From Caballeronia sp. M1242 (GTDB taxonomy: Bacteria; Pseudomonadota; Gammaproteobacteria; Burkholderiales; Burkholderiaceae): a stretch of 64,000 nt of DNA. The notes below the pieces were generated by a model. The model had not been told where the DNA came from. It did no database searches and saw nothing but the letters and a program-made list of their open reading frames with translations. Both the position numbers and the translations under genes were made by a program. Of the stretch, positions 1 through 64,000 are shown piece after piece. The DNA lies in NCBI RefSeq assembly GCF_017220215.1, contig NZ_CP071131.1, forward strand, positions 372,001 through 436,000, read 5' to 3'. Positions within the stretch are counted from its first letter, which is position 1. Every line of letters starts with the position of its first letter.

Positions 1-79
1 CGGTTCCTGCTGCGTACGCGAGCCCGAAAAACCCCAGCGTAAGCGCGCATAGACACGCCTTCAACAACAGCGGTTTCAT
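1..79 (-). CDS. N-terminus of an exported protein (partial, runs off the window start)
   Basis: Only the first 26 codons are present, so the function cannot be called. Translation from the ATG at 79 gives a short basic start (MKPLLLK), a hydrophobic core and an AYA-A cleavage site, which is a typical Sec signal peptide. A GGGAGA ribosome binding site lies just upstream at about 86-91. The mature protein is therefore periplasmic or secreted. Confidence 0.6.
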   Translation of the reverse strand, partial: MKPLLLKACLCALTLGFFGLAYAAGT

Positions 80-330
80 TGCAGTCTCCCAGAGTGAGTC
101 GGGGCACGCTTTGACTTGCCGATGCGGTCCATAAAGTCGCAGTGTCGCAATCGGCCGGATCCAGTATGCATCATTGGCGGCGCGTCGAGCATGGTGTTTC
201 CCCGACCCGCAACACGGCGCGCAGCGTGCGGGACGTGTCTGACGAAAGCGCGTCGCGGCGTGTCGTTGCTGTGATGCGCGAGCGCATCGCGTCGTACACT
301 GATCGAATACGCCGACACCGCGAGGACATC

Positions 331-441
331 ATGAGCAAAACGCAGGATGCCAAGAAGGCACAGAAAAAAGCCGCCACCAAAACGCCAAAAGAAAAGAAGC
401 AAGCGAAGAAGCTCAAGAAGGAGGCAGCGAAGCGGCAGTGA
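331..441 (+). CDS. small lysine-rich protein (36 aa)
   Basis: A 36-residue protein made almost entirely of Lys, Ala, Gln, Thr and Glu (MSKTQDAKKAQKKAATKTP then a KEKKQAKKLKKE run). It is strongly basic and predicted helical or disordered, with no membrane segment. The frame stays open 63 codons upstream, but I place the start at 331, where a GAGG box sits about six bases before ATG and the composition changes sharply. I recall similar tiny lysine-rich proteins as conserved hypotheticals in Burkholderia; nucleic-acid binding is only inferred from the charge. Confidence 0.5.
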   Translation: MSKTQDAKKAQKKAATKTPKEKKQAKKLKKEAAKRQ

Positions 442-1001
442 GTTCGACGTTGCGTCACCGCTGTGAGAAGGCAATGCGTAACCGCGTTTCGAACGCTCGT
501 TCTTGAAATGGAATGTCTCAACGCTTGCCGATTCTGACCAATCGATAAATCGTAGTCGCTCGCCTCCTCAACACACCTATCGCAGACGTCCATCGCTACG
601 GCGCGTCGAGGGAATGTCTGCACGCTTCAAATTACGTTTGAATGCGCTCGCTGCCGTCAAAAGTCTTTCACGACGCTTCAGCCGGTGACGCGTTCACGCC
701 TTAAGGCTGCCGTGCCGGATATATCACACTGTGACGAATTTTCAACGTTTTGAAAAAGCGCACAACGGGCTGTTCCGATCCTCGCGGTGTGAATCAAGAA
801 GAGAATGGCGCCTCTTCTGTCCAATGCACGAACGGATGAATCCTCGCGCGCCGTGCTCGTCGGTAAATCGCGTTCGGTAGCCCCACGCGCCAACGGCACG
901 TTCGTTGCGTCCAGCTAGACACCAACCCTGTCACCGCGTCATCGCACCGGCGAATCTCGACGTAAGGTGACACCGATCGCATCCTTTTCCCGGAGAATCA
1001 A
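442..1001. other. 560-base intergenic region with no convincing gene
   Basis: Short open frames here have no ribosome binding sites or recognisable sequence. A small inverted repeat TCACA-C-TGTGA lies at 724-734. The stretch 735-775 is AT-richer than its surroundings and may hold the promoter of the downstream ThDP-enzyme operon. I could not place a confident -35/-10 pair. Confidence 0.4.
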
Positions 1002-2801
1002 ATGACGAGCCCGACGGTGGGTGACTTCCTTGTCGACCGCCTCTACGCCTGGGGCGTGCGCCGCATATACGGCTATCCCGGCGACGGCATCAACGGCGTA
1101 TTCGGCGCGCTGAACCGCGCCAACGGAAAGATCGAATTCATTCAGGCGCGCCACGAGGAAATGGCCGCCTTCATGGCCTCCGCGCACGCGAAGTTCACGG
1201 GCGAACTCGGCGTGTGCATCGCGACTTCGGGACCGGGCGCCTCGCACCTGCTCACCGGTCTCTATGATGCCCGCATGGATCACATGCCCGTGCTCGCCAT
1301 TTGCGGGCAACAGGCGCGCGCTTCGCTCGGCGGTCACTATCAACAAGAGCTCGATTTGTCCGCGATGTTCAAGGACGTCGCGGGCGCCTTCGTGCAGCAG
1401 GCGAGCGTGCCCTCGCAAATCCGACATCTCGTCGATCGCGCGATTCGCACCGCGCTCGGCGAACGCAGGGTGACCGCGCTTATTCTGCCGAACGATTTGC
1501 AAGACCTCGATTACGAACCGCCCGGCCGCAAGCACGGCACGGTGCATTCGGGCGTCGGCTATCGCGCGCCGAAGACGGTGCCTTACGCCGACGATCTGCA
1601 ACGCGCCGCCGATGTCCTCAACGCGGGCAAGAAGGTCGCGATCCTTGTCGGCGCAGGCGCGCTGCAAGCCACGGACGAAGTCATCGCCGTCGCCGAAAAG
1701 CTCGGCGCGGGGGTTGCGAAGGCGCTGCTCGGCAAGGCCGCGCTGCCCGACGATCTTCCCTTCGTGACCGGCTCCATCGGTCTGCTCGGCACGGAGCCGA
1801 GCTACAAGATGATGACCGAATGCGACACGCTGCTCATGATTGGCTCGGGCTTTCCGTACTCGGAGTTCCTGCCGAAGGAAGGCGCGGCGCGCGGCGTGCA
1901 GATCGACCTGAAGGCGGACATGCTTTCCATCCGCTATCCGATGGAAGTCAATCTCGTCGGCGATAGCGCCGAAACGCTGCGCGCGCTCTTGCCCATGCTG
2001 CAACAGAAGGCGGATCGCGCATGGCGCGAAGGCATCGAAGGCTGGATGGCCGATTGGTGGAAAAAGCTCGAAAAGCGCGCGCTGGAGCCGGCGACGACAG
2101 GCGTGAATCCGCAGCGCACGGTGTGGGAACTGTCGCCGCGCGTGCCGGCCAACGCCATCGTCACAAGTGATTCGGGGTCCTGTGCAAATTGGTATGCGCG
2201 CGATTTGAAGGTCAAGCGCGGCATGATGTGCTCGCTGTCTGGCGGCCTCGCTTCGATGGGCGCGGCGGTGCCGTATGCGATCGCGGCGAAGTTCGCGCAT
2301 CCGGAGCGGCCCGTGATCGCGCTCGTCGGCGATGGCGCCATGCAGATGAACAACATGGCCGAGCTCATCACGGTCGCGAAGTACTGGAAGCAGTGGTCCG
2401 ATCCGCGCTGGATCTGCATGGTGCTCAACAACGAAGACCTGAATCAGGTCACGTGGGAACAACGCGTGATGAACGGCGACCCGAAGTTCGAAGCATCGCA
2501 GAACATTCCGTCCGTGCCCTATCACCGCTTCGCGGAGTTGATCGGCTTGCGCGGCTTTTATGTGGACGACGCCGAGCGCATGGCCGCCGTGTGGGACGAC
2601 GCACTGGCATCGGACCGGCCTGTCGTGATCGAAGTGAAGGCGGACCCGAACATCGCGCCGCTGCCGCCGCACATCACGCTGCAACAGGCGAAGGCATTCG
2701 CCACGACGCTCTTCGAAGGCGATCCGAACGAACGCAGCATCATCGTCGATACGGCGAAGCAGGTGTTGGGCGCGGTGCTGCCGGGGCACAAGGACGAGTA
2801 G
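1002..2801 (+). CDS. ThDP-dependent enzyme, pyruvate oxidase / acetolactate synthase type
   Basis: This 599-residue protein has the three-domain POX/AHAS architecture. The N-terminal PYR domain carries the catalytic Glu in RHEE (about residue 52), and a central Rossmann-like domain follows. The C-terminal PP domain has the ThDP-binding GDGAMQMNN motif (about 444-452), followed about 27 residues later by NNEDLN. It lacks the long C-terminal membrane-binding extension of E. coli PoxB. By family it should decarboxylate a 2-oxo acid, possibly pyruvate to acetate; the substrate is inferred. Fourteen bases separate it from the next gene, so the two are probably cotranscribed. Confidence 0.85.
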   Translation: MTSPTVGDFLVDRLYAWGVRRIYGYPGDGINGVFGALNRANGKIEFIQARHEEMAAFMASAHAKFTGELGVCIATSGPGASHLLTGLYDARMDHMPVLAICGQQARASLGGHYQQELDLSAMFKDVAGAFVQQASVPSQIRHLVDRAIRTALGERRVTALILPNDLQDLDYEPPGRKHGTVHSGVGYRAPKTVPYADDLQRAADVLNAGKKVAILVGAGALQATDEVIAVAEKLGAGVAKALLGKAALPDDLPFVTGSIGLLGTEPSYKMMTECDTLLMIGSGFPYSEFLPKEGAARGVQIDLKADMLSIRYPMEVNLVGDSAETLRALLPMLQQKADRAWREGIEGWMADWWKKLEKRALEPATTGVNPQRTVWELSPRVPANAIVTSDSGSCANWYARDLKVKRGMMCSLSGGLASMGAAVPYAIAAKFAHPERPVIALVGDGAMQMNNMAELITVAKYWKQWSDPRWICMVLNNEDLNQVTWEQRVMNGDPKFEASQNIPSVPYHRFAELIGLRGFYVDDAERMAAVWDDALASDRPVVIEVKADPNIAPLPPHITLQQAKAFATTLFEGDPNERSIIVDTAKQVLGAVLPGHKDE

Positions 2802-2814
2802 ACGGGGCCGCGCC

Positions 2815-3921
2815 ATGCATCTCACCAAACGCGAAGCGCCGATCGAAGCCGTTCGAGCACGCGCCTATACGATCCCGACCGATCGTCCTGAAGCAGACGG
2901 CACCTATGCGTGGAACTCGACGACGCTCGTCGTCGCCGAGGTCAGCGCTGCGGGCAAGACGGGCATCGGCTACACGTATAACGATGCGAGCGCGGCGAAG
3001 CTGGCAGAAGCGACGCTCGCGCCGACGCTCATCGGCGAAGACGCGTGGAATGTCGATGCGCTCTGGTTGCGCATGCAGCAGCGCGTGCGCAACATCGGGC
3101 GTTCGGGGCTCGCGGCCAGCGCCATCTCCGCGCTGGACTGCGCGCTTTGGGATGTGAAGGCGCGCCTGCTCGACATGCCGCTCGCGCGTTTGCTCGGGGC
3201 CATGCGCGATCGCGTTCCCATCTACGGCAGCGGCGGGTTCACGACCTACACGGACGATGAGATTCGCGGGCAACTCGGCGGCTGGGTGCACGAAGACGGA
3301 TGCCGCTGGGTGAAGATCAAGATCGGCACGGAGCCTTCGCGCGACCCGCATCGCGTGGCGGTGGCACGTGAAGCCATCGGAGATGCAGCGGGCCTTTTCG
3401 TCGATGCGAACGGCGCATTCGATCGCAAGCAGGCGCTTTTCTTTGCCGAGCAGTTCGCGCAATACGGCGTGGAATGGTTCGAAGAGCCGGTGTCATCGGA
3501 CGATATCACGGGCCTCGCGTTGCTGAGAGACGCGCTTCCCGCGCACATGGAACTGGCTGCGGGCGAATACGGCTACACGCTCGACGACTTCCGCGCGCTG
3601 CTCGCGCAACACGCCGTCGATGTGCTGCAAGCCGATCTCACGCGCTGCGGGGGCGTCACGGGCTTCTTGCGCGTGGCCGCGCTATGCGATGCCTTTCATG
3701 TGCCGCTGTCCGCGCATTGCGCGCCCGCGCTGCATCTGCACGCGGCCTGCGCCGCGCCGCGCTTGCGGCATCAGGAATGGTTTCACGATCACGTTCGCAT
3801 CGAGTCGATGCTGTTCGACGGCGCGCCGCGCGCCCACGAAGGCGCCATTGCGCCGGACTGGTCGCGGCCGGGCTGCGGGCTCGATTTCAGGCATGCGGAC
3901 GCGCACCGGTATGCGGTTTAG
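2815..3921 (+). CDS. enolase superfamily, mandelate racemase/muconate-lactonising type
   Basis: A 368-residue enzyme with the full mandelate-racemase subgroup signature. There is a KIKIG motif (acid/base lysines, about 164-168), metal ligands in VDANGAF and WFEEP, a third acidic ligand in AAGEYGY, and a His in LSAHCAP. Such enzymes abstract the alpha proton of a carboxylate and either racemise or dehydrate it, most often acting as acid-sugar dehydratases. Dehydration would fit the neighbouring 2-oxo-acid-type ThDP enzyme and the gluconate-dehydrogenase-like genes. The exact substrate cannot be read from the sequence. Confidence 0.85.
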   Translation: MHLTKREAPIEAVRARAYTIPTDRPEADGTYAWNSTTLVVAEVSAAGKTGIGYTYNDASAAKLAEATLAPTLIGEDAWNVDALWLRMQQRVRNIGRSGLAASAISALDCALWDVKARLLDMPLARLLGAMRDRVPIYGSGGFTTYTDDEIRGQLGGWVHEDGCRWVKIKIGTEPSRDPHRVAVAREAIGDAAGLFVDANGAFDRKQALFFAEQFAQYGVEWFEEPVSSDDITGLALLRDALPAHMELAAGEYGYTLDDFRALLAQHAVDVLQADLTRCGGVTGFLRVAALCDAFHVPLSAHCAPALHLHAACAAPRLRHQEWFHDHVRIESMLFDGAPRAHEGAIAPDWSRPGCGLDFRHADAHRYAV

Positions 3922-3943
3922 AACGAACGGCATTCGACATCAA

Positions 3944-4858
3944 ATGACGCAAACCAGAATGATCGACATCGCCATCGGCTGCGGCGTCGCGGCGGCGGGA
4001 CTTGCCATCGCGCGGCTCGGCGGTCGCGAAATGCATCGCTCGAAAAAGCAGACGCACATCGACACGGCGCGCACGTTCAACCATAGCTCGGCGCTGCTCG
4101 CCCTTTCCGTCCTCGCGGATAGCGCGATGGAGCACTATCGCGGCTCCTTCGACAACCCGGCCATGTACACGCCGCTCGTCGTCTCGACGCTTTCGCTGCT
4201 CGCCGGACTGCACGGTGGATCCGACCGCGAGCCAGCACGGCATCCCGTGCGCGATTCGGTGTATATCGGCGCGGCGCTCGCGGGCATCGCGGGGACCGGG
4301 TTCCATCTGTACAACATCACGAAGCGTCCCGGCGGATGGAGCTGGCACAACCTCTTCTATGCCGCGCCCATCGGCGCGCCCACGGCGCTTCTGCTTTCCG
4401 GCGCGCTCGGCGCGGTGTCCGAACGATTGCGCGACGAGCCCGCGCACGAGCCGCGTCTTTTCGGCATGCCGGCCGGACAGGCGCTCGCGCTCGTCACGAG
4501 CGCGGGGCTCGTCGGCACGCTCGGCGAAGTCGCGCTGCTGCATTTTCGCGGCTCGTTCCAGAACCCGGTCATGTATGCGCCGATCGTCATTCCGCCGGTC
4601 GCCTCCGCCCTGCTTCTCAATACCGCGCTCGCCGCGCCGCGCGAACGCCCGCTCACGCGGCTATGGCTGCGCATCACGACGGCGCTCGGCTTCATCGGCG
4701 TCGGCTTTCATGCACGCGGCGTCGCGCGCAATCGCGGCGGCTGGCGCAACTGGAGTCAGAACCTGTTCAACGGGCCGCCGCTGCCCGCGCCGCCGAGTTT
4801 CTCCGCGCTCGCGCTCGCGGGGCTCGCCGCGCTTCGACTGCGGGAGACCGAAAAATGA
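3944..4858 (+). CDS. integral membrane protein made of two tandem homologous halves
   Basis: A 304-residue hydrophobic protein of unknown function with about six to eight membrane segments. The two halves are clearly related. HYRGSFDNPAMYTPLVV (64-80) repeats as HFRGSFQNPVMYAPIVI (200-216). A GFH...RPGGWSWHNLF block (119-138) repeats as GFH...NRGGWRNWSQNLF (254-275). The ATG at 3944 was chosen because the open frame further upstream lies inside the previous gene. Its TGA overlaps the next ATG (ATGA at 4855). That tight coupling to the gluconate-dehydrogenase-like pair suggests a membrane partner or quinone-site role, which is inference. Confidence 0.75.
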   Translation: MTQTRMIDIAIGCGVAAAGLAIARLGGREMHRSKKQTHIDTARTFNHSSALLALSVLADSAMEHYRGSFDNPAMYTPLVVSTLSLLAGLHGGSDREPARHPVRDSVYIGAALAGIAGTGFHLYNITKRPGGWSWHNLFYAAPIGAPTALLLSGALGAVSERLRDEPAHEPRLFGMPAGQALALVTSAGLVGTLGEVALLHFRGSFQNPVMYAPIVIPPVASALLLNTALAAPRERPLTRLWLRITTALGFIGVGFHARGVARNRGGWRNWSQNLFNGPPLPAPPSFSALALAGLAALRLRETEK

Positions 4859-5502
4859 CCACGCTGCCCCGCTATCCCGCCTACGACGTGATGAACAAGC
4901 GCGACACGCCCTCGTGGGACGACGTGACGCGCCAGGTCATCGACAAGCGGCTCGCCACGCCGCACGGCCCGCGATTCTTCGATGCCGTCGAATGGCGCGC
5001 GCTCTGTGCGTTGTGCGCGTGCATCGTGCCGCAGGACCGCGAGCGGCCCGCTGTGCCGGTGGCTTCGCTCGTCGATGCGCGCTTGGCCGAGAACACCGGC
5101 GACGGCTATCGCGACGCGCGCCTGCCGCCGATGCGCGATGCCTGGCGCATCGGCCTGCATGCGCTCGATGCCGAAAGCCGCGCGCGCCATGAACTGCCGT
5201 TCGCGAGCATCGACGATGACGCGCAACACGCGCTGATCGACGACATGCAGCACGGCAAGCTCGACCGCGCCGAGTGGCAAGGCATGCCGCCCGCTGTCTT
5301 CTTCGCGGATCGCGTGCTGCACGACATCTGCGGGATGTATTACGCGCATCCGCACGCATGGAGCGAGATCGGCTTCGGCGGGCCGGCCAATCCACGCGGC
5401 TACGTGCGCATGGTGGCCAACCGCCGCGATCCGTGGGAAGCCGCCGAAGCAAAGCCCGGCCACGAAGACGATGCACGCAAGGAGAACGCCCGTGTCCGCT
5501 GA
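4855..5502 (+). CDS. gluconate 2-dehydrogenase subunit 3 family protein
   Basis: A 215-residue protein matching the small subunit that accompanies GMC flavoproteins in gluconate, sorbitol and related dehydrogenases. Recognisable features are FDAVEWRALCALCACIVPQD near residue 42-61 and the C-terminal GMYYAHPHAWSEIGFGGP block. Classical subunit 3 proteins carry a twin-arginine signal that exports the flavoprotein partner. This one starts MTTLPRYPAYDVM and has no signal, so the complex is probably cytoplasmic. It overlaps the upstream gene by four bases and the downstream GMC gene by eleven. Confidence 0.8.
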   Translation: MTTLPRYPAYDVMNKRDTPSWDDVTRQVIDKRLATPHGPRFFDAVEWRALCALCACIVPQDRERPAVPVASLVDARLAENTGDGYRDARLPPMRDAWRIGLHALDAESRARHELPFASIDDDAQHALIDDMQHGKLDRAEWQGMPPAVFFADRVLHDICGMYYAHPHAWSEIGFGGPANPRGYVRMVANRRDPWEAAEAKPGHEDDARKENARVR

Positions 5503-7147
5503 ATCGCCGAAGGACGCCGAGCACTTTCCGCGCGGCAAAAACGGGCGCGCGCCCGACGTATTCCACTCCGGCGCATGGGTTCCGATGCGCGAATATCCGC
5601 AAGACGAAGCGGTCGATTTCGCGATCGTCGGCACGGGCGCGGGCGGCGGCACGCTCGCATGTCGTCTCGCGGAGAAAGGCTTCAAAGTAGTCGCGTTCGA
5701 TGCCGGCGCGTGGTGGCGTCCGCTCGAAGAATTCGCATCCGACGAGACGCATCAGGGCAAGCTCTTCTGGACCGACGACCGCATCTGCGACGGCGAAAAC
5801 CCGCTCAAGCTCGGCAACAACAACAGCGGCAAGGCGGTTGGCGGCAGCACCGTCCACTTCGCCATGGTGTCGCTGCGCTTTCGGCCGGAGTGGTTCAAGT
5901 CGCGCACGCTGCTCGGCTACGGCGCGGACTGGCCGGTGGACTGGCGCGAGATGTGGCACTACTACGCGCAGGTGGAAGACGCGCTGAAGATCGCGGGACC
6001 GGTGAACTATCCGTGGGGACCGAAACGTCCGCGCTATCCGTATCGGCCGCACGAACTGAACGCAGCCGGGCTCGTGCTCGCGCGCGGCTGCGAGGCGCTC
6101 GGCATCGACTGGTCGCCTACGCCGCTCGCCACCGTGTCCGCGCCGCGCGGCGAGGCGCATCCGTGCGTGTATCGCGGCTTCTGCGTGTCGGGTTGCGCCA
6201 CCAACGCGAAGCAGAGCGCGCTCGTCACGTGGATACCGCGGGCCGTGCGCGCAGGCGCGGAGATTCGCGACCTCGCGATGGTCGGGCGTATCGTGATGGG
6301 CGACGACGGACGCGCGACCGGCGTCGAATACATGCGCGAAGGACAATGGCAGTTCCAGCGCGCGCGCAACGTCGTGGTGGCGGGCTATGCGATCGAAACG
6401 CCGCGCCTGCTCTTGATGTCCGCCACGGACCGTTATCCCGATGGTCTCGCGAACAGCTCCGGCCTCGTCGGCAAGAACCTCATGGTGCAGATGAATCAGG
6501 CCGTCTGGGGAACGATGGAAGAAGAAGTGCGCTGGTACAAGGGCCCGCCTTCGCTTGCGCTCACCGAGCACTGGAATTACGAGGACAAGGGCAAGGACTT
6601 TTTCGGCGGCTATTGCTACATGAGTCAGGGCCCGTTGCCCGTCGCGTGGGCGTCGGTGCAGAACGGGCGTGGGCTCTGGGGCCAACAGTTGCTCGACGAA
6701 ATGCAGAAGTACAACCATCAAGCGGGGTTGAAGATCGTCGGCGAGACCATGCCGCAAGAGCGCAACCGCGTGACGCTCGCCGATGAAAAAGACCAGTACG
6801 GTTTGCCGGTCGCGCGCGTGACCTATTCGCTGTGCGATAACGACAAGCGCCTCGTCGCGCATTCGCTCGACTTCATGAGTGTCGCGCTCGAAGCGGCCGG
6901 CGCGCGCGATGTCTGGCGCGAAACGGACGACACGTGCCATCTGAACGGCACCGCGCGCATGGGCAACGATCCCGCGACGAGCGTCGTCAACGCGGACTGC
7001 CGAAGCTGGGACATCGACAATCTCTGGATATGCGACGGCTCGGTGTTTCCGACAGTCGGCGGCGTGAACCCGTCGTTGACGATACAGGCCATCGCCATGC
7101 GCACCGCCGACAGGATCGAGGCGCTTGCGGCACGCGGCGAACTGTAG
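5492..7147 (+). CDS. GMC family FAD oxidoreductase (gluconate/sorbitol dehydrogenase-like large subunit)
   Basis: A 551-residue flavoprotein. The FAD-binding GTGAGGG motif sits near residue 50 and continues to an acidic FDAGAWW strand end. The GMC C-terminal block has HLNGTARMG and a later PSLTIQAIAMRTAD segment. I chose the GTG at 5492 because AAGGAG at 5479-5484 lies seven bases upstream; an ATG at 5471 in the same frame has no such site. It presumably oxidises a polyol or sugar acid with subunit 3 encoded just upstream. No cytochrome subunit gene is adjacent. Confidence 0.85.
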   Translation: MSAESPKDAEHFPRGKNGRAPDVFHSGAWVPMREYPQDEAVDFAIVGTGAGGGTLACRLAEKGFKVVAFDAGAWWRPLEEFASDETHQGKLFWTDDRICDGENPLKLGNNNSGKAVGGSTVHFAMVSLRFRPEWFKSRTLLGYGADWPVDWREMWHYYAQVEDALKIAGPVNYPWGPKRPRYPYRPHELNAAGLVLARGCEALGIDWSPTPLATVSAPRGEAHPCVYRGFCVSGCATNAKQSALVTWIPRAVRAGAEIRDLAMVGRIVMGDDGRATGVEYMREGQWQFQRARNVVVAGYAIETPRLLLMSATDRYPDGLANSSGLVGKNLMVQMNQAVWGTMEEEVRWYKGPPSLALTEHWNYEDKGKDFFGGYCYMSQGPLPVAWASVQNGRGLWGQQLLDEMQKYNHQAGLKIVGETMPQERNRVTLADEKDQYGLPVARVTYSLCDNDKRLVAHSLDFMSVALEAAGARDVWRETDDTCHLNGTARMGNDPATSVVNADCRSWDIDNLWICDGSVFPTVGGVNPSLTIQAIAMRTADRIEALAARGEL

Positions 7148-7153
7148 ACGACA

Positions 7154-7645
7154 ATGGATCTGCTCAAGGACATCTTCGGCACGCAGGGACACGTCACGGT
7201 GCTACAGGAATGCGCCCGGGCGGCGATCGTGTTTTGCTGGGGATTGTTTCTCGTGCGAGTCGCCGGGCGCAGAATCTTCGGACGATGGGCGGCGCTCGAC
7301 ATCGTGGTGGCGATCATCGTCGGGTCCAACTTGAGCCGGGCCGTCACCGGAAACGCGCCGCTCACCGGCACGCTCGTCGCAACGGCGTTCATGATCGCGG
7401 CGCACTGGGTGGTCGCCCATCTTGCCTCGCGCTACCGGCTGTGGACGTTCATTGCGGAGGGCAGTCCCATTACGTTGTTCTGGCAGGGCAAGCCATGCGA
7501 AAAAGCACTCATGCGATACGGCGTGTCCGAGAATGACATCAACGAGGCGCTGAGCGAGAACGGCGTCGACGACGTGAAAGACGTGCAGAAAATCACGCTC
7601 GAACCCAGCGGAAAGATCAGCGTGTCGAAGCAGAAAACGAAGTAG
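7154..7645 (+). CDS. DUF421 (YetF-type) membrane protein
   Basis: A 163-residue protein with about three N-terminal membrane helices followed by a small cytoplasmic domain of the DUF421 kind. Typical features are VRVAGRRIFGRWAALDIVVAI in the second helix region and the SPITLFWQGKPCEKALMRYG start of the soluble domain. It begins six bases after the GMC stop and is probably the last gene of that operon. The function of the family is not well defined. Confidence 0.8.
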   Translation: MDLLKDIFGTQGHVTVLQECARAAIVFCWGLFLVRVAGRRIFGRWAALDIVVAIIVGSNLSRAVTGNAPLTGTLVATAFMIAAHWVVAHLASRYRLWTFIAEGSPITLFWQGKPCEKALMRYGVSENDINEALSENGVDDVKDVQKITLEPSGKISVSKQKTK

Positions 7646-7739
7646 TAGAAGACGAATGCGAACGGCTTGCGCGGACCGCGATGCGGAACGACGCTTGCTT
7701 ATGTCACGACGTGATATTGGTCCCCCCAGGAGCGCGCAG

Positions 7740-10019
7740 ATGAGCAAAGAAGCCAAGAACCCATCGTATCCTTTCGCTTCTGGCGGGTGGGGATCGATGA
7801 AAGCGGTCGCCACGATCCTCATGCAGGAGAAAGTGCCGATCAAGGACAGCGCGATCCTGCTCAAGCAGAACAAGCCCGACGGCTTCATGTGCGTGAGCTG
7901 CTCATGGGCGAAGCCCGCGGATCCGCATACGTTCGAATTCTGCGAAAGCGGCGCGAAGGCCACTGCCTGGGATACGACCGCCAAGCGAATGACGCCCGAG
8001 TTCTTCGAACTGCACACCGTTAAGCAATTGCTCAACTGGCACGATCACGATCTCGAAGAAGCAGGACGTCTGACCGCGCCCATGCGCTACGACGCAGCCA
8101 CGGACAAGTACACGGAAGTCACCTGGCAGCAGGCGTTCGACGAGATCGGCAAGGAGCTGAACGCGCTGGACCCGGAGACCGTCGTCTTCTACGCGTCAGG
8201 GCGCGCCTCGCTCGAAACTGCATACATGTACCAGCTTTTCGCGCGCATGTACGGCTGCAACAATTTGCCGGATAGCTCGAACATGTGTCACGAGAGTTCG
8301 AGCGTCGGTCTGAAGGAAGCGATCGGTGTCGGCGTCGGGACCATCACGCTCGAAGACTTCGAGAAGACGGATCTCATGTTCTTCTTCGGCCAGAACGTCG
8401 GCACGAATAGCCCGCGCATGCTGCACCAGTTGCAGGACGCGCGCAAACGCGGCGTGCCGATCATCACGTTCAATCCGCTTCGCGAGCCGGGTCTCGTCTC
8501 CTTCGCGAATCCTCAGTCGCCCGTGGAGATGCTGACGCCCAAGGAAACGCAGATCAGCACGCAATATCATCAGTTGAAGACCGGCGGCGATACGGCTGCC
8601 ATTCTCGGCATCTGCAAGGCAGTGATCGAGGCCGATGACCGCGCACAGGCCGAAGGCACGGAACGCGTGCTCGATGTCGCGTTCATCGAGGAACACACGA
8701 CCGGCTTCGAAGAATTCGCGGCCTGCGCGCGTCAGACCGAATGGAGCGAAATCGAACGAATCAGCGGACTGCCGCGCTCCGCGCTGCTCGAAGCGGCCAA
8801 TGAGTACATGAAAGCGAAGGCCGTGATGGCGCACTACGGCATGGGCCTCACGCAGCACAGGCTCGGCGTGCAGAACGTACGCATGCTATGCAACCTCCTC
8901 TTTCTGCGCGGCAACGTCGGTAAGCCGGGTGCTGGGCCTTCGCCGATACGCGGCCACTCCAACGTGCAGGGGCAGCGTACGGTCGGCATCACGGAGAAGC
9001 CTGAACTTGCGCCGCTCGATCAGCTCGCGAAGCAGTTCTCGTTCGAGCCGCCGCGAAAGAAAGGCATGAATACCGTCGAAGCATTCGAGGCGATGGTGAA
9101 GGGCAAAGTGAAGGCGGTCTTCAATCTCGGCGGCAATCTCGTGCGTTCGGTGCCGGACCGGTTGCAGACGGAGCCCGCGTGGTCGAACCTGCGCCTCACG
9201 ATCAACGTGGCCACGAAGCTCAACCGCAGTCACCTCGTGCATGGCGAGATATCGTATGTGCTGCCGTGCCTGAGCCGTATCGAGTTTCATCGCACGCGAC
9301 TGGGCGATCAGGCGGTCTCGATGGAAGACAGCACGGGCTGCATGCACGGCTCGAAGGGCGTGACCGAACCGGCAAGCGAGAAAGCGCGAGCCGAGCAATT
9401 CATCGTCGCGGGCATCGCGAAGGCGACGCTCGGCTCGCGTTCGACAGTCGATTGGGACGCGTGGAGCGACGACTATTCGCTCGTCCGAAACGAGATTGCG
9501 ACGACGTATCCCGAGACGTTCCATGACTTCAACGAACGCATGTGGGAGCCGGGCGGCTTTCATCGGCCGCTACCCGCTTGCGAACGCGTGTGGCAAACGA
9601 AGTCGGGCAAAGCGGAATTCATGACGCCGAACTCGCTCGTCGAGGACCCTGACATGCCCGAGAAGGCGCCGGAGGCATTGCGGCTCATGACCTTGCGCAG
9701 CGACAGCCAGTTCAACACGACCATCTATAACCTCGACGACCGGTTCAGAGGCGTGAAGGATTCCCGCATGGTTATCCTGATGAACGAGGCCGACATCACG
9801 AAGCATCATCTGAAGGAAGGCCAGGAAATCACCTTGCAGACCATTGCAGACGACGGCATCGACCGCCGGCTGTCGGGGCTGAAGATCAAGGCGTATGCGA
9901 TTCCCGAAGGCTGCATCGGCGGCTATTACCCGGAATGCAATGTGTTGCTGCCGCTCTGGCATTACGCCGAGGAAAGCAAGGTGCCGGGCGCGAAGTCGAT
10001 TCCGGTGCGTATTGTTTGA
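7740..10019 (+). CDS. FdhF/YdeP family molybdopterin oxidoreductase
   Basis: A 759-residue protein of the bis-MGD oxidoreductase superfamily. The same length as E. coli YdeP supports the start at 7740, which has CAGGAG seven bases upstream. An N-terminal MCVSCSW segment resembles a degenerate iron-sulfur region. At the site aligned with the selenocysteine of formate dehydrogenase H it has NMCHESSSVGL, giving Cys as the likely metal ligand followed by His. The cofactor segment HYGMGLTQHRLGVQN and a C-terminal dinucleotide-binding domain are present. YdeP is linked to acid resistance in E. coli; formate is not assured as substrate. Confidence 0.85.
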   Translation: MSKEAKNPSYPFASGGWGSMKAVATILMQEKVPIKDSAILLKQNKPDGFMCVSCSWAKPADPHTFEFCESGAKATAWDTTAKRMTPEFFELHTVKQLLNWHDHDLEEAGRLTAPMRYDAATDKYTEVTWQQAFDEIGKELNALDPETVVFYASGRASLETAYMYQLFARMYGCNNLPDSSNMCHESSSVGLKEAIGVGVGTITLEDFEKTDLMFFFGQNVGTNSPRMLHQLQDARKRGVPIITFNPLREPGLVSFANPQSPVEMLTPKETQISTQYHQLKTGGDTAAILGICKAVIEADDRAQAEGTERVLDVAFIEEHTTGFEEFAACARQTEWSEIERISGLPRSALLEAANEYMKAKAVMAHYGMGLTQHRLGVQNVRMLCNLLFLRGNVGKPGAGPSPIRGHSNVQGQRTVGITEKPELAPLDQLAKQFSFEPPRKKGMNTVEAFEAMVKGKVKAVFNLGGNLVRSVPDRLQTEPAWSNLRLTINVATKLNRSHLVHGEISYVLPCLSRIEFHRTRLGDQAVSMEDSTGCMHGSKGVTEPASEKARAEQFIVAGIAKATLGSRSTVDWDAWSDDYSLVRNEIATTYPETFHDFNERMWEPGGFHRPLPACERVWQTKSGKAEFMTPNSLVEDPDMPEKAPEALRLMTLRSDSQFNTTIYNLDDRFRGVKDSRMVILMNEADITKHHLKEGQEITLQTIADDGIDRRLSGLKIKAYAIPEGCIGGYYPECNVLLPLWHYAEESKVPGAKSIPVRIV

Positions 10020-10050
10020 ATCAGGTTTGATTCAGGCGTCGCTGATCTGA

Positions 10051-10084
10051 GCGGCCCGCGTGCGTCACCGCGCACGCAGGCCGC
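10051..10084. terminator. bidirectional hairpin between convergent genes
   Basis: Arms 10051-10064 and 10071-10084 pair over 14 positions with one internal mismatch, around a six-base loop. The hairpin lies between the YdeP-like gene and the cytochrome c gene, which face each other. On the plus strand it is followed by TTCTCATT. Confidence 0.7.
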
Positions 10085-10087
10085 TTC

Positions 10088-11422
10088 TCATTGATGGATC
10101 TTCGAGCGAAGGCGCTCGACCTCGCGGTCCGAGACCGGCGCCGCGTGATTGCCCCATGTCCCACGAACGAAGCTGACGACCTGAGCGATCTGAGCGCTCG
10201 TCAGTTGGCCATGAAAGCCCGGCATCTTTTGCGGCGCAGGCCCTGTGTCCGTCTCCGGGCTCTTGCTGCCCTCGATCACGATGCGCATGACCGATGTCGG
10301 ATCTTCCGCCAGCACGAGCGGGTTGCCGGCGAGCGCTGCCACCTTGCCCGGCTGACCTTTGCCGTCCGCCTGATGACAGCGCGCGCAGAACGATAGATAG
10401 ACGCCCGCGCCCGGACGCTCCGCTTCGCCGGTCTGAATGCTGCGCGCCGTCTGTACCTTCGCATGCTCGTTGTTGGCGTAACTGCCGTAGGTCTGCTGAG
10501 GAGGCAGTGACTTCAGATAAGTTGCGATCGCATGCAGGTCGGCATCGGTCATGTACTGCGTGCTGTCCCCGATGACCGGCGCCATGGCCCCGAAAGCAAT
10601 CGCGCCTGCGCCGTGACCTGTACGCAGGAAATCGACGATGTCCTGCGCAGTCCAGCGCCCTAATCCGCTGCCCGGATCGCCGGTTAGGTTGGGTGCAAGC
10701 CAGTGATCGTTGACGCCGCTCGTGAGATACCACGGCGACTTCTCACTGTAGCCGAGCTCGTTATAAGCAGGACCGCGCGGCGTATGGCACGCGCCGCAAT
10801 GCCCCAATCCCTGCACCAGGTACGCGCCGCGATTCCATTGTGCGCTGCGCTTCGGATCGGGCTCGTACTGGTCGCGATTCCCAAATGCCCAGCTCCAGAA
10901 CAACATGCCCCATCGCTGATTGAACGGAAAAGGCAGATGCGTTTCCGGCGCGCGCTTCGCGCTCGGCTTCACGCCGTGCATCAGATAAGCATAGAGCGCG
11001 GTCACGTCGTCATCCGTCATGTTGGCGAGCGACGGATACGGCATGGCCGGATAAAGCCGCTTGCCGTCGCGGCGCTTTCCATAGCGAATCGCGTCCGAGA
11101 ACTCCTTCAACGTATAGCGTCCGATACCGAAGACCGGGTCCGGCGTGATGTTGCTCGAATAGATCGGGCCGAAGGGAGAGTTCACCGGCATGCCCCCTGC
11201 AAGCGGCGTGTGATCGGCCGCGTCGTGACACGCGCTGCAATCGCCCGCTTTCGCGAGATATTCGCCGCGAGCGATCAATTGCGGCGAGCTGGTCATCGGC
11301 GACTGCGCCGTGACGTTGTCGGGAAGATTGTCGTTCGCCCGGCCACTGCATGCGCCCAGGGTGGCGAGCACGACTGACATCAGTGCAGCGGCGATGTGAT
11401 TTTTCAAACTCGTCGCGTTCAT
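10088..11422 (-). CDS. three-haem cytochrome c lipoprotein (alcohol/gluconate dehydrogenase cytochrome type)
   Basis: A 444-residue protein with three CxxCH haem c sites: CSACH (62-66), CGACH (209-213) and CARCH (346-350). That is the three-domain layout of the cytochrome subunits of membrane-bound alcohol and gluconate dehydrogenases. A lipobox ending at Cys25 (ATLGAC) predicts a periplasmic lipoprotein. It is the last gene of the oxidase operon, one base after the preceding stop. It probably feeds electrons to the oxidase. The GMC dehydrogenase 3 kb away lacks its own cytochrome and is a conceivable donor. Confidence 0.85.
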   Translation of the reverse strand: MNATSLKNHIAAALMSVVLATLGACSGRANDNLPDNVTAQSPMTSSPQLIARGEYLAKAGDCSACHDAADHTPLAGGMPVNSPFGPIYSSNITPDPVFGIGRYTLKEFSDAIRYGKRRDGKRLYPAMPYPSLANMTDDDVTALYAYLMHGVKPSAKRAPETHLPFPFNQRWGMLFWSWAFGNRDQYEPDPKRSAQWNRGAYLVQGLGHCGACHTPRGPAYNELGYSEKSPWYLTSGVNDHWLAPNLTGDPGSGLGRWTAQDIVDFLRTGHGAGAIAFGAMAPVIGDSTQYMTDADLHAIATYLKSLPPQQTYGSYANNEHAKVQTARSIQTGEAERPGAGVYLSFCARCHQADGKGQPGKVAALAGNPLVLAEDPTSVMRIVIEGSKSPETDTGPAPQKMPGFHGQLTSAQIAQVVSFVRGTWGNHAAPVSDREVERLRSKIHQ

Positions 11423-11423
11423 T

Positions 11424-11891
11424 TCAATGCCATTGATTGCAGGAATCGAGGAACACTTCGGCCAGAATGGTGAAGACCAGCGCGAGGACGAAGAGACAGC
11501 CGATCAACGCACTGCACAGCGCAATGAAGCGCTTGCGGGCCAACTGTTCTTCGAAGCGCGAAGGCTTATCCGACGAAGAAGCGCTCGCTTTGGCCTGCTG
11601 CTCTTTCTTCTGCAAGAAGCGAAAGCCGTAGACCGCCATGCTCGCGCAGACAAGCGACACGATCACAGCCGCAGCCGAGGTACCGTACAGCCACGCATGA
11701 AAATGCCTGAAAACCGGCTCCGCACGGCGAATCGACTCGGCATAGCAGGCCTGCGCCGAGATCGTCTCGGAGATCATCACCTGCAGCAGCCACGCGCCTG
11801 GCGAGAGGAAAAAGCCCGCGCACGCGCAGACGACGAGACGTCGCTTTTCTTCTTTCGTGAGATGCTGCTCGGGCAGCGCGGACGTTTGCAT
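11424..11891 (-). CDS. small membrane protein of the oxidase operon
   Basis: A 155-residue protein with about three membrane helices (around residues 19-42, 70-92 and 126-150) and a charged loop rich in Lys, Ala and Ser between the second and third. Its ATG overlaps the last base of the subunit I/III stop (TGATG), indicating translational coupling. I do not recognise the family. Bradyrhizobium coxMNOP is known for extra small subunit-III-like products, so an accessory oxidase subunit is possible but unproven. Confidence 0.65.
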   Translation of the reverse strand: MQTSALPEQHLTKEEKRRLVVCACAGFFLSPGAWLLQVMISETISAQACYAESIRRAEPVFRHFHAWLYGTSAAAVIVSLVCASMAVYGFRFLQKKEQQAKASASSSDKPSRFEEQLARKRFIALCSALIGCLFVLALVFTILAEVFLDSCNQWH

Positions 11892-14491
11892 CAGTGACCC
11901 CGCATCCAGAAAGGCGTCACGTAGAGCGACGTGAAGATGAAGAGCCACACTACGTCGACGAAGTGCCAGTACAGGCCGCCGATACGCATCGGTGCATTGC
12001 GTTCCTCGTCGAAATAGCCGAGCGCGATCCACACGGCAAGCAACACGAGAATCACGATGCCGACCATGACGTGCGCCATGTGAAAGCCGGTGATCGTGAA
12101 ATACAGCGAGCCATAGAGATGCGCCGTGATGCCGTAGGGATGGTCGTGCCATTCCTTCAACTGCATGCCGGAGAACACGCAGCCGAGGGCAATGGCGCCG
12201 AGCATCCACGCGAATGCCGGCCAGCGCTTGCCCTTCTTCAGCGTTCGCTCCGACATCCACGCCAGCACGCTACTCATGATAAGCACGCCGGTACTCATTG
12301 CGCCGGTGCCGATCTTCGGCATGCCCTCGGGCGGCCACGGCAACGTGGTTTGCGACTGCGAATAGAAATAGCAGAAGATGAGATAGCCGAAGAGACTCGC
12401 TTCGGTGGCGACCAGCGCGAGCACGCCCCACCATCCGCCCGAATGCTCGCCCGTGCTTCCGACTGGCAGCACGTCCTTCTTTTTCGCGGCCTGCGCCGGA
12501 ATGGTTTCTTCGGGCGTAGGCGGTTCACGTTGCCCGAGCGAGCGGCGCGGCCACATCCACGCCACCAGTGTCGCACCGCACCCCGCGACCATGAGAGCAG
12601 TGAACCACGGCGAGCGCAGCAGCAGCGCGGCGAAACAGAGCGCAGCGAAAAGAGCCAGCAGGAATGGCGACCATGCGTCCTCCGGCATCTTGAGTATCGC
12701 GTCGGGCTTGCCGTTGAACGGATGCACGCCGAGCGCCTCGCGTCCCTGATGCAGCAGATAACCGGACTTCAGGCTCGACTGCCGCCCTTTGGGTTGCAAG
12801 CGATCTTCCCACATAGGATGCCGCGACTCGACAATCGGCAGCACCGCGAAGTTGTAGGCCGCGGGCGGCGAGTCAGTCGACCATTCGAGGCCCGGCGCAT
12901 CCCAGGGGTTCTGCGGCGCCTTCTTTCCTCGCTTCGCCGAGACGAGTGCATTGACTAAAAAGATGCCGATGCCAATTGCGAAGATGAACGAGCCGATCGT
13001 CGTAATGAGATTGGAGGTATCCCATCCCATGCCTTCCGGATACGTATAGATGCGTCGCGGCATGCCGAGCAGCCCCGATATATGCATCGGGAAGAAGCCG
13101 ACATTGAAGCCGACGAGAATGATCCAGAACGCGATCTTGCCCCACCGCTCGCTCATCAGACGCCCGGTGAATTTCGGAAACCAATAAGTAATGCCGCCGA
13201 ATACCGGGAATACGTTGATGCCGAGCAGCACGTAATGAAGATGCGCGACGACGAAGTAAGTGTCAGTGAGTTGCCAGTCGAGCGGCACCGCTGCGGTCAT
13301 CACGCCCGAGACGCCGCCTATCACGAACATCAGCACGAAGCTCGCGAAATAGAGGAACGGCGTGGAGAACACGGGGCGCCCCGTCCAGATCGTCGCGATC
13401 CACGCGAAGACGGCGACCGCGCTCGGAATCGTAATGAGCACGCTCGCTGCGCCGAAAAAGGCGAGCGCAAGCGGCGGAATGCCGGTCGCGAACATGTGAT
13501 GAATCCAGACTTCGAATCCGATGATCATCGTCGCGACCGTCGACATGGCTACTGCCGCGTAACCGACGAGCGGACGCCGACAAAACGTGGGCAATGCATC
13601 CGAGACGATGCCCATCGCAGGCAGCACCACGACATACACCCACGGATGCGCGAACATCCAGAAAAGGTGCTGCCAGAGCAGCGGCCTGCCGTCGCTCGCG
13701 ACGTCGAAGAAATGCGTGCCGATGTTGCGGTCCATCCATAACAGAAAGAACGCGAGACTCACGGACGGCACGGCAAAGAGGTTCGCGAAGGAAATGGTCA
13801 GCGTGCCCCATACGATGATCGGCAGCCGGTCCACCGACATGCCCACCGCGCGCATGCGAAAGAGCGTGACCACGAAATTCACGGCGCCAACGGTCGTCGA
13901 AATGCCGAGCAACACCATGCCGAGCGAATAGACGTCGATGTTTATTCCACGGCTGTATTCGAGCGACGAAAGCGGCACATAGTTGAACCAGCCCGCATTC
14001 GGCGCTTCGCCGAGCGGAAAGCTGCAATACAGAAAAATGCCGGCAAAAAGAAAGATCCAATACGAAAGCGCGTTCAGACGCGGGAACGCCATGTCGCGCG
14101 AGCCCAGCATGAGCGGCCAAAGAAAATTCGCGAAGCCGCTCAGCACCGGCAGCGCGTAGAGAAAGATCATCGTGATGCCGTGCATCGTGAACAGCTCCGC
14201 GAACTGTCCCGGCGTGACGAGCGTCTCGTTCGGCCGCGCGAGTTGCAAGCGCATGATGAGCGCCTCGACGCCGCCCAACAGCAGAAACACGAACGCGGTC
14301 ACGATATAGCGCAGGCCGATCTTCTTGTGATCGACTGTCGTGATGAAGCCGCGCCATCCCGATTCGCCTTCCCATAGATCGAGCAGCCGCTTCTCGGCTT
14401 CCGATCCTTTCGGGACGCTGCCGAACTCCGGCTCGCGTCTGAACGCGACGCGGTGCGAGTGCCCGGCGCTTCGATCCCCTGTCACGGCCAT
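11891..14491 (-). CDS. haem-copper oxidase subunit I fused to subunit III, with non-canonical proton channels
   Basis: An 866-residue fusion. Residues 1-560 are subunit I: haem a ligands His104 and His419, haem a3 ligand His417, CuB ligands His282, His331 and His332, and the cross-link tyrosine Tyr286. Residues about 690-866 are subunit III. The D-channel entrance residues Asn122, Asp133 and Asn140 are kept. However, the channel Glu of the usual HPEVY is Trp284 (HPWVY), the alternative YS-HP pair is FA-HP, and the K-channel Lys of PTGIK is Ala360 (PSAVA). The start at 14491 has AAGGA upstream and follows the subunit II stop by ten bases. Confidence 0.9.
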   Translation of the reverse strand: MAVTGDRSAGHSHRVAFRREPEFGSVPKGSEAEKRLLDLWEGESGWRGFITTVDHKKIGLRYIVTAFVFLLLGGVEALIMRLQLARPNETLVTPGQFAELFTMHGITMIFLYALPVLSGFANFLWPLMLGSRDMAFPRLNALSYWIFLFAGIFLYCSFPLGEAPNAGWFNYVPLSSLEYSRGINIDVYSLGMVLLGISTTVGAVNFVVTLFRMRAVGMSVDRLPIIVWGTLTISFANLFAVPSVSLAFFLLWMDRNIGTHFFDVASDGRPLLWQHLFWMFAHPWVYVVVLPAMGIVSDALPTFCRRPLVGYAAVAMSTVATMIIGFEVWIHHMFATGIPPLALAFFGAASVLITIPSAVAVFAWIATIWTGRPVFSTPFLYFASFVLMFVIGGVSGVMTAAVPLDWQLTDTYFVVAHLHYVLLGINVFPVFGGITYWFPKFTGRLMSERWGKIAFWIILVGFNVGFFPMHISGLLGMPRRIYTYPEGMGWDTSNLITTIGSFIFAIGIGIFLVNALVSAKRGKKAPQNPWDAPGLEWSTDSPPAAYNFAVLPIVESRHPMWEDRLQPKGRQSSLKSGYLLHQGREALGVHPFNGKPDAILKMPEDAWSPFLLALFAALCFAALLLRSPWFTALMVAGCGATLVAWMWPRRSLGQREPPTPEETIPAQAAKKKDVLPVGSTGEHSGGWWGVLALVATEASLFGYLIFCYFYSQSQTTLPWPPEGMPKIGTGAMSTGVLIMSSVLAWMSERTLKKGKRWPAFAWMLGAIALGCVFSGMQLKEWHDHPYGITAHLYGSLYFTITGFHMAHVMVGIVILVLLAVWIALGYFDEERNAPMRIGGLYWHFVDVVWLFIFTSLYVTPFWMRGH

Positions 14492-14501
14492 CGTCTTGTC
14501 C

Positions 14502-15566
14502 TTACCTGAGAGTAGCGAGGTATGCCGACAGCTCGCCTGATTCAACGGGCGAAAGCTTCATGTCGGGCATGAGCGTGCCGGGCTTGATTTCCTGCGCATG
14601 CTGAATCCAGTCCATCAGATTCTCCGGCGTATTGACGACCGTGCCCGCCGCCAATAGCCGGCGCGACAGCACATGCGTGAGATCGGGCGCCTGCACGCCG
14701 GCCGCGTTGCTTCCACGCACCGCGTGGCAGCCCGCGCAGCGTTCCTCGAAGAGCTTCCTGCCGTGCACGGCCTGCGTCGTGGCCGGCGCGGCTACCGTGC
14801 GCTGCTGCGCGGCGTACCATCGGTCATAGTCGGCTTGCGGCTGCGCATAGACTTCGAATGCCATGTGAGCATGTTGCACGCCGCAGTACTGCGTGCACTG
14901 GCCGCGAAAAATGCCGGGCTTGTCGGCCTGTATCCACTGACGGTTGGTGTTGCCGGGTATGGTCTGCGTCTTGCCGGACAATTGCGGCACCCAGAACGCA
15001 TGAATGACGTCTGCACTCTTTAGCAGCACGAGCACCGGCACGCCCACCGGAATATGCAGTTCGTTGGCGGTCGTGAAGGCGCTCGGGCCCTGTCCGTAGT
15101 CCACTTTCCACCACCAGTCGTAGGCGGTGACCGTGACAGTAAGAGCCGGCGTTCTGGGCGGATCGGCGACCTCGGCCAGCACCGTCAGCATGTAGATGGC
15201 GATGCCGAACAACGCCACAGTCGATATGGCCGTGCCGACATAGATAAAACTCAGGCCGCCACCCTTGCCGAGCGCACGGTGATCTTCTTTCTTGCGATGA
15301 CGGAAGGTCGCTATCAGCAGCATCACCGCGATGATGATGCAGACAAGACTGCATATGGCCGTCAGCACCCAGTCCAGATGCAGGACGGGATGCGCCGCCG
15401 GTCCCCTGCTGTGGAGGAAATAGGCAAGCGGCGTCGGTCCGCTCGTGAGTGAATCGGATGTGTCGGGCGCTGCCTCGTTCGCAGATGCCGTGATCTGACG
15501 AAGCGAGACCGCGAGCGCCAGCCCCGTTCGCAAGATAGATACGAAAAACCGACGCACACAGATCAC
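14502..15566 (-). CDS. cytochrome c oxidase subunit II with C-terminal haem c domain (caa3 type)
   Basis: A 354-residue protein with an N-terminal signal-like segment, two membrane helices (about 63-88 and 105-131), a CuA cupredoxin domain and a cytochrome c domain. CuA ligands are His189, Cys224, Cys228, His232 and Met235; the usual Glu between the cysteines is Gln226, which binds through its backbone carbonyl and so should be tolerated. The haem site is CAGCH (277-281), with a likely Met ligand in TLMPDM. Its start overlaps the preceding DUF4396 gene by four bases (ATGA). Confidence 0.9.
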   Translation of the reverse strand: MICVRRFFVSILRTGLALAVSLRQITASANEAAPDTSDSLTSGPTPLAYFLHSRGPAAHPVLHLDWVLTAICSLVCIIIAVMLLIATFRHRKKEDHRALGKGGGLSFIYVGTAISTVALFGIAIYMLTVLAEVADPPRTPALTVTVTAYDWWWKVDYGQGPSAFTTANELHIPVGVPVLVLLKSADVIHAFWVPQLSGKTQTIPGNTNRQWIQADKPGIFRGQCTQYCGVQHAHMAFEVYAQPQADYDRWYAAQQRTVAAPATTQAVHGRKLFEERCAGCHAVRGSNAAGVQAPDLTHVLSRRLLAAGTVVNTPENLMDWIQHAQEIKPGTLMPDMKLSPVESGELSAYLATLR

Positions 15567-16222
15567 ATCTTCTCCTTGATGCCTCGCCGGATGAGCCAGT
15601 AGTTGACCGGGTATGTCGTCAGGAAGCCCGCCACCATCGCAAGTTGCATGCGCACCCAGTACGCTGAGTCAGTCGGCTCGAGCGGCGTGGCAGGCTTCGC
15701 GAAAGCGATCATCACGCCGAACATGCCCACCTCGTACGCAACGAGAGAAAGCGTGTCCGCCTTGACTGCCGCAATCACGCCATCGCGAAAGCCAAGGCCT
15801 CGCATCGGCGCGATCGAGAAATACTGGAAAGCCACGCCGATCAGGTAAGCCAGCACGAACGCCAGCGCGAGCCGCCCGATCAGTTCCGAGCCCGCGATGC
15901 TGAAGGCAAGCAGAAAGGCGAGCCATTCCCCAATGAAATCTCCCAACGCGCAACCTGCGCCGCAATGCGTCGCGCCCAGAAATGTGGCTTGCCACATCGG
16001 CGCTTCGCGCTGCTTTGCGCCGGGCGTCGCGCGCCCGAACGCGAAATAGAAAACCAAGCCTATTGGGCCCCAGTACAGCATCGTCAACGGCCATACCACG
16101 GACATGATCGCCATCGGTTGCCGATGTCCGAGCATTGCTATGTCGACCACCACTGCACATGCGGAAAGCACCGATAACGCCAGCCATGCCGTTGGCATCA
16201 CGACCGACCAGTGTGCCGGCAT
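15563..16222 (-). CDS. DUF4396 family membrane protein
   Basis: A 219-residue protein with about six membrane segments and features I associate with DUF4396: LYWGPIGLVFYFAFGR (49-64) and a THCGAGCALGDFIGEW block with paired Cys and His near residues 85-100. The His/Cys cluster could bind a metal, perhaps copper for the oxidase, but that is inference. It is the first gene of the oxidase operon and diverges from the MarR-type gene. Confidence 0.75.
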   Translation of the reverse strand: MPAHWSVVMPTAWLALSVLSACAVVVDIAMLGHRQPMAIMSVVWPLTMLYWGPIGLVFYFAFGRATPGAKQREAPMWQATFLGATHCGAGCALGDFIGEWLAFLLAFSIAGSELIGRLALAFVLAYLIGVAFQYFSIAPMRGLGFRDGVIAAVKADTLSLVAYEVGMFGVMIAFAKPATPLEPTDSAYWVRMQLAMVAGFLTTYPVNYWLIRRGIKEKM

Positions 16223-16502
16223 CTCGGTTCTCCTGCGGTGTTCACGGTCGACCTGCTCGCGCTCGCACGCCTTTGAAAGCTGATCGAGAAAAGGGACTCA
16301 TCTGGGGGCTTGCACCAAGCAAGCCGCATTCCGGGTGATCTTCCGCGCACGCGGCCCGGGCGATCCGTCATACGCCAGAGACCGCATCGAGCATCGATTT
16401 GTATCACATTGTGCTTTTTTCATGCCGATTGCAAATTGTTCCTGAGCGCCGCCCCGCGCGACTTCAGGCCGCTAGCATGCCCGGATGCATCTGCTACCAT
16501 GA
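16223..16502. promoter_or_regulatory. divergent promoter region of the oxidase operon and MarR gene
   Basis: The 280 bases between two divergent genes include an AT-rich patch at 16396-16440 with partly symmetrical elements (GATTGCAAATTGT at 16427-16439 and TATCACATTGTG nearby). They are candidates for MarR operators and promoters. I could not fix individual -35/-10 boxes. Confidence 0.35.
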
Positions 16503-16985
16503 ATGGCACGTCCGGCCGAAACGCAATGCATTTACCGACCCACCGAACCGAAGATCCGTGCGCAGAAAATGAAGCAACCGAATAACCGCGGGACCAAGGG
16601 CCTGCCGAGCAAGACGGATCTCGAATCGCTTTCGAATTTCCGCTATCAGCTCCGCAAGTTCCTTCGCTACTCCGAAGAAATCACTCACGCGGCCGGCATC
16701 ACGCCTCTCCAGTATCAACTCCTTTTGCATGTTCGCGGCATGCCGGGACGAACGTGGGCGAGTGTCGGTGAACTGGCCGAACGCCTTCAGGCCGCGCCCA
16801 ACGGGACGGCCGCACTCGTAAGCCGGTGCGAGCGCGCAGGACTCGTCGTCCGAAAGCCGGGAGAGAGTGATCGGCGCCAAGTGGAAGTGCATTTAACGCC
16901 CAAAGGCGAGCGATGCTTGTTGAAGCTCGCTGCAATGCATCTCACCGAGATGCAAACCTTCGGCTGGCTGGCAAACAGTGTTTGA
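16503..16985 (+). CDS. MarR family transcriptional regulator
   Basis: Up to 160 residues with a MarR winged helix. A dimerisation helix (FRYQLRKFLRYSEEITHAAG) precedes the helix-turn-helix VGELAERLQAAPNGTAALVSRCE and the wing RKPGESDRRQVEVHLTPKG. The start is uncertain because neither 16503 nor the in-frame ATG at 16569 has a clear ribosome binding site; the conserved domain begins after the second. Its divergence from the oxidase operon makes that operon a likely target, though no effector can be read. Confidence 0.85.
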   Translation: MARPAETQCIYRPTEPKIRAQKMKQPNNRGTKGLPSKTDLESLSNFRYQLRKFLRYSEEITHAAGITPLQYQLLLHVRGMPGRTWASVGELAERLQAAPNGTAALVSRCERAGLVVRKPGESDRRQVEVHLTPKGERCLLKLAAMHLTEMQTFGWLANSV

Positions 16986-17140
16986 TGCTTCCATGGCGTC
17001 GTCTGCGCATGAGCGACTCCGCCCACGATAAAACGGCATCGCGTGACCTATTGGCACGGCTGCTGCTCTGAGGCGTTCGACTGTCGTTCTTCCAACCGTT
17101 GTTCCTGACATCGCCCTATGCGTCGACGAGGAGGCTCCGA

Positions 17141-18142
17141 ATGCCAAAGGTAGTCGTAATCACAGGCGCGGGTGCCGGCGTAGGTCGCGCGACCGTAGAT
17201 GAATTTGCGCGGCAAGGCTACGACGTCGCCCTTCTCTCACGCGACGCCGAGCGGCTGGAGCGGGCGGCATCGCAAGTCCGCGAGACCTACGGCGTGCGCG
17301 CGCTGCCCATTCCGACGGATGTAGCGGATGCGCAGGCGGTTGAGCGCGCGGCATCGCATGTCGAAGAGACACTGGGACCGATCGAAGTTTGGGTGAACGT
17401 CGCGATGGCGACCGCATTCGCGCCGGTCTCCGAACTCACTGCAGAAGAGATCGAGCGCGGCACGAAGGTCACCTATCTCGGGCAGGTCCACGGCATGATG
17501 GCCGCCCTCGCGCGCATGCGCACGCGCAATCGCGGCGCCATCGTGAATGTCGGCTCCGCGTTGGGCTACCGCTCGGTGCCGCTGCAGTCCGTATATTGCG
17601 GCGCGAAGTTCGCCATTCGCGGCTTCACGGACTCGCTTCGCTCCGAGATCATTCATGACCGGCTGAAGATCCATCTCACGATGGTCGCGCTGCCCGCTCT
17701 GAACACGCCTCAGTTCGACTGGGCGCTCAACAAAATGGGGAAGCGCGCGCGACCGGTCGCGCCGATTTTCGAACCGGAGGTCGCCGCGCGCGCCATCTAC
17801 TTCGCCGCGACTCACCGCCGGCGCGAGGTGTGGGTGGGATTTTCGAGCGTCAAGGCAATTCTTGCAAATCGCATCGCGCCTAATCTGATCGACCGCTATC
17901 TGGCGCGCAGCGGTTATAGCGGGCAGCTTACCGACGAACCGCTCCCGCATGACGCGCCGAGCAATCTGTTCGAGCCTGTTCCCGGCGATTACAGCGCCCA
18001 CGGGCGCTTCGACGACGAATCGCGGCAACGCAGCGTCGAATTGTTCACCGATCGTCACCGCGCGTTGTTGTGGGGACTGGCGGGCATCGGCACCGTCAGT
18101 TTATTCGGACTTCTATCTAAACGATGGAGCGGGCGGCGGTGA
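17141..18142 (+). CDS. short-chain dehydrogenase/reductase with C-terminal extension
   Basis: A 333-residue SDR. The cofactor motif TGAGAGVG lies near residue 7, the catalytic Ser in VGSALGY and Tyr/Lys in YCGAK. The usual NNAG is VNVA. After the catalytic domain comes an extension of about 90 residues ending in a hydrophobic helix (LLWGLAGIGTVSLFGLLSKR), which may anchor it to the membrane. The ATG at 17141 is preceded by GAGGAG. It overlaps the GH15 start by four bases (GTGA), so the two are translationally coupled. Confidence 0.85.
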   Translation: MPKVVVITGAGAGVGRATVDEFARQGYDVALLSRDAERLERAASQVRETYGVRALPIPTDVADAQAVERAASHVEETLGPIEVWVNVAMATAFAPVSELTAEEIERGTKVTYLGQVHGMMAALARMRTRNRGAIVNVGSALGYRSVPLQSVYCGAKFAIRGFTDSLRSEIIHDRLKIHLTMVALPALNTPQFDWALNKMGKRARPVAPIFEPEVAARAIYFAATHRRREVWVGFSSVKAILANRIAPNLIDRYLARSGYSGQLTDEPLPHDAPSNLFEPVPGDYSAHGRFDDESRQRSVELFTDRHRALLWGLAGIGTVSLFGLLSKRWSGRR

Positions 18143-19914
18143 GCCGGCCCATCGAAGACTATGCGCTGCTGGGCGACGGCCAGACCGCAGCGCTCCTGAG
18201 CCGCGATGGCTCCATCGACTGGCTATGCTGGCCACGCTTCGACGACGACGCGTGCTTCGCCGCGCTGCTCGGCACGGCCGACAACGGATGCTGGTCGCTT
18301 GCGCCTGCGGGCAGCATAGAGCATAGAGCGCGACGCTATCAGGAAGACACGCTCATCATGGAGACAGACTTCGAACTGCGCGACGGCGCCGTTCGCCTGA
18401 TCGACTTCATGCCTGTGGGCGAAGCATCGAGTTCCATGGTGCGCATGGTCGTGGGCCTGCGCGGCGTCGTGCAGATGAACATGAACCTCTGCCTGCGCTT
18501 TAACTATGGCGCGCTGCGTCCGTGGAGCGATTGCGTCGACGGCGCGTTTCATTCGTGCATAGGACCTGACCGCGTCGTGCTGCGAGCGGACATCGCGCTG
18601 ACGATGGACAAAGGCACCGCGCAGGCGTCATTTGCCGTGCATGCCGGCGAATCCGTCACCTTCGCGTTGAGCTATGGCGCGCCGAACGAGACGCCGCCCC
18701 CGCCCGTGGACGCGCAAGCCGCATTGCGACGCACGCAGCAGTTCTGGCGCGACTGGATAGACCGCTTCGATAACGGCAGAACGGCCTGGCCGGAAGCCGT
18801 CAGGCGCTCGCTGCTGACGCTCAGGGCGCTCACGCACGGCCGCACCGGCGCGATCGTCGCCGCGCCCACGACGTCACTGCCCGAGGCGCCGGGCGGCCGG
18901 ATGAATTGGGACTACCGTTACGGGTGGCTGCGCGATACGAGCTTCGCCATGGTCGCCTTGCTGAACGCGGGCTTCAACGACGAAGCGAGTGCATGGCGCG
19001 ACTGGCTGCTGCGTTCGATCGGCGCGTCGCCGGAGCATATCCGCATCATGTATCGCGTCGATGGCGGGCGTCACCTGTCCGAATGGAACGTGGACTGGCT
19101 GCCGGGCCACCGCTATGCACTGCCCGTGCGCGTGGGCAACGCTGCGGCGCATCAGCATCAGGTCGATGTCCTCGGCGAGATCATCGACTGTCTCGACGTA
19201 GGCCGGCGCGGCGGGCTCAAGCCTGCGAGCAGCGAGAACTTCGTCGAGACGCGCATCGTCGAGCATCTGGAACAGGTCTGGAATACGCCGGGCTCGGGTA
19301 TCTGGGAGTCTCGATCCACGCCGCGCCACTACACCTATTCACGCGTCATGGTATGGGTAGCGCTCGATCGCTTCGTGAAGAACCGGTCGGGCGACGCCGC
19401 GTGCGCCGCGCTCGTCGAACGCGTTGCCTTGCTGCGAGAGACGGTCCGCGAGGAGGTCTGTCGCGAGGGATGGAACGAAGGCATGGGCAGTTTTACGCAA
19501 TACTACGGCGCGGACGGACTGGACGCCAGCCTGCTGTTGATGCCGCTCGTCGGCTTTCTGCCCGCCGACGAGCCGCGCATGGCATCGACCATTGAAACAA
19601 TACGCCGCGAATTGAGCGAGAACGGACTCATCCGACGCCGCAAGAAGCGGCCCGAAGGTCCGAACGAAGGCACCTTTCTCGCGTGCTCGTGCTGGATGGC
19701 CGACTGCCTGCAAATGCAGGGACGCACTGACGAGGCCCGGCAGCAGTTCGAACGCGTGCTTGCCGTGGCCAACGACCTCGGCCTGCTCTCGGAGCAATAC
19801 AACGCGGAGCGCCGCGAGCTGGCCGGCAACTTTCCGCAGACGCTCACGCATCTCGCTGTCATCAACACCGCGCTCGGGCTATGTGGGCCAACGATACAGC
19901 GGGGAGGCGGCTGA
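18139..19914 (+). CDS. glycoside hydrolase family 15 protein (glucoamylase/trehalase-like)
   Basis: A 591-residue protein with the N-terminal beta domain (SRPIEDYALLGDGQTAALLS) and catalytic alpha-barrel of GH15. Signature stretches are WDYRYGWLRDTSF, SFTQYYGADGLDASLLLMPL and EGTFLACSCWMADCL. I prefer the GTG at 18139, which overlaps the SDR stop by four bases, because family members typically begin with SRPIEDYAL; an ATG at 18124 would add five residues. Members hydrolyse glucans or trehalose. No signal peptide is seen, so it is probably cytoplasmic. Confidence 0.88.
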   Translation: MSRPIEDYALLGDGQTAALLSRDGSIDWLCWPRFDDDACFAALLGTADNGCWSLAPAGSIEHRARRYQEDTLIMETDFELRDGAVRLIDFMPVGEASSSMVRMVVGLRGVVQMNMNLCLRFNYGALRPWSDCVDGAFHSCIGPDRVVLRADIALTMDKGTAQASFAVHAGESVTFALSYGAPNETPPPPVDAQAALRRTQQFWRDWIDRFDNGRTAWPEAVRRSLLTLRALTHGRTGAIVAAPTTSLPEAPGGRMNWDYRYGWLRDTSFAMVALLNAGFNDEASAWRDWLLRSIGASPEHIRIMYRVDGGRHLSEWNVDWLPGHRYALPVRVGNAAAHQHQVDVLGEIIDCLDVGRRGGLKPASSENFVETRIVEHLEQVWNTPGSGIWESRSTPRHYTYSRVMVWVALDRFVKNRSGDAACAALVERVALLRETVREEVCREGWNEGMGSFTQYYGADGLDASLLLMPLVGFLPADEPRMASTIETIRRELSENGLIRRRKKRPEGPNEGTFLACSCWMADCLQMQGRTDEARQQFERVLAVANDLGLLSEQYNAERRELAGNFPQTLTHLAVINTALGLCGPTIQRGGG

Positions 19915-20287
19915 TCAGGACGCACCGTCCTGGAGCATGAGCGTGCGCCAGTATCGTTAGTGGTCCAAGCCGAATTCGTCTTTGCAGCATTACGCTTCGT
20001 CAGATCAAACGGCCGCCATTCGCGCCGCCAAAGGGTAAGCGCGCATTGACATGCAAGACGCTATTTACCCAATTCATTCCTTCGACGATTACCGCCGCGC
20101 CGCCTCCAACTACTTAGCCATCCGTAATTCAGCTAACGAATAGGCATCCGGTTTAACTTACCGATTCAGCGCGTCGCCTTTGTGTGGAATCACACACATA
20201 CAAAACGATTAGGGATACGACGGTTTTTCCAATGCCCTAATGTCTCCTTGCGGCGACCCGACGCCGTCCGTGGACAGAGGAGCACAC
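19915..20287. promoter_or_regulatory. intergenic region upstream of the multicopper oxidase
   Basis: These 373 bases are visibly AT-richer than the neighbouring genes. A perfect TGTGTG-gaat-CACACA inverted repeat lies at 20181-20196, about 90 bases before the multicopper oxidase start, and could be an operator. A TTGACA at about 20046 has no convincing -10 partner at normal spacing. No gene is evident. Confidence 0.35.
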
Positions 20288-22582
20288 ATGAAAACGTCGC
20301 TGAAAGAGATCGGCGCTGCATTGCGCGCGTTGCTTGTCATGCTGGTCCTGGCACCTGCGCTGTCTTTCGCGCAGAGCACGCTGACCGCGCGATCCTTCAC
20401 CGATGTAGACGACACCGCCGATGCCGCCGCCGGCAATTCGGCCGTATCCACAGCCGGAAGTCTCGCCTCGCTGTTGCAGCGGCTGCAATGCGCCTCGGGG
20501 CTGAATCCGTCAGGCAACTCGGCGACCGTCTCGCTCACGGCGAAGATGACGTCCTATAAGATCTACAACCCATCCACGAACGTATTCGATACCGTCAACA
20601 TGCGTTCGTACAACGGCTGTCCATCGGGCCCGACCATCAGCATCAAGCCGGGCGCCACGCTGAAGTTGAACTTCACGAACAATCTTCCGCTGAATCCGAA
20701 CGACGCGACCTGCCCCAGCCAGCCCGATCACGTCACGCCGCATTGCTTCAACAACACGAACATCCACACGCACGGGCTGCACGTATCGCCGTCCGGTAAT
20801 GCCGACAACGTGCTGATCACCGTGCCGCCGAGCGGCGGAAAGTCCACGAGCGACAGCACGCATCACTACGTCTACGAGATTCCGTCGAACCATCCGTCGG
20901 GCACCTTCTGGTATCACTCGCATCTGCACGGGTCCACCGCCATCGACGTGGCGAGCGGCATGGCGGGCGTGCTTATCGTGCGTGGCTCGCGTCAGGCGCG
21001 CGCCGGCGTCGCGAACGGCAGCGCGGACATCGATACGATCCTCAAACGCAGGACATTCGGCTTGCCGCTGACCGAGCATGTCATGCTCTTCCAGCAGATC
21101 GAATACGCATGCTTTAGCGATGCAACTTCCACCGTGCCGCTGCTCGACTCGACCACGGGCGAGTGGATCTGCCCATCGGGCAAAGTAGGCGAGATCCGGG
21201 GGTATAACAATCAGTTAGGGTTCGTTCCCGATACGCGGACGGGGGCGCCCGCCGGCGCGGTGAATTCGTCGTGGATCATCTCTGGACGCTATACGCAGAT
21301 CAACGGCGTGGTGCAGCCCATCTTTCCGAGCGCGATCGGCTTCGTGCCGGCCGGCGACATCCGGCGTCTGCGCATGGTGCACGGCGGCAACCGCGACACC
21401 ATCAACGTGAAGATCGTGCGGGCGAACCTGTCGGCGCTCGGCCTCGCCGATTCACAATCGCTCAGCACCGCGCAGGTGAACACGGCGACCAACGCCGCGA
21501 CGTCCGCACTGGCGAACGACCGCACGAAGTCTTCGCAAGTCGTCACGCTCGACGCGCTGTGCAGCGGCGAGACGGTGAAGCAACTGGAGTTCGCGGAAGA
21601 CGGCATCACCATGCAGACGATGGTGGAGAAAGACGTCAACTCGATGAACCCGGGTTATCGAAGCGACGTGCTGGTGGCGTTCCCGTCGCCTGGCTTGTAC
21701 TGCATCCTCGACGAAGCGGCATCTGCTTCCGCCACTATCAACTTCCGCGCTGGCGCAAGCAAGGTCAAGGACCGCCGGCTGTTGTCGTTCGCACGAGTGG
21801 GCCCCGGCATGAACATTCCCAATACGACCGTGGGCAGCCATTCGAAGTACTGGCAGTTCATCCGCGATCAACTGGTGGCCGCCAATCCTTCGCTCGCGCA
21901 ACCCGCGAGGTCCGATCTCCAGTCGCTCAGCCTGCGCGCTTTCGCGCCGACCGTGCCCGTCGACGGCCCCATCAAGCAGACGGTCAATCAGCAATTCCAG
22001 ATCAATCTGCCGACGGGACCGAATCAGCCGCTGACTTTTCAGATCGAAGGCGCGTCGTATGATCCGTCCGTTATACGCGTGACCGGCACGCTGGGCACCG
22101 TTGATCAGTGGAACGTGTCCGCCTCAAACTTCGCGACGCACGTGTTCCATATCCATACGAACCCGTTCAAGATCATGGACATCAAGAACGCGGCGAATCA
22201 TTCGATCTTCGACGGTTCGGGCAACTGCACGCAGGAGGAACTGGCAACCGGCGACACGGAGTACTGCAACCTGCAAGGCGTGATACGCGACACGCTCTTC
22301 ATCAAGGCGGGTTACACGCTGCAAATGCGCACGGCTTATGAGGACTTCACCGGCGAATTCGTGATGCACTGCCATATCCTCGATCACGAAGACCGCGGCA
22401 TGATGGAGAACGTGGCCGTGGTATCGCCGACGACTGCATGGCTGCAGCGCTTGACGTCACCGGTCACGGCGATGAAGGCGAGCACGACCCGATGGCTCGC
22501 CCGGCTTCGCGGAGAGGACGAAACGAAGCTCGCGCTTGCGGCATCGTTATGTTCTGCTAAGGACTTTGGGAGAGGTCAGTAA
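20288..22582 (+). CDS. exported multicopper oxidase (laccase-like)
   Basis: A 764-residue protein with a Sec signal peptide (core about 11-25, cleavage near SFA-Q). All four copper motifs are present: HTHG (160-163), HSH (210-212), HVFHIH (about 618) and HCHILDHEDRGMM (about 692-704). The last supplies the type 1 Cys and a Met axial ligand. It is longer than most bacterial laccases because of inserts between the second and third motifs. Its substrate could be phenols, Mn(II) or another metal. GAGGAG lies five bases before the ATG, and the gene converges with the ABC operon. Confidence 0.9.
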   Translation: MKTSLKEIGAALRALLVMLVLAPALSFAQSTLTARSFTDVDDTADAAAGNSAVSTAGSLASLLQRLQCASGLNPSGNSATVSLTAKMTSYKIYNPSTNVFDTVNMRSYNGCPSGPTISIKPGATLKLNFTNNLPLNPNDATCPSQPDHVTPHCFNNTNIHTHGLHVSPSGNADNVLITVPPSGGKSTSDSTHHYVYEIPSNHPSGTFWYHSHLHGSTAIDVASGMAGVLIVRGSRQARAGVANGSADIDTILKRRTFGLPLTEHVMLFQQIEYACFSDATSTVPLLDSTTGEWICPSGKVGEIRGYNNQLGFVPDTRTGAPAGAVNSSWIISGRYTQINGVVQPIFPSAIGFVPAGDIRRLRMVHGGNRDTINVKIVRANLSALGLADSQSLSTAQVNTATNAATSALANDRTKSSQVVTLDALCSGETVKQLEFAEDGITMQTMVEKDVNSMNPGYRSDVLVAFPSPGLYCILDEAASASATINFRAGASKVKDRRLLSFARVGPGMNIPNTTVGSHSKYWQFIRDQLVAANPSLAQPARSDLQSLSLRAFAPTVPVDGPIKQTVNQQFQINLPTGPNQPLTFQIEGASYDPSVIRVTGTLGTVDQWNVSASNFATHVFHIHTNPFKIMDIKNAANHSIFDGSGNCTQEELATGDTEYCNLQGVIRDTLFIKAGYTLQMRTAYEDFTGEFVMHCHILDHEDRGMMENVAVVSPTTAWLQRLTSPVTAMKASTTRWLARLRGEDETKLALAASLCSAKDFGRGQ

Positions 22583-22599
22583 CGGCGCACACATCGCGG

Positions 22600-23559
22600 T
22601 CAAGCCTGCGCGCGACGCAGCATGCCTTTGAACGACCACTTGTTGAGCGCGAGAAACGCGAGCAGCGTCGCCCCGAAGATGCACTGCCGCCCTGCTTCGC
22701 CGATCTGCAGCGCGGTCAAGAGACTCGTGAGCGCGGTGAGCAGCAGCGCGGCCATCGCCACCGCGATGTAGTCGCCGCGTCCGCCTGCGAGCGACACGCC
22801 GCCGATCACCGCGACGACCACGCTCGGCAGCACATACGTGGTGCCGAGCCCGAGAAACGCCTGACCGACATAGCCGACCAGCAGCACGCCCGTCAGGGCC
22901 GCGATGACGCCGCTCGCCGTATAGACCGCGATGCGAATGGCACGCACGCGCGTCCCGGCGATGGCCGCCGCCGTCGGGTTCGCGCCGCTCGCGAGTAGCC
23001 GTCGCCCCCACGCGGAATGATCGAGGAAGCGCCACACGAGCGCGCCGGCCACGAGCCAGATCAGCGCGACGGTCGGCACGCCCGCGAGCGCTCTGCCGGA
23101 AAGCGCCGCGAGCGCCGGACTCGCCGCCGTGTTCACATGCATCACCGATGACCACACGATCAGGCCGCCATCCACGAGACTCGCCATCGCGAGCGTCATG
23201 ACGAGCGGTGGTATCCGCAAGAGCGTGATGCCGACGCCGTTCACCGCGCCCACCAGCGCGCCGCTCGCCGCAGCAACGGCAAAGGCCGCGCCCAGACCCG
23301 GCGACGCGGGCCCGAGCAGCGCCGCGCCGAGCATGCCGCCGAGCGTGGCCGCCGCGCCGACCGACAGGTCCAGCCCCTGTTCGCCCGCGATCATCACGAG
23401 CGATTGCGCGATGCCGAAAAGACCGAGAAACGTCGCGATCTTCAATTGATTGGCGACCTGCCCCGGACTCGCGAAACCCGGCACCGCGAACTGCCCGCCG
23501 ACGAGCACGATGATCGCGAGCGCGAGCAGGAAGAGGCGGCGCGATTGCGTATTCATCAT
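22600..23559 (-). CDS. sugar-type ABC transporter permease 2 (RbsC-like)
   Basis: A 319-residue, roughly ten-helix membrane protein of the ribose/xylose permease family. The coupling-loop region reads LASGANPTAAAIAGTRVRAIR, and GGVSLAGGRGDY is diagnostic of the family. The start at 23559 (MM) overlaps the preceding stop by one base and has AAGGAG six bases upstream. It probably pairs with the permease encoded immediately before it; a heteromeric permease is less usual than the RbsC homodimer. Confidence 0.85.
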   Translation of the reverse strand: MMNTQSRRLFLLALAIIVLVGGQFAVPGFASPGQVANQLKIATFLGLFGIAQSLVMIAGEQGLDLSVGAAATLGGMLGAALLGPASPGLGAAFAVAAASGALVGAVNGVGITLLRIPPLVMTLAMASLVDGGLIVWSSVMHVNTAASPALAALSGRALAGVPTVALIWLVAGALVWRFLDHSAWGRRLLASGANPTAAAIAGTRVRAIRIAVYTASGVIAALTGVLLVGYVGQAFLGLGTTYVLPSVVVAVIGGVSLAGGRGDYIAVAMAALLLTALTSLLTALQIGEAGRQCIFGATLLAFLALNKWSFKGMLRRAQA

Positions 23560-24566
23560 CAAGCTCTCCTTTTCGCGCCGACGAACGTGAAGCCGAGCGC
23601 GATCACGATCACCGCGCCCTTGAACACTTCCTGATAGTTGCTCGGAATGCCCGCGAAGTAGACGACGTTGCCGATCAGCGCGAGCACGAGCGAGCCGCAG
23701 ATCGCGCCGAGCATGGCGCCGCGGCCGCCCGCGAGCGAGATGCCGCCGATCACCACGGCCGCCACCGAGTTCAGCGTGTACGGCAGGCCGAGGCGCGCAT
23801 CGCCGGATGCAGTCTGCGCCGAGAGGCACACCGCCGCCGCGAATACGAACAGCCACGCGAGCATGTAGCCGAGCAGCTTGACGAGCCGCACGTCGACGCC
23901 GACCTTGAACATGGCGTCGGCGTTGCTGCCGGTTGCAATCAGCCGCCGCCCGAAACGGTGCCGTTGCAGCACGGCCCAGATCACGACAGCCGCAAGCACG
24001 GGCAGCGCCGCGACCGGCACCACGCCGATGCGCGCCGCGAACCATTCGCCGAGCGCCTCCGGAACGGTGCCGCCCGGCTGCGGCATCAAGAGCAGCGCGC
24101 AGCCGAACCACACCGCGCCTGTCGCAAAGGTGGCGATGAGCGCGCTCTGCTTCGCATAGCCGACGAGAAAGCCGTTGCACGCACCGGCCGCGAGCGCGGC
24201 GACCAATGCAGCGAGACACGTCGCGCCCGTGCCCCAGCCCATGAGACCGGGCGCGGCGGCGAGCACGCAATTGACGAGCGAAATGCCCGCGCCCACCGAC
24301 AAATCCAGCTCGCCCATCAACACGACGACCGCCTGCGCCATGCAGACGAGAATCACCGGCGCGGCGTTCTGCATATTGCTCGCGAGCGAATCGAGCGTCA
24401 TAAAGTCGGGCTGAAGCCATGCATTGCACACGATCACGGCCAACAGCATGACGAGCGCCGGCAATGCGCTCGCGGCGCGCGCAAGCGTCGCCTTCAGCCC
24501 CGCGCCGGTGCGTTTCATCGGCACGGCTTTCGTGCCGGGAAGCCCTTCGCTCAAGTGCGCTTTCAT
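23559..24566 (-). CDS. sugar-type ABC transporter permease 1 (RbsC-like)
   Basis: A 335-residue RbsC-like membrane protein with about ten helices. It contains ELDLSVGAGISLVNCV, IATGSNADAMFKVGVDVRLVK (coupling helix) and GGISLAGGRGAML, all standard for the family. Its ATG overlaps the ATPase stop by four bases. It shares domain layout but limited identity with permease 2, so the two are paralogues rather than a recent duplication. Confidence 0.87.
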   Translation of the reverse strand: MKAHLSEGLPGTKAVPMKRTGAGLKATLARAASALPALVMLLAVIVCNAWLQPDFMTLDSLASNMQNAAPVILVCMAQAVVVLMGELDLSVGAGISLVNCVLAAAPGLMGWGTGATCLAALVAALAAGACNGFLVGYAKQSALIATFATGAVWFGCALLLMPQPGGTVPEALGEWFAARIGVVPVAALPVLAAVVIWAVLQRHRFGRRLIATGSNADAMFKVGVDVRLVKLLGYMLAWLFVFAAAVCLSAQTASGDARLGLPYTLNSVAAVVIGGISLAGGRGAMLGAICGSLVLALIGNVVYFAGIPSNYQEVFKGAVIVIALGFTFVGAKRRA

Positions 24567-26107
24567 GCCGCGCTCCGGCCAAAGAGCGCGCTGGTCACGC
24601 GCGATTCGTTCATCTCATCTCCTTCGAGCAGCGCGACGATCCGGCCTTCGTACATGACGACGAGCCGGTCGCACACCGCAAGCAATTCTTCGGTGTCCGA
24701 AGCATGAACGAGCACCGCGGTTCCTGCCGCCGCGAGCGCGCCGATCGCTTCGTATATGTCCTTGCGGGCGATGACATCCACGCCCTTGGTCGGATCGCTG
24801 AGAAGCAGCACATCGACCTGCCGGTTCAGCCAGCGGCCGATGACGACCTTCTGCTGATTGCCGCCCGACAGATCGCGCACCGGCTGCCGCGCGTCGGTTG
24901 TCTTGATGCGCAGGCGCTTCACGACGTCGTCGACGAAGCGGCGAATCGGCGCGCGATGCAGCCGCCACGGGCTTTGCGCGAAGTTCACGCCGACCTGCGC
25001 GAGGTTGAACTCGACCGAATGATCGAGCCACAAGCCCTGACGATGCCGGTCGTTCGGCACGAGGCAGACGCCCGCCGCGATCATCTGGCGTGGCGAGCGC
25101 GGTTCGACCGTCTTCGGGCCGTCCGGTCCTGCGAGCGTCACCGTGCCGCCGTCCGGCACGCGGAAGCCGGCAAGCGCGTCGAGCAGTTCTTCCTGGCCGT
25201 GGCCCTGCAAGCCCGCGATGCCGAGAATCTCGCCACGCTTCAACTCGAGATCGACGCCGCGCAGCCGCGCGCCCGCTCGCAGGCCGCGCACCGTCATCGC
25301 GACGGATGCGCCGTTGCGCGACACGCGGTTCGTTTGCGCCGTTTCGTGCGCGTCATCGTGCAGATGCGCGGCCGCCGCGCCGCCCGCCACGCCGCCCATC
25401 AGTTCGAGCACGCGGGGCTCATCCAAGTGGCCGCGCACCGGCAACTCGCCGACCGCGCGGCCGTTGCACAGCACCATCACGCGATCGCATAGCGACTCGA
25501 TCTCAGCCATGCGATGCGAGATGAACACGACCGCCGTGCCCCGCGCCGTCAGGCCGCGCACGGCGCGCATCAGGCTATCGACTTCGGCTGCGGCGAGCGC
25601 GGCGGTCGGCTCGTCGAGAATCAGCACGCGGGGCGCGAGCGCGAGCGCCCGCGCGATCTCGACTAGTTGCTGATCCGCCGCGGTCAGGCTGCCCGCAGCG
25701 GCATCGACGTTCCAGCCCGGCCGCAGGCTTTCGAGCAATTGCAGCGCGCGATCGCGCGTGCGCGGCTGATTCAGAAAGCGCGCCGCGCGGCATAGCTCCG
25801 CGCCCAGAAACACGTTCTCCCAGACCGGCAAGTCGGGCGCGAGCCCCGGATGCTGATGCGCGATCGCGATGCCCGCCGCCCGCGCCGCTTTCGGCGAGCC
25901 CACGGCGAGCGGCGCGCCGTCGAGTTCGATGGTACCGTGGTCCGGCATCCTGTCGCCCGCGAGAATGCTGGAGAGCGTCGATTTTCCCGAGCCGTTCGCG
26001 CCGAGCAAGCCAAGCACTTCGCCCGCTTCGAGCGTCAGGCTCGCGTCGTCGAGCGCCAGCACGCCGTCGTAGCGTTTCGTGAGCCCCTTCGCGATCAATA
26101 AGGACAT
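24563..26107 (-). CDS. ABC importer ATPase with two nucleotide-binding domains (RbsA/MglA type)
   Basis: A 514-residue double-ABC protein. Domain 1 has Walker A GANGSGKST, a degenerate signature (SLTAADQQLVEIARAL) and Walker B LILDEPTAAL. Domain 2 lacks the Walker A Lys (GLQGHGQEEL) yet keeps a good signature, LSGGNQQKV. Its Walker B reads LLLSDPTKGVD, replacing the usual DE pair by SD. Composite ATPases of this family usually have one weak site; here domain 2 looks catalytically dead. It starts ten bases after the binding-protein stop. Confidence 0.9.
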   Translation of the reverse strand: MSLLIAKGLTKRYDGVLALDDASLTLEAGEVLGLLGANGSGKSTLSSILAGDRMPDHGTIELDGAPLAVGSPKAARAAGIAIAHQHPGLAPDLPVWENVFLGAELCRAARFLNQPRTRDRALQLLESLRPGWNVDAAAGSLTAADQQLVEIARALALAPRVLILDEPTAALAAAEVDSLMRAVRGLTARGTAVVFISHRMAEIESLCDRVMVLCNGRAVGELPVRGHLDEPRVLELMGGVAGGAAAAHLHDDAHETAQTNRVSRNGASVAMTVRGLRAGARLRGVDLELKRGEILGIAGLQGHGQEELLDALAGFRVPDGGTVTLAGPDGPKTVEPRSPRQMIAAGVCLVPNDRHRQGLWLDHSVEFNLAQVGVNFAQSPWRLHRAPIRRFVDDVVKRLRIKTTDARQPVRDLSGGNQQKVVIGRWLNRQVDVLLLSDPTKGVDVIARKDIYEAIGALAAAGTAVLVHASDTEELLAVCDRLVVMYEGRIVALLEGDEMNESRVTSALFGRSAA

Positions 26108-26117
26108 GGCGCCGCCG

Positions 26118-27137
26118 TCACTGCGCGAACAGCGCGTCGAGCTCGGCTTCGGAGAGCCATTGCCCGAGGAAGTAGCTGTCCGGCTTGCCGTTCATCGACG
26201 CGAGCGTGGCATCGAGCGTGTCGCTCGTCACCGTCTTCGTGATCGGGAAGTAGTACGTGTTGTCCGGCAGCGCTTTGAGCTTGCGGCCCTGCGCAAGACG
26301 CACCGCAATGCCGAGCGCCGTGCGGCTGATATCGGGCGGATTCACCTGCACGAAGACCTTCATCGGATTGCCCGCGTCGCGCTGCTTCTTCCATTCGGTG
26401 AGAAAGCCCTTCTGCGCCTCGCCGGTCATGACCGGCACGCGGCGGTTTGCGTTCTCGAAGGCGCGCAGCACGCCGAGCGCCATCGCGTCTTCAGTGAACA
26501 CGGCGTCGATTTTCGGCTGCGCGGCGATGACCGTCGCCATCACGGACTGCGCCTTCGCCTCGTCCCATTCGCCGTAGCCGGACCATACGACCTTGATGCC
26601 GGGATACTTCGCGAACGTATCGAGCGCGGCTTTCTTGCGCGCTTCGGCCGCCGGGTGTCCGGGAATGCCGTCGAGCACCACGACGTTGCCCGTGCCGTGC
26701 AGTTGCTCCGCGATCCATTCGGCGTAGCGCTGGCCCCACTTGTAGTGATCGACCGTCACGTTGGTCGCATAGCGGTTCGACACGGCCTGATCGAACGAGA
26801 CGACCGGAATCTTGCTGCGCTCCGCTTCGTTGATGACGCCGTTGAGTGCGGTCGCGGAGTTGGCATCGACCATGATCGCGCCGACTTTCTGGCGGATCAT
26901 GTTGCGCATGTCCTGTATCTGCTGGCCGGTGTTCGCGCCCGACTGCTGGATGACCAGCTTGTCGGCCATGCCCTTCGCCTTATAGGTCTCGAACTGCTGG
27001 TTCGCGCCGTCGATCATCTGGTTGCGCCATTCGGTGCCGAAGTAACCGTTGGATAGCCCGATGGTCGGCGCGGCGGCGAACGCCGATGCGCACGCGAGGC
27101 TGGTCGCCAGCGCGGCGAGCAAAGTGCGCGGTGTCAT
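26118..27137 (-). CDS. periplasmic sugar-type binding protein of the ABC importer
   Basis: A 339-residue protein of the ribose-binding (periplasmic binding protein type 1) family with a Sec signal (LLAALATSLACASAFAAAP). The mature protein begins with the typical first strand TIGLSNGYFGTEWRNQMI. Further marks are DANSATALNGVINEAERSKIPVV and DAVFTEDAMALGVLRAFE. The start at 27137 has CAGGAG upstream. The ligand is unknown. Because the operon also carries three hydrolases, it need not be a simple sugar. Confidence 0.87.
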   Translation of the reverse strand: MTPRTLLAALATSLACASAFAAAPTIGLSNGYFGTEWRNQMIDGANQQFETYKAKGMADKLVIQQSGANTGQQIQDMRNMIRQKVGAIMVDANSATALNGVINEAERSKIPVVSFDQAVSNRYATNVTVDHYKWGQRYAEWIAEQLHGTGNVVVLDGIPGHPAAEARKKAALDTFAKYPGIKVVWSGYGEWDEAKAQSVMATVIAAQPKIDAVFTEDAMALGVLRAFENANRRVPVMTGEAQKGFLTEWKKQRDAGNPMKVFVQVNPPDISRTALGIAVRLAQGRKLKALPDNTYYFPITKTVTSDTLDATLASMNGKPDSYFLGQWLSEAELDALFAQ

Positions 27138-27218
27138 GTGGTCGTCTCCTGATTTTTTCGTAAGCGAAGGCGCCGGCCGCAAGGAACGGCCGGCGCCATG
27201 CAACGCGTCTGCGAGCGT

Positions 27219-28556
27219 TCAGTGCACCGGCGCGGGCGCCGCTTGCTCGACGCCTGCATCGGCCGGCAGCGGCGTGCCGATATGCAGTTCCCCGCGCGGC
27301 GGCAGCGAGTCGTGCGTCGTCTTGAAGATGTCGCCGTCTTTCATCACGAGCGTGATCTTCTTCGGGTCCTGCAAGATGGTCAGGTCCGCGAGCGGATTGC
27401 CGTCCACGAGGATGATGTCGGCGAGATAGCCTTCGCGAATCTGGCCGAGCTCGTCGGGCATCATCATCAGTTCGCCGCCGTAGCGCGTCGCGGAAACGAG
27501 CACTTCGATCGGCGTCATGCCGATGTAATCGACGAAGTACTGAAGGTCGCGCGCGTTGGTGCCGTGCGGCATCCATGCGAAGCCGTAATCGCCGCCCGGC
27601 AGAACGCGGATGCCGCGCTTGTGCATCTTGCGCAGCGTTTCGGCGGCGGTCTCCAGCTCGCGCTTGTAGCCCATCTTCGTCGCCATTTCCTCCGTGATGC
27701 CCCACTTCTCCGCGTGATACAGCGTGCTGATGAGCCAGCCGATGCCCGGCGCGACGAAGTGCTTCTCCTTGTTGTCTTCGAGCATGTCGAGCGCTTCTTC
27801 GTCGGCGAAGCTCGCGTGGAAGATCAGTTCGAGCCCGTGCCGCACGCACTGCTTGACCGATTCGCTCGACCGCGCATGCGCCGCCACGCGCTTGCCGGCG
27901 CGCTTCGCTTCGGCCGCGAGCATCGCGATTTCTTCTTCCGAGAACGGCGACGATTCCGCCGAAATGCCGGCGATGTACTCACCCGAGAGATTGATCTTCA
28001 GGTGATCGACGCCGTACTTGACGAACATGCGCGTGGTCGCGCGCATCTCTTCCGGACCGCTCACGACCGCGCCGAAGTTCAGCTCCTTGAAGGGCATGTG
28101 CGGCAGCGTGTTGTCGGCGAGGCCGCCGAGAATCGTGATTTCCTGACTGCCCGCGAGATAGCGCGGCCCCGGAAACTCGCCGGCATTCACGGCATTGCGC
28201 AGCACCACATCGAGCCGCGGCTTCGCGGCGGCCGCGCCGAGCGCGGACGTCCAGCCCATTTCGAGGTAACGCTTCGCCACGCGCACGCACCACAGCATGT
28301 GCTCCTCCGGCGGCATGAACTGGATGGCGGACAGCGACGGCTGGTCATTCCACGAGAAATGCGTATGCGCTTCGGTCATGCCGGGCATCAGAAACGCGCC
28401 GCGGCCGTCGATGCGCCGCGCGTCGGGCGCGCTGATCGGCGCTTCCTCGCGCGCCACGCGCACGATGCGGCGGCCATCCACGAGCACCTGGCCCTTGAAC
28501 GGCTGCGCGCCGCTGCCATCGAAAACGGATACGTTGTCGAACAGGATCGAACTCAT
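27219..28556 (-). CDS. metal-dependent amidohydrolase (COG1228-like)
   Basis: A 445-residue amidohydrolase-superfamily enzyme. Metal ligands are visible: HTH in TEAHTHFSW (about 64-66), a likely carboxylated Lys in HLKINLSG, His in AAHARSS and IFHASF, and Asp in PGGDYGF. It resembles imidazolonepropionase-like and prolidase-like hydrolases that split amide or cyclic amide bonds. The start at 28556 has GGAGGAGA upstream. Cotranscription with a lactonase-like hydrolase, a FAH protein and an importer suggests an early step in degrading an imported compound. Confidence 0.85.
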   Translation of the reverse strand: MSSILFDNVSVFDGSGAQPFKGQVLVDGRRIVRVAREEAPISAPDARRIDGRGAFLMPGMTEAHTHFSWNDQPSLSAIQFMPPEEHMLWCVRVAKRYLEMGWTSALGAAAAKPRLDVVLRNAVNAGEFPGPRYLAGSQEITILGGLADNTLPHMPFKELNFGAVVSGPEEMRATTRMFVKYGVDHLKINLSGEYIAGISAESSPFSEEEIAMLAAEAKRAGKRVAAHARSSESVKQCVRHGLELIFHASFADEEALDMLEDNKEKHFVAPGIGWLISTLYHAEKWGITEEMATKMGYKRELETAAETLRKMHKRGIRVLPGGDYGFAWMPHGTNARDLQYFVDYIGMTPIEVLVSATRYGGELMMMPDELGQIREGYLADIILVDGNPLADLTILQDPKKITLVMKDGDIFKTTHDSLPPRGELHIGTPLPADAGVEQAAPAPVH

Positions 28557-28700
28557 GTCTGTCTCCTCCACGCGGACCCGGCGCATTCGCGCGCGGGCCG
28601 CCGGTTGATTACGGTCTGACCTGGTTGGTGTTCTTCCGGCGCCGGTCGCGGCCGTCTGTGCGGCGCTTCTTCGACGCGGCGTGCCGGCTCGTTCAGTTCT

Positions 28701-29486
28701 TCACTGCGCCGCCTCGTAGAAGCGCTTGAGTTCCGCCGTCGATTCGGCGGGCTTCTCGAACGTCGTCCAGTGGCCGCAGCCGTTCAGCACGACGACCTTC
28801 GCGCCTTTGATGCGCTCGCCCATCGCCTTGACGGCATCCGGCTTGCCGACGCCGTCCTGATCGCCGGTGACGAGCAGCGTCGGCACTTCGATGCGCTCGA
28901 TCTCGGCGGCCTGCGCGCCCGCGAGCGCCTCGCAACTTTGCGCGTAGCCTTCGGGCGACTGCCGCATCACGCTTTCGCGCACGAGCGCGAGCGTCACCGG
29001 TCGCTGCGACTTCGTCTCGTCGCTGGTCGCGCCCTTCACGATGGCATCGGCGATTTCCTGCACGCCCGGCACGCCCTTCTCGCGCGCGATTCCGGCGCGC
29101 TGGCGCATGCCTTCGCGGCCCGCATCCGGCGGCGCGACGAGCGGCCCGAAGAGCGCGAGGCTCTTCACCAGTTCCGGATGCTTCACGGCGAGATGCTGCG
29201 CGACGATGGTGCCCATCGAATGCGCGACGACATCGGCCTGCGTGACTTGCAGTTCGCGCAGGACCGAGGCGATCGTGTCCACGTACAGATCGATCGACAG
29301 CTTCTGCTCCGGCAACGGCGAACGCGCGCTGCCCGGCAGATCGATGCGAATGACCTTCTTGCCCTCGAATGCCGGCAGCACCGGCGTCCAGTTGTTCGAC
29401 GATCCGCCGAGACCGTGAATGCACACGACCGGCGCGCCTACGCCTTCGGTTTCGATGAATACGCCTTGCACTTGCGTCGTTGCCAT
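28701..29486 (-). CDS. alpha/beta hydrolase (enol-lactonase-like)
   Basis: A 261-residue alpha/beta-hydrolase resembling 3-oxoadipate enol-lactonases. The oxyanion-hole motif is HGLGGSSNNW, the nucleophile is the Ser of AHSMGT, the acid is the Asp of VTGDQDGVG and the His lies in GCGHWTTFEKP. I place the start at ATG 29486, eight bases after GAGGTG; a GTG at 29492 would overlap the upstream stop by four bases but sits too close to that site. It is the second gene of the hydrolase-importer operon. Confidence 0.85.
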   Translation of the reverse strand: MATTQVQGVFIETEGVGAPVVCIHGLGGSSNNWTPVLPAFEGKKVIRIDLPGSARSPLPEQKLSIDLYVDTIASVLRELQVTQADVVAHSMGTIVAQHLAVKHPELVKSLALFGPLVAPPDAGREGMRQRAGIAREKGVPGVQEIADAIVKGATSDETKSQRPVTLALVRESVMRQSPEGYAQSCEALAGAQAAEIERIEVPTLLVTGDQDGVGKPDAVKAMGERIKGAKVVVLNGCGHWTTFEKPAESTAELKRFYEAAQ

Positions 29487-29488
29487 GT

Positions 29489-30367
29489 TCACGCCACCTC
29501 GTTTTCAAGAATGCCGATGCCCGGAATCTCCATGCGCACGACGTCGCCGCTTTGCAGGAATTTCGGAGGATTGAAGCCGATGCCCACGCCCGCGGGCGTG
29601 CCCGTCGCGATGACGTCGCCCGGCTGAAGCTCCATGCCGGCCGAAAGCGTCTCGATGATCGTCGGGATATCGAAGATCAAAAGCTTCGAGTTCGATTCCT
29701 GACGCAGCTCGCCGTTGATCCAGCAACGCACGTCGATGTTCTCGGCGTCGATCTCGTCGGCCGTGACGAGAAACGGACCCATCGGGCAGAAGCCGTCGAG
29801 CGACTTGCCGATGAACCATTGGCGATGCAGCTTTTGCAGATCGCGCGCGGTCACGTCGTTGATGATCGTGTAGCCGAAGACGTGGTTCATCGCGTCGGCC
29901 TTCTTGATGCCGCGCCCGGCCTTGCCGATCACGACGCCGATCTCCACTTCGTAGTCCATCTGCTGCGTCACGTCGGCGTGGCGCGGAATGCGCTCGCCGG
30001 TCGCGATGATCGTCGAGACGGGCTTGGTAAACACGACCGGCGCTTCCGGAATGTGCTCGCCCGCCTGCGCGCTCTTGTCGAAGCCCGACTTGCTGAACTC
30101 TTCGGCGTGATCGTGATAGTTCTTGCCGACACAGAACACGTTGCGGCGCGGCTGGTCGATTGGCGCGAGCACTTGCGCCGAGGCGAGCGGCCTGCCTTCG
30201 CCGCGCGGCTTGAGCGTTTCGCGCAGGTCGGCGAACTGTTGGACCAATTGGACCATGTCGCCGCAGAAGCCGTCGCAAAGCTCGGAAACCGGCCAGTACT
30301 TGCCGCCTTCCGAATCCACGACAGCGACTGTTTTCGCGCCATCTACCCGCAAAGTTGCTAATTTCAT
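29489..30367 (-). CDS. fumarylacetoacetate hydrolase family protein
   Basis: A 292-residue FAH-fold enzyme with the metal-binding DYEVEIGVVIG motif (about 140-150), the preceding VGKNYHDHAEE segment, a further metal Asp in INDVTARDLQ and the C-terminal TGTPAGVG loop. Relatives hydrolyse acylpyruvates, decarboxylate oxaloacetate or isomerise aromatic ring-cleavage products. It is the first gene of the operon and diverges from the GntR-family regulator, which probably controls it. Confidence 0.88.
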   Translation of the reverse strand: MKLATLRVDGAKTVAVVDSEGGKYWPVSELCDGFCGDMVQLVQQFADLRETLKPRGEGRPLASAQVLAPIDQPRRNVFCVGKNYHDHAEEFSKSGFDKSAQAGEHIPEAPVVFTKPVSTIIATGERIPRHADVTQQMDYEVEIGVVIGKAGRGIKKADAMNHVFGYTIINDVTARDLQKLHRQWFIGKSLDGFCPMGPFLVTADEIDAENIDVRCWINGELRQESNSKLLIFDIPTIIETLSAGMELQPGDVIATGTPAGVGIGFNPPKFLQSGDVVRMEIPGIGILENEVA

Positions 30368-30458
30368 GGTGGGCCTTTAATCTAGACTTGTCGGTGAATC
30401 TGGAGCCACTCTAGGACCAAAAAAGGACAAAGAGAACTAGGGTTAACCAATCATCGAT

Positions 30459-30468
30459 ACCAATTGGT
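30459..30468. promoter_or_regulatory. palindrome ACCAATTGGT, candidate GntR operator
   Basis: A perfect 10-base palindrome lies 24 bases before the GntR-family start, in the divergent region with the hydrolase operon. A second short palindrome, GGTTAACC, is at 30441-30448. FadR-type regulators bind short palindromes in such positions. Assignment to this regulator is inference. Confidence 0.4.
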
Positions 30469-30492
30469 CTATTAGGATGAGCAGGAAAAGTC

Positions 30493-31245
30493 ATGAGCAG
30501 CGTCGACGAAATCAGGCTGACAGTCAGGTCCAAAGGAGCGCGCGAACTCGCCCACTATCTCGAAGAGGCGATTCGCAGCGGCCGGCTGGGCGTGGGCGTG
30601 CGTCTACCGCCGGAGCGCGAGTTGAGCGAAGAGTTCGGCGCGTCGCGCGGCGCGGTGCGCCGGGTGCTCGCGGATCTCAAGGAACGCGGGCTCATTCGCC
30701 AGGCAGTCGGCAGCGGCACGTTCGTGATGCCGGGCGGGATGTCGGCAAGCCCCGTGGCACCGCTAACGCCGCTAACGCCGCTAACGCCGCCCGAGCCGCA
30801 AGCGGAGCCAAAGAACGGCGTCGTGCAGACGAGCCCTGCCGAACTGATGGAAGCGCGGCTTTTGATCGAACCGCTGATGCCCGGCTTGATCGTGCGCTAT
30901 GCGACGGTCGCCGACTTCACGCACATGACCGAGTGCATCGAGCGTTCGGAAGCGGCGGCAAGCATCGAAGAATTCGAACACTGGGATGGCGAGTTGCATC
31001 GCGCGTTCGCGGTGGCGACGCATAACAGCTTCTTTCTGCGCGTGCTGGAATTGACGAACGAAGTGCGCGAGCAAGGCGAATGGGGACGCCTGAAGCGCAA
31101 GTCGCTCACGCCCGAGCGTCGCAGTCAGTACGAGGCGCAACACCGCGCCATCGTCGATGCGCTTCGGGATCGCGACGCCGAGCTGGCTTGCGAGCTACTG
31201 ACCGCGCACCTGCTTCAGATTCGCGAGAACCTTTTCGGACGTTAG
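30493..31245 (+). CDS. GntR family regulator, FadR subfamily
   Basis: A 250-residue protein with an N-terminal winged helix (LEEAIRSGRLGVGVRLPPERELSEEFG, then RGAVRRVLADLKERGLI) and a C-terminal all-helical FCD ligand domain from about residue 115. The two are joined by a Pro/Leu/Thr-rich linker encoded by a nine-base repeat. FCD domains bind organic acids, often with a metal held by His and Asp. It sits between the divergent hydrolase-importer operon and a second importer, and could regulate either. Confidence 0.88.
   Translation: MSSVDEIRLTVRSKGARELAHYLEEAIRSGRLGVGVRLPPERELSEEFGASRGAVRRVLADLKERGLIRQAVGSGTFVMPGGMSASPVAPLTPLTPLTPPEPQAEPKNGVVQTSPAELMEARLLIEPLMPGLIVRYATVADFTHMTECIERSEAAASIEEFEHWDGELHRAFAVATHNSFFLRVLELTNEVREQGEWGRLKRKSLTPERRSQYEAQHRAIVDALRDRDAELACELLTAHLLQIRENLFGR
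30760..30786 (+). repeat. nine-base tandem repeat (CCGCTAACG x3) inside the GntR gene
   Basis: Three exact head-to-tail copies encode PLT-PLT-PLT in the linker between the DNA-binding and ligand domains. Because the unit is a multiple of three, copy-number changes would alter linker length without breaking the frame. Confidence 0.8.
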
Positions 31246-31640
31246 CGCAGGTCCTCGCCGCCGCCCGCATCGCCACGCTTTTCGCGGACTCATTCACCGC
31301 ATGAGTCCGTGCGTGCGTTTCATCGGGAAAGCTCTAATCGAAGCGCCGAAAATACCTGCATATAGTGGCTCTGTTCTTTTTCCCGCCTGTGCGCTGCATA
31401 AACCAGAATATGAGACAACCGCGCGATTCAGTGCGTCATGCCCGCCGCGATTCCCGTTTCTGAGCGCCAAGACGCGAATAAATAAGCCTTCACAGCTTCA
31501 TCGAAACGCATCGAAAGAAAATCATCATCGACGTCTTTCCAATGTGAAAGCCGCTCTGAAGTGATTAGCAAGCGATCACCCATTATCTGGACGCAATCGA
31601 CGACACGTCGACTCGCATCGATCAAGAAACGGAGGTGGAC
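31246..31640. promoter_or_regulatory. leader region of the second importer operon
   Basis: These 395 bases lack a convincing gene. Two inverted repeats near the end are operator candidates: GTGAT(31561-31565)/ATCAC(31575-31579) and TCGACG-ACA-CGTCGA (31597-31611). The second lies 30 bases before the binding-protein start. The GGAGG ribosome binding site is at 31631-31635. Confidence 0.35.
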
Positions 31641-32750
31641 ATGACGCAGAACCGGGACGACAAGACGAAAGACGATAACAACGGCATCAGCACCGCGCGG
31701 CGCGGCCTGATGCAGGGCGCGGGGCTCGGCGCGGCGCTCTCGCTGCTGGGCGGCGTCACGGGCGCCGGCGGACTCATTTCGAGCGCTCAGGCTGCCGAAT
31801 CCGCATTTCCGCAGCACAAGAAGTGGAAGATCGTGTTCGTCAATCACGTCACCACGAATCCGTTTTTCGTGCCGACGCAATACGGCATACAGGACGCATG
31901 CTCGCTCTTCGGCATGGACTATCAGTGGACCGGCTCCGCCACGTCCGATGCCGGCGAAATGGTGCGCGCGGTGAACTCCGCGATCGCCGCGAAAGCCGAT
32001 GCCATCGCCGTGCCGATCGTCGATCCGACTGCCTTCGACAAGCCGATACAGGCCGCGCTCGATGCCGGCATTCCGGTGTTCGCCTATAACGCCGACGCAC
32101 CGCGCGGCAAGACGAGTCCGCGTCTCGCGTATATCGGGCAGGAGCTGTATCTCTCCGGTTATCAGATGGGCGAGCGCATTGCGAGTCTCGTCGATAGCGG
32201 CATGGTGGCGCTTTTCATCTCGACGCCGGGTCAGTTGAACATTCAGCCGCGTCTGGACGGCGCGAGCGACGCCATCAAGAAGTCCGGCAAGAAGATCGAC
32301 ATTCAGACCGTGGCGACGGGCGCGACGGTCAACGAAGAACTGTCCAAGATCAAGTCGTTCTATCTGGGACACCAGAACCTCAAAGGCATGTTCGCCGTCG
32401 ATGCAGGCAGCACGCAAGGCGTCGCGCAAGTAATGAAGGAATCGAACCTGCCGTCGAAGGGCGTGCATGGCGGCGGCTTCGACCTGTTGCCGCAAACCGT
32501 CCAGCTGATTCACGAAGGCTTCCTCGATTTCACCATCGACCAGCAGCCGTATGTGCAGGGCTTCTATACCGTGGTGGAAGCGTTCACGTTCCTCGCGTCG
32601 GGCGGACTCGTCGGACCGGCGAACATCAACACGGGTCTCAAGTTCGTGACCAAGGCGACCGTCGAGCCGTACCTGAATACGTCGACGCGTTATGAAGGCA
32701 AGACCACCAAGCCGCAAATCGTTCCGATGAGCGGCGCGATCAAGTCCTGA
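31641..32750 (+). CDS. Tat-type sugar-binding protein of a second ABC importer
   Basis: A 369-residue periplasmic binding protein type 1. Its N-terminal signal carries a twin-arginine (STARRGLMQGAG) before the hydrophobic stretch and an AQA-A cleavage site, suggesting export by the Tat pathway rather than Sec. The mature part has the first strand KIVFVNHVTTNPFFVPTQYG and a long hinge typical of ribose/fructose binders. The ATG at 31641 lies five bases after GGAGG. It ends overlapping the permease start (TGATG). Confidence 0.85.
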   Translation: MTQNRDDKTKDDNNGISTARRGLMQGAGLGAALSLLGGVTGAGGLISSAQAAESAFPQHKKWKIVFVNHVTTNPFFVPTQYGIQDACSLFGMDYQWTGSATSDAGEMVRAVNSAIAAKADAIAVPIVDPTAFDKPIQAALDAGIPVFAYNADAPRGKTSPRLAYIGQELYLSGYQMGERIASLVDSGMVALFISTPGQLNIQPRLDGASDAIKKSGKKIDIQTVATGATVNEELSKIKSFYLGHQNLKGMFAVDAGSTQGVAQVMKESNLPSKGVHGGGFDLLPQTVQLIHEGFLDFTIDQQPYVQGFYTVVEAFTFLASGGLVGPANINTGLKFVTKATVEPYLNTSTRYEGKTTKPQIVPMSGAIKS

Positions 32751-33760
32751 TGAATACGCTGAACGAGCCGGGCAAAACACACGGCGCCGCGCCGGTCGCG
32801 AGACCGCGCGGCGCGCTCTTCGCCCAATGGGCGCCCGAGTTGCGGATACTGCTCGTCGCGGTGCTGCTCGCCGCGTACTTTCAGATCGTCAATCACGACT
32901 TCCTGCTCTCCAACGCGAGTCTCGTCAACCTGTCGCAGTTCATCGCGCCGGTGGCGATCATCGCGCTGGGCGAGATCATGCTGATGATCGGCGGCGATAT
33001 CGATCTGTCGGCGGGCATGGTGTTCGCGTTCGCGCCGTTCATGATGGTCTTCGCCAACGATGCCGGCGCGCCGATGTGGCTTGCGGTTATCGCGGGCCTC
33101 GTCGCGGCGGCCATCATCGGCTTCGTGAACGGCGCGGTGACCGTGTATCTGCGCCTGCCCTCCTTCGTCACGACGCTCGGCACGCTGTTCCTCATCAACG
33201 GCATCACGCTCACGGTGTCGCGCGGCACGCCGGTCGCGACGCCCGGCTCGCCGGAGTTCGCCGCCGTCATGGGCGCGTGGGGCTACAGCGAGATCATCTG
33301 GACGGTCGGGCTCGCGATCATCATGCATGTGCTGTTGCGGCACACCCGCTGGGGCCTGCATACGCAGGCGGCGGGCGCGAACCCGCTCGGCGCGGGCGAA
33401 GCGGGCATTCTCGTGAACCGGCTGCGTCTGGGTAACTTCGTACTCGCGGCGGTGCTCGCGGGCCTTACGGGCATACTCGAAGGCTTTCGCATCACGTCGA
33501 TCGATCCGCAGGCGGGCGGCAATCAGATCATGTTCCTCGCGGTCGCGGCTGCCGTGATCGGCGGCACGCCGCTGACGGGCGGCTCGGGCACGATCGTCGG
33601 CGGCGTGATCGGCGCGGCGGTGCTCGGCATTCTGAACGACGGCTTCACGCTCATCGGCATCAACGCGTTCACGTTCAACATCATTCTCGGCGCCGCGATT
33701 CTCGCCGCGATGATCTTCAACATTCACGTCGGGCGCATTCGCCGCAAGGGAGCACGGTAA
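32750..33760 (+). CDS. ABC transporter permease (RbsC/FrcC-like)
   Basis: A 336-residue, roughly ten-helix permease. It shows GEIMLMIGGDIDLSAGMVFAF, the coupling loop TQAAGANPLGAGEAGILVNRL and VIGGTPLTGGSGTIVGGVIGA. It overlaps both neighbours by one base (TGATG and TAATG), so the three genes are translationally coupled. This importer has a single permease, unlike the two of the upstream operon. Confidence 0.88.
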   Translation: MNTLNEPGKTHGAAPVARPRGALFAQWAPELRILLVAVLLAAYFQIVNHDFLLSNASLVNLSQFIAPVAIIALGEIMLMIGGDIDLSAGMVFAFAPFMMVFANDAGAPMWLAVIAGLVAAAIIGFVNGAVTVYLRLPSFVTTLGTLFLINGITLTVSRGTPVATPGSPEFAAVMGAWGYSEIIWTVGLAIIMHVLLRHTRWGLHTQAAGANPLGAGEAGILVNRLRLGNFVLAAVLAGLTGILEGFRITSIDPQAGGNQIMFLAVAAAVIGGTPLTGGSGTIVGGVIGAAVLGILNDGFTLIGINAFTFNIILGAAILAAMIFNIHVGRIRRKGAR

Positions 33761-34557
33761 TGGCTGAAGCGCAGACCGCCGCGCCCGATCTGGCCTTGCG
33801 CGGCGACAACCTCGTGAAACGCTTCGGCGCGGTGACCGCGCTCGACGGCGTCTCGCTTACGCTCGGCAAGGGCGAAATTCTCGGCGTGCTCGGCGACAAC
33901 GGCGCGGGCAAGTCCACGCTCGTCAAGATTCTTACGGGCTTTCATCAGCAGACGAGCGGCACGCTGCACGTGCACGGAGAGGAAACGCTGATCCGTTCCG
34001 TCGATCATGCGCGCTCGCTCGGCATCGAATGCGTGTATCAGGACCTCGCGCTCGCCAATTCGCTCAGCATCTACCACAACATGTTTCTGAACCGCGAGAT
34101 CGTGCGGCGCGGGCCGCTCAGTCTCATGCGGCTCGTGGATCACAAGCAGATGCGCGAGCGCGCGGCGCAATGTCTCGATGATATCGGCGTGCATGTGCCG
34201 TCCGTCGATTTGCCGGTGGAGCGTCTGTCGGGCGGTCAGCGTCAGGCGATCGCCGTGGCCCGCGCCGTCAATTCGAACGCGCGCATTCTGCTGCTCGACG
34301 AACCGCTCGCCGCGATGGGCGCGCGCGAAGCGGGACTCATCATCGACCTCGTGCTGCGGCTGAAGGAGAAAGGCGGGCTGTCGATCATCATGATCATGCA
34401 CAACTACGCGCAGACGCTCGACATCGCGGATCGCATCATGTTGATGCAGCGCGGGCGCGTCACGTATGAGCAGCGCAGCGCGAATACGTCGGTGGCCGAG
34501 CTGATGGATATCGTGCGGCGTGAATATCGCGCGATGCGCGCGGCCACCGCGCATTGA
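33760..34557 (+). CDS. ABC importer ATPase, single domain (FrcA-like)
   Basis: A 265-residue ATPase with one nucleotide-binding domain: Walker A GDNGAGKST, Q-loop near the CVYQDLA stretch, signature LSGGQRQAI, Walker B ILLLDEPLAAMG and switch His in MHNYAQ. The single-domain form together with binding-protein, permease, ATPase gene order matches fructose-type Frc systems rather than RbsA-type double ATPases. The substrate is not proven. Confidence 0.88.
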   Translation: MAEAQTAAPDLALRGDNLVKRFGAVTALDGVSLTLGKGEILGVLGDNGAGKSTLVKILTGFHQQTSGTLHVHGEETLIRSVDHARSLGIECVYQDLALANSLSIYHNMFLNREIVRRGPLSLMRLVDHKQMRERAAQCLDDIGVHVPSVDLPVERLSGGQRQAIAVARAVNSNARILLLDEPLAAMGAREAGLIIDLVLRLKEKGGLSIIMIMHNYAQTLDIADRIMLMQRGRVTYEQRSANTSVAELMDIVRREYRAMRAATAH

Positions 34558-34611
34558 ACGCGCTTGGCCGATGCCCGAGCGTTACTCAACTTCCCCGCCC
34601 CGCCGATAAAA

Positions 34612-34648
34612 CCGATGCCGCGAGCATGATGCAAGCCCGCGGCACCGG
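34612..34648. terminator. hairpin between the convergent importer and tannase-family genes
   Basis: Arms 34612-34622 and 34638-34648 pair over 11 positions with one mismatch around a 15-base loop. The hairpin lies between two genes that end facing each other. There is no T-run, so it is only a moderate terminator candidate. Confidence 0.45.
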
Positions 34649-34662
34649 CCATCAACACGCCA

Positions 34663-36405
34663 TTACTGCGCCGCGCACGTGAAGCTCGACGCGACGTTCA
34701 CATCGCCCGAACCGTTATAGCGCGGGAAGGTCGGGTACTCGCACAGCGGGCGCGTGCGGCCCGGCACGCCGGTCTTGTCCGCGACCACTTGCGCAGGCGG
34801 CGTCACGCCCTTCTCGACCCAGTTCTCGAGCGTCGTCAGCGAGTCCCATCCCGCGTTGAAGATGCTGCTGGTCGAGTGCCCGTAGCCCGGAATCTCATAA
34901 TAGCGCACGAAATTGCTGACCGTGGACGCGCCCATCGTCTGACGCAAACGCTGGTAATACTGCTCGGTGGCCTGCGTGCTCACCAGTGCATCGGCCATGC
35001 CGTGCGCCATCAGGATCTTGCCGCCCTTCGCATTGAACGCGGACAGGTCCGTCTTGTTCACGTCCTGCTCGGCCGTCAGCGCGCTGATGCGTGCCTGATA
35101 CGCGCCCGGGTTTTGCGGATCGACCGTGAGCGAGTTGACGCTCGGATCGCGCGCCACGAAGTAGCGAATCCACTGGTCCCAGAAGACGCTGAAGTAAGGC
35201 GCGGTGGCAGGCATCGGGCTCGCCGGCTGCAGCAGATTCAAGGCGAGGGCGATGACGGTCGGCTGCACCGCCGATGCATTCACGACGCCCAGGTCCGCGC
35301 CCCACACGTTGAAGCCGGGATACTGCGTCTCTCCGCTGCCGAGCTGATAGTTGAATGTGATCGGCGTCGCGTACACCTTCAGCGCCGCGATCTGCGCATC
35401 GGAGAGGCAGGTGTCGCCCGTGTCCGCGCCGTTTGCGCATCTGAGCGGCGTGCCGTTCACCGTCGCGGTCGCCGGATCGAAGCTCGCATTGCAGGCGGCC
35501 ACGTTGCTGATGAGACCGTCGGCCACGCCGTCGAGCGCATCGCAGGCGGACACCGCGGCATTGAGCAGCACCTTGCGCTTCGCCTGATTCGGATACGCGC
35601 CCGGCTGCGCGAGTGCGCGCGTGATGCGGCCGAATTGCAGGTCGAGGCTCGCCGCATTCCATGCCGGATATAGGACGATGGAGCCGTCCCAGTCTTGCGG
35701 CCAACGCTGCACGACCGCCAGCGCCTCGCGTCCGCCGGACGAGCCGCCGGCGAAGTAGGCGCGCTTGGGCTTGTCCACCGCATAACGCTTGCCGATCAGA
35801 TAGACCGCTGCATCGCGCGTCTTCTTGAGCGCATCGCCGGAGAAGTTCGCGACGGCTTCGTCGTTGGTGCCGAACGAACCGTCGCGGCTGCCGAGCGCGC
35901 CGGCCTGATGGCCCGAATCGCTCGCGAATACCGCATAGCCGCGAGCGAGCGGCGCGGGCTGTGTCGTCGGGCCGGCCGGGACGTTGCCCGTCACGGCCGG
36001 TACGGTGCCATCGTAGCCGCCACCGCCGAACATCATCGCCTTGCTGTTCCACTGCGTCGGCATCGCGACCTGGAAGTTGATCTTCGGCGCGGTCTGATCG
36101 ACGGGCGCAATCGATCCGCTCACGAGGCAATACTCGGGCGTCGCCGCGACGCCCGTTCCCGAAGCGGGCACGATCGCGGCGGCCGCGACGGTCGCGCCCG
36201 TCGTCGGCAACCCGATCGCGTTCGCAGGCACGCTCATTCCCGCGAGTTGCGCACAACTGAGCGCAGCGGTCGGCGGCGTGCCGTTATTGTTATCGTCGTT
36301 TCCGCCATGACACGCGGCAAGCGCCAGCGCGGCAAACGGTGCAGCCGCCACCGCTGCCTTGTTGACGTATCGAATAATGCGAGGCCTGCAGAATGCTTCG
36401 GGCAT
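34663..36405 (-). CDS. tannase/feruloyl esterase family lipoprotein lacking the CS-D-HC cysteines
   Basis: A 580-residue protein with a lipobox ending at Cys32 (LALAAC) and a Gly/Asn-rich spacer, hence an outer-surface or periplasmic lipoprotein. The tannase fold is evident from FGGGGYDG, the nucleophile block YFAGGSSGGRE (Ser222), Asp472 in AHGMADALV and His510 in GYGHSTS. The usual cysteines next to the Ser and His are Gly221 and Ser511. AAGGAG precedes the ATG. It may release phenolic acids from plant esters, matching the catabolic island beside it. Confidence 0.85.
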   Translation of the reverse strand: MPEAFCRPRIIRYVNKAAVAAAPFAALALAACHGGNDDNNNGTPPTAALSCAQLAGMSVPANAIGLPTTGATVAAAAIVPASGTGVAATPEYCLVSGSIAPVDQTAPKINFQVAMPTQWNSKAMMFGGGGYDGTVPAVTGNVPAGPTTQPAPLARGYAVFASDSGHQAGALGSRDGSFGTNDEAVANFSGDALKKTRDAAVYLIGKRYAVDKPKRAYFAGGSSGGREALAVVQRWPQDWDGSIVLYPAWNAASLDLQFGRITRALAQPGAYPNQAKRKVLLNAAVSACDALDGVADGLISNVAACNASFDPATATVNGTPLRCANGADTGDTCLSDAQIAALKVYATPITFNYQLGSGETQYPGFNVWGADLGVVNASAVQPTVIALALNLLQPASPMPATAPYFSVFWDQWIRYFVARDPSVNSLTVDPQNPGAYQARISALTAEQDVNKTDLSAFNAKGGKILMAHGMADALVSTQATEQYYQRLRQTMGASTVSNFVRYYEIPGYGHSTSSIFNAGWDSLTTLENWVEKGVTPPAQVVADKTGVPGRTRPLCEYPTFPRYNGSGDVNVASSFTCAAQ

Positions 36406-36797
36406 GTCTCCTTCCTCCTGGCAATTGAATCGCTCTCGTGAACGGCTCTTGTGAACGGCTTTGTCGTGCCGCGTCGTGCGGTGCGCTTTTTTGCGTCCGC
36501 GTAAGAATCGTTGACGGCGGCGCGATGGAAGTCAAGCGGGGCGTGTACCAACGCGTGGGATGGCAATCAATTCAATAAGACTTACTGCTTCGGCGGAAAT
36601 AGGAGAGAGTTGCGAAGGTAGGCTTTACCTCGTCGATGAATGGCTCATCGACCCGCGTTTGCTTTGGATTGACTTTGCGATTGGCGGAAGGCCGTATGCG
36701 TCCCTTGCGCTCGCATGGGTTGGCGAATTGAGCCGATGATTCATCGCTCGCCATCGAAGGCGAGCGAGTAGCACGCTTCTTTGCCGTGCTTAAAGAT
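36406..36797. other. intergenic stretch without a convincing gene
   Basis: About 390 bases, AT-richer than the flanks, lie between the tannase-family start and the H-NS terminator. A 60-codon open frame on the minus strand at 36572-36754 has no ribosome binding site or recognisable sequence. The part nearest 36406 should hold the tannase-family promoter. Confidence 0.4.
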
Positions 36798-36829
36798 GCG
36801 CCGGAGTCATTGACATGACGAACCGGCGC
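36798..36829 (-). terminator. terminator of the H-NS gene
   Basis: Arms GCGCCGG (36798-36804) and CCGGCGC (36823-36829) pair perfectly, with additional inner pairing TCAT/ATGA. In the minus direction the stem is followed by ATCTTTAAG. It lies ten bases past the H-NS stop. Confidence 0.65.
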
Positions 36830-36838
36830 TTGCGTGAC

Positions 36839-37516
36839 TTAACTGGCTTCAGCTGCATTCGCGCTGCCATTCTGCGCGGCCTCTGAGACCGAAGCGCGCT
36901 TGGCGGAAGCCTTCTTTGCAGCCTTCTTTGTCGCCGTTTTTTTGGTCGCGGCCTTTTTCGTTGCGGCTTTTTTGGTTGCGGTCTTTCTCTCTGACGCGCC
37001 GTTCGCCGCTGTTGCATCGATCAGAAATTTGGTCCTGTCTTTCGCGGACGCGAGCCACGCCGGCGCCTTGCCTCGGCCACTCCATTCCGCGCCTGACCTC
37101 GGATCGCGATACTTCGCGGGCTGCTTGCCGCGTACGTAATTGCCGAGAGGCTTTGCCGACTTCGCATCGGCGGACGAGGCCGTGCTCGCGCCAGCGTCGA
37201 TGAGGAACCTGTTGCGGTTCTTCGCGTTTGCAATCCATCCGGGCGCGCGGCCGTGACCGCTCCATGTCGCCCCGGTCTTCGGATCGCGATATTTCGCATT
37301 CGACGCGCCGCCTTTCTGCGACCCGGTGCTCGCGCCGCGTTTCGTACTAGTGTTCTTGCCGGCAGCGTCCGCACGCAAGTCGTCGACAGTCAAACCATAT
37401 TCATCCATCAACGAATGAATTCGGGCGATCACGCCGGCCGACTCTTTCTTCGCTATTGCTTCGGCTTGCGCCTGTAGCTTGGCTATCTTCGTCTGAATGT
37501 CTTTGAGCGTTGCCAT
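36839..37516 (-). CDS. H-NS family protein with two DNA-binding modules and a histone H1-like tail
   Basis: A 225-residue protein. Residues 1-50 are the H-NS coiled-coil oligomerisation region (MATLKDIQTKIAKLQAQAEA). Two copies of the C-terminal module follow, each with AKYRDP..GA.WSG.G.AP.W and ending in FLID: residues 74-107 and 134-167. The tail, about 178-208, is a run of TKKAA units like those of histone H1-like proteins. GGGGAG precedes the ATG at 37516. It probably silences or compacts DNA, with bivalent binding from one subunit as an inference. Confidence 0.87.
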   Translation of the reverse strand: MATLKDIQTKIAKLQAQAEAIAKKESAGVIARIHSLMDEYGLTVDDLRADAAGKNTSTKRGASTGSQKGGASNAKYRDPKTGATWSGHGRAPGWIANAKNRNRFLIDAGASTASSADAKSAKPLGNYVRGKQPAKYRDPRSGAEWSGRGKAPAWLASAKDRTKFLIDATAANGASERKTATKKAATKKAATKKTATKKAAKKASAKRASVSEAAQNGSANAAEAS

Positions 37517-37664
37517 AGGACTCCCCTTTTCGATTGCAATGCCCGCACTATGCCATATGCGTTGCCTGCGAAACACATTCATCGCGTGACACAATGGCCG
37601 ACATCGATCGAATCAAACGCAATTTGACGATTTTTGCGGGGCGAATTAAGCGGCTAAACGCACG

Positions 37665-38066
37665 CTAGCCGAAGATACGCGCCCAAATGTCACGAATGCG
37701 GCGAGCGCGATCCTCGAATAGAAATGAAGCGATGAGCGCGAAGATTCCTGATACCACGCCCGTCAGAATATGTTCGACGTACGGATTGGAGTAATGACTT
37801 GCGTGTGAATACGCGTCGCCTAACGCAGTCAGCAGGCCGACCAGCAACGCATTGCCATATCGATTTCCATAGAGTTTCGTCGCCGGCGTGAAAGTCAGCA
37901 GCACCGCGAGCAATCCGGTCAGGAGACCGGTTTTGAATGCGATAGTCCAGTGCGCGAGACTCATCACATTGCTCCAGCTACCCGGCATGCAGGTCATGCA
38001 TGCACTCGTCGGCTGCCAGAAACGCTGCACGAACAATCGGACGCGACGCTTCCACTCGGTTGACAT
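37665..38066 (-). CDS. small membrane protein of unknown function
   Basis: A 133-residue protein with a basic N-terminus (STEWKRRVRLFVQRFWQP), a CMTC pair and about three hydrophobic segments (around 42-60, 72-86 and 100-118). One contains DAYSHASHYSNPYVEH, with three His that could bind metal. The ATG at 38066 has GAGGG eight bases upstream. It resembles no family I can name. Confidence 0.55.
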   Translation of the reverse strand: MSTEWKRRVRLFVQRFWQPTSACMTCMPGSWSNVMSLAHWTIAFKTGLLTGLLAVLLTFTPATKLYGNRYGNALLVGLLTALGDAYSHASHYSNPYVEHILTGVVSGIFALIASFLFEDRARRIRDIWARIFG

Positions 38067-38156
38067 GATCATTGCCCTCGGCAATCGCGACGCCGGATGA
38101 CTCACGTTACGACGACGAGCGGCTATGCGCAATCCCTGTCTGCTTACGCCTCTCGT

Positions 38157-39122
38157 TCAAGACTCAACGCAGCCCAGACCCAGAAGCGTCGCTTTGATTG
38201 CATCGTCGAGCGGCGTATGCGGCTCATGACCGAGCGCATCGAGCAGCCGTGTGTTGATCATGCGCACCGGCGTTCGCCATAAATAACGCATTTCGCGCAT
38301 TTCGCGAAAGGTCACGTTGAATGGCGATGCAAGCGTCAGCAGCCACCACGGAAAGGCGCCGATCGCAGGCGCTCGCCCGGTCTGTCGCGCGATCACGCGC
38401 TGAATGGCTGCGGCGAATTGCGTGCCGTCCTCATCCCAGTGGCCGCCCATATGAAAGCGCGCGAAACGATCCAGCGTATCGCGGCGCTCGAGCAGTTCGA
38501 CCATGGTGCGCGCCACGTCCGGCAGATACGACCATGCGTGTCCGACACCGGCCGTCCCCGGATAGACGATCTTTTCGACCGGCTTTCCCGGCTTGACGAG
38601 CCCTTGCGAGAACCAGTTGTTACCCGCTTTCGGCCCGAAGAAATCGCCCGCGCGCACAATCAACGTCTGCACGCCGTCGCGGCTTGCACGTTCGAGCCGC
38701 GCTTCCATCTCCACGCGAATCGCGCCTTTCTTCGTGAGCGGATGTTGCGGCGCATCTTCGGCGATAACGGGAAACGCGTCCGGTCCGAAGTTGTACACCG
38801 TGCCCGGCAGCACGATCGTCGCGCGCTCGGTCTTCGCTGCCGCGATCGTGTTGTCGAGCATCGGCAGCACGAGATCGGCCCAGCGCCGGTAGCCGGGCGG
38901 GTTCACCGCATGCACGATGACCGTCGCTCCCTTCGCCGCGCGCGTCACGTCGGCGCGATTCATCGCATTGCCGTGCATCCATTCGATGCCGTCCGTCTGC
39001 TCGCTTGCCGCAGCGGAACGCCGCAAGCCGCGCACGTGCCAGCCTGCATCGCGCAACTGCCGCGCAACCTCGCCGCCGATGCCGCCGGTTGCGCCAAGCA
39101 CCAAAGCCGTTTTCCGAGTCAT
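38157..39122 (-). CDS. NAD(P)-binding epimerase/dehydratase-like protein
   Basis: A 321-residue extended-SDR or atypical-SDR protein with the N-terminal cofactor motif GATGGIGG (residues 9-16), VHAVNPPGYRRW and LPGTVYNFG. Where canonical members have YxxxK, this one has no clear active-site pair, so it may be an atypical NmrA-like or reductase member. AAGGAG lies six bases before the ATG at 39122. It diverges from the LysR gene 93 bases away, a classical regulator-target arrangement. Confidence 0.82.
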   Translation of the reverse strand: MTRKTALVLGATGGIGGEVARQLRDAGWHVRGLRRSAAASEQTDGIEWMHGNAMNRADVTRAAKGATVIVHAVNPPGYRRWADLVLPMLDNTIAAAKTERATIVLPGTVYNFGPDAFPVIAEDAPQHPLTKKGAIRVEMEARLERASRDGVQTLIVRAGDFFGPKAGNNWFSQGLVKPGKPVEKIVYPGTAGVGHAWSYLPDVARTMVELLERRDTLDRFARFHMGGHWDEDGTQFAAAIQRVIARQTGRAPAIGAFPWWLLTLASPFNVTFREMREMRYLWRTPVRMINTRLLDALGHEPHTPLDDAIKATLLGLGCVES

Positions 39123-39215
39123 GCCACGCTCCTTGTTATGTCGATTGGATGATTCTGCGCGAGACACGGCTGCAATAGAATTGCCTAACTACGTAGAGCG
39201 GATATACAAATTTGC

Positions 39216-40109
39216 ATGGCCGACAACATAGGATGGGAACTGTATCGCACGCTATTAGCGGTGCTTCAGGAAGGGTCGCTGTCGGCGGCGGCGCGCGCAT
39301 TGGGCATCACGCAGCCGACCGCTGGCCGTCACATCGAGGCGCTCGAACGGGCGTTGAACGTGAGCCTCTTCACGCGTTCGCAAACCGGCTTGCAGCCGAC
39401 GGACGTCGCGCTCGCCCTGCGCGTTCATGCGGAGGCGATGCAGAGCACGGCTCTATCGCTGGAACGCGCAGCCAGTGGTCACGGCAATGGCGGCGACGTG
39501 CGAGGCGTGGTGCGCGTATCGGCGAGCGATGTGGTGGGCGTCGAAGTACTGCCGCCCATCATCGCCGCGCTGCGGCAACGGAATCCGCATCTCGTCGTAG
39601 AACTGGTGCTGTCCAATCGCGTGCAGGACCTGCTCAGGCGCGAAGCCGATATCGCCGTGCGCATGGTGCGGCCGAAGCAGACGCAACTCGTCGCGCGGCG
39701 TATCGGCAGCATCGAACTCGGGCTGCATGCGCATCGTGACTATCTTGCGATGCATGGCACGCCCAGGAACGCGGCGGCGCTGTGGAAACACGCGATCATC
39801 GGCTACGATCAATGGACGGCCTTTGTCCGCGAGGCGAGCAAGGCCTTTCCCGGCTACTCGCGCGGCGCGCTTTCGCTACGCACCGACAGCGATGTCGCGC
39901 AATTCGCGCTGATCCGCGCGGGCGCGGGCATCGGCGTGTGTCAGGTGCCGCTCGCCCGCCGCGACGCGGCGCTCGTCCGCGTGCTGCCCAAGCTCGTCGC
40001 GCTACAACTGGAAACGTGGGTGACCATGCACGAGGACCTGCGCGCGTCGCCGCCTTGCCGCGCGACCTTCGATGCGCTCGTGCAAGGGCTTCTGGACTAT
40101 GTACGGTGA
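39216..40109 (+). CDS. LysR family regulator, divergent from the epimerase
   Basis: A 297-residue LysR protein with the N-terminal helix-turn-helix SLSAAARALGITQPTAGRHIEALE and a periplasmic-binding-like effector domain (RVSASDVVGVEVLPPIIAALR). The intergenic region holds a perfect CTACGTAG palindrome at 39189-39196 and an AT-rich ATATACAAA about 20 bases further on. The palindrome could be its binding site and may govern the divergent epimerase gene. Confidence 0.87.
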   Translation: MADNIGWELYRTLLAVLQEGSLSAAARALGITQPTAGRHIEALERALNVSLFTRSQTGLQPTDVALALRVHAEAMQSTALSLERAASGHGNGGDVRGVVRVSASDVVGVEVLPPIIAALRQRNPHLVVELVLSNRVQDLLRREADIAVRMVRPKQTQLVARRIGSIELGLHAHRDYLAMHGTPRNAAALWKHAIIGYDQWTAFVREASKAFPGYSRGALSLRTDSDVAQFALIRAGAGIGVCQVPLARRDAALVRVLPKLVALQLETWVTMHEDLRASPPCRATFDALVQGLLDYVR

Positions 40110-40197
40110 TGCAGCCATGCTTCGGGCGCGCGTGAAACGACTCGGCGCGGGCCGGTGAGACAATCGTCGGCAGAAGCATCAACCATCGGAGAACGTC

Positions 40198-41022
40198 ATG
40201 TCACGCAGCGTCGCAGAGAAACGCGCGGCCTTTCGCGCATTGCATGAGTCGGGTTGCTTCATGTTGCCGAACCCTTGGGACGCGGGCAGCGCGCGTTATC
40301 TCGCGAGCCTCGGCTTTCAGGCGCTCGCGACGACGAGTTCCGGCTTTGCCTGGTCCACTGGACACGCCGACAATCACGTCACGCGCGATCTCGTCCTCGC
40401 GCATTTGCGCGCGATGGTGGACGCCACCGATCTGCCCGTGAACGCCGACTTCGAGAACGGCTTCGGCGCGACGCCGGCCGACGTTGCCGCAAGCGTCGAG
40501 CTGGCGGTCGCGACCGGCGTGGCCGGCTTGTCGATCGAAGATTCCACCGGCGACGCATCCGCGCCGCTCTTTCCGCTCGACGTCGCCGTCGCGCGACTGC
40601 AAGCGGCCCGCCGCGCCATCGATGCGAATGGCGGCAACACGCTCTTGATCGGCCGCGCGGAAAACTTCTTTGCCGGAACGCCCGATCTGAGCGACACGCT
40701 CGCGCGCCTCACGGCCTACGCGGCAGCAGGCGCCGACTGCCTCTACGCGCCCGGCATCCACACTCGCGAGCAAATCGAGGCCGTGGTCGCCGCCGTCGCG
40801 CCCAAACCCGTCAACGTGCTCATCGGCGGACCGTCGGCCTTCACGCTGAGCGATCTCGCCGCGCTCGGCGTGCGGCGCGTGAGCGTCGGCGGCGCGCTGG
40901 CGCGGGCCGCGTGGGGCGGTTTCATGCGCGCGGCCGCGACGCTTGCCGACGGACGCTTCGACGGCTTCGAAGGCGCGGCATCCGGCGCCCAACTCAACGC
41001 GCTGTTCTCAGGCAACGCGTGA
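40198..41022 (+). CDS. isocitrate lyase/PEP mutase family enzyme
   Basis: A 274-residue TIM-barrel protein. Family marks are LPNPWDAGSARYLASLGF at the N-terminus, the metal-binding ADFENGFG, GLSIEDSTGD and LIGRAENFF. The lyase-specific KKCGH/KRCGH loop of isocitrate and methylisocitrate lyases is absent, so it more likely acts on an oxaloacetate-like or phosphonate-type substrate. GGAGA precedes the ATG. It is followed 17 bases later by a RidA-family gene, and the two probably form an operon. Confidence 0.85.
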   Translation: MSRSVAEKRAAFRALHESGCFMLPNPWDAGSARYLASLGFQALATTSSGFAWSTGHADNHVTRDLVLAHLRAMVDATDLPVNADFENGFGATPADVAASVELAVATGVAGLSIEDSTGDASAPLFPLDVAVARLQAARRAIDANGGNTLLIGRAENFFAGTPDLSDTLARLTAYAAAGADCLYAPGIHTREQIEAVVAAVAPKPVNVLIGGPSAFTLSDLAALGVRRVSVGGALARAAWGGFMRAAATLADGRFDGFEGAASGAQLNALFSGNA

Positions 41023-41039
41023 CTTCGAAGGAGCCCGTC

Positions 41040-41438
41040 ATGGCTCGTGAAATCATTCGCGTGGAACCGCTTTCCAGTTGGCTCGAACGAAGGAAGGCGC
41101 CGGTATCGGTCGTCACGCGTCATCGCGACACCGTGTATGTCTCCGGTCTTCCGCCCTTCGATCCCGAGACCGGCGACGTGCTCGATGCGCCTATCGAGCA
41201 ACAGACGCAACGCGTGCTGGAGCAATTGAAGCTATGCGTGGAGACGGCGGGATCGTCGCTCGATCAGGTGTTGAAGTGCACTGTCTACTGCACGTCGGTG
41301 GAGATGTTTTCCGTCGTGAATGAAGTCTATGCGCGCTTCTTCGGGCATGAGCCGCCGGCGCGCATCTTCGTGAATGTGCCCGCGTGGCCGGGACGCTTCG
41401 ACATCGAGATCGACTGCGTGGCGGCGGTGTCACGGTAG
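41040..41438 (+). CDS. RidA (YjgF/YER057c) family protein
   Basis: A 132-residue RidA-fold protein with VYVSGLPPFDPETGDV, QTQRVLEQLKLCVETAGSSL and the C-terminal ARIFVNVPAWPGRFDIEIDC. The Arg near residue 107 matches the position that in RidA binds the imine carboxylate. Typical members deaminate reactive enamines/imines. The ATG at 41040 has AAGGAG seven bases upstream. Its pairing with an ICL/PEP-mutase enzyme suggests removal of a reactive 2-imino or enol product, which is inference. Confidence 0.88.
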   Translation: MAREIIRVEPLSSWLERRKAPVSVVTRHRDTVYVSGLPPFDPETGDVLDAPIEQQTQRVLEQLKLCVETAGSSLDQVLKCTVYCTSVEMFSVVNEVYARFFGHEPPARIFVNVPAWPGRFDIEIDCVAAVSR

Positions 41439-41455
41439 GCCAGCAAGAGCCGCGA

Positions 41456-42583
41456 TCATTCCGGCGTCTGCGCGCCGCGCCAAACGCGGCATTGCTGGCG
41501 CACGACTTCGTGCAGCGAATCGTGCGCGCCGTAGATGCGGCGCAGCCACATCGCATCGGTCATTCCCTGCGTCACGGTGCGCCTGATCGCGTCGAGCGCT
41601 TCATCAGCGGCGAGCGCGTGGCCGTGCGGCGCGATGGCGTCGAGCGTGGCGAGAATGTCTTCGCGAAGCGGGCGACGATTTCCTGTCTCCGGATTCACGC
41701 ATACGCCATCCAGTCCGAAGCGGCACGCCATGAACCGGTTCGCCCGATAGACTTCATAGTCGCGCTCGGTCAGGCGCAGAGGCAAATCGGTCAGCAGATA
41801 GCGCGCGAGCGACTGAATATACCCGGCAATGGCCGCGGCCCATTCGACGCGCAGCGGCGTATCCATCACGCGCACTTCGATGGTCCCGTATCCCGGACTC
41901 GGACGAATGTCCCAATAGAAGTCTTTCAGGCTTTTGACGAGACCCGTGTGCGTCATGCGCTCGAAGTACGCTTCGAACTCACTCCATTTCGTCACGAAAG
42001 GCGCTTGTCCTGACAATGGAAACGGCGCGACGGAATTCAGGCGGGCGCATTGAAACTGCGTGTCGCTGCCCTGCACGAACGGAGAAGACGCGGCGAGCGC
42101 AATGAAATGCGGCACGTAACGCGAAAGCGAATGCAACAGAACGAGTGCCGAGTCGGGGTCTGGGCAGCCGACATGCACGTGCTGACCGAAAATCGTGAAT
42201 TGCTGATAGAGCGCGCCATAAAGCCCCATCAGATATTCCGAGCGCTCGCGTCCGTCGGAACGCTGGTCGTACCAGTTCTGGAAGAAATTCGTTCCGCCGC
42301 CGCACACGCCGACATTGAGAAAGTCGCCTGCCCGAACGAGCGTATCGCGAAGCACCTGCAATTCGCTTTTCGCCTGATCGTAGTTCTTGCAGATGCCCGT
42401 CGACAACTCGATCATGCCTTCGGTCGTTTCCGGATTGATCGCGCCCTCGAAGCGCTCTTCTCTCACGCGATTCAGGAGTTCCGTCGTCGCCTTCGTCAGG
42501 TTGTAGTCGTGCGTATTCACGACCTGAACTTCCAGTTCGACTCCAATCGTAAAAGGCTCTGACGATGCAAATGGCTGGAGCAT
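41456..42583 (-). CDS. ybdK: YbdK-type carboxylate-amine ligase (glutamate-cysteine ligase 2)
   Basis: A 375-residue ATP-grasp-like ligase of the YbdK/GCS2 family. It opens with [22 protein letters not shown] and has [31 protein letters not shown] and [18 protein letters not shown]. The length agrees with E. coli YbdK (372 residues) if translation starts at 42583, where AGGA lies seven bases upstream; the in-frame ATG at 42628 has no such site. YbdK has weak glutamate-cysteine ligase activity in vitro and its physiological role is uncertain. Confidence 0.9.
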
Positions 42584-42816
42584 GGAGTGTCCTGTTTCGC
42601 GGGAGACGAGACGAAGCGGCGAGTTCATTCTACGCGACGAGCAGGGCTTGGCGATGAGACGGCATGCGTCCCGTTCGGATTGAAATCGAACGATCGATCG
42701 TAATGCGCACAGAGTTTCGATAAGAAAGGCGTTGCGGTGCCAGCCTCTTTGTCCGAGACACGGTGTGTCTTATTCAGCAGGCATATTCACTATCAAGATC
42801 TCAATGCTTTTTGAAC

Positions 42817-43302
42817 ATGCCCACTACTATTAAGCACCCGCCCTACGACCCGCCGCACGACCCCGAATCGCTCGTTCTCACCTGGATAAGACGCGCCCGC
42901 GAAGCGCAAATACGTCACTATGCGATGGCCGACCGCCTGAGTGCCTGCGCGCGGCACCTTGGGCTAGCGGTCATCGCCATCACCGCGCTTACAGGCACAT
43001 CGGCGTTCGTGTCGCTCGTGACGCTGGCCGTGTCGCCGGGATTGCGCGTGGTCGTCGGACTCACGAGCATGAGCGCTGCGGTGCTCGCCTCATTGCAGAC
43101 GTTTCTGCGCTATAGCGAGCGCGCGGAGTTGCATCGCAAAGCCGGCGCGCGCTATGGCGCGGTGCGCCGGCGACTCGAGACCATTCACGTCGACGGTGCG
43201 CGCGAAGAAGCGATGTTCAGCATCGACGTCGTGCGCGACGAGCTCGACGACATCGCGCAAAACGCGCCGCATGTGCCGGGGCGTGTGATGCGAACCCCTT
43301 AG
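42817..43302 (+). CDS. SLATT-domain two-helix membrane protein
   Basis: A 161-residue protein: a cytosolic N-terminus with RAREAQIRHYAMADRLSACAR, two closely spaced membrane helices (about 53-75 and 78-96) and a helical tail (RYSERAELHRKAGARYGAVRRRLE). This is the SLATT pattern. SLATT proteins are predicted pore-forming effectors when paired with SMODS or SLOG sensors. No nucleotidyltransferase or SLOG gene is nearby, so it stands alone. The start could also be 42763; neither has a clear ribosome binding site. Confidence 0.7.
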   Translation: MPTTIKHPPYDPPHDPESLVLTWIRRAREAQIRHYAMADRLSACARHLGLAVIAITALTGTSAFVSLVTLAVSPGLRVVVGLTSMSAAVLASLQTFLRYSERAELHRKAGARYGAVRRRLETIHVDGAREEAMFSIDVVRDELDDIAQNAPHVPGRVMRTP

Positions 43303-43314
43303 CGACCGCGCTGT

Positions 43315-44727
43315 TCAAGGCTTGTACCCATCGTTCAGCGTGTGCAGAAACGCGACGATATCGTGGATATCCTCTTGCGTCATCGCGGGCGTATCGCCGG
43401 GCTTGCGATCGAACGGCGCGTCCTTGTCGTCCACGTTCGCGTGGAATTGCGGCGGCAAGTCGTCGTACTTGCGCACCTCGCCCTTGGCGTCCTTCGGATA
43501 GAACTTTTGCGGCGCGGTGTTGCGCTCGTTATAGAACGCCATCACGTCGTCCAGTGAACGATAGATGCCGTTATGAAAGAACGCGTGCCGCGTCGCGACG
43601 TTGCGCAGCGTGGGCGTGAGGAACATGCCGCAATACTGCGTCTGTTCGCGCAGGTCTTCGCGGAACGGGCCGCACACGCCCATGTCGTAAAACGTCGGAT
43701 CGCGATTGATCGCGAGCGCGTTGTTGCGTGGCACGCCCAGCGATTCGTATTGGAAGTCGGTGAACATCGGCGGCAGACCGTCGGGGCTCGGCTTCGACAC
43801 ATGACAGCCCGCGCAATTCGCCTTGTCCGGATCGTTGAAGAGGCGCAGTCCGTGCAGTTCCGCCTGCGTCAGCCGCGCCTTGCCTTCGAGCCAGTAGTCG
43901 TATTTGCTCGTGTACGGATGAAACGCCTGCTCTTCCACCTGATAACGGGCCACGGCGAACATCGCCTCGGATACCGCCAGATCGCCGCTATCGAAAATGC
44001 GCGGCCCGAAGAGCTTCTCGAAGTCCCCCTTGTACGACGTATGCGCGAGCTTGTCCGCGACTTGCACGAGGCTCGCGTTCGCCATTTCGACCGGGTTGAC
44101 CATCGGCCCGCTCGCTTGCGCCTGCAACGTATCCGCGCGGCCGTCCCAGAAGAGGCCGCCTTGCGGCACCATCGCCGGGGCGGCGGGCGCCACGCCCGCG
44201 CTTTTCTGCGCGCGCGTCGTGCCGTTCGCCTGCGCGGCGAGTTTCGCGAGATCCGGCGCTTCGTCGGCATCGCCCTGATCGGGGCCGATGCTGAATGCCG
44301 GCTGCCGATACAGATACATGAGCGACGGCGGCGGCCGGTATCCCGGCAGCGTCAGATGCGGCCCGCCCTGTTGCACGGCGAGATCGTTCGGCGGGCCGAA
44401 CGCATGCGCCGGATCGTGGCACGAGGCGCACGACTGCTGGCCCGACGCCGAAAGACCGCGGTCGAAGAAGATGCGCTTGCCGAGTTGCGCGACGGCGCTC
44501 AGCTGCACCGTCGGCGGACGTTGCAACACGACAGGATGCGCGTTCGCGCCGGTCAGATTCTCGACGATATCGCCGATAGCCGCGGGCACGCGCGACGGCG
44601 CGACGACGGCATACGCGCCGAACGCGCCCGCCGCGACGATGAGCAGAGCGGCCACGCGAAGCGCGCGGCGCTTCCGGTTCGGTAGATCACTGGACTGGCC
44701 GAGAGCCGGATCGACGGTAGTGGACAT
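43315..44727 (-). CDS. di-haem cytochrome c peroxidase family protein
   Basis: A 470-residue protein with an N-terminal membrane anchor (22-42) and two haem c sites: CASCH (100-104) and CAGCH (305-309). It belongs to the CcpA/MauG group and is longer than classical peroxidases because of an insert between the haem domains (about 150-190). The active haem side carries FWDGRADTLQAQA, and the C-terminus HAFFHNGIYRSLDDVMAFYN is typical. It lies downstream of the phospholipase-C-like gene on the same strand. Confidence 0.87.
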   Translation of the reverse strand: MSTTVDPALGQSSDLPNRKRRALRVAALLIVAAGAFGAYAVVAPSRVPAAIGDIVENLTGANAHPVVLQRPPTVQLSAVAQLGKRIFFDRGLSASGQQSCASCHDPAHAFGPPNDLAVQQGGPHLTLPGYRPPPSLMYLYRQPAFSIGPDQGDADEAPDLAKLAAQANGTTRAQKSAGVAPAAPAMVPQGGLFWDGRADTLQAQASGPMVNPVEMANASLVQVADKLAHTSYKGDFEKLFGPRIFDSGDLAVSEAMFAVARYQVEEQAFHPYTSKYDYWLEGKARLTQAELHGLRLFNDPDKANCAGCHVSKPSPDGLPPMFTDFQYESLGVPRNNALAINRDPTFYDMGVCGPFREDLREQTQYCGMFLTPTLRNVATRHAFFHNGIYRSLDDVMAFYNERNTAPQKFYPKDAKGEVRKYDDLPPQFHANVDDKDAPFDRKPGDTPAMTQEDIHDIVAFLHTLNDGYKP

Positions 44728-44760
44728 GAACTGAAGAATACGAAAGCTTCGATGAAAACG

Positions 44761-44834
44761 CGTTGTCGCCGACAAGCGGCGACAACGAAAAGGTGAAAGG
44801 CGCACGCACGCACGGACGCGCCGTGAGTGCGTGC
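44761..44834 (-). terminator. two consecutive hairpins between phospholipase and peroxidase genes
   Basis: Arms 44761-44771 and 44777-44787 pair perfectly over 11 bases around a five-base loop; in the minus direction the stem is followed by CGTTTTC. A second inverted repeat pairs 44802-44809 with 44827-44834. Together they probably terminate or attenuate transcription from the phospholipase gene before the peroxidase gene. Confidence 0.6.
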
Positions 44835-44844
44835 ATGGCCAGGC

Positions 44845-46521
44845 TTAGATGGCCGGCACGGAAGCCACCGGCGAGCCGAGGTTCGGATCGACGAAGAGCT
44901 TCGCGTTGTTGCCCTTGCCGCTGAAGTCGAACATGCCCATGATGCTGCCCGCGGTCGCATCGAATGAGCCGCCGCCCAGACGCGCCGAGCCAAGCCAGTT
45001 GTCTTCGATAAAGCGCACCACGGAAGCCTGGCTGATCGGCGTGTGATCGACGTAGTTCACCTTCGCCCACGGCGAGATCACGAGGAACGGAATGCGCGTA
45101 CCCGGACCGCAGCGGCCATTCACCGCGCCGCCGTTCACGCCGATCGGCGCCGCGCCCGAGCCGCACTTGCCCGCGCCGTTCAGCTGGTCGGCCTGCGCGT
45201 CGAACGAAGACGCGGTGGGCGTGGCGTACGCGTGGTCGTACCAGCCGTCCGAGTCGTCCCATGCGACGATCACGGCGGTGCTGTTCCAGTCCGGCTGCTG
45301 CTGCAGGAAGTTCACCACCTTCGCCGTGAACGCCTGTTCGTCGAGGGGGTCCGAATAGCCCGCGTGGCCGTCCTGGAACGCGGGCGCCTTCACGAAGCTC
45401 ACCGACGGATAGTTGCCCGCCTTCACCGCCGCGAAGAAGTCGTCGCTGTCGTACTGATGGTTCGCGGGCTCCGGCGTCTTGCCGTCCGCTTCCACGGACG
45501 AGCCGATGGCCGCCGTCGAGCTCGGGCGCAAGTGCTGCGGATTGGCCGTCGACGCGTAGTACTGGAACCAGTTGTGATGCGGGATATAGTCGGCCGTCGC
45601 CTGTCCGACCACCGGCGATACCGTGCTGCGCTTGCAGCCGGTCGTGCCGTTGCCGTTCACGGTCGCGAGGTTGAAGCCGCCCATGAAGCCGCCCCACGTG
45701 ATGTTCTTCGCGTTGAGCAGATCGCCGATGTTCTTCGAGGTCATCATCGCCTGATCGGTCGTGCTCGAGCAGATGTCGTAGCCGGGATCGACGTCGTTGA
45801 TCATCGAGTAGCCGCCCTGACCGTCCGCGACATAGTACGAACCGGAGGCCGTCGTCATATTGAACACGGGCTTGCTCGCCTTGACGATCTGCATGCCGTT
45901 GTTCTGGCCCGACACCACTTCGAGCGCGCCCGGCGTCGACGGGCCGTAGGTGTCGGTGTAGGCGTTGTCGCTCATCGCAAATTTCTGCGCGTAGTTCCAG
46001 AGCGCGGCGACGGTGTTGCCGTCGAAATAGCCCATCACCTGACCGGCCGTGCCGAACGAACCCGCGCCGCCGCTCGAACCCTTACCCGTGTACTTCGGGA
46101 ACAGGTCCGCCGCGCCGTTGTTGTAGGCCTGCTGCTCGGCGGTGTACGCGTGATTCTGGTCGGCAGTGGCCGCCTGCGTGCGGTCGAGGCGGAACGGATT
46201 GGCCGCCGCTGCGCCGTTCAGCGTATTCGTGAAGTTCGGGTTGGCGGTGAGCAGCGTCCCGCTCAAGCCGTTGACTGCCGGGGTGCCCGCCGCCGCCGTG
46301 AAGGCCGGTTCGCCGGCCGGATTCGTGGCGTTCGGATAGGTCGCGAAGTAGTGATCGAACGAGACGTTCTCGTTGAAGATCACGACGAGATGCTTGATGG
46401 GCGTCGCCGTGGCGAGCTTGTTCTGCGCGCTTTGCGGGGTGTCGTTATGGTCGCTGCCGCAGGCGTACATGCCGATTGCGGCGGCGGCCGATGCGCCAAC
46501 CATGAGGGCTCGACGAAACAT
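44845..46521 (-). CDS. phosphoesterase of the phospholipase C / acid phosphatase family, lipoprotein
   Basis: A 558-residue exported protein with a signal ending in MYAC (Cys20), so probably a lipoprotein. The metal and catalytic motif is FNENVSFDHYFATYP near residue 50, as in bacterial non-haemolytic phospholipases C and AcpA-type phosphatases. Further family marks are TYGPSTPG, AWDDSDGWYDH and RIPFLVISPWAK. GGAG lies eight bases before the ATG at 46521. Its own substrate (phospholipid or phosphomonoester) cannot be decided from sequence. Confidence 0.85.
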   Translation of the reverse strand: MFRRALMVGASAAAAIGMYACGSDHNDTPQSAQNKLATATPIKHLVVIFNENVSFDHYFATYPNATNPAGEPAFTAAAGTPAVNGLSGTLLTANPNFTNTLNGAAAANPFRLDRTQAATADQNHAYTAEQQAYNNGAADLFPKYTGKGSSGGAGSFGTAGQVMGYFDGNTVAALWNYAQKFAMSDNAYTDTYGPSTPGALEVVSGQNNGMQIVKASKPVFNMTTASGSYYVADGQGGYSMINDVDPGYDICSSTTDQAMMTSKNIGDLLNAKNITWGGFMGGFNLATVNGNGTTGCKRSTVSPVVGQATADYIPHHNWFQYYASTANPQHLRPSSTAAIGSSVEADGKTPEPANHQYDSDDFFAAVKAGNYPSVSFVKAPAFQDGHAGYSDPLDEQAFTAKVVNFLQQQPDWNSTAVIVAWDDSDGWYDHAYATPTASSFDAQADQLNGAGKCGSGAAPIGVNGGAVNGRCGPGTRIPFLVISPWAKVNYVDHTPISQASVVRFIEDNWLGSARLGGGSFDATAGSIMGMFDFSGKGNNAKLFVDPNLGSPVASVPAI

Positions 46522-46989
46522 GAAGGGGACTCCGGTGTCGTTTTGATAGTGGTTCGTTCGTTCGCGCTTCCAGGCGCCGCGAAAGCGAGAGCGCGCGCTG
46601 AGCACGCGCGACGGATTTAAGCATTCGCTGATGGCCTCATTAAGACAGTGCGCTTGCGACGGACTTACCTTGAGTTGACGATTCGTCGCGGCGGACTTTC
46701 GAAAGCGTTACGCGCCGACGCGCATGGACAAAAAATGAGCGGCATCGTGCGGGTAAATGCGCGGTTCGTCGTGCTAAAGCATCGCATCCACGCGACGTAA
46801 ACCAGCTATCGCCTCGCGTGCGCCGCGCGGCCGGCCCTTTCGCTCGCTCATTCTTCACGCCCATGCTTCGTCACCTTCGATCGTTCACCCGCTGCATCGT
46901 CGCCCGTCGCGGCGATGCGCCGGGCATGCTCGGACGCGGACTTGGTTTCGCGCATCGCGCGGGCGTTGCATCGACCGAGGGCCGCCGCC
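46522..46989. other. 468-base divergent intergenic region
   Basis: The region separates the phospholipase-like gene from the MASE2-GGDEF gene and should contain both promoters. The frame of the latter stays open back to 46915, but without a ribosome binding site. I see no RNA gene, strong repeat or other structure. Confidence 0.4.
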
Positions 46990-48096
46990 ATGACCTTCGC
47001 TGATGCGTCCGATCTCGCGCCCGACGAGCGGCCGGCGACGCATCGCCGCGGCGTCGGCTTTGTCCGGCGGGCGTACGGGCTGCGCTGCATCGGCCTGGCG
47101 ATGGGCTTCGTGCTCGTGCAGACGGTGCTGTGGATGCAGCATGCATCGGCCGGCGCGCGACTGTTCGTGCTGGCGTATTGCTTCGGCTGGCCGCACCTCG
47201 CGTTTCTCCTCGCGCGCGCCGGCGCCTACCCGGACCGCAGCGAGCGACGCAATATCTACGTGGACAACCTCGCGGGCGCGATGATCGTCGTCGCGATGAA
47301 GTTCGCGTGGCTGCCGTCCACGCTCGTCCTCCTGATGTTCATGATGAACAACGTGGCGGCGGGCGGCGCGCGCTTGCTCGCGCGCGGGTCGCTCTTTTGT
47401 CTCGCGGGATTCGCGCTCGGCGCGCTCGTGTTCGGCGTCGGCTTCGACTGGGGCAGCGTGTCGGCGAGCACCATCGCGAGCGCGCCGATGCTGATCGTCT
47501 ATCCGTTGTCGCTCGGCATCGTCACGCACCGCACGGCGATCAAGCTCGCCGACCGTTCCCGCGCGCTCAAGCATCTCAACGAACGCGACGTGCTCACCGG
47601 CCTACTGAACCGGGCGACGCTCGCGCGGCGTCTGGACGACACGCTCGCGCGGGCGCGGGCGGACGGCACGCGCGTGAGCGTGCTGTTCATCGATCTCGAC
47701 GAATTCAAGGTGGTGAACGATTCGCTCGGCCATCACCACGGCGACGAACTGCTGGCCACGGTCGCGGCGCGGCTCATGGCGACGGCAGGCGTCACCGAGC
47801 AGATCGGGCGATACGGCGGCGACGAATTCGTGATGGTATCGACGCTGCCCGCGCTCGAAGCGGTGAAGTCGCTGGCCGCGCGGCTCATCGACGCGGTGAA
47901 CGCGCCGGTGCGGCTCGGCAGCGACACTGTCGTTCCGCGTCTGAGCGTGGGCATCAGTACGTGTCCCGAAGACGGCGACGCAGCGCAGCCGCTTCTGAAC
48001 AAGGCCGACGCGGCGATGTATGCGGCCAAGCACGGAGGAAGGAACCGGTGGGTCGTATTCGAGGAAGGGTTGGCCGAGGCCGAGGTGTACGGGTAG
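46990..48096 (+). CDS. MASE2-GGDEF diguanylate cyclase
   Basis: A 368-residue protein. Residues about 20-190 form a MASE2 membrane sensor (GFVRRAYGLRCIGLAMGFVL opening, several helices). The GGDEF domain follows, with the intact active site RYGGDEF and the DLDEFKVVNDSLGH nucleotide/metal stretch. No RxxD inhibitory site is seen five residues before GGDEF, so product inhibition is probably absent. It should make cyclic di-GMP. The last 150 bases are duplicated in tandem immediately downstream. Confidence 0.87.
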   Translation: MTFADASDLAPDERPATHRRGVGFVRRAYGLRCIGLAMGFVLVQTVLWMQHASAGARLFVLAYCFGWPHLAFLLARAGAYPDRSERRNIYVDNLAGAMIVVAMKFAWLPSTLVLLMFMMNNVAAGGARLLARGSLFCLAGFALGALVFGVGFDWGSVSASTIASAPMLIVYPLSLGIVTHRTAIKLADRSRALKHLNERDVLTGLLNRATLARRLDDTLARARADGTRVSVLFIDLDEFKVVNDSLGHHHGDELLATVAARLMATAGVTEQIGRYGGDEFVMVSTLPALEAVKSLAARLIDAVNAPVRLGSDTVVPRLSVGISTCPEDGDAAQPLLNKADAAMYAAKHGGRNRWVVFEEGLAEAEVYG

Positions 48097-48263
48097 ATCG
48101 GCGGCTGATATTCGTGGGCATCAGCACCTGCCCCGAAGACGGCAATGAAGCAAAGCCGCTTCTACGAAAGGCCGACGCCGCGATGTATGCGGCCAAGCAC
48201 GGGGGAAGGAACCGGTGGGTCCTGTTCGAGGAAGGGTTGGCTGAGGCGGGGGTGTACGGGTAG
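47947..48263 (+). repeat. tandem duplication of the 3' end of the GGDEF gene
   Basis: Copy 1 (47947-48096) and copy 2 (48114-48263) are both 150 bases long, begin with GTGGGCATCAG and end at the same stop codon. By eye they differ at about 19 positions. The unit repeats at 167 bases, and similarity continues about 13 bases past each stop (TAGATCGNCGGCT). Confidence 0.85.
48114..48263 (+). pseudogene. orphan C-terminal fragment of a GGDEF domain
   Basis: The second copy encodes VGISTCPEDGNEAKPLL... to GVYG without a start or catalytic GGDEF motif. Its 49 residues differ from copy 1 at six positions. It is a remnant, probably left by recombination between paralogous cyclase genes, and is unlikely to be expressed as a protein. 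Confidence 0.75.
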
Positions 48264-48475
48264 ATCGACGGCTTGCCCGTGCAAGGACTCACTCTTTGAA
48301 GTTCACCGCCAGACGGCGCGTGCGTCGCGGTCAGCAACGCGTTTGCTTCACAGCCCCGCCGTCCGCGCACTCTGCGTGGACGGCGCGTGCAGCTTGCTTG
48401 CACCGGCGAATCGCGCTTGGTCGCATGCAGCGACTGCCCGTGCTTCCAAGAAACCGCGCCGCTATCAACGCGGCT

Positions 48476-48625
48476 TCATTGCGCGACGGAATCGAGCCCG
48501 GTCTTCCGTACGGTCGGCTGCGCGGCGGGCGACGCGAGGAACCGCAGCAGCGCCCGCGCTTCGTCCGGATGCTTTGCGCCGACCGGAATGCCGGGGTCGC
48601 GAACGGCGACTATCGAACATCGCGA
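48476..48625 (-). pseudogene. C-terminal relic of a ModA-like binding protein
   Basis: On the minus strand the last ~45 codons read VGAKHPDEARALLRFLASP, then AAQPTVRKTGLDSVAQ and stop. That matches the C-terminal helices of molybdate-type periplasmic binding proteins. Upstream sequence in all three frames no longer resembles the family and has no start. I interpret this as a decayed gene end; the rest of 48264-48972 shows no gene. Confidence 0.5.
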
Positions 48626-48972
48626 GCGTATCGACGGATGAGTTAAACGGAATGCGGCTCGCGATCCTTCGATACGTCCCGGCATAACGCGTCGCGCGAT
48701 TGGCCCCAGCGCCGGTCGCGTCAAGTCGATGCGGCAAACGAGTGGAACTGCGAGTTGGGCAAAGCGCGCTTGCTCGCAGCGAGTCGAGCATCGGATAGAG
48801 GACGATGGTCATCGATCTCATATCGAGCGACGCGACTCCGGCAACAGCTTGCATGCAGCGCCTTGCGCGGCGGGGAACTTGCAACGTCAAGGCGTCGGCT
48901 CGGAGGCGACAAGCGCGAAGCCCGGCATCGACTATGCATGCTTGCTCGACCAATCCGCGCCGCCGCCACGCC

Positions 48973-49284
48973 CTACTTCCCACTTGCCCCCGACGCCCCG
49001 CCCGCCTTCCCATGCTGCCGCGCTGTCTCATCACGCTTCAGTTCCGCCGGGGGCGTGCCGGTCTGGGTCGCGCCGCCCTGGCCGCCCTGCGGACTCGCGC
49101 CTTGCCCGCTCTGTCCCGACTGCCCGCCGCGCACGCCGAGCCCTTCGTTGCGCTGCTGATTGCCCGGCGTCGCCTGCGCGAGCAGCAGGGCGGAGCCGCC
49201 CGCGTCGTTCGCCGAGGCGGGCGTCGCGGCGATTACCGCAGTCGTGAGCAACAGACCCAATGCCGCTGTGTACTTGCCAGTCAT
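48973..49284 (-). CDS. small secreted Gly/Gln/Ser-rich protein
   Basis: A 103-residue protein with a clear Sec signal (MTGKYTAALGLLLTTAVIAA, cleavage near ASA-N). The rest is low-complexity: GGQSGQSGQGASPQGGQGGA, then a charged tail. AAGGAG lies seven bases before the ATG. It is probably disordered in the periplasm; the function is unknown. Confidence 0.65.
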   Translation of the reverse strand: MTGKYTAALGLLLTTAVIAATPASANDAGGSALLLAQATPGNQQRNEGLGVRGGQSGQSGQGASPQGGQGGATQTGTPPAELKRDETARQHGKAGGASGASGK

Positions 49285-49351
49285 TGCAATCTCCTTCGAT
49301 TATTCGACCAGCATCCGTGCAATGCGCATGCCACGGGCGGCATTGAGGCTC

Positions 49352-50365
49352 TTACCACTCGACGCAAATCTTCCCCAGATGCGCCGCGCTTTGCTGATAG
49401 CGGAACGCATCCGCGAGCGCATCGAAGTCGAAAGTCTTGTCGATGACGGGCCGTACCCCGCTCTGTTCGAGCGCGCGCACATACTCCTGCTGTTGCCGCC
49501 GGCTGCCGACGATTAGCCCCTGCAAGCGCGCCTGCCGCGCCATCAAGAGCGACGTCGGCACGGTGCCTTCGCGCCCCGTCAGGACGCCGATCAATGAGAT
49601 ATGCCCGCCCACGCGCACCGCCTCGATGGACTGGGCGAGCGTTCCCGGCCCGCCTACTTCGATCACATGATCGACGCCTCGTCCGCCAGTCAGCTCGAGC
49701 ACTTGCGCCGCCCATTTCTCGTGCTCGCGGTAGTTGACGACCTCGTCCGCGCCGAGCACCTTCACGCGCTCCAGCTTCTCGTCGGACGACGACGTGACGA
49801 TGACTCGCGCGCCCATCATCTTGCCAATCTGCAACGCCGCGATCGACACGCCGCCGGTGCCGAGCGCGAGCACGGTATCGCCCGCCTTCAGCGCGCCGTC
49901 CGCGACGAGCGCGCGCCACGCGGTGAGGCCCGCTGTCGTGATGGTCGCGGCTTCGGCGTGACGCCAGCCGCGCGGCGCGTGAGTGAAAGCGGTCGCCGCG
50001 CGCACCACATGCATCGCCGCCATGCCGTCGATGCCGTCGCCCGGTGTGCCCGCGAAGTTGCCCACCTCGGCTTGCGCGGCGCCGTCGATCCATTGCGGGA
50101 AGAAGCACGACACCACAGGGTCGCCGACAGCGAACTCGGTCACGCCCTCGCCGAGCGCCTCGACGACGCCCGCGCCGTCCGCCATCGGCACGCGGCCATC
50201 GGCGGTCGGGCTCTTGCCGCTCACCACGAGCAGGTCGTGGAAGTTGAGCGATGTCGCGTGTATCGCAACGCGAATCTGTCCCGGCCCCGGCTGGCCCGGA
50301 TCGGCGATATCGCGAATCTCGAGCTTGTCCAGTCCGCCCGGCGCGCGGACGACGAATGCCTTCAT
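49352..50365 (-). CDS. MDR-superfamily oxidoreductase, zinc-independent quinone-reductase type
   Basis: A 337-residue medium-chain dehydrogenase/reductase with the N-terminal GroES-like fold (SLNFHDLLVVSGKSP) and a Rossmann motif LGTGGVSIAA near residue 167. The zinc-ligand Cys of alcohol dehydrogenases is replaced by Asn in SLNFHD and the structural-zinc Cys cluster is missing, so this is probably an NADPH:quinone- or enone-reductase-like enzyme. AAGGAG lies six bases before the ATG at 50365. A gap of 103 bases separates it from the upstream aldo/keto reductase. Confidence 0.85.
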   Translation of the reverse strand: MKAFVVRAPGGLDKLEIRDIADPGQPGPGQIRVAIHATSLNFHDLLVVSGKSPTADGRVPMADGAGVVEALGEGVTEFAVGDPVVSCFFPQWIDGAAQAEVGNFAGTPGDGIDGMAAMHVVRAATAFTHAPRGWRHAEAATITTAGLTAWRALVADGALKAGDTVLALGTGGVSIAALQIGKMMGARVIVTSSSDEKLERVKVLGADEVVNYREHEKWAAQVLELTGGRGVDHVIEVGGPGTLAQSIEAVRVGGHISLIGVLTGREGTVPTSLLMARQARLQGLIVGSRRQQQEYVRALEQSGVRPVIDKTFDFDALADAFRYQQSAAHLGKICVEW

Positions 50366-50468
50366 CAGAATCTCCTTGGCCGCGCTGCGGCAGTGAATCG
50401 GTCGCGCGCCAAGAAGCGCGCGCGACTCACGCCGCAACTCGTGGACCCGCTCGTTCTTGCGCGCGCGG

Positions 50469-51473
50469 TCAGCCTCTCTCGCTATCGAGATGCGCCATCT
50501 GCACGGCCGCATAGCGGTCTCCGGCGGCGGCGCCCTTCGGCACCGCGGCCTCGATGGCGGCGATATCGTCCGCGTTCAGCGAAACATCGAGCGCGCCCAG
50601 CGATTCGACGAGCCGCTCCCGCGTGCGCGCGCCGATGACCGGCACGATGTCCTCGCCCTGCGCAAGCACCCACGCAATCGCGATCTGCGCCACGCTCACG
50701 CCCTTCTGCTGCGCAATCTGCGCGAGCGCATCGACGAGCGCGAGGTTGCGCTCGACGTTGCCCTCCTGAAACCGCGGGCTGTGCGCGCGCCAGTCGCCCG
50801 CTTGCGCCGATGCCTTCGTCCAGTGGCCGCTGATAAGGCCGCGCGACAGCACGCCGTACGCCGTGATGCCGATGCCGAGTTCCCGGCACGCCGGCAGGAT
50901 CGCGTCTTCGATGCCGCGCGAAATCAGCGAGTATTCGATTTGCAGATCGCAAACCGGATGCACGGCCGCAGCTTTGCGGATGGTCGCCGCGCCCACTTCG
51001 GACAGTCCGACGTGGCGCACATAGCCCGCCTGGATCATGTCCGCGATCGCGCCTACGGTGTCTTCGATCGGCACCTTGGGATCGAGCCGCGCGGGGCGGT
51101 AAATGTCGATATGGTCGACTTGCAGGCGCTGCAACGTGTAGGCGAGAAAGTTCTTCACCGCATTGGGCCGCGCGTCGTAGTCGGTCCAGTTGCCCGCCGG
51201 GTCACGCATGCCGCCGAACTTTACGCTGATGATCGCCGAATCGCGGCGCGACGGCGGCGCGCTCTTCAGCGCCTCGGCGATCAGCAATTCGTTGTGGCCC
51301 ATGCCGTAGAAATCGCCGGTATCGAGCAGCGTGACGCCTGCTTCGAGCGCGGCGTGAATCGTCGCGATGCTTTCCGCGCGGTCGGACGGGCCGTACATGC
51401 CGGACATGCCCATGCAGCCGAGTCCGATGGCGGATGACTGCGGTCCCGTATTGCCAAGTTGACGCACTTTCAT
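50469..51473 (-). CDS. aldo/keto reductase with an altered catalytic tetrad
   Basis: A 334-residue AKR barrel. Catalytic Asp51, Tyr56 (DTGDFYG) and Lys85 (SVKFGG) are present. The usual catalytic His, found in HR.D after the IDLYY strand, is Ala128 here ([11 protein letters not shown]). Replacement of this His is known to change specificity in other AKRs (for example Glu in AKR1D). GGGAGA precedes the ATG. It diverges from a LysR gene, the probable regulator. Confidence 0.87.
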
Positions 51474-51600
51474 GTTGATTCTCCCAACGAGATAGTCAGA
51501 CGATGGAGCCCGCGAACCCGGGCTTGCGATGCATTATCCGAGCAAACCCCGCGTGCGATAATCCGCCTCAATGCGAATGGGCTGTGCGCCGAGGCGAACA

Positions 51601-52512
51601 ATGAGCGAACCGGATCTGTCGGACCTGCATGCGTATCTCGCCGTGGCGCGCTCGCGCGGCTTCCGTCAGGCGGCGCTATTGCGCGGCGTGTCCGCTTCGT
51701 CTCTGAGCGACGCCATTCGCCGTCTCGAAGCGCGGCTCGGCGTACGACTCCTTAATCGCACCACGCGCAGCGTGACGCCGACGGAAGCAGGGCAGCGTCT
51801 GATCGAGCGGCTCACGCCCGCGTTCGCGGAGATCGCCGGCGCGCTCGACGCCGTCAACGTCTTTCGCGACAGTCCCACCGGCACGCTGCGTCTCAATGTG
51901 CCGACCATCGCCTCGCGGGAAATACTTCCGTCCATCATTCCGCGCTTTCTTGCCGCGCATCCGGGCATCTCGCTCGAAATCAGCGCAACCGACAACTTCA
52001 TCGACGTGCTCGCCGCGGGCTTCGACGCCGGCATCCGCTACGACGAAAGCATCGAGCGCGACATGATCGCGGTGCCGATCGGTCCGCGCACGCAACGCTT
52101 CGTCGCGGCCGCCGCGCCTGCCTATCTCGAAGCGCATGGCGAGCCGAAGCATCCGCGCGAGCTCGTGAACCATGCGTGCATCGGGCATCGCTTCGAAAGC
52201 GGCGTGCTCGCGTCGTGGGAATTCAAGCGCGGCGGCAAGACGGTGCGCATCACGCCGCGCGGGCCGCTTGCCACGACGTCGATCGAACTGAGCCGCAGCG
52301 CCGCGCTCGCCGGACTCGGCTTGACCTATACCTTCGAAGAATTCGTCCGCGCGGAGATCGAGCGCGGCACGTTGGTTCCCGTGCTCAAGCCGTGGTGGCA
52401 GAGTTTTCCGGGGCCGTCCCTCTACTACCCGAGCCGCGCGCACATGCCGGGGCCACTGCGCGCGTTCGTCGATTTTCTTCGGGCCGAGAACGCCGCGCTA
52501 GCCGACAAGTAA
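51601..52512 (+). CDS. LysR family regulator, divergent from the aldo/keto reductase
   Basis: A 303-residue LysR protein with helix-turn-helix RGFRQAALLRGVSASSLSDAIRRLE and an effector domain starting TGTLRLNVPTIASREILPSII. I set the start at 51601 (MSEPDLSDLHAYLAVARS), because the conserved domain begins there; an ATG at 51571 would add ten residues. Upstream, ATTATC (51533-51538) and GATAAT (51557-51562) form an inverted repeat with an 18-base spacer that could be its operator in the divergent region. Confidence 0.87.
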   Translation: MSEPDLSDLHAYLAVARSRGFRQAALLRGVSASSLSDAIRRLEARLGVRLLNRTTRSVTPTEAGQRLIERLTPAFAEIAGALDAVNVFRDSPTGTLRLNVPTIASREILPSIIPRFLAAHPGISLEISATDNFIDVLAAGFDAGIRYDESIERDMIAVPIGPRTQRFVAAAAPAYLEAHGEPKHPRELVNHACIGHRFESGVLASWEFKRGGKTVRITPRGPLATTSIELSRSAALAGLGLTYTFEEFVRAEIERGTLVPVLKPWWQSFPGPSLYYPSRAHMPGPLRAFVDFLRAENAALADK

Positions 52513-52650
52513 GTAATACCGCCATCCGGAAACACGCGCGGTAGATTCTTTAGACAAAAGCTAAAGTCGGTCAGGCAGGGGTCGTTAAACAAGCAAGAAG
52601 AGCAACAACTGGTTACAAACACGGTAAGTTCTTCCTAAATCGATTTCCGC

Positions 52651-52664
52651 TGCAAACGTTTGCA
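52651..52664. promoter_or_regulatory. LacI/GalR-type operator TGCAAACGTTTGCA
   Basis: A perfect 14-base palindrome with the central CG typical of LacI/GalR family sites lies 202 bases before the glycosidase gene. No LacI-family gene is within this window, so the regulator would act from elsewhere. Confidence 0.6.
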
Positions 52665-52666
52665 CG

Positions 52667-52691
52667 ATGCGCTTCCGTAACGGAAGCGCAT
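52667..52691. promoter_or_regulatory. perfect 12-base inverted repeat (hairpin) next to the LacI palindrome
   Basis: Arms 52667-52678 and 52680-52691 are perfectly complementary about a single central base, giving a stem of about 11 pairs with a three-base loop. There is no T-run on either side, so it is either a protein-binding dyad or an RNA stem in the glycosidase leader. The remainder of 52513-52865 holds no recognisable gene. Confidence 0.5.
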
Positions 52692-52865
52692 GAAAGCGCG
52701 CGTGCCGCGTCGAATCAGATCATCAGCTTTACCCGCCCGCAGGGATACGCGGGACACAGGCCCGTTGCCGACCCGCCCTCGACTGGCGCTCCGGACAGCA
52801 CGCCTCTCCTTAACGATGCACGCTTGTCTATCAGTAGTACTTACCATACTAACCAACAAGAAATC

Positions 52866-53939
52866 ATGACCCAGACCACCACACGACGCCTCTTCGCGCG
52901 CAAGGCCGCCCTCGCCGCCGCCATCACCACGGGATTGCTGCTTGCCGCTTGCGGCGGTGGCAGCGCCGCCGACTCCGCCTTCGATGCAGCCGCTACCGCG
53001 AAGGCCTCGACCGTGCCGGGCAGCATTTTCTACGGCATCAACGGGCACAATAACGAAGGCGGCGCGTACGACATCTCGACGCCCACGCTTCAGCTTCAGC
53101 AGGTAAAAGACCTCGGCGCCACGCTCTACCGCAACGAGGTGTACAACCTCGGCTCGGCGACCAAGCTCGCCGGCATCGCGAAGACGGCAGCAGCGGCAGG
53201 CGTCACGGTTTATCCGGTGTTGCTCATCGGCGTGAGCAGCTTCACGAACGAAACCGATGCCTACAACGCCGGCTTCACGCTCGGCAAGCAAACGGCGACG
53301 GCGTACAAGTACCCGTACTACGAAGTCAGCAACGAGCTCGACAGCAGCCTTCTGACCGGCAATGTGGACGGCGTATATCCGCAGCAGTTCGTCAACGCCA
53401 AGTTCCAGATTGCGCGCGGTATCGTGCGCGGCATGATCGCGGGCATCAAGTCGGTGGATACGAACGGCAAGATCATCATCGGCGGCGGCGCGTGGATGCA
53501 CTACGGCTTCGACCAGATGCTGTGGAACGGCACGCAGCCGGACGGCACGTCGGGCTATCCGAAGGTGACGTGGGACATCACCGCATGGCACTGGTATTCG
53601 GATCAGGGCGACATCACGCATGCTTGCGGCGGCACCGGCTGTCACGACATCCTCGCGACGCTGCAACAGTTCGGCAAGCCGATCTGGATCAACGAATTCG
53701 GCGTGCGGCCGTGGCTGGGCACGGACGACCAGATCGCGGCGTACCTCGTGGGCAACAAGATGATGGCGCAGTTCGTCTCGATCGCCTCGAAGTACAACAT
53801 CCAGTCGATCCAGGCGTATCAGCTGTATGACGATCCCGTGGGCGGCGAAGGCAACTACGGTGTCTTGAAGAACGACGGCAAGACCACCAAGGCGGCCTAC
53901 AGTGCGTTCAAGAACTTCGTGGCGGCAAACCCGAAGTAA
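52866..53939 (+). CDS. lipoprotein glycosidase-like protein (clan GH-A fold)
   Basis: A 357-residue protein with a lipobox ending at Cys29 (LLLAAC) and a Gly/Ala-rich spacer. The barrel carries VSNELD (acid/base candidate Glu157, preceded by Asn156) and WINEFGV (nucleophile candidate Glu277), the arrangement of clan GH-A retaining glycosidases such as GH5 and GH39. The GH family cannot be fixed by eye. It stands as a single gene between palindromes upstream and a strong terminator downstream. Confidence 0.75.
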   Translation: MTQTTTRRLFARKAALAAAITTGLLLAACGGGSAADSAFDAAATAKASTVPGSIFYGINGHNNEGGAYDISTPTLQLQQVKDLGATLYRNEVYNLGSATKLAGIAKTAAAAGVTVYPVLLIGVSSFTNETDAYNAGFTLGKQTATAYKYPYYEVSNELDSSLLTGNVDGVYPQQFVNAKFQIARGIVRGMIAGIKSVDTNGKIIIGGGAWMHYGFDQMLWNGTQPDGTSGYPKVTWDITAWHWYSDQGDITHACGGTGCHDILATLQQFGKPIWINEFGVRPWLGTDDQIAAYLVGNKMMAQFVSIASKYNIQSIQAYQLYDDPVGGEGNYGVLKNDGKTTKAAYSAFKNFVAANPK

Positions 53940-53946
53940 GCGGCAC

Positions 53947-53976
53947 GCGGGCAGATCGACATGGCGATCTGCCCGC
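53947..53976 (+). terminator. strong hairpin terminator of the glycosidase gene
   Basis: Arms 53947-53958 and 53965-53976 pair perfectly over 12 bases around a six-base loop. The hairpin starts seven bases after the stop codon. TCAACTCG follows, so there is no real T-run. Confidence 0.7.
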
Positions 53977-54146
53977 TCAACTCGACGAATGCTGGACGCG
54001 AACTCGCTTAACATAGACGCGCGTCGTCCTGTAACCGCACCGGCCACCGGTATGCGCGTTGCTACGACGAGACGAACCGGCGGACAAGAACGTGCCGCCG
54101 GCTCGACCACTCACCTGTGACTCTGGCACAGAGCAAGGAGCGCGCT

Positions 54147-55721
54147 ATGAGCGACAAGGCATTTCTCACCACGCGACAGGGACATCCTGTTCCCGACAAT
54201 CAGAGCATGCGCACCGTCGGCGAACGCGGCCCGGCGACGCTGGAAAATTATCCATTCATCGAAAAGATTACTCACTTCGATCGCGAACGCATTCCCGAGC
54301 GCGTCGTGCATGCGCGCGGCACCGCGGCTCACGGCTATTTCGAGCCGTACGGCAAGATTGGCAATGAACCGGCTTGCAAGTACACGCGCGCCAAGGTCCT
54401 GACGCAAACCGGCGTCAAGACGCCCGTTTTTCTGCGCTTTTCCACGGTGATCGGCGGCAAGGAGTCGCCCGAGACGGCACGCGATCCGCGCGGCTTCGCC
54501 ATCAAGTTCTATACGGAAGACGGCAACTGGGACCTCGTCGGTAATAACCTCAAGATTTTCTTCATCCGCGATGCGATCAAGTTCCCCGACATGATCCACG
54601 CGTTCAAACCTGATCCTGTCTCGAACCGGCAGGAACCGTGGCGCTTCTACGATTTCATCGCGCATCATCCGGAATCGCTGCACATGGTGACGTGGGTCAA
54701 GAGTCCGTGGGGCATTCCCGCCGACTACCGCCACATGCAGGGTTCGAGCGTCAACACGTACAAGCTCGTGAACGATCAGGGCGAAGCCGTGCTCGTCAAG
54801 TTCTCGTTCGAGCCAAAAGCGGGCGTGAGGAATCTGACCTCGCAGCAGGCGTCCGACATTCAGGCGAAGGACGTGGGCCATGCCACGCGCGACCTGTACG
54901 ACGCGATCGAACGCGGCGAGTATCCCGAGTGGGAAATGTGCGTGCAGATCATGTCGGACGACGAGCATCCCGAACTCGACTTCGATCCGCTCGACGACAC
55001 GAAACGCTGGCCCGAGGACAAGTTCCCGCTCTTGCCGGTGGGACGTCTCGTACTCGACCAGAATCCGAAGAACGTGTTCGCCGAAACGGAGCAGTCCGCG
55101 TTCGGCACCGGCGTGCTGGTGGACGGCATCGACTTCTCCGACGACAAGATGCTGCAAGGACGCACGCTCTCCTATTCGGATACGCAGCGGTATCGCGTCG
55201 GCCCGAACTATCTGCAACTGCCGGTCAATGCGCCGAAGAACGGCGCGCGCACGAATCAGCGCGACGGGCAGATGGCGTACTACGTCGATCAGGCGGGCGA
55301 GAATCCGCACGTCAACTATGAGCCGAGCATGATGGGTGGCCTGAAAGAAGCGCCGAAGAAGGAGCACGACTACCACCAGTGGGTCGAAGGGCATCTCGGA
55401 CGCTATCAGACGTCGCGCACGCAGGACGACTACAAGCAGGCCGGCGAGCGGTATCGCACGTTCGAGGATTGGGAGCGCGATGACCTGATCGCGAACCTCG
55501 TCGAAGACATGAAGGCGTGCCCGAAGCCGATCGCGCTGCGCATGGTGTGGCACTTCTGGCACTGCGATCCGGACTACGGAACGCGCGTCGCGCAGGGCGC
55601 GGGCATCGACCTCGAAGAAGCCAAGAAGCTGCCGCCGTTGGAAGGCAAGCCGCTTCCCGGCGGAGGCCGTGAAACGCCGGCTTACACGACTAACGAGCCG
55701 GAAGAAGAAGCGGCGCGTTGA
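54147..55721 (+). CDS. monofunctional haem catalase
   Basis: A 524-residue catalase. The distal His is in [14 protein letters not shown] (about 55), the distal Asn in [13 protein letters not shown], the NADPH/haem-contact region in [11 protein letters not shown], and the proximal Arg/Tyr in [11 protein letters not shown] (about 345). The length fits small-subunit catalases with a slightly extended C-terminus. AAGGAG lies six bases before the ATG. It removes hydrogen peroxide in the cytoplasm. It is likely monocistronic, being bounded by hairpins on both sides. Confidence 0.93.
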
Positions 55722-55728
55722 TCGAGGG

Positions 55729-55765
55729 ACGGTTCGGGGCGCATACTGCAAGCGCTTCGAACCGT
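55729..55765. terminator. bidirectional hairpin after catalase
   Basis: Arms ACGGTTCG (55729-55736) and CGAACCGT (55758-55765) pair perfectly, with inner GCGC/GCGC pairing. The hairpin lies between the convergent catalase and GlpM-like genes. Confidence 0.6.
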
Positions 55766-55773
55766 GCGCATGG

Positions 55774-56103
55774 CTAGAAGAATCGCGGCGCGAGAAAGAT
55801 GGTCAGCGCCGCGATCAGCCATGCGGCGAGTCCGCCGAGTATCGCGAGCCGGTAGTCCACAAAATGCACGAGCACGTAACACGTTCCGAGGAACACGAGG
55901 TAGGCGGGAATCGTTTGCGCGCCCGAGAGGCATGCGGTTCTGAACCCGCCCGCATCTCCCTTCGCGCCTACCGCGAGCAGCGCGATGATCGCGAAGGTGG
56001 GCGCAAGCGGCAGAATGCCAGGCAGCACGTTGCCCCGTTTGGATGCCATCGCGATCAGCGCGGTGACGAGACCGCCGAGCAGACCCTTCCACAATACGTC
56101 CAT
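55774..56103 (-). CDS. GlpM-like small membrane protein
   Basis: A 109-residue, very hydrophobic protein with about four helices. It resembles GlpM (DUF3147) through an N-terminal LLGGLVTALIA, the ILPLAPTFAII segment and IPAYLVFLGTCYVLVHF. GlpM is known mainly from Pseudomonas aeruginosa, where it affects alginate production; its molecular role is unclear. It lies alone between convergent catalase and a GGDEF gene on the same strand. Confidence 0.6.
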   Translation of the reverse strand: MDVLWKGLLGGLVTALIAMASKRGNVLPGILPLAPTFAIIALLAVGAKGDAGGFRTACLSGAQTIPAYLVFLGTCYVLVHFVDYRLAILGGLAAWLIAALTIFLAPRFF

Positions 56104-56181
56104 CGAATTTCCGTTGATGCAGGTGCGAAGCGGGGATTATAGGGAGAGTGGGACGGGCGTGGGCGCTCGACCACCTTCCGC

Positions 56182-57360
56182 TCAAACCACCCCCTCATCA
56201 CACCGCGCCTCGCCCCACTGCGCGAGCCGCCCCACTTCCACCCGATTCCCGCCGCCCGCCTTCGCCGCATACAAGGCCCGGTCCGCCGCGCCGAGCACAT
56301 CGGCGAGCGCGCTCTCGGGCGTGCCGGACCGCGCGAGGCCGATGCTCACCGTCGCCCGCAATTCCGCGCCGTTCGCGCCGCGAGAGGTCGTCGCGGCGAA
56401 GCGTCTGACGACGTCCTCCGCGAGCTCTTTCGCGCGATCCCCGTGAGGCCCGGCCAGCACCGCAGCGAACTCTTCGCCGCCGATGCGCGCGAGAACCGCT
56501 TCCGGTCCCAGCACGCTTCGCGCGACGAGCGCGAACGTCTTCAGCACTTCGTCGCCGGCCTGATGGCCGTATCGGTCATTGATGGTCTTGAAGTGGTCGA
56601 GGTCGATGGCGAGCACCGACACGTCGCGCCCGGCGGCCGCGCGCGCGCCGTCTTCGAAGAACGAGCGGCGATTGCCGAGTCCGGTCAGATAGTCGGTCTG
56701 CGATTGCCGCAAAAGCTGCGCGTGAGCTTCGTCGCGGACGAGCCGCAGCAGCGTCATCGGCAAGAGGACGGAATAGAGAATGCCCTCGTACATCGTGATC
56801 TTGGCGATCAGCATCAAAAGCGGCGTGCCGAGCGCCGCCATCCACGGGAGAACGCACGCGCGCGCGGCGTAGAGGAGCGCATGCACGCCGCACACGATCA
56901 CGGCGATGCGCCGCGCCTGTCCCCAGTGCATGCGGTCGCTGCGGAGCAGTTCGCGCGAGGTCATCGCGGCCGCGGCGGCGATGGGCAGGGCGCTCGCAAA
57001 GCTCCACACGGTCTCCTGCCAGCGCGCGCCGCCGATCGCCCACGCGAGCGCCTGCACGGCGAGCAGGCCGATGGAGAATGCGCGATAACGCCGCCCGTTC
57101 AACGCCGCGACGCCGCGCAGGATCAACAGATAGCCCGCCTCGATGACGAGGTTGCTCAACGCCGAGCCGAGCACGCCCGGCACCGCGTGCCGGAACGACG
57201 CCGCCGCGCAGCCGATGGCGAGCGTGCCGTAGCCCGCCGCGAGGATCTTGAGTTCCCTGCTGCGTCCGGGGTTCGTGCGATGTTCCCAAAACGTCATCCC
57301 GCAACTGACGAGAAGCGTTCCGACGACTAGGACATAGAAGGTGATGAGGTCGACACGCAT
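56182..57360 (-). CDS. membrane-bound diguanylate cyclase (GGEEF)
   Basis: A 392-residue protein with six to seven predicted N-terminal membrane helices (to about residue 215), then a GGDEF domain. The active site reads RIGGEEF, with DYLTGLGNRRSF and IDLDHFKTINDRYGH upstream. No RxxD inhibitory site is visible. The N-terminal region does not match MASE2 of the other cyclase, so the two sense different inputs. The start at 57360 was chosen because the first helix begins at once (MRVDLITFYVLV). Confidence 0.87.
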   Translation of the reverse strand: MRVDLITFYVLVVGTLLVSCGMTFWEHRTNPGRSRELKILAAGYGTLAIGCAAASFRHAVPGVLGSALSNLVIEAGYLLILRGVAALNGRRYRAFSIGLLAVQALAWAIGGARWQETVWSFASALPIAAAAAMTSRELLRSDRMHWGQARRIAVIVCGVHALLYAARACVLPWMAALGTPLLMLIAKITMYEGILYSVLLPMTLLRLVRDEAHAQLLRQSQTDYLTGLGNRRSFFEDGARAAAGRDVSVLAIDLDHFKTINDRYGHQAGDEVLKTFALVARSVLGPEAVLARIGGEEFAAVLAGPHGDRAKELAEDVVRRFAATTSRGANGAELRATVSIGLARSGTPESALADVLGAADRALYAAKAGGGNRVEVGRLAQWGEARCDEGVV

Positions 57361-57512
57361 GCGCTCGCTTGCCTGATATCTGCTGGAAATGACGATTCCA
57401 TACGAGGGAGTTAACGGCTCGACGCATCGAATGCTGAAGGGCGCGTTGAACCGCGAAGCGCCGCCCGGCGGTACCATGTCCGTTTCGCCGCACGGCTGCG
57501 CACGCCTGTCAC

Positions 57513-58430
57513 ATGGAACTGAAGCAGATCCAGTACTTCATCGCGCTATTCGAAGAAGGCACCGTCACGCGGGCGGCCAAGCGCCTCAATATCGCACAGC
57601 CCGCGCTGAGCATGCAGATCGCGAAGCTCGAAGCCGAGCTGCGGCAGACGCTCTTCGAACGCGGGCCGCACGGCATGGCGCCGACCGAAGCCGCGCGCCT
57701 CATGTACCGGCTCTACACGCCGATCATGCGCGACATCGGCCACGCGCGCGAGCAACTGAGCCGGCGCGATGTCATCGTGACGGGGCGCGTGTCGCTCGGG
57801 ATGGTGTCGTCGGAAGCGCAGAGCGTCTTGCCCGAATCGCTCGCGCGCTTCGACGCCCTCTTTCCGCAAGTGGAGGTATCGGTGGCGGACGGCTTCAGCG
57901 CGCAACTCATCGACGCGGTGGAATCCGGCCGGCTCGATGCCGCGATCATCAACAAGCCGCGCGGCCGTCTCGCGTTGGATGTCGAGCCGCTGCTCGTCGA
58001 AGAAATGGTGCTCGTGACGAGCGCGGCGCACGGGCCGGATCTGCCGGAGACGATCGACCTCGTCGCGCAGTCCGACATCGAACTCGTGCTGCCCACGCGT
58101 CGCAACGGCCTGCGCGGCGCGCTCGACGCCGCGCTGATGGCGGCTGACATCGTCATCAAGCCGAAGTTCGAAATCGACCTTCTCAGCACGATCGTGCAGT
58201 TCGTCGAGCAGAGCGGCGTCGCGACGATCCTGCCGCGCGTCGTCGTGCAGTCGAAAGTGGACGAAGGGCGGCTCTGCGTGCGCACCATCGACAAGCCGCC
58301 CATCGTGCGTCAAATCATTCAGGTCACGCATCCGAAGCGGCCCATCGGGCCGGCGGCGCAGGCGCTCATCGCCATCATCACCGAGGAGATCCGGCGCGTG
58401 ACCACGGGCGCGCCGGCTCCTTCTGCATGA
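57513..58430 (+). CDS. LysR family regulator (CbbR/NAC-like)
   Basis: A 305-residue LysR protein starting MELKQIQYFIALFEEGTVTRAAKRLN with the helix-turn-helix AKRLNIAQPALSMQIAKLE. The effector domain includes VSLGMVSSEAQSVLPESLARF and INKPRGRL. It lies in the 152-base gap from the divergent cyclase and next to the convergent hydroxylase-family gene, so its targets are not obvious. Confidence 0.87.
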   Translation: MELKQIQYFIALFEEGTVTRAAKRLNIAQPALSMQIAKLEAELRQTLFERGPHGMAPTEAARLMYRLYTPIMRDIGHAREQLSRRDVIVTGRVSLGMVSSEAQSVLPESLARFDALFPQVEVSVADGFSAQLIDAVESGRLDAAIINKPRGRLALDVEPLLVEEMVLVTSAAHGPDLPETIDLVAQSDIELVLPTRRNGLRGALDAALMAADIVIKPKFEIDLLSTIVQFVEQSGVATILPRVVVQSKVDEGRLCVRTIDKPPIVRQIIQVTHPKRPIGPAAQALIAIITEEIRRVTTGAPAPSA

Positions 58431-58436
58431 TGCGAA

Positions 58437-59135
58437 TTAGCCGCGGCGCGCGGTCGTTGGCACCGTGCGCGGCGCATCGCTGCGCGTGCCGAACAGCGTG
58501 TCGCAGATCGGGAAGGTGAGATTGAAGTTCTGCGTCGCCATCTGCTCGGGATCGTGATGCGTCACGTGCAGCCGGCGCACCGTGTTGACGAACGGCACGC
58601 GGTCGAGAAACGGACTATCCGTGACGTGCGAGAGCGTGTGCAAGCCTTCGTACATCAGGTAGTACGCCGCCATCGTCAGAAGCGCGATATAGCCCGCGTT
58701 GCGCGTGAACACGAAGCCGATCAGCAACGCGAGCGGCGCGGCCGCGAGCACGAACGCGACCGGCGCGAACGGCGGAAACAGCAGCGCGCGCCAGTGCTTG
58801 TGGCCTTTGTACTCCAGCGTCACATGCGTGAAGAAGCGATGATGCACCGCGCAGTGGCGCTTGTAGACCATGCTGAAGTACTTCGTCGGCCGATGCAGCA
58901 CATAACGGTGCGCGGCCCATTCCGCCCAGTTGCCGAAGAGAAAGAGCGGCACGACCGCGAGCCATTCCGCAAGCGTCGGCGCGTGAAGCTGCATGGCGCA
59001 ATACACGATCACCGCCGTCGTAAAGACGAGCGTGAAGCCCAGATGCATCTCTCCGCGATACCACTTCGGCGTCGCATCCACGTATTCGTCGCGAAACTTG
59101 TACGAGCGCGCGCGAACGTCCTCGTCATATTTCAT
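58437..59135 (-). CDS. fatty acid hydroxylase/sterol desaturase family protein
   Basis: A 232-residue membrane protein with the eight-histidine di-iron clusters of the family: HRYVLH, HCAVHH, HKHW and HVTHH, spread among about four helices. Members hydroxylate or desaturate lipids, sterols or carotenoids using O2. Its substrate is unknown. Because it lies 79 bases past the MFS gene with a hairpin between, it may be transcribed separately. Confidence 0.83.
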   Translation of the reverse strand: MKYDEDVRARSYKFRDEYVDATPKWYRGEMHLGFTLVFTTAVIVYCAMQLHAPTLAEWLAVVPLFLFGNWAEWAAHRYVLHRPTKYFSMVYKRHCAVHHRFFTHVTLEYKGHKHWRALLFPPFAPVAFVLAAAPLALLIGFVFTRNAGYIALLTMAAYYLMYEGLHTLSHVTDSPFLDRVPFVNTVRRLHVTHHDPEQMATQNFNLTFPICDTLFGTRSDAPRTVPTTARRG

Positions 59136-59167
59136 GATGAGCGTCTCCAGTGTTTCTATCAGAGGAT

Positions 59168-59192
59168 GCGGGCGCGTGCGTCGCGCGCCCGC
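59168..59192 (-). terminator. hairpin after the MFS gene
   Basis: Arms GCGGGCGCG (59168-59176) and CGCGCCCGC (59184-59192) pair perfectly around a seven-base loop, between the MFS stop and the hydroxylase-family start. There is no clear T-run. Confidence 0.5.
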
Positions 59193-59214
59193 AAGGACAT
59201 GCTTCAGGACGGAT

Positions 59215-60591
59215 TCAGGACGGATTGCGCGCCGCGCTGTTGTCCAGCTTGCCGAGCGTTTCCGGCACGACGAACGCGCCGACGAGGAAGATGATGCTGA
59301 TGGCGCCGACGAAAATCGCGAGCGTCGACGGCAATTGGCTCGCGTCCTTCGCGACGAGCGAAACGAAGGTCGGCATCATTCCGCCGATGGCAAAGCCGAT
59401 GTTCCATGAGAGACCGGTGCCGGTCGCGCGGATCGCGGTCGGGAAGCGTTCATTCAGGAAGATCAGAATCGGCGCATAGCCCGCGCTGCCGAGTGCGGAG
59501 AGCAGCACCGCGTAGACGCCGATCATCGTGATGCTCTGCGCCGTCGGCAGCAACAGGAAAAGCCCCGGCAGCGCGACCAGCCGGATGAGGCCGATCCACA
59601 CGAACGCGCTCTTGCGACCGATGAACGTGGAGAGATGCCCCGCCGCGATCGATGCGATCACTACCGCTACGCTGCAGATCATCAGGATCGCGGCGGCCGC
59701 GCCGTTCGGCGCATGGCTCACGACCTTGAGGAACGTCGGCAGATAGCCCGAAGTGAGGTAATAGCCGCTGCCGCCGCCGATCGTGAGCAGCAGGTTCACG
59801 AACAACACCCCGCGATACTCGCGCGAAAAGAGCGTGCGAATGGGCGAGCGCACGACTTCGACGGGTCCCGTCTTGACTTGCGCCGCCGCCTTGGCCGCTT
59901 TCTCCGCCGCGAGCTTCTTCCAGAGCGGCGATTCTTCGAGGCTGTTGAACACGAAGAGGCCCAGCACCGAACTCACGATGCCGGTGAAGAACATGCAGCG
60001 CCAGCCCCACACATCGAAGAGTTCGCCCGGAAAGATGGACGACATCGCCAGATACGTGAGCGAGGCGAGCAACGCGCCGAGCCCCGCGCCGCCGCCGCCG
60101 ATCAGCCCGGACACCGCGCCGCGATACTTCGGCGCGACCGATTCGGTGCCGATGGTGTGCGTCGATGCCACGACGCCGCCGACGAACACGCCCTGCACGA
60201 GACGCAGCAGCAGGAACAGGATCGGCGCGATAAGGCCGGCCTGCGCGACGGTCGGCAGCACGCCGAACGCCGCCGTCGAGATGCCGACGCCGACCACCGC
60301 GAAGATCATCGCGCCCTTGCGGCCGTGGCGGTCCGCGTACGAGCCGAACAGCGCGGAGCCGAGCGGACGCATGAGCAGCGTCACCGCGAACGACGCATAC
60401 ACCGCCGCAAGCGATAACATCGCGTGTTCGGAGGGAAAGAAAAGACGCCCGACCACCGGCGCGACGTACAACAACACGAAGAGGTCGAACAGATCGAGCG
60501 CCCAGCCCATGCACGAGGCCACCACCGCGCCCATGATCTGCCGCTGATTCACCGGAAGCGCGGCGGCCCCGTCTTGTGCAGCTACGGACAT
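59215..60591 (-). CDS. MFS transporter, metabolite:H+ symporter type
   Basis: A 458-residue protein with about twelve helices. MGWALDLFDLFVLLYVAP opens helix 1 (Asp residues that in this family bind substrate or proton), motif A reads GSYADRHGRKGAM and a repeat occurs in the second half. Close architecture to organic-acid and sialic-acid symporters suggests uptake of a carboxylate. CAGGAG precedes the ATG at 60591. It is the last gene of the operon that starts with the acyl-CoA ligase. Confidence 0.87.
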   Translation of the reverse strand: MSVAAQDGAAALPVNQRQIMGAVVASCMGWALDLFDLFVLLYVAPVVGRLFFPSEHAMLSLAAVYASFAVTLLMRPLGSALFGSYADRHGRKGAMIFAVVGVGISTAAFGVLPTVAQAGLIAPILFLLLRLVQGVFVGGVVASTHTIGTESVAPKYRGAVSGLIGGGGAGLGALLASLTYLAMSSIFPGELFDVWGWRCMFFTGIVSSVLGLFVFNSLEESPLWKKLAAEKAAKAAAQVKTGPVEVVRSPIRTLFSREYRGVLFVNLLLTIGGGSGYYLTSGYLPTFLKVVSHAPNGAAAAILMICSVAVVIASIAAGHLSTFIGRKSAFVWIGLIRLVALPGLFLLLPTAQSITMIGVYAVLLSALGSAGYAPILIFLNERFPTAIRATGTGLSWNIGFAIGGMMPTFVSLVAKDASQLPSTLAIFVGAISIIFLVGAFVVPETLGKLDNSAARNPS

Positions 60592-60686
60592 GTGTATCTC
60601 CTGGTTTGTCACTGGGCGGTCTTTCGATCGCCCCGGTTTCGCAGGCACGTTTCTTATTGCGTGCTCTTGTCGAGGTTAAAAAATCG

Positions 60687-62426
60687 TTAGTGGGCGGCGG
60701 CGAGCGGCGGCGAACCCGAGACGTCGAGTGCCGCGCGTTCGCGCCGCGCCGCGACCATCGCGTCGGCGATCTTCTCGGCGATCATGATGGTCGGTATGTT
60801 CGTATTGGCCGATGGCAGCTTCGGCATCAGCGACGCATCCACCACGCGCAAGCCTCGCGCGCCATGCACTCGCCCTTGCCCATCCGTGACGGCATCGCGG
60901 TCGTTTGCGCCGCCCATGCGGCAGGTGCCGCTCGCGTGCCACACGCCGAACACGTTCGCGCGAATGAAGTCCGCTAGCGCGCGGTCGTCGGCCAAGAGCG
61001 CGTTCATCTTCAGGCCGCGCGTGAAGAAGCGTTCGATCAACATCCGGCGCACGGGCGCGGGCGTGTCCAGCAGAAGCCCGAGCGCGGACGTAAGAAGCGC
61101 GTTGCCCTCGCCGACTCGGCTCAACGCCTTCACGCGCGGCGAAAACGCCGCCGGGAAGAAGTCGCGTGCATCACGGCTCAGACCCGACGCTTCCACGATG
61201 CGCGCCAGCATCCGCACGCCGACGGCGAGCCGCTCTAGATCGCGTTCGTCGTCGAGCAGATTGAGATCGACGCGCGGCGCGGCGGCGGCATCGGCGGAAA
61301 CGAGCTGCACGCGGCCACGCGAATACGGCCGGTTGCACCACAGAAAGAACAGCCCGAGCCGGTTGCCGAGCGCATGCCATGCGGCGCGCGTCGCGCTCGA
61401 CAGATACAGGTCCGACTCGTCGCAGCCCGCGACGCCCGAACTGAGACGCGCGGCCATCATGCTGGCGCGGCGTCGCGCGAGCGGCATGCGAAAGCGCCGC
61501 TCGAGAAAATGACAGAACGTGAGCGACGGATGATCCTGTAGATTGCGTCCGACGCCCGGCAGGTTCGCCGCGCACGTAATGCCGAGCGCCGCGAGCTCCC
61601 GCGCATCGCCGATGCCGGCGCGCATCAGAAGCGCCGGCGATTGCAGCGCGCCCGCGCTCAGAATCACTTCGCCCGCATCGAAACGCATGCGCTCGCCGTC
61701 TTCGTCCACCGCGATCACGCCGCGCGCCGTCGCGCCGTCCATCAGAATGCGCTCGACGCTCAGCTTCGAGTAGATCCGGAGATTCGGGCGCTTGCGCGTG
61801 GCCTCGTCCAGATAGGCGATAGCCGTCGAGACACGCTTGTCGTCCTCGTTCGAGAACGCGCCGGGAAAGAAGCCGTCGCCGAACTCGCCGTTCTGGTCCT
61901 GCAATTCGGCGACGCCCTGCGCCCGCAGGCCCTTGCCGAACGCATGACAGAACGCCGGCCAGTCCTTCGGCATGATGCGGCGGATCGGCACCGGGCCGTC
62001 GCCGCCGTGCAACTCGCCGCCGGGAAAGTCGAGGTCGCGTTCCAGCTTGCGGAAGTACGGCAGCACGTCGCGCCACGCCCAGCCGTCGGCGCCTGTGGCG
62101 GCCCAGTCGTCGTAATCGCGCGGCAAGCCGCGATTGGCCGACTGCACGTTGATGCTCGACCCGCCGCCCATCACGCGGCCCTGCTCGTACACGCGCGGCG
62201 CGGCCTGCTTCGTGGCTTTCGCCTTCAGGTCCGGCCAGATGTATGTGTCGCCGCAGAATACCGGCATCGGATAGCTGTCGAGGATGGCCTCGGGCACCGC
62301 GCCCGGCGGCGTGTCCGCGCCCGCCTCGATCAGCGCGACGCGCAGCGACGGCAACGCCGACAGCCGATGCGCGAGCACGCATCCCGCCGAACCGCCGCCC
62401 ACGATCACGTAATCGAAGCGTCTCAT
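60687..62426 (-). CDS. GMC family oxidoreductase (choline-dehydrogenase-like)
   Basis: A 579-residue flavoprotein. The FAD motif GGGSAGC is near residue 10, ending at Glu in ALIEAGAD. QGRVMGGGSSINVQSANRG matches the GMC signature 1 and SAGALQSPALLMRAGIG signature 2. The C-terminal block carries WHASGTCRMG with the catalytic-type His and a later ANTNIPTIMIAEKIAD. It probably oxidises an alcohol made or imported by the same operon. The gap to the hydratase gene is 24 bases. Confidence 0.88.
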   Translation of the reverse strand: MRRFDYVIVGGGSAGCVLAHRLSALPSLRVALIEAGADTPPGAVPEAILDSYPMPVFCGDTYIWPDLKAKATKQAAPRVYEQGRVMGGGSSINVQSANRGLPRDYDDWAATGADGWAWRDVLPYFRKLERDLDFPGGELHGGDGPVPIRRIMPKDWPAFCHAFGKGLRAQGVAELQDQNGEFGDGFFPGAFSNEDDKRVSTAIAYLDEATRKRPNLRIYSKLSVERILMDGATARGVIAVDEDGERMRFDAGEVILSAGALQSPALLMRAGIGDARELAALGITCAANLPGVGRNLQDHPSLTFCHFLERRFRMPLARRRASMMAARLSSGVAGCDESDLYLSSATRAAWHALGNRLGLFFLWCNRPYSRGRVQLVSADAAAAPRVDLNLLDDERDLERLAVGVRMLARIVEASGLSRDARDFFPAAFSPRVKALSRVGEGNALLTSALGLLLDTPAPVRRMLIERFFTRGLKMNALLADDRALADFIRANVFGVWHASGTCRMGGANDRDAVTDGQGRVHGARGLRVVDASLMPKLPSANTNIPTIMIAEKIADAMVAARRERAALDVSGSPPLAAAH

Positions 62427-62450
62427 GTCGTCTTCCTCTCTCTGCGTGGG

Positions 62451-63257
62451 TCAGGAGCCGCGGAACACCGGCTTGCGCTTGCCGTGGAACGCTTCGACGC
62501 CTTCGCGGAAGTCGTCCGACGAGCGCAGGCGGCTATAGCAATGCCCTTCCAGTTCGATCGCGATGGAAAGCGGCGCGTCTTCCGAATCGTTCAGCAGCTT
62601 CTTCGCGGTGCGCTGCGCAAGCGGCGAGAACGCGCGCAGTTCGTCGACGAGCGCGTCCGTCGCGGCTTCGAGCTCGGCGTTGGGCACGCAGTCCACCGCG
62701 ATGCCCCACTCGTACGCCTGCTTGCCGGGAATGCGGCGCGAGCGCATCACGATGTCCTTCGTTCGGCCGATGCCAACCATCGCCTGCAAGCGCGCCGAGC
62801 CGCCCGAGCCGGGAATCTGGCCGAGCTTCTGTTCGGGCAGCGCGTAGAAGGTCGTGTCGGTGACGATGCGGAAATCGCACGCGAGCGACAACTCGAAGCC
62901 CACGCCGAAGCAGAAGCCGCGATTGGCCGCGATCACCGGCTTCGAGCAGCGCGCGGGCGCCGCGATGTTCCAGGCGAGCTTCGATACGTGTTCCGGCGAT
63001 GCTTCCAGGAAGCCCTTGATGTCGCCGCCGCTCGAGAAGTGTTCGCCGTTCGCGCGCACGACGATCACGCGCACGCGCTCGTCGTCGTCGAGTGCTTCGA
63101 ATGCGGCGCGCAACTGGTCGCGGGCGTGCATCGAAATGACGTTGAACGGCGGCCGGTGCAGGATGATGTCGGCACGTTCGCGTTCGGCGTCGATCTCGAC
63201 CGAGAAGCCGTCGAGGTCTTGCAGCAGCGTCTGGCCGCGATGATTCAGATCAGTCAT
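62451..63257 (-). CDS. enoyl-CoA hydratase/isomerase family protein
   Basis: A 268-residue crotonase-fold protein. Oxyanion-hole motifs are SSGGDIKGF (about 75-83) and GFCFGVGFELSLACD, and the active-site loop LGQIPGSGGSARL is present. The C-terminus FREGVEAFHGKRKPVF is typical. The ribosome binding site AAGGAG overlaps the last codons of the acyl-CoA ligase upstream, so the two are cotranscribed. Family members hydrate, isomerise or dehalogenate CoA thioesters; which one is not readable here. Confidence 0.87.
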   Translation of the reverse strand: MTDLNHRGQTLLQDLDGFSVEIDAERERADIILHRPPFNVISMHARDQLRAAFEALDDDERVRVIVVRANGEHFSSGGDIKGFLEASPEHVSKLAWNIAAPARCSKPVIAANRGFCFGVGFELSLACDFRIVTDTTFYALPEQKLGQIPGSGGSARLQAMVGIGRTKDIVMRSRRIPGKQAYEWGIAVDCVPNAELEAATDALVDELRAFSPLAQRTAKKLLNDSEDAPLSIAIELEGHCYSRLRSSDDFREGVEAFHGKRKPVFRGS

Positions 63258-63262
63258 TCGAA

Positions 63263-64000
63263 TTACTCCTTCGTGGTTTCTGTATGTTGTGCGGCCGGCG
63301 CAGTGTCGGGCACGTACTCGCCCGCCGAGAGCTTGCGGCGCAGGATCTTGCCGACCGGCGACTTCGGAATGTCATCGACGAACACGTAGTCGCGCGGGCG
63401 CTTGAAGTTGACGAGGTCGGACTGGCGGCACCAGGCGTCGAGCCCTTCGGCATCGACATATTCGCGGCGCTTGATGAAGGCGACCACGCGCTGGCCCCAA
63501 CGCTCGTCCTTCACGCCCGCGACCGCGACTTCATCGACGGCCGGATGCAGCGAGAGCACCGACTCGATATCCACCGGCGAAATGTTCTCGCCGCCGCTGA
63601 TGATCATGTCGTCCACGCGGCCGGTCACGTAGAGGTCGCCGTCGGCGTCGAAGTAGCCGGTGTCGCCGGTGAAGTACCAGCCGTCGCGCAAGGACTTCGC
63701 GTTCGCGTCCGGGCGGTTCCAGTAGCCTTCGAATGCTTCGTCGCCGAGCAGGTCCGCGATGATCTGGCCTTCCTCGCCGACGTTCGCCGTCTGGTCGGGC
63801 GAGACCGCGTCGAGCTTCACCACGCGCAGCCGCGTATTGATGCCCGCGCGCCCCGCGCTGCCCGGCTTTTTCGTCGCGTCCTGATCGATGCTGAACGTGT
63901 AGACCTCGGACGAGCCGTAGTGATTGACGAACAACTCCGGCTCGAACGCGGCCGAGAGGCGCTTGAGCAGCCCGTCATTCATTGGCGCGCCCGCGAAGCC
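63263..64000 (-). CDS. acyl-CoA ligase (AMP-binding), C-terminal part; truncated by window end
   Basis: The frame runs off the end, giving 245 codons that read from GFAGAPM onwards. It keeps the adenylation core YGSSEVYTF and DGWYFTGDTGYFDADGDLYVTGR (hinge Asp), then GRVDDMIISGGENISP. The C-terminal catalytic Lys is in PKSPVGKILRR, about residue 216 of this fragment. This is the 4-coumarate/benzoate-CoA-ligase superfamily. A Met codon at 63982 is internal, not the start. It activates a carboxylic acid for the hydratase encoded next. Confidence 0.88.
   Translation of the reverse strand, partial: GFAGAPMNDGLLKRLSAAFEPELFVNHYGSSEVYTFSIDQDATKKPGSAGRAGINTRLRVVKLDAVSPDQTANVGEEGQIIADLLGDEAFEGYWNRPDANAKSLRDGWYFTGDTGYFDADGDLYVTGRVDDMIISGGENISPVDIESVLSLHPAVDEVAVAGVKDERWGQRVVAFIKRREYVDAEGLDAWCRQSDLVNFKRPRDYVFVDDIPKSPVGKILRRKLSAGEYVPDTAPAAQHTETTKE

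Follow-up and report, generated by a model that had tools for sequence, protein, structure and literature searches.

A clade of caa3-type oxidases with tryptophan in place of the D-channel glutamate and without the K-channel lysine

The window, that is, the whole stretch of 64,000 nucleotides analysed, carries on its reverse strand an operon for a caa3-type heme-copper oxidase. The open reading frame at 11891-14491 was confirmed as real and in frame, with the ATG at 14491 as the start of the numbering used here, and it holds more than the preliminary description had recognised, being a fusion of subunit I with subunit III. The genes and the codons discussed below are the following.

10088..11422, minus strand: triheme cytochrome c (3 CXXCH motifs), resembling the cytochrome c subunit of quinoprotein alcohol dehydrogenases
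11424..11891, minus strand: small membrane protein of 155 aa, conserved in the operon, in a CaaP-like position (65 of 87 loci)
11891..14491, minus strand: caa3-type oxidase subunit I + III fusion (CaaA/CtaD-CtaE), 866 aa (ORF; Pfam COX1 492 bits, COX3 81 bits)
13412..13414, minus strand: Ala360 codon, K-channel Lys position (Paracoccus Lys354; from alignments, Lys in 0/89)
13634..13636, minus strand: Tyr286 codon, active-site Tyr, cross-linked to a CuB His in A-type enzymes (invariant)
13640..13642, minus strand: Trp284 codon, D-channel Glu position (Paracoccus Glu278; from alignments, Trp in 89/89)
14093..14095, minus strand: Asp133 codon, D-channel entrance (Paracoccus Asp124; 89/89)
14264..14266, minus strand: Glu76 codon, helix I, bo3 Asp75 position (Glu in 89/89)
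14502..15566, minus strand: subunit II, CuA domain and C-terminal cytochrome c with CAGCH (Pfam COX2, Cytochrom_C)
15563..16222, minus strand: DUF4396 membrane protein (Pfam PF14342, 150 bits)

Around the fusion gene the operon is well kept. Of the 87 loci scanned, some of them incomplete, all have subunit III and 85 have subunit II; the triheme cytochrome is present at 75, and 65 carry the small membrane protein, which matches no Pfam family above cut-off. The triheme protein has as its top PDB match 8gy2_B (E 9.6e-101), the cytochrome c subunit of a quinoprotein alcohol dehydrogenase. This closeness suggests that electrons come from a periplasmic dehydrogenase, and the triheme cytochrome is the probable electron donor of the oxidase. 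CtaG and SCO1/SenC copper-assembly genes adjoin the Nitrosospira copy. The DUF4396 gene overlaps the start of subunit II and occurs at 7 of the 87 loci, only in some Caballeronia and Paraburkholderia copies. A FdhF/YdeP-type molybdopterin oxidoreductase (window 7656-10019) adjoins the operon in the opposite orientation, and lies near it at 8 of 87 loci.

The same cluster is found on the third replicon of Burkholderia cenocepacia H111 as caaBAC, with a heme c/CuA subunit II, a fused I+III subunit, the small membrane protein and a cytochrome c. In the part of its published description considered here, it is treated as a caa3 oxidase of the usual kind, homologous to the Thermus enzyme; the cluster is silent in rich medium, and growth on minimal-medium plates raises its expression 11-fold over that in liquid (PMC11742914). 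That part makes no mention of missing proton-channel residues. Our placing of the H111 enzyme among those described below is an assignment from gene order and species and not from its own sequence; the B. cenocepacia copies in our sample (L047 and L123) carry HPWVY and PSAVA.

The preliminary description had claimed that subunit I lost the residues normally essential for proton delivery while keeping its metal site, and alignment bears this out. In HMMER alignments to 2yev_A, 6kob_A, 6adq_F and 7rh5_R, the Glu of HPEVY is replaced by Trp284 (in FAHPWVY), and Ala360 (in IPSAVAVFAW) occupies the position of the Lys of PTGxK in A-type structures. There are no gaps around the motifs against the solved A-type enzymes. 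The Tyr-Ser couple of A2 enzymes is likewise changed, to Phe280-Ala281, and Trp284 aligns with the Thr of the Thermus YSHPTVY. All six metal ligands (His104, His282, His331, His332, His417 and His419) and the cross-linkable Tyr286 are intact, and the D-channel entrance residues Asn122, Asp133 and Asn140 were found exactly where they had been placed. The loss extends to subunit II, which had not been considered before: the Glu at the entrance of the K-pathway is replaced by Ser106 (alignments to 1ar1_B and 2yev_B, and the family alignment), within a stretch that holds no acid at all in the alignment to Paracoccus 1ar1_B. A structure model first built from 20 close relatives had a pLDDT of 57; with a deeper alignment it reached pLDDT 87 and pTM 0.88, and it matches A-type structures with Z 46-49 over about 515 residues (VIA Z 49 to bo3/aa3).

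This state is a fixed feature of a clade and not a peculiarity of one genome. A scan of 84,980 species genomes, together with whole-genome searches and one plasmid record, yielded 89 HPWVY loci from Burkholderiaceae, Nitrosomonadaceae, Methylococcaceae (methanotrophs), Rhodanobacteraceae (Rhodanobacter) and Alcaligenaceae, with one copy each from metagenomes of Gemmatimonadota and Acidobacteriota. Close copies occur in 30 of 58 genomes of the genus and in 35 of 150 in a sample of the family. Trp284 is invariant in these 89 loci, which we call the Trp clade, and none has Lys at position 360 (Ala in 84, Gly in two, Ser, Thr and Gln in one each). The controls, 15 A1-type and quinol-oxidase sequences, all have both Glu and Lys; they include what the Thermus protein retrieved when used as a query for A2 sequences, since it returned A1 enzymes only. 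Tyr286 and Arg81 never vary, the latter standing at the position of the heme a formyl partner. Between close orthologues dN/dS is 0.04-0.11, so the gene is under strong purifying selection. Two further sites are changed in the Trp clade: in subunit I, Thr (53) or Asn (34) takes the place of the Mg-site His (codon 409, window 13265-13267), and in subunit II the Glu of the CuA loop is mostly Gln (CTQYC).

The nearest relatives show the opposite pattern. In a tree from which columns 284 and 360 were left out, the Trp clade forms one supported group (100/97) and joins, with support 98/100, a sister clade of 28 members (98/97; L003, L010-L014, L101-L122), one of which, L003 (G000:C3:508691-510532), lies within the same Caballeronia genome. 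Like the Trp clade, the sister clade has lost the K-channel Lys, which is Gln in 28/28, and the subunit II Glu, and most of its members carry heme c on subunit II. It keeps HPEVY, whereas its D-channel asparagines are lost and Glu118, Glu196 and Glu205 have been gained, which makes it as odd as the Trp clade itself. The simplest order of events would be that the Lys and the subunit II Glu were lost in a common ancestor and that Glu then became Trp once; the root of the tree sits on one very long branch, and this order is to be read accordingly. The basal member of the Trp clade, L009, has Trp and, in place of the Lys, Gln.

Fold, ligands, CuA and descent place the enzyme in the A family, and it is neither A1 nor A2. 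It has the six His ligands and the helix VI Tyr, scores above cut-off with Pfam COX1 and TIGR02891, and is accompanied by a COX2 domain with the CxxxC, His and Met ligands of CuA. A1 enzymes are defined by a Glu in the XGHPEV motif of helix VI and A2 enzymes by the Tyr-Ser of YSHPXV (PMC8780969, PMC8361435); here the motif is FAHPWV, with Trp in 89/89, and Phe280 is followed by Ala or Gly281 in 89/89. Of the K-pathway (Lys, Thr and the subunit II Glu) nothing is left, since positions 360 and 357 are Ala and Ser and the entrance in subunit II has no acidic residue, so that membership rests on descent and fold and not on the channel definition. The lower D-channel, given for Paracoccus as Asp124, Asn113, Asn131, Asn199, Tyr35, Ser134 and Ser193 (PMC3084760), is complete in every locus as Tyr62, Asn122, Asp133, Asn140, Ser143, Thr199 and Asn205, with Thr for Ser193. 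The protein is far in the tree from the B-like subunit I of the same genome, and has Ala360 and Ser297 in place of the Thr and Tyr of the alternative K-pathway. Nor is it a quinol oxidase of the bo3/aa3-600 type: CuA is present, and instead of the bo3 residues Arg71, Asp75, His98 and Gln101 it has Leu for the Arg, Glu76, Gln96 and Glu99. Only 4 of 1216 sequences in Sousa 2011 lacked the channel residues of their own type, all of them B-like (PMC3084760). In the open-access literature we found no paper naming HPWVY or A-type oxidases without both residues; the classifications of Pereira 2001 and Sousa 2012, being subscription papers outside that search, may mention HPWVY.

In Rhodobacter aa3, mutants of Glu286 and Lys362 are nearly inactive, and a working enzyme without both residues therefore needs compensation, which weighs against the reading preferred below. 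A conserved Glu or Lys nearby, which the preliminary description had named as evidence against its own reading, was sought, and none that is new to the clade adjoins Trp284 or Ala360 in sequence. Glu327 (GFEVW, near the CuB histidines) was considered as a compensating acid and rejected, as it varies among E, G, V, I, L and Q across the clade. Glu76 in helix I, five residues from Arg81, is the sole membrane carboxylate that is both new and invariant; position 76 is Glu in 89/89 loci, L, S or M in the sister clade, and M, L, D, F or I in A1 and quinol oxidases. Polar residues specific to the clade are more numerous. Helix V has Thr230, Thr232, Ser234, Asn237 and Ser245, of which 230, 234, 237 and 245 are spaced along one helical face; Thr107 and Tyr112 lie in helix II, and Asn426 completes the set. 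In the sister clade, and in most A1 enzymes, apolar residues stand at these positions.

Taken together, these data make it an even call, in our judgement, that the Trp-clade enzyme is a working O2 reductase which takes its chemical protons through the retained D-channel past the Trp and whose pumping is weakened or lost. O2 would be reduced at a normal heme a3-CuB-Tyr site with neither K-pathway nor Glu valve, and electrons would flow from the triheme dehydrogenase-type cytochrome c to the heme c/CuA subunit. Protons for the chemistry would enter the lower D-channel from the cytoplasm and could pass Trp284 by way of water and of Thr230, Ser234, Asn237 and Ser245 in helix V and Thr107 and Tyr112 in helix II. 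As there is no Glu to divide protons between the chemistry and the pump, the enzyme probably pumps less or not at all. The sequence is compatible with pumping that is lost, reduced or rerouted. The preliminary proposal of little or no pumping, or of a new proton route, is supported in part. We count in favour of this reading the intact ligands and Tyr of all members, the D-channel body kept in 89/89 loci and lost in the sister clade, the disappearance of Lys together with the subunit II Glu, and the polar residues of helices V and II. Purifying selection, the conserved operon with its CuA/heme c subunit and triheme cytochrome, the copper-assembly genes beside the Nitrosospira copy and the expression of the B. 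cenocepacia caa genes (PMC11742914) also count for it. Retention of the D-channel body suggests that proton uptake from the N side continues. Taken alone this retention is mildly informative, suggestive and not proof, since of 99 columns invariant in the controls the Trp clade keeps 77, against 48 in the sister clade. The helix V stripe could instead serve packing or O2 access.

The same polar residues would also suit an enzyme that pumps nearly as usual, the role of the Glu having moved to other side chains (the helix V stripe, Tyr112 or Glu76) as it moved to Tyr-Ser in A2 oxidases. A2 enzymes show that the Glu is replaceable, and the Thermus sequence, equally Glu-less, agrees with the clade in Ser234 and Asn237 and has a Thr at 245. 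This comparison is with one A2 sequence, however, and Asn237 is Ile in the basal L009. Glu76, invariant and clade-specific as it is, sits in helix I at the place of the bo3 quinol-site Asp and not beside Trp284 in sequence. We think this explanation unlikely, while keeping it in view. Thermus thermophilus caa3 (A2, 2yev) is the top PDB match by sequence for both subunits I and II and, like the Trp clade, has the I+III fusion and no D-channel Glu. It differs in having Tyr-Ser, the K-channel Lys and the subunit II Glu, where the Trp-clade enzyme has Phe-Ala and no K-pathway.

A resemblance to NO reductases comes from the Trp itself. NorB-type genes of five Burkholderiales genomes have HLWVE and HHYxx-X17-E, with Trp exactly at the D-channel Glu position, two residues past the helix VI metal-ligand His, so that HPWVY resembles an oxidase site with a NOR residue at one position. 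Cytochrome-c NO reductase has no N-side proton channel (PMC3084760), and some clade members belong to ammonia oxidisers. One could thus imagine an enzyme without an N-side proton route, which takes periplasmic protons, neither pumps nor separates charge, and has NO reduction as a main or side activity. The alignment with NO reductases suggested in the preliminary description finds the NOR Trp without the NOR glutamates. The published motifs of cNOR and qNOR are H-X-Arom-X-E and HH-X-Arom-Arom-X17-E (PMC3084760), whereas the Trp284 enzyme has HPWVY, with Tyr for the Glu, and HHMFA; by these motifs it is not a NO reductase, though it may reduce NO as a side activity. It also retains CuA and His-only CuB ligands, and its invariant D-channel asparagines would be needless if protons did not enter there. 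We therefore hold a NOR-like mode of action to be improbable. The sNOR of ammonia oxidisers is of another family, being classed as B-type (PMC6967387).

Pumping through an H-pathway, independent of both the D-channel Glu and the K-channel Lys, would agree with the invariance of Arg81 and with Glu76 five residues away. It is a current proposal for all oxidase families, but its mechanism is contested, as the same source recounts (PMC12901375), and we give it little credence here. That both absent residues are textbook-essential might suggest misalignment, a sequencing error or a non-functional copy, but this is scarcely credible, being refuted in substance by 89 loci alike, dN/dS of 0.04-0.11, an operon kept across phyla and alignments ungapped around the motifs.

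If the preferred reading of a working O2 reductase is true, O2 is reduced without Glu valve or K-pathway, and two residues held essential are dispensable. The Trp clade would then probably represent a third A-family type beside A1 and A2, one that makes do with the lower half of a D-channel and has neither Glu valve nor K-pathway. Its members would be either aa3-type oxidases that naturally do not pump or pumps with an undescribed route. Because textbook proton-carrying residues are replaced in a strictly conserved and widespread branch, the clade is a natural test of how protons are moved and pumped in respiration. Together with the sister clade of reverse pattern it offers ready-made enzymes for which models predict opposite outcomes. 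Existing annotation calls the Trp-clade genes plain ctaD, which affects energy yields calculated from genomes.

The Caballeronia genome encodes six PF00115 proteins: two canonical aa3, one bo3-type, one B-like, the Trp284 protein and a paralogue 47% identical to it. The B-like subunit I, L006 (G000:C2:717272-718624), bears HAIVYFW, and stands in this genome beside aa3, bo3 and two atypical A-type oxidases.
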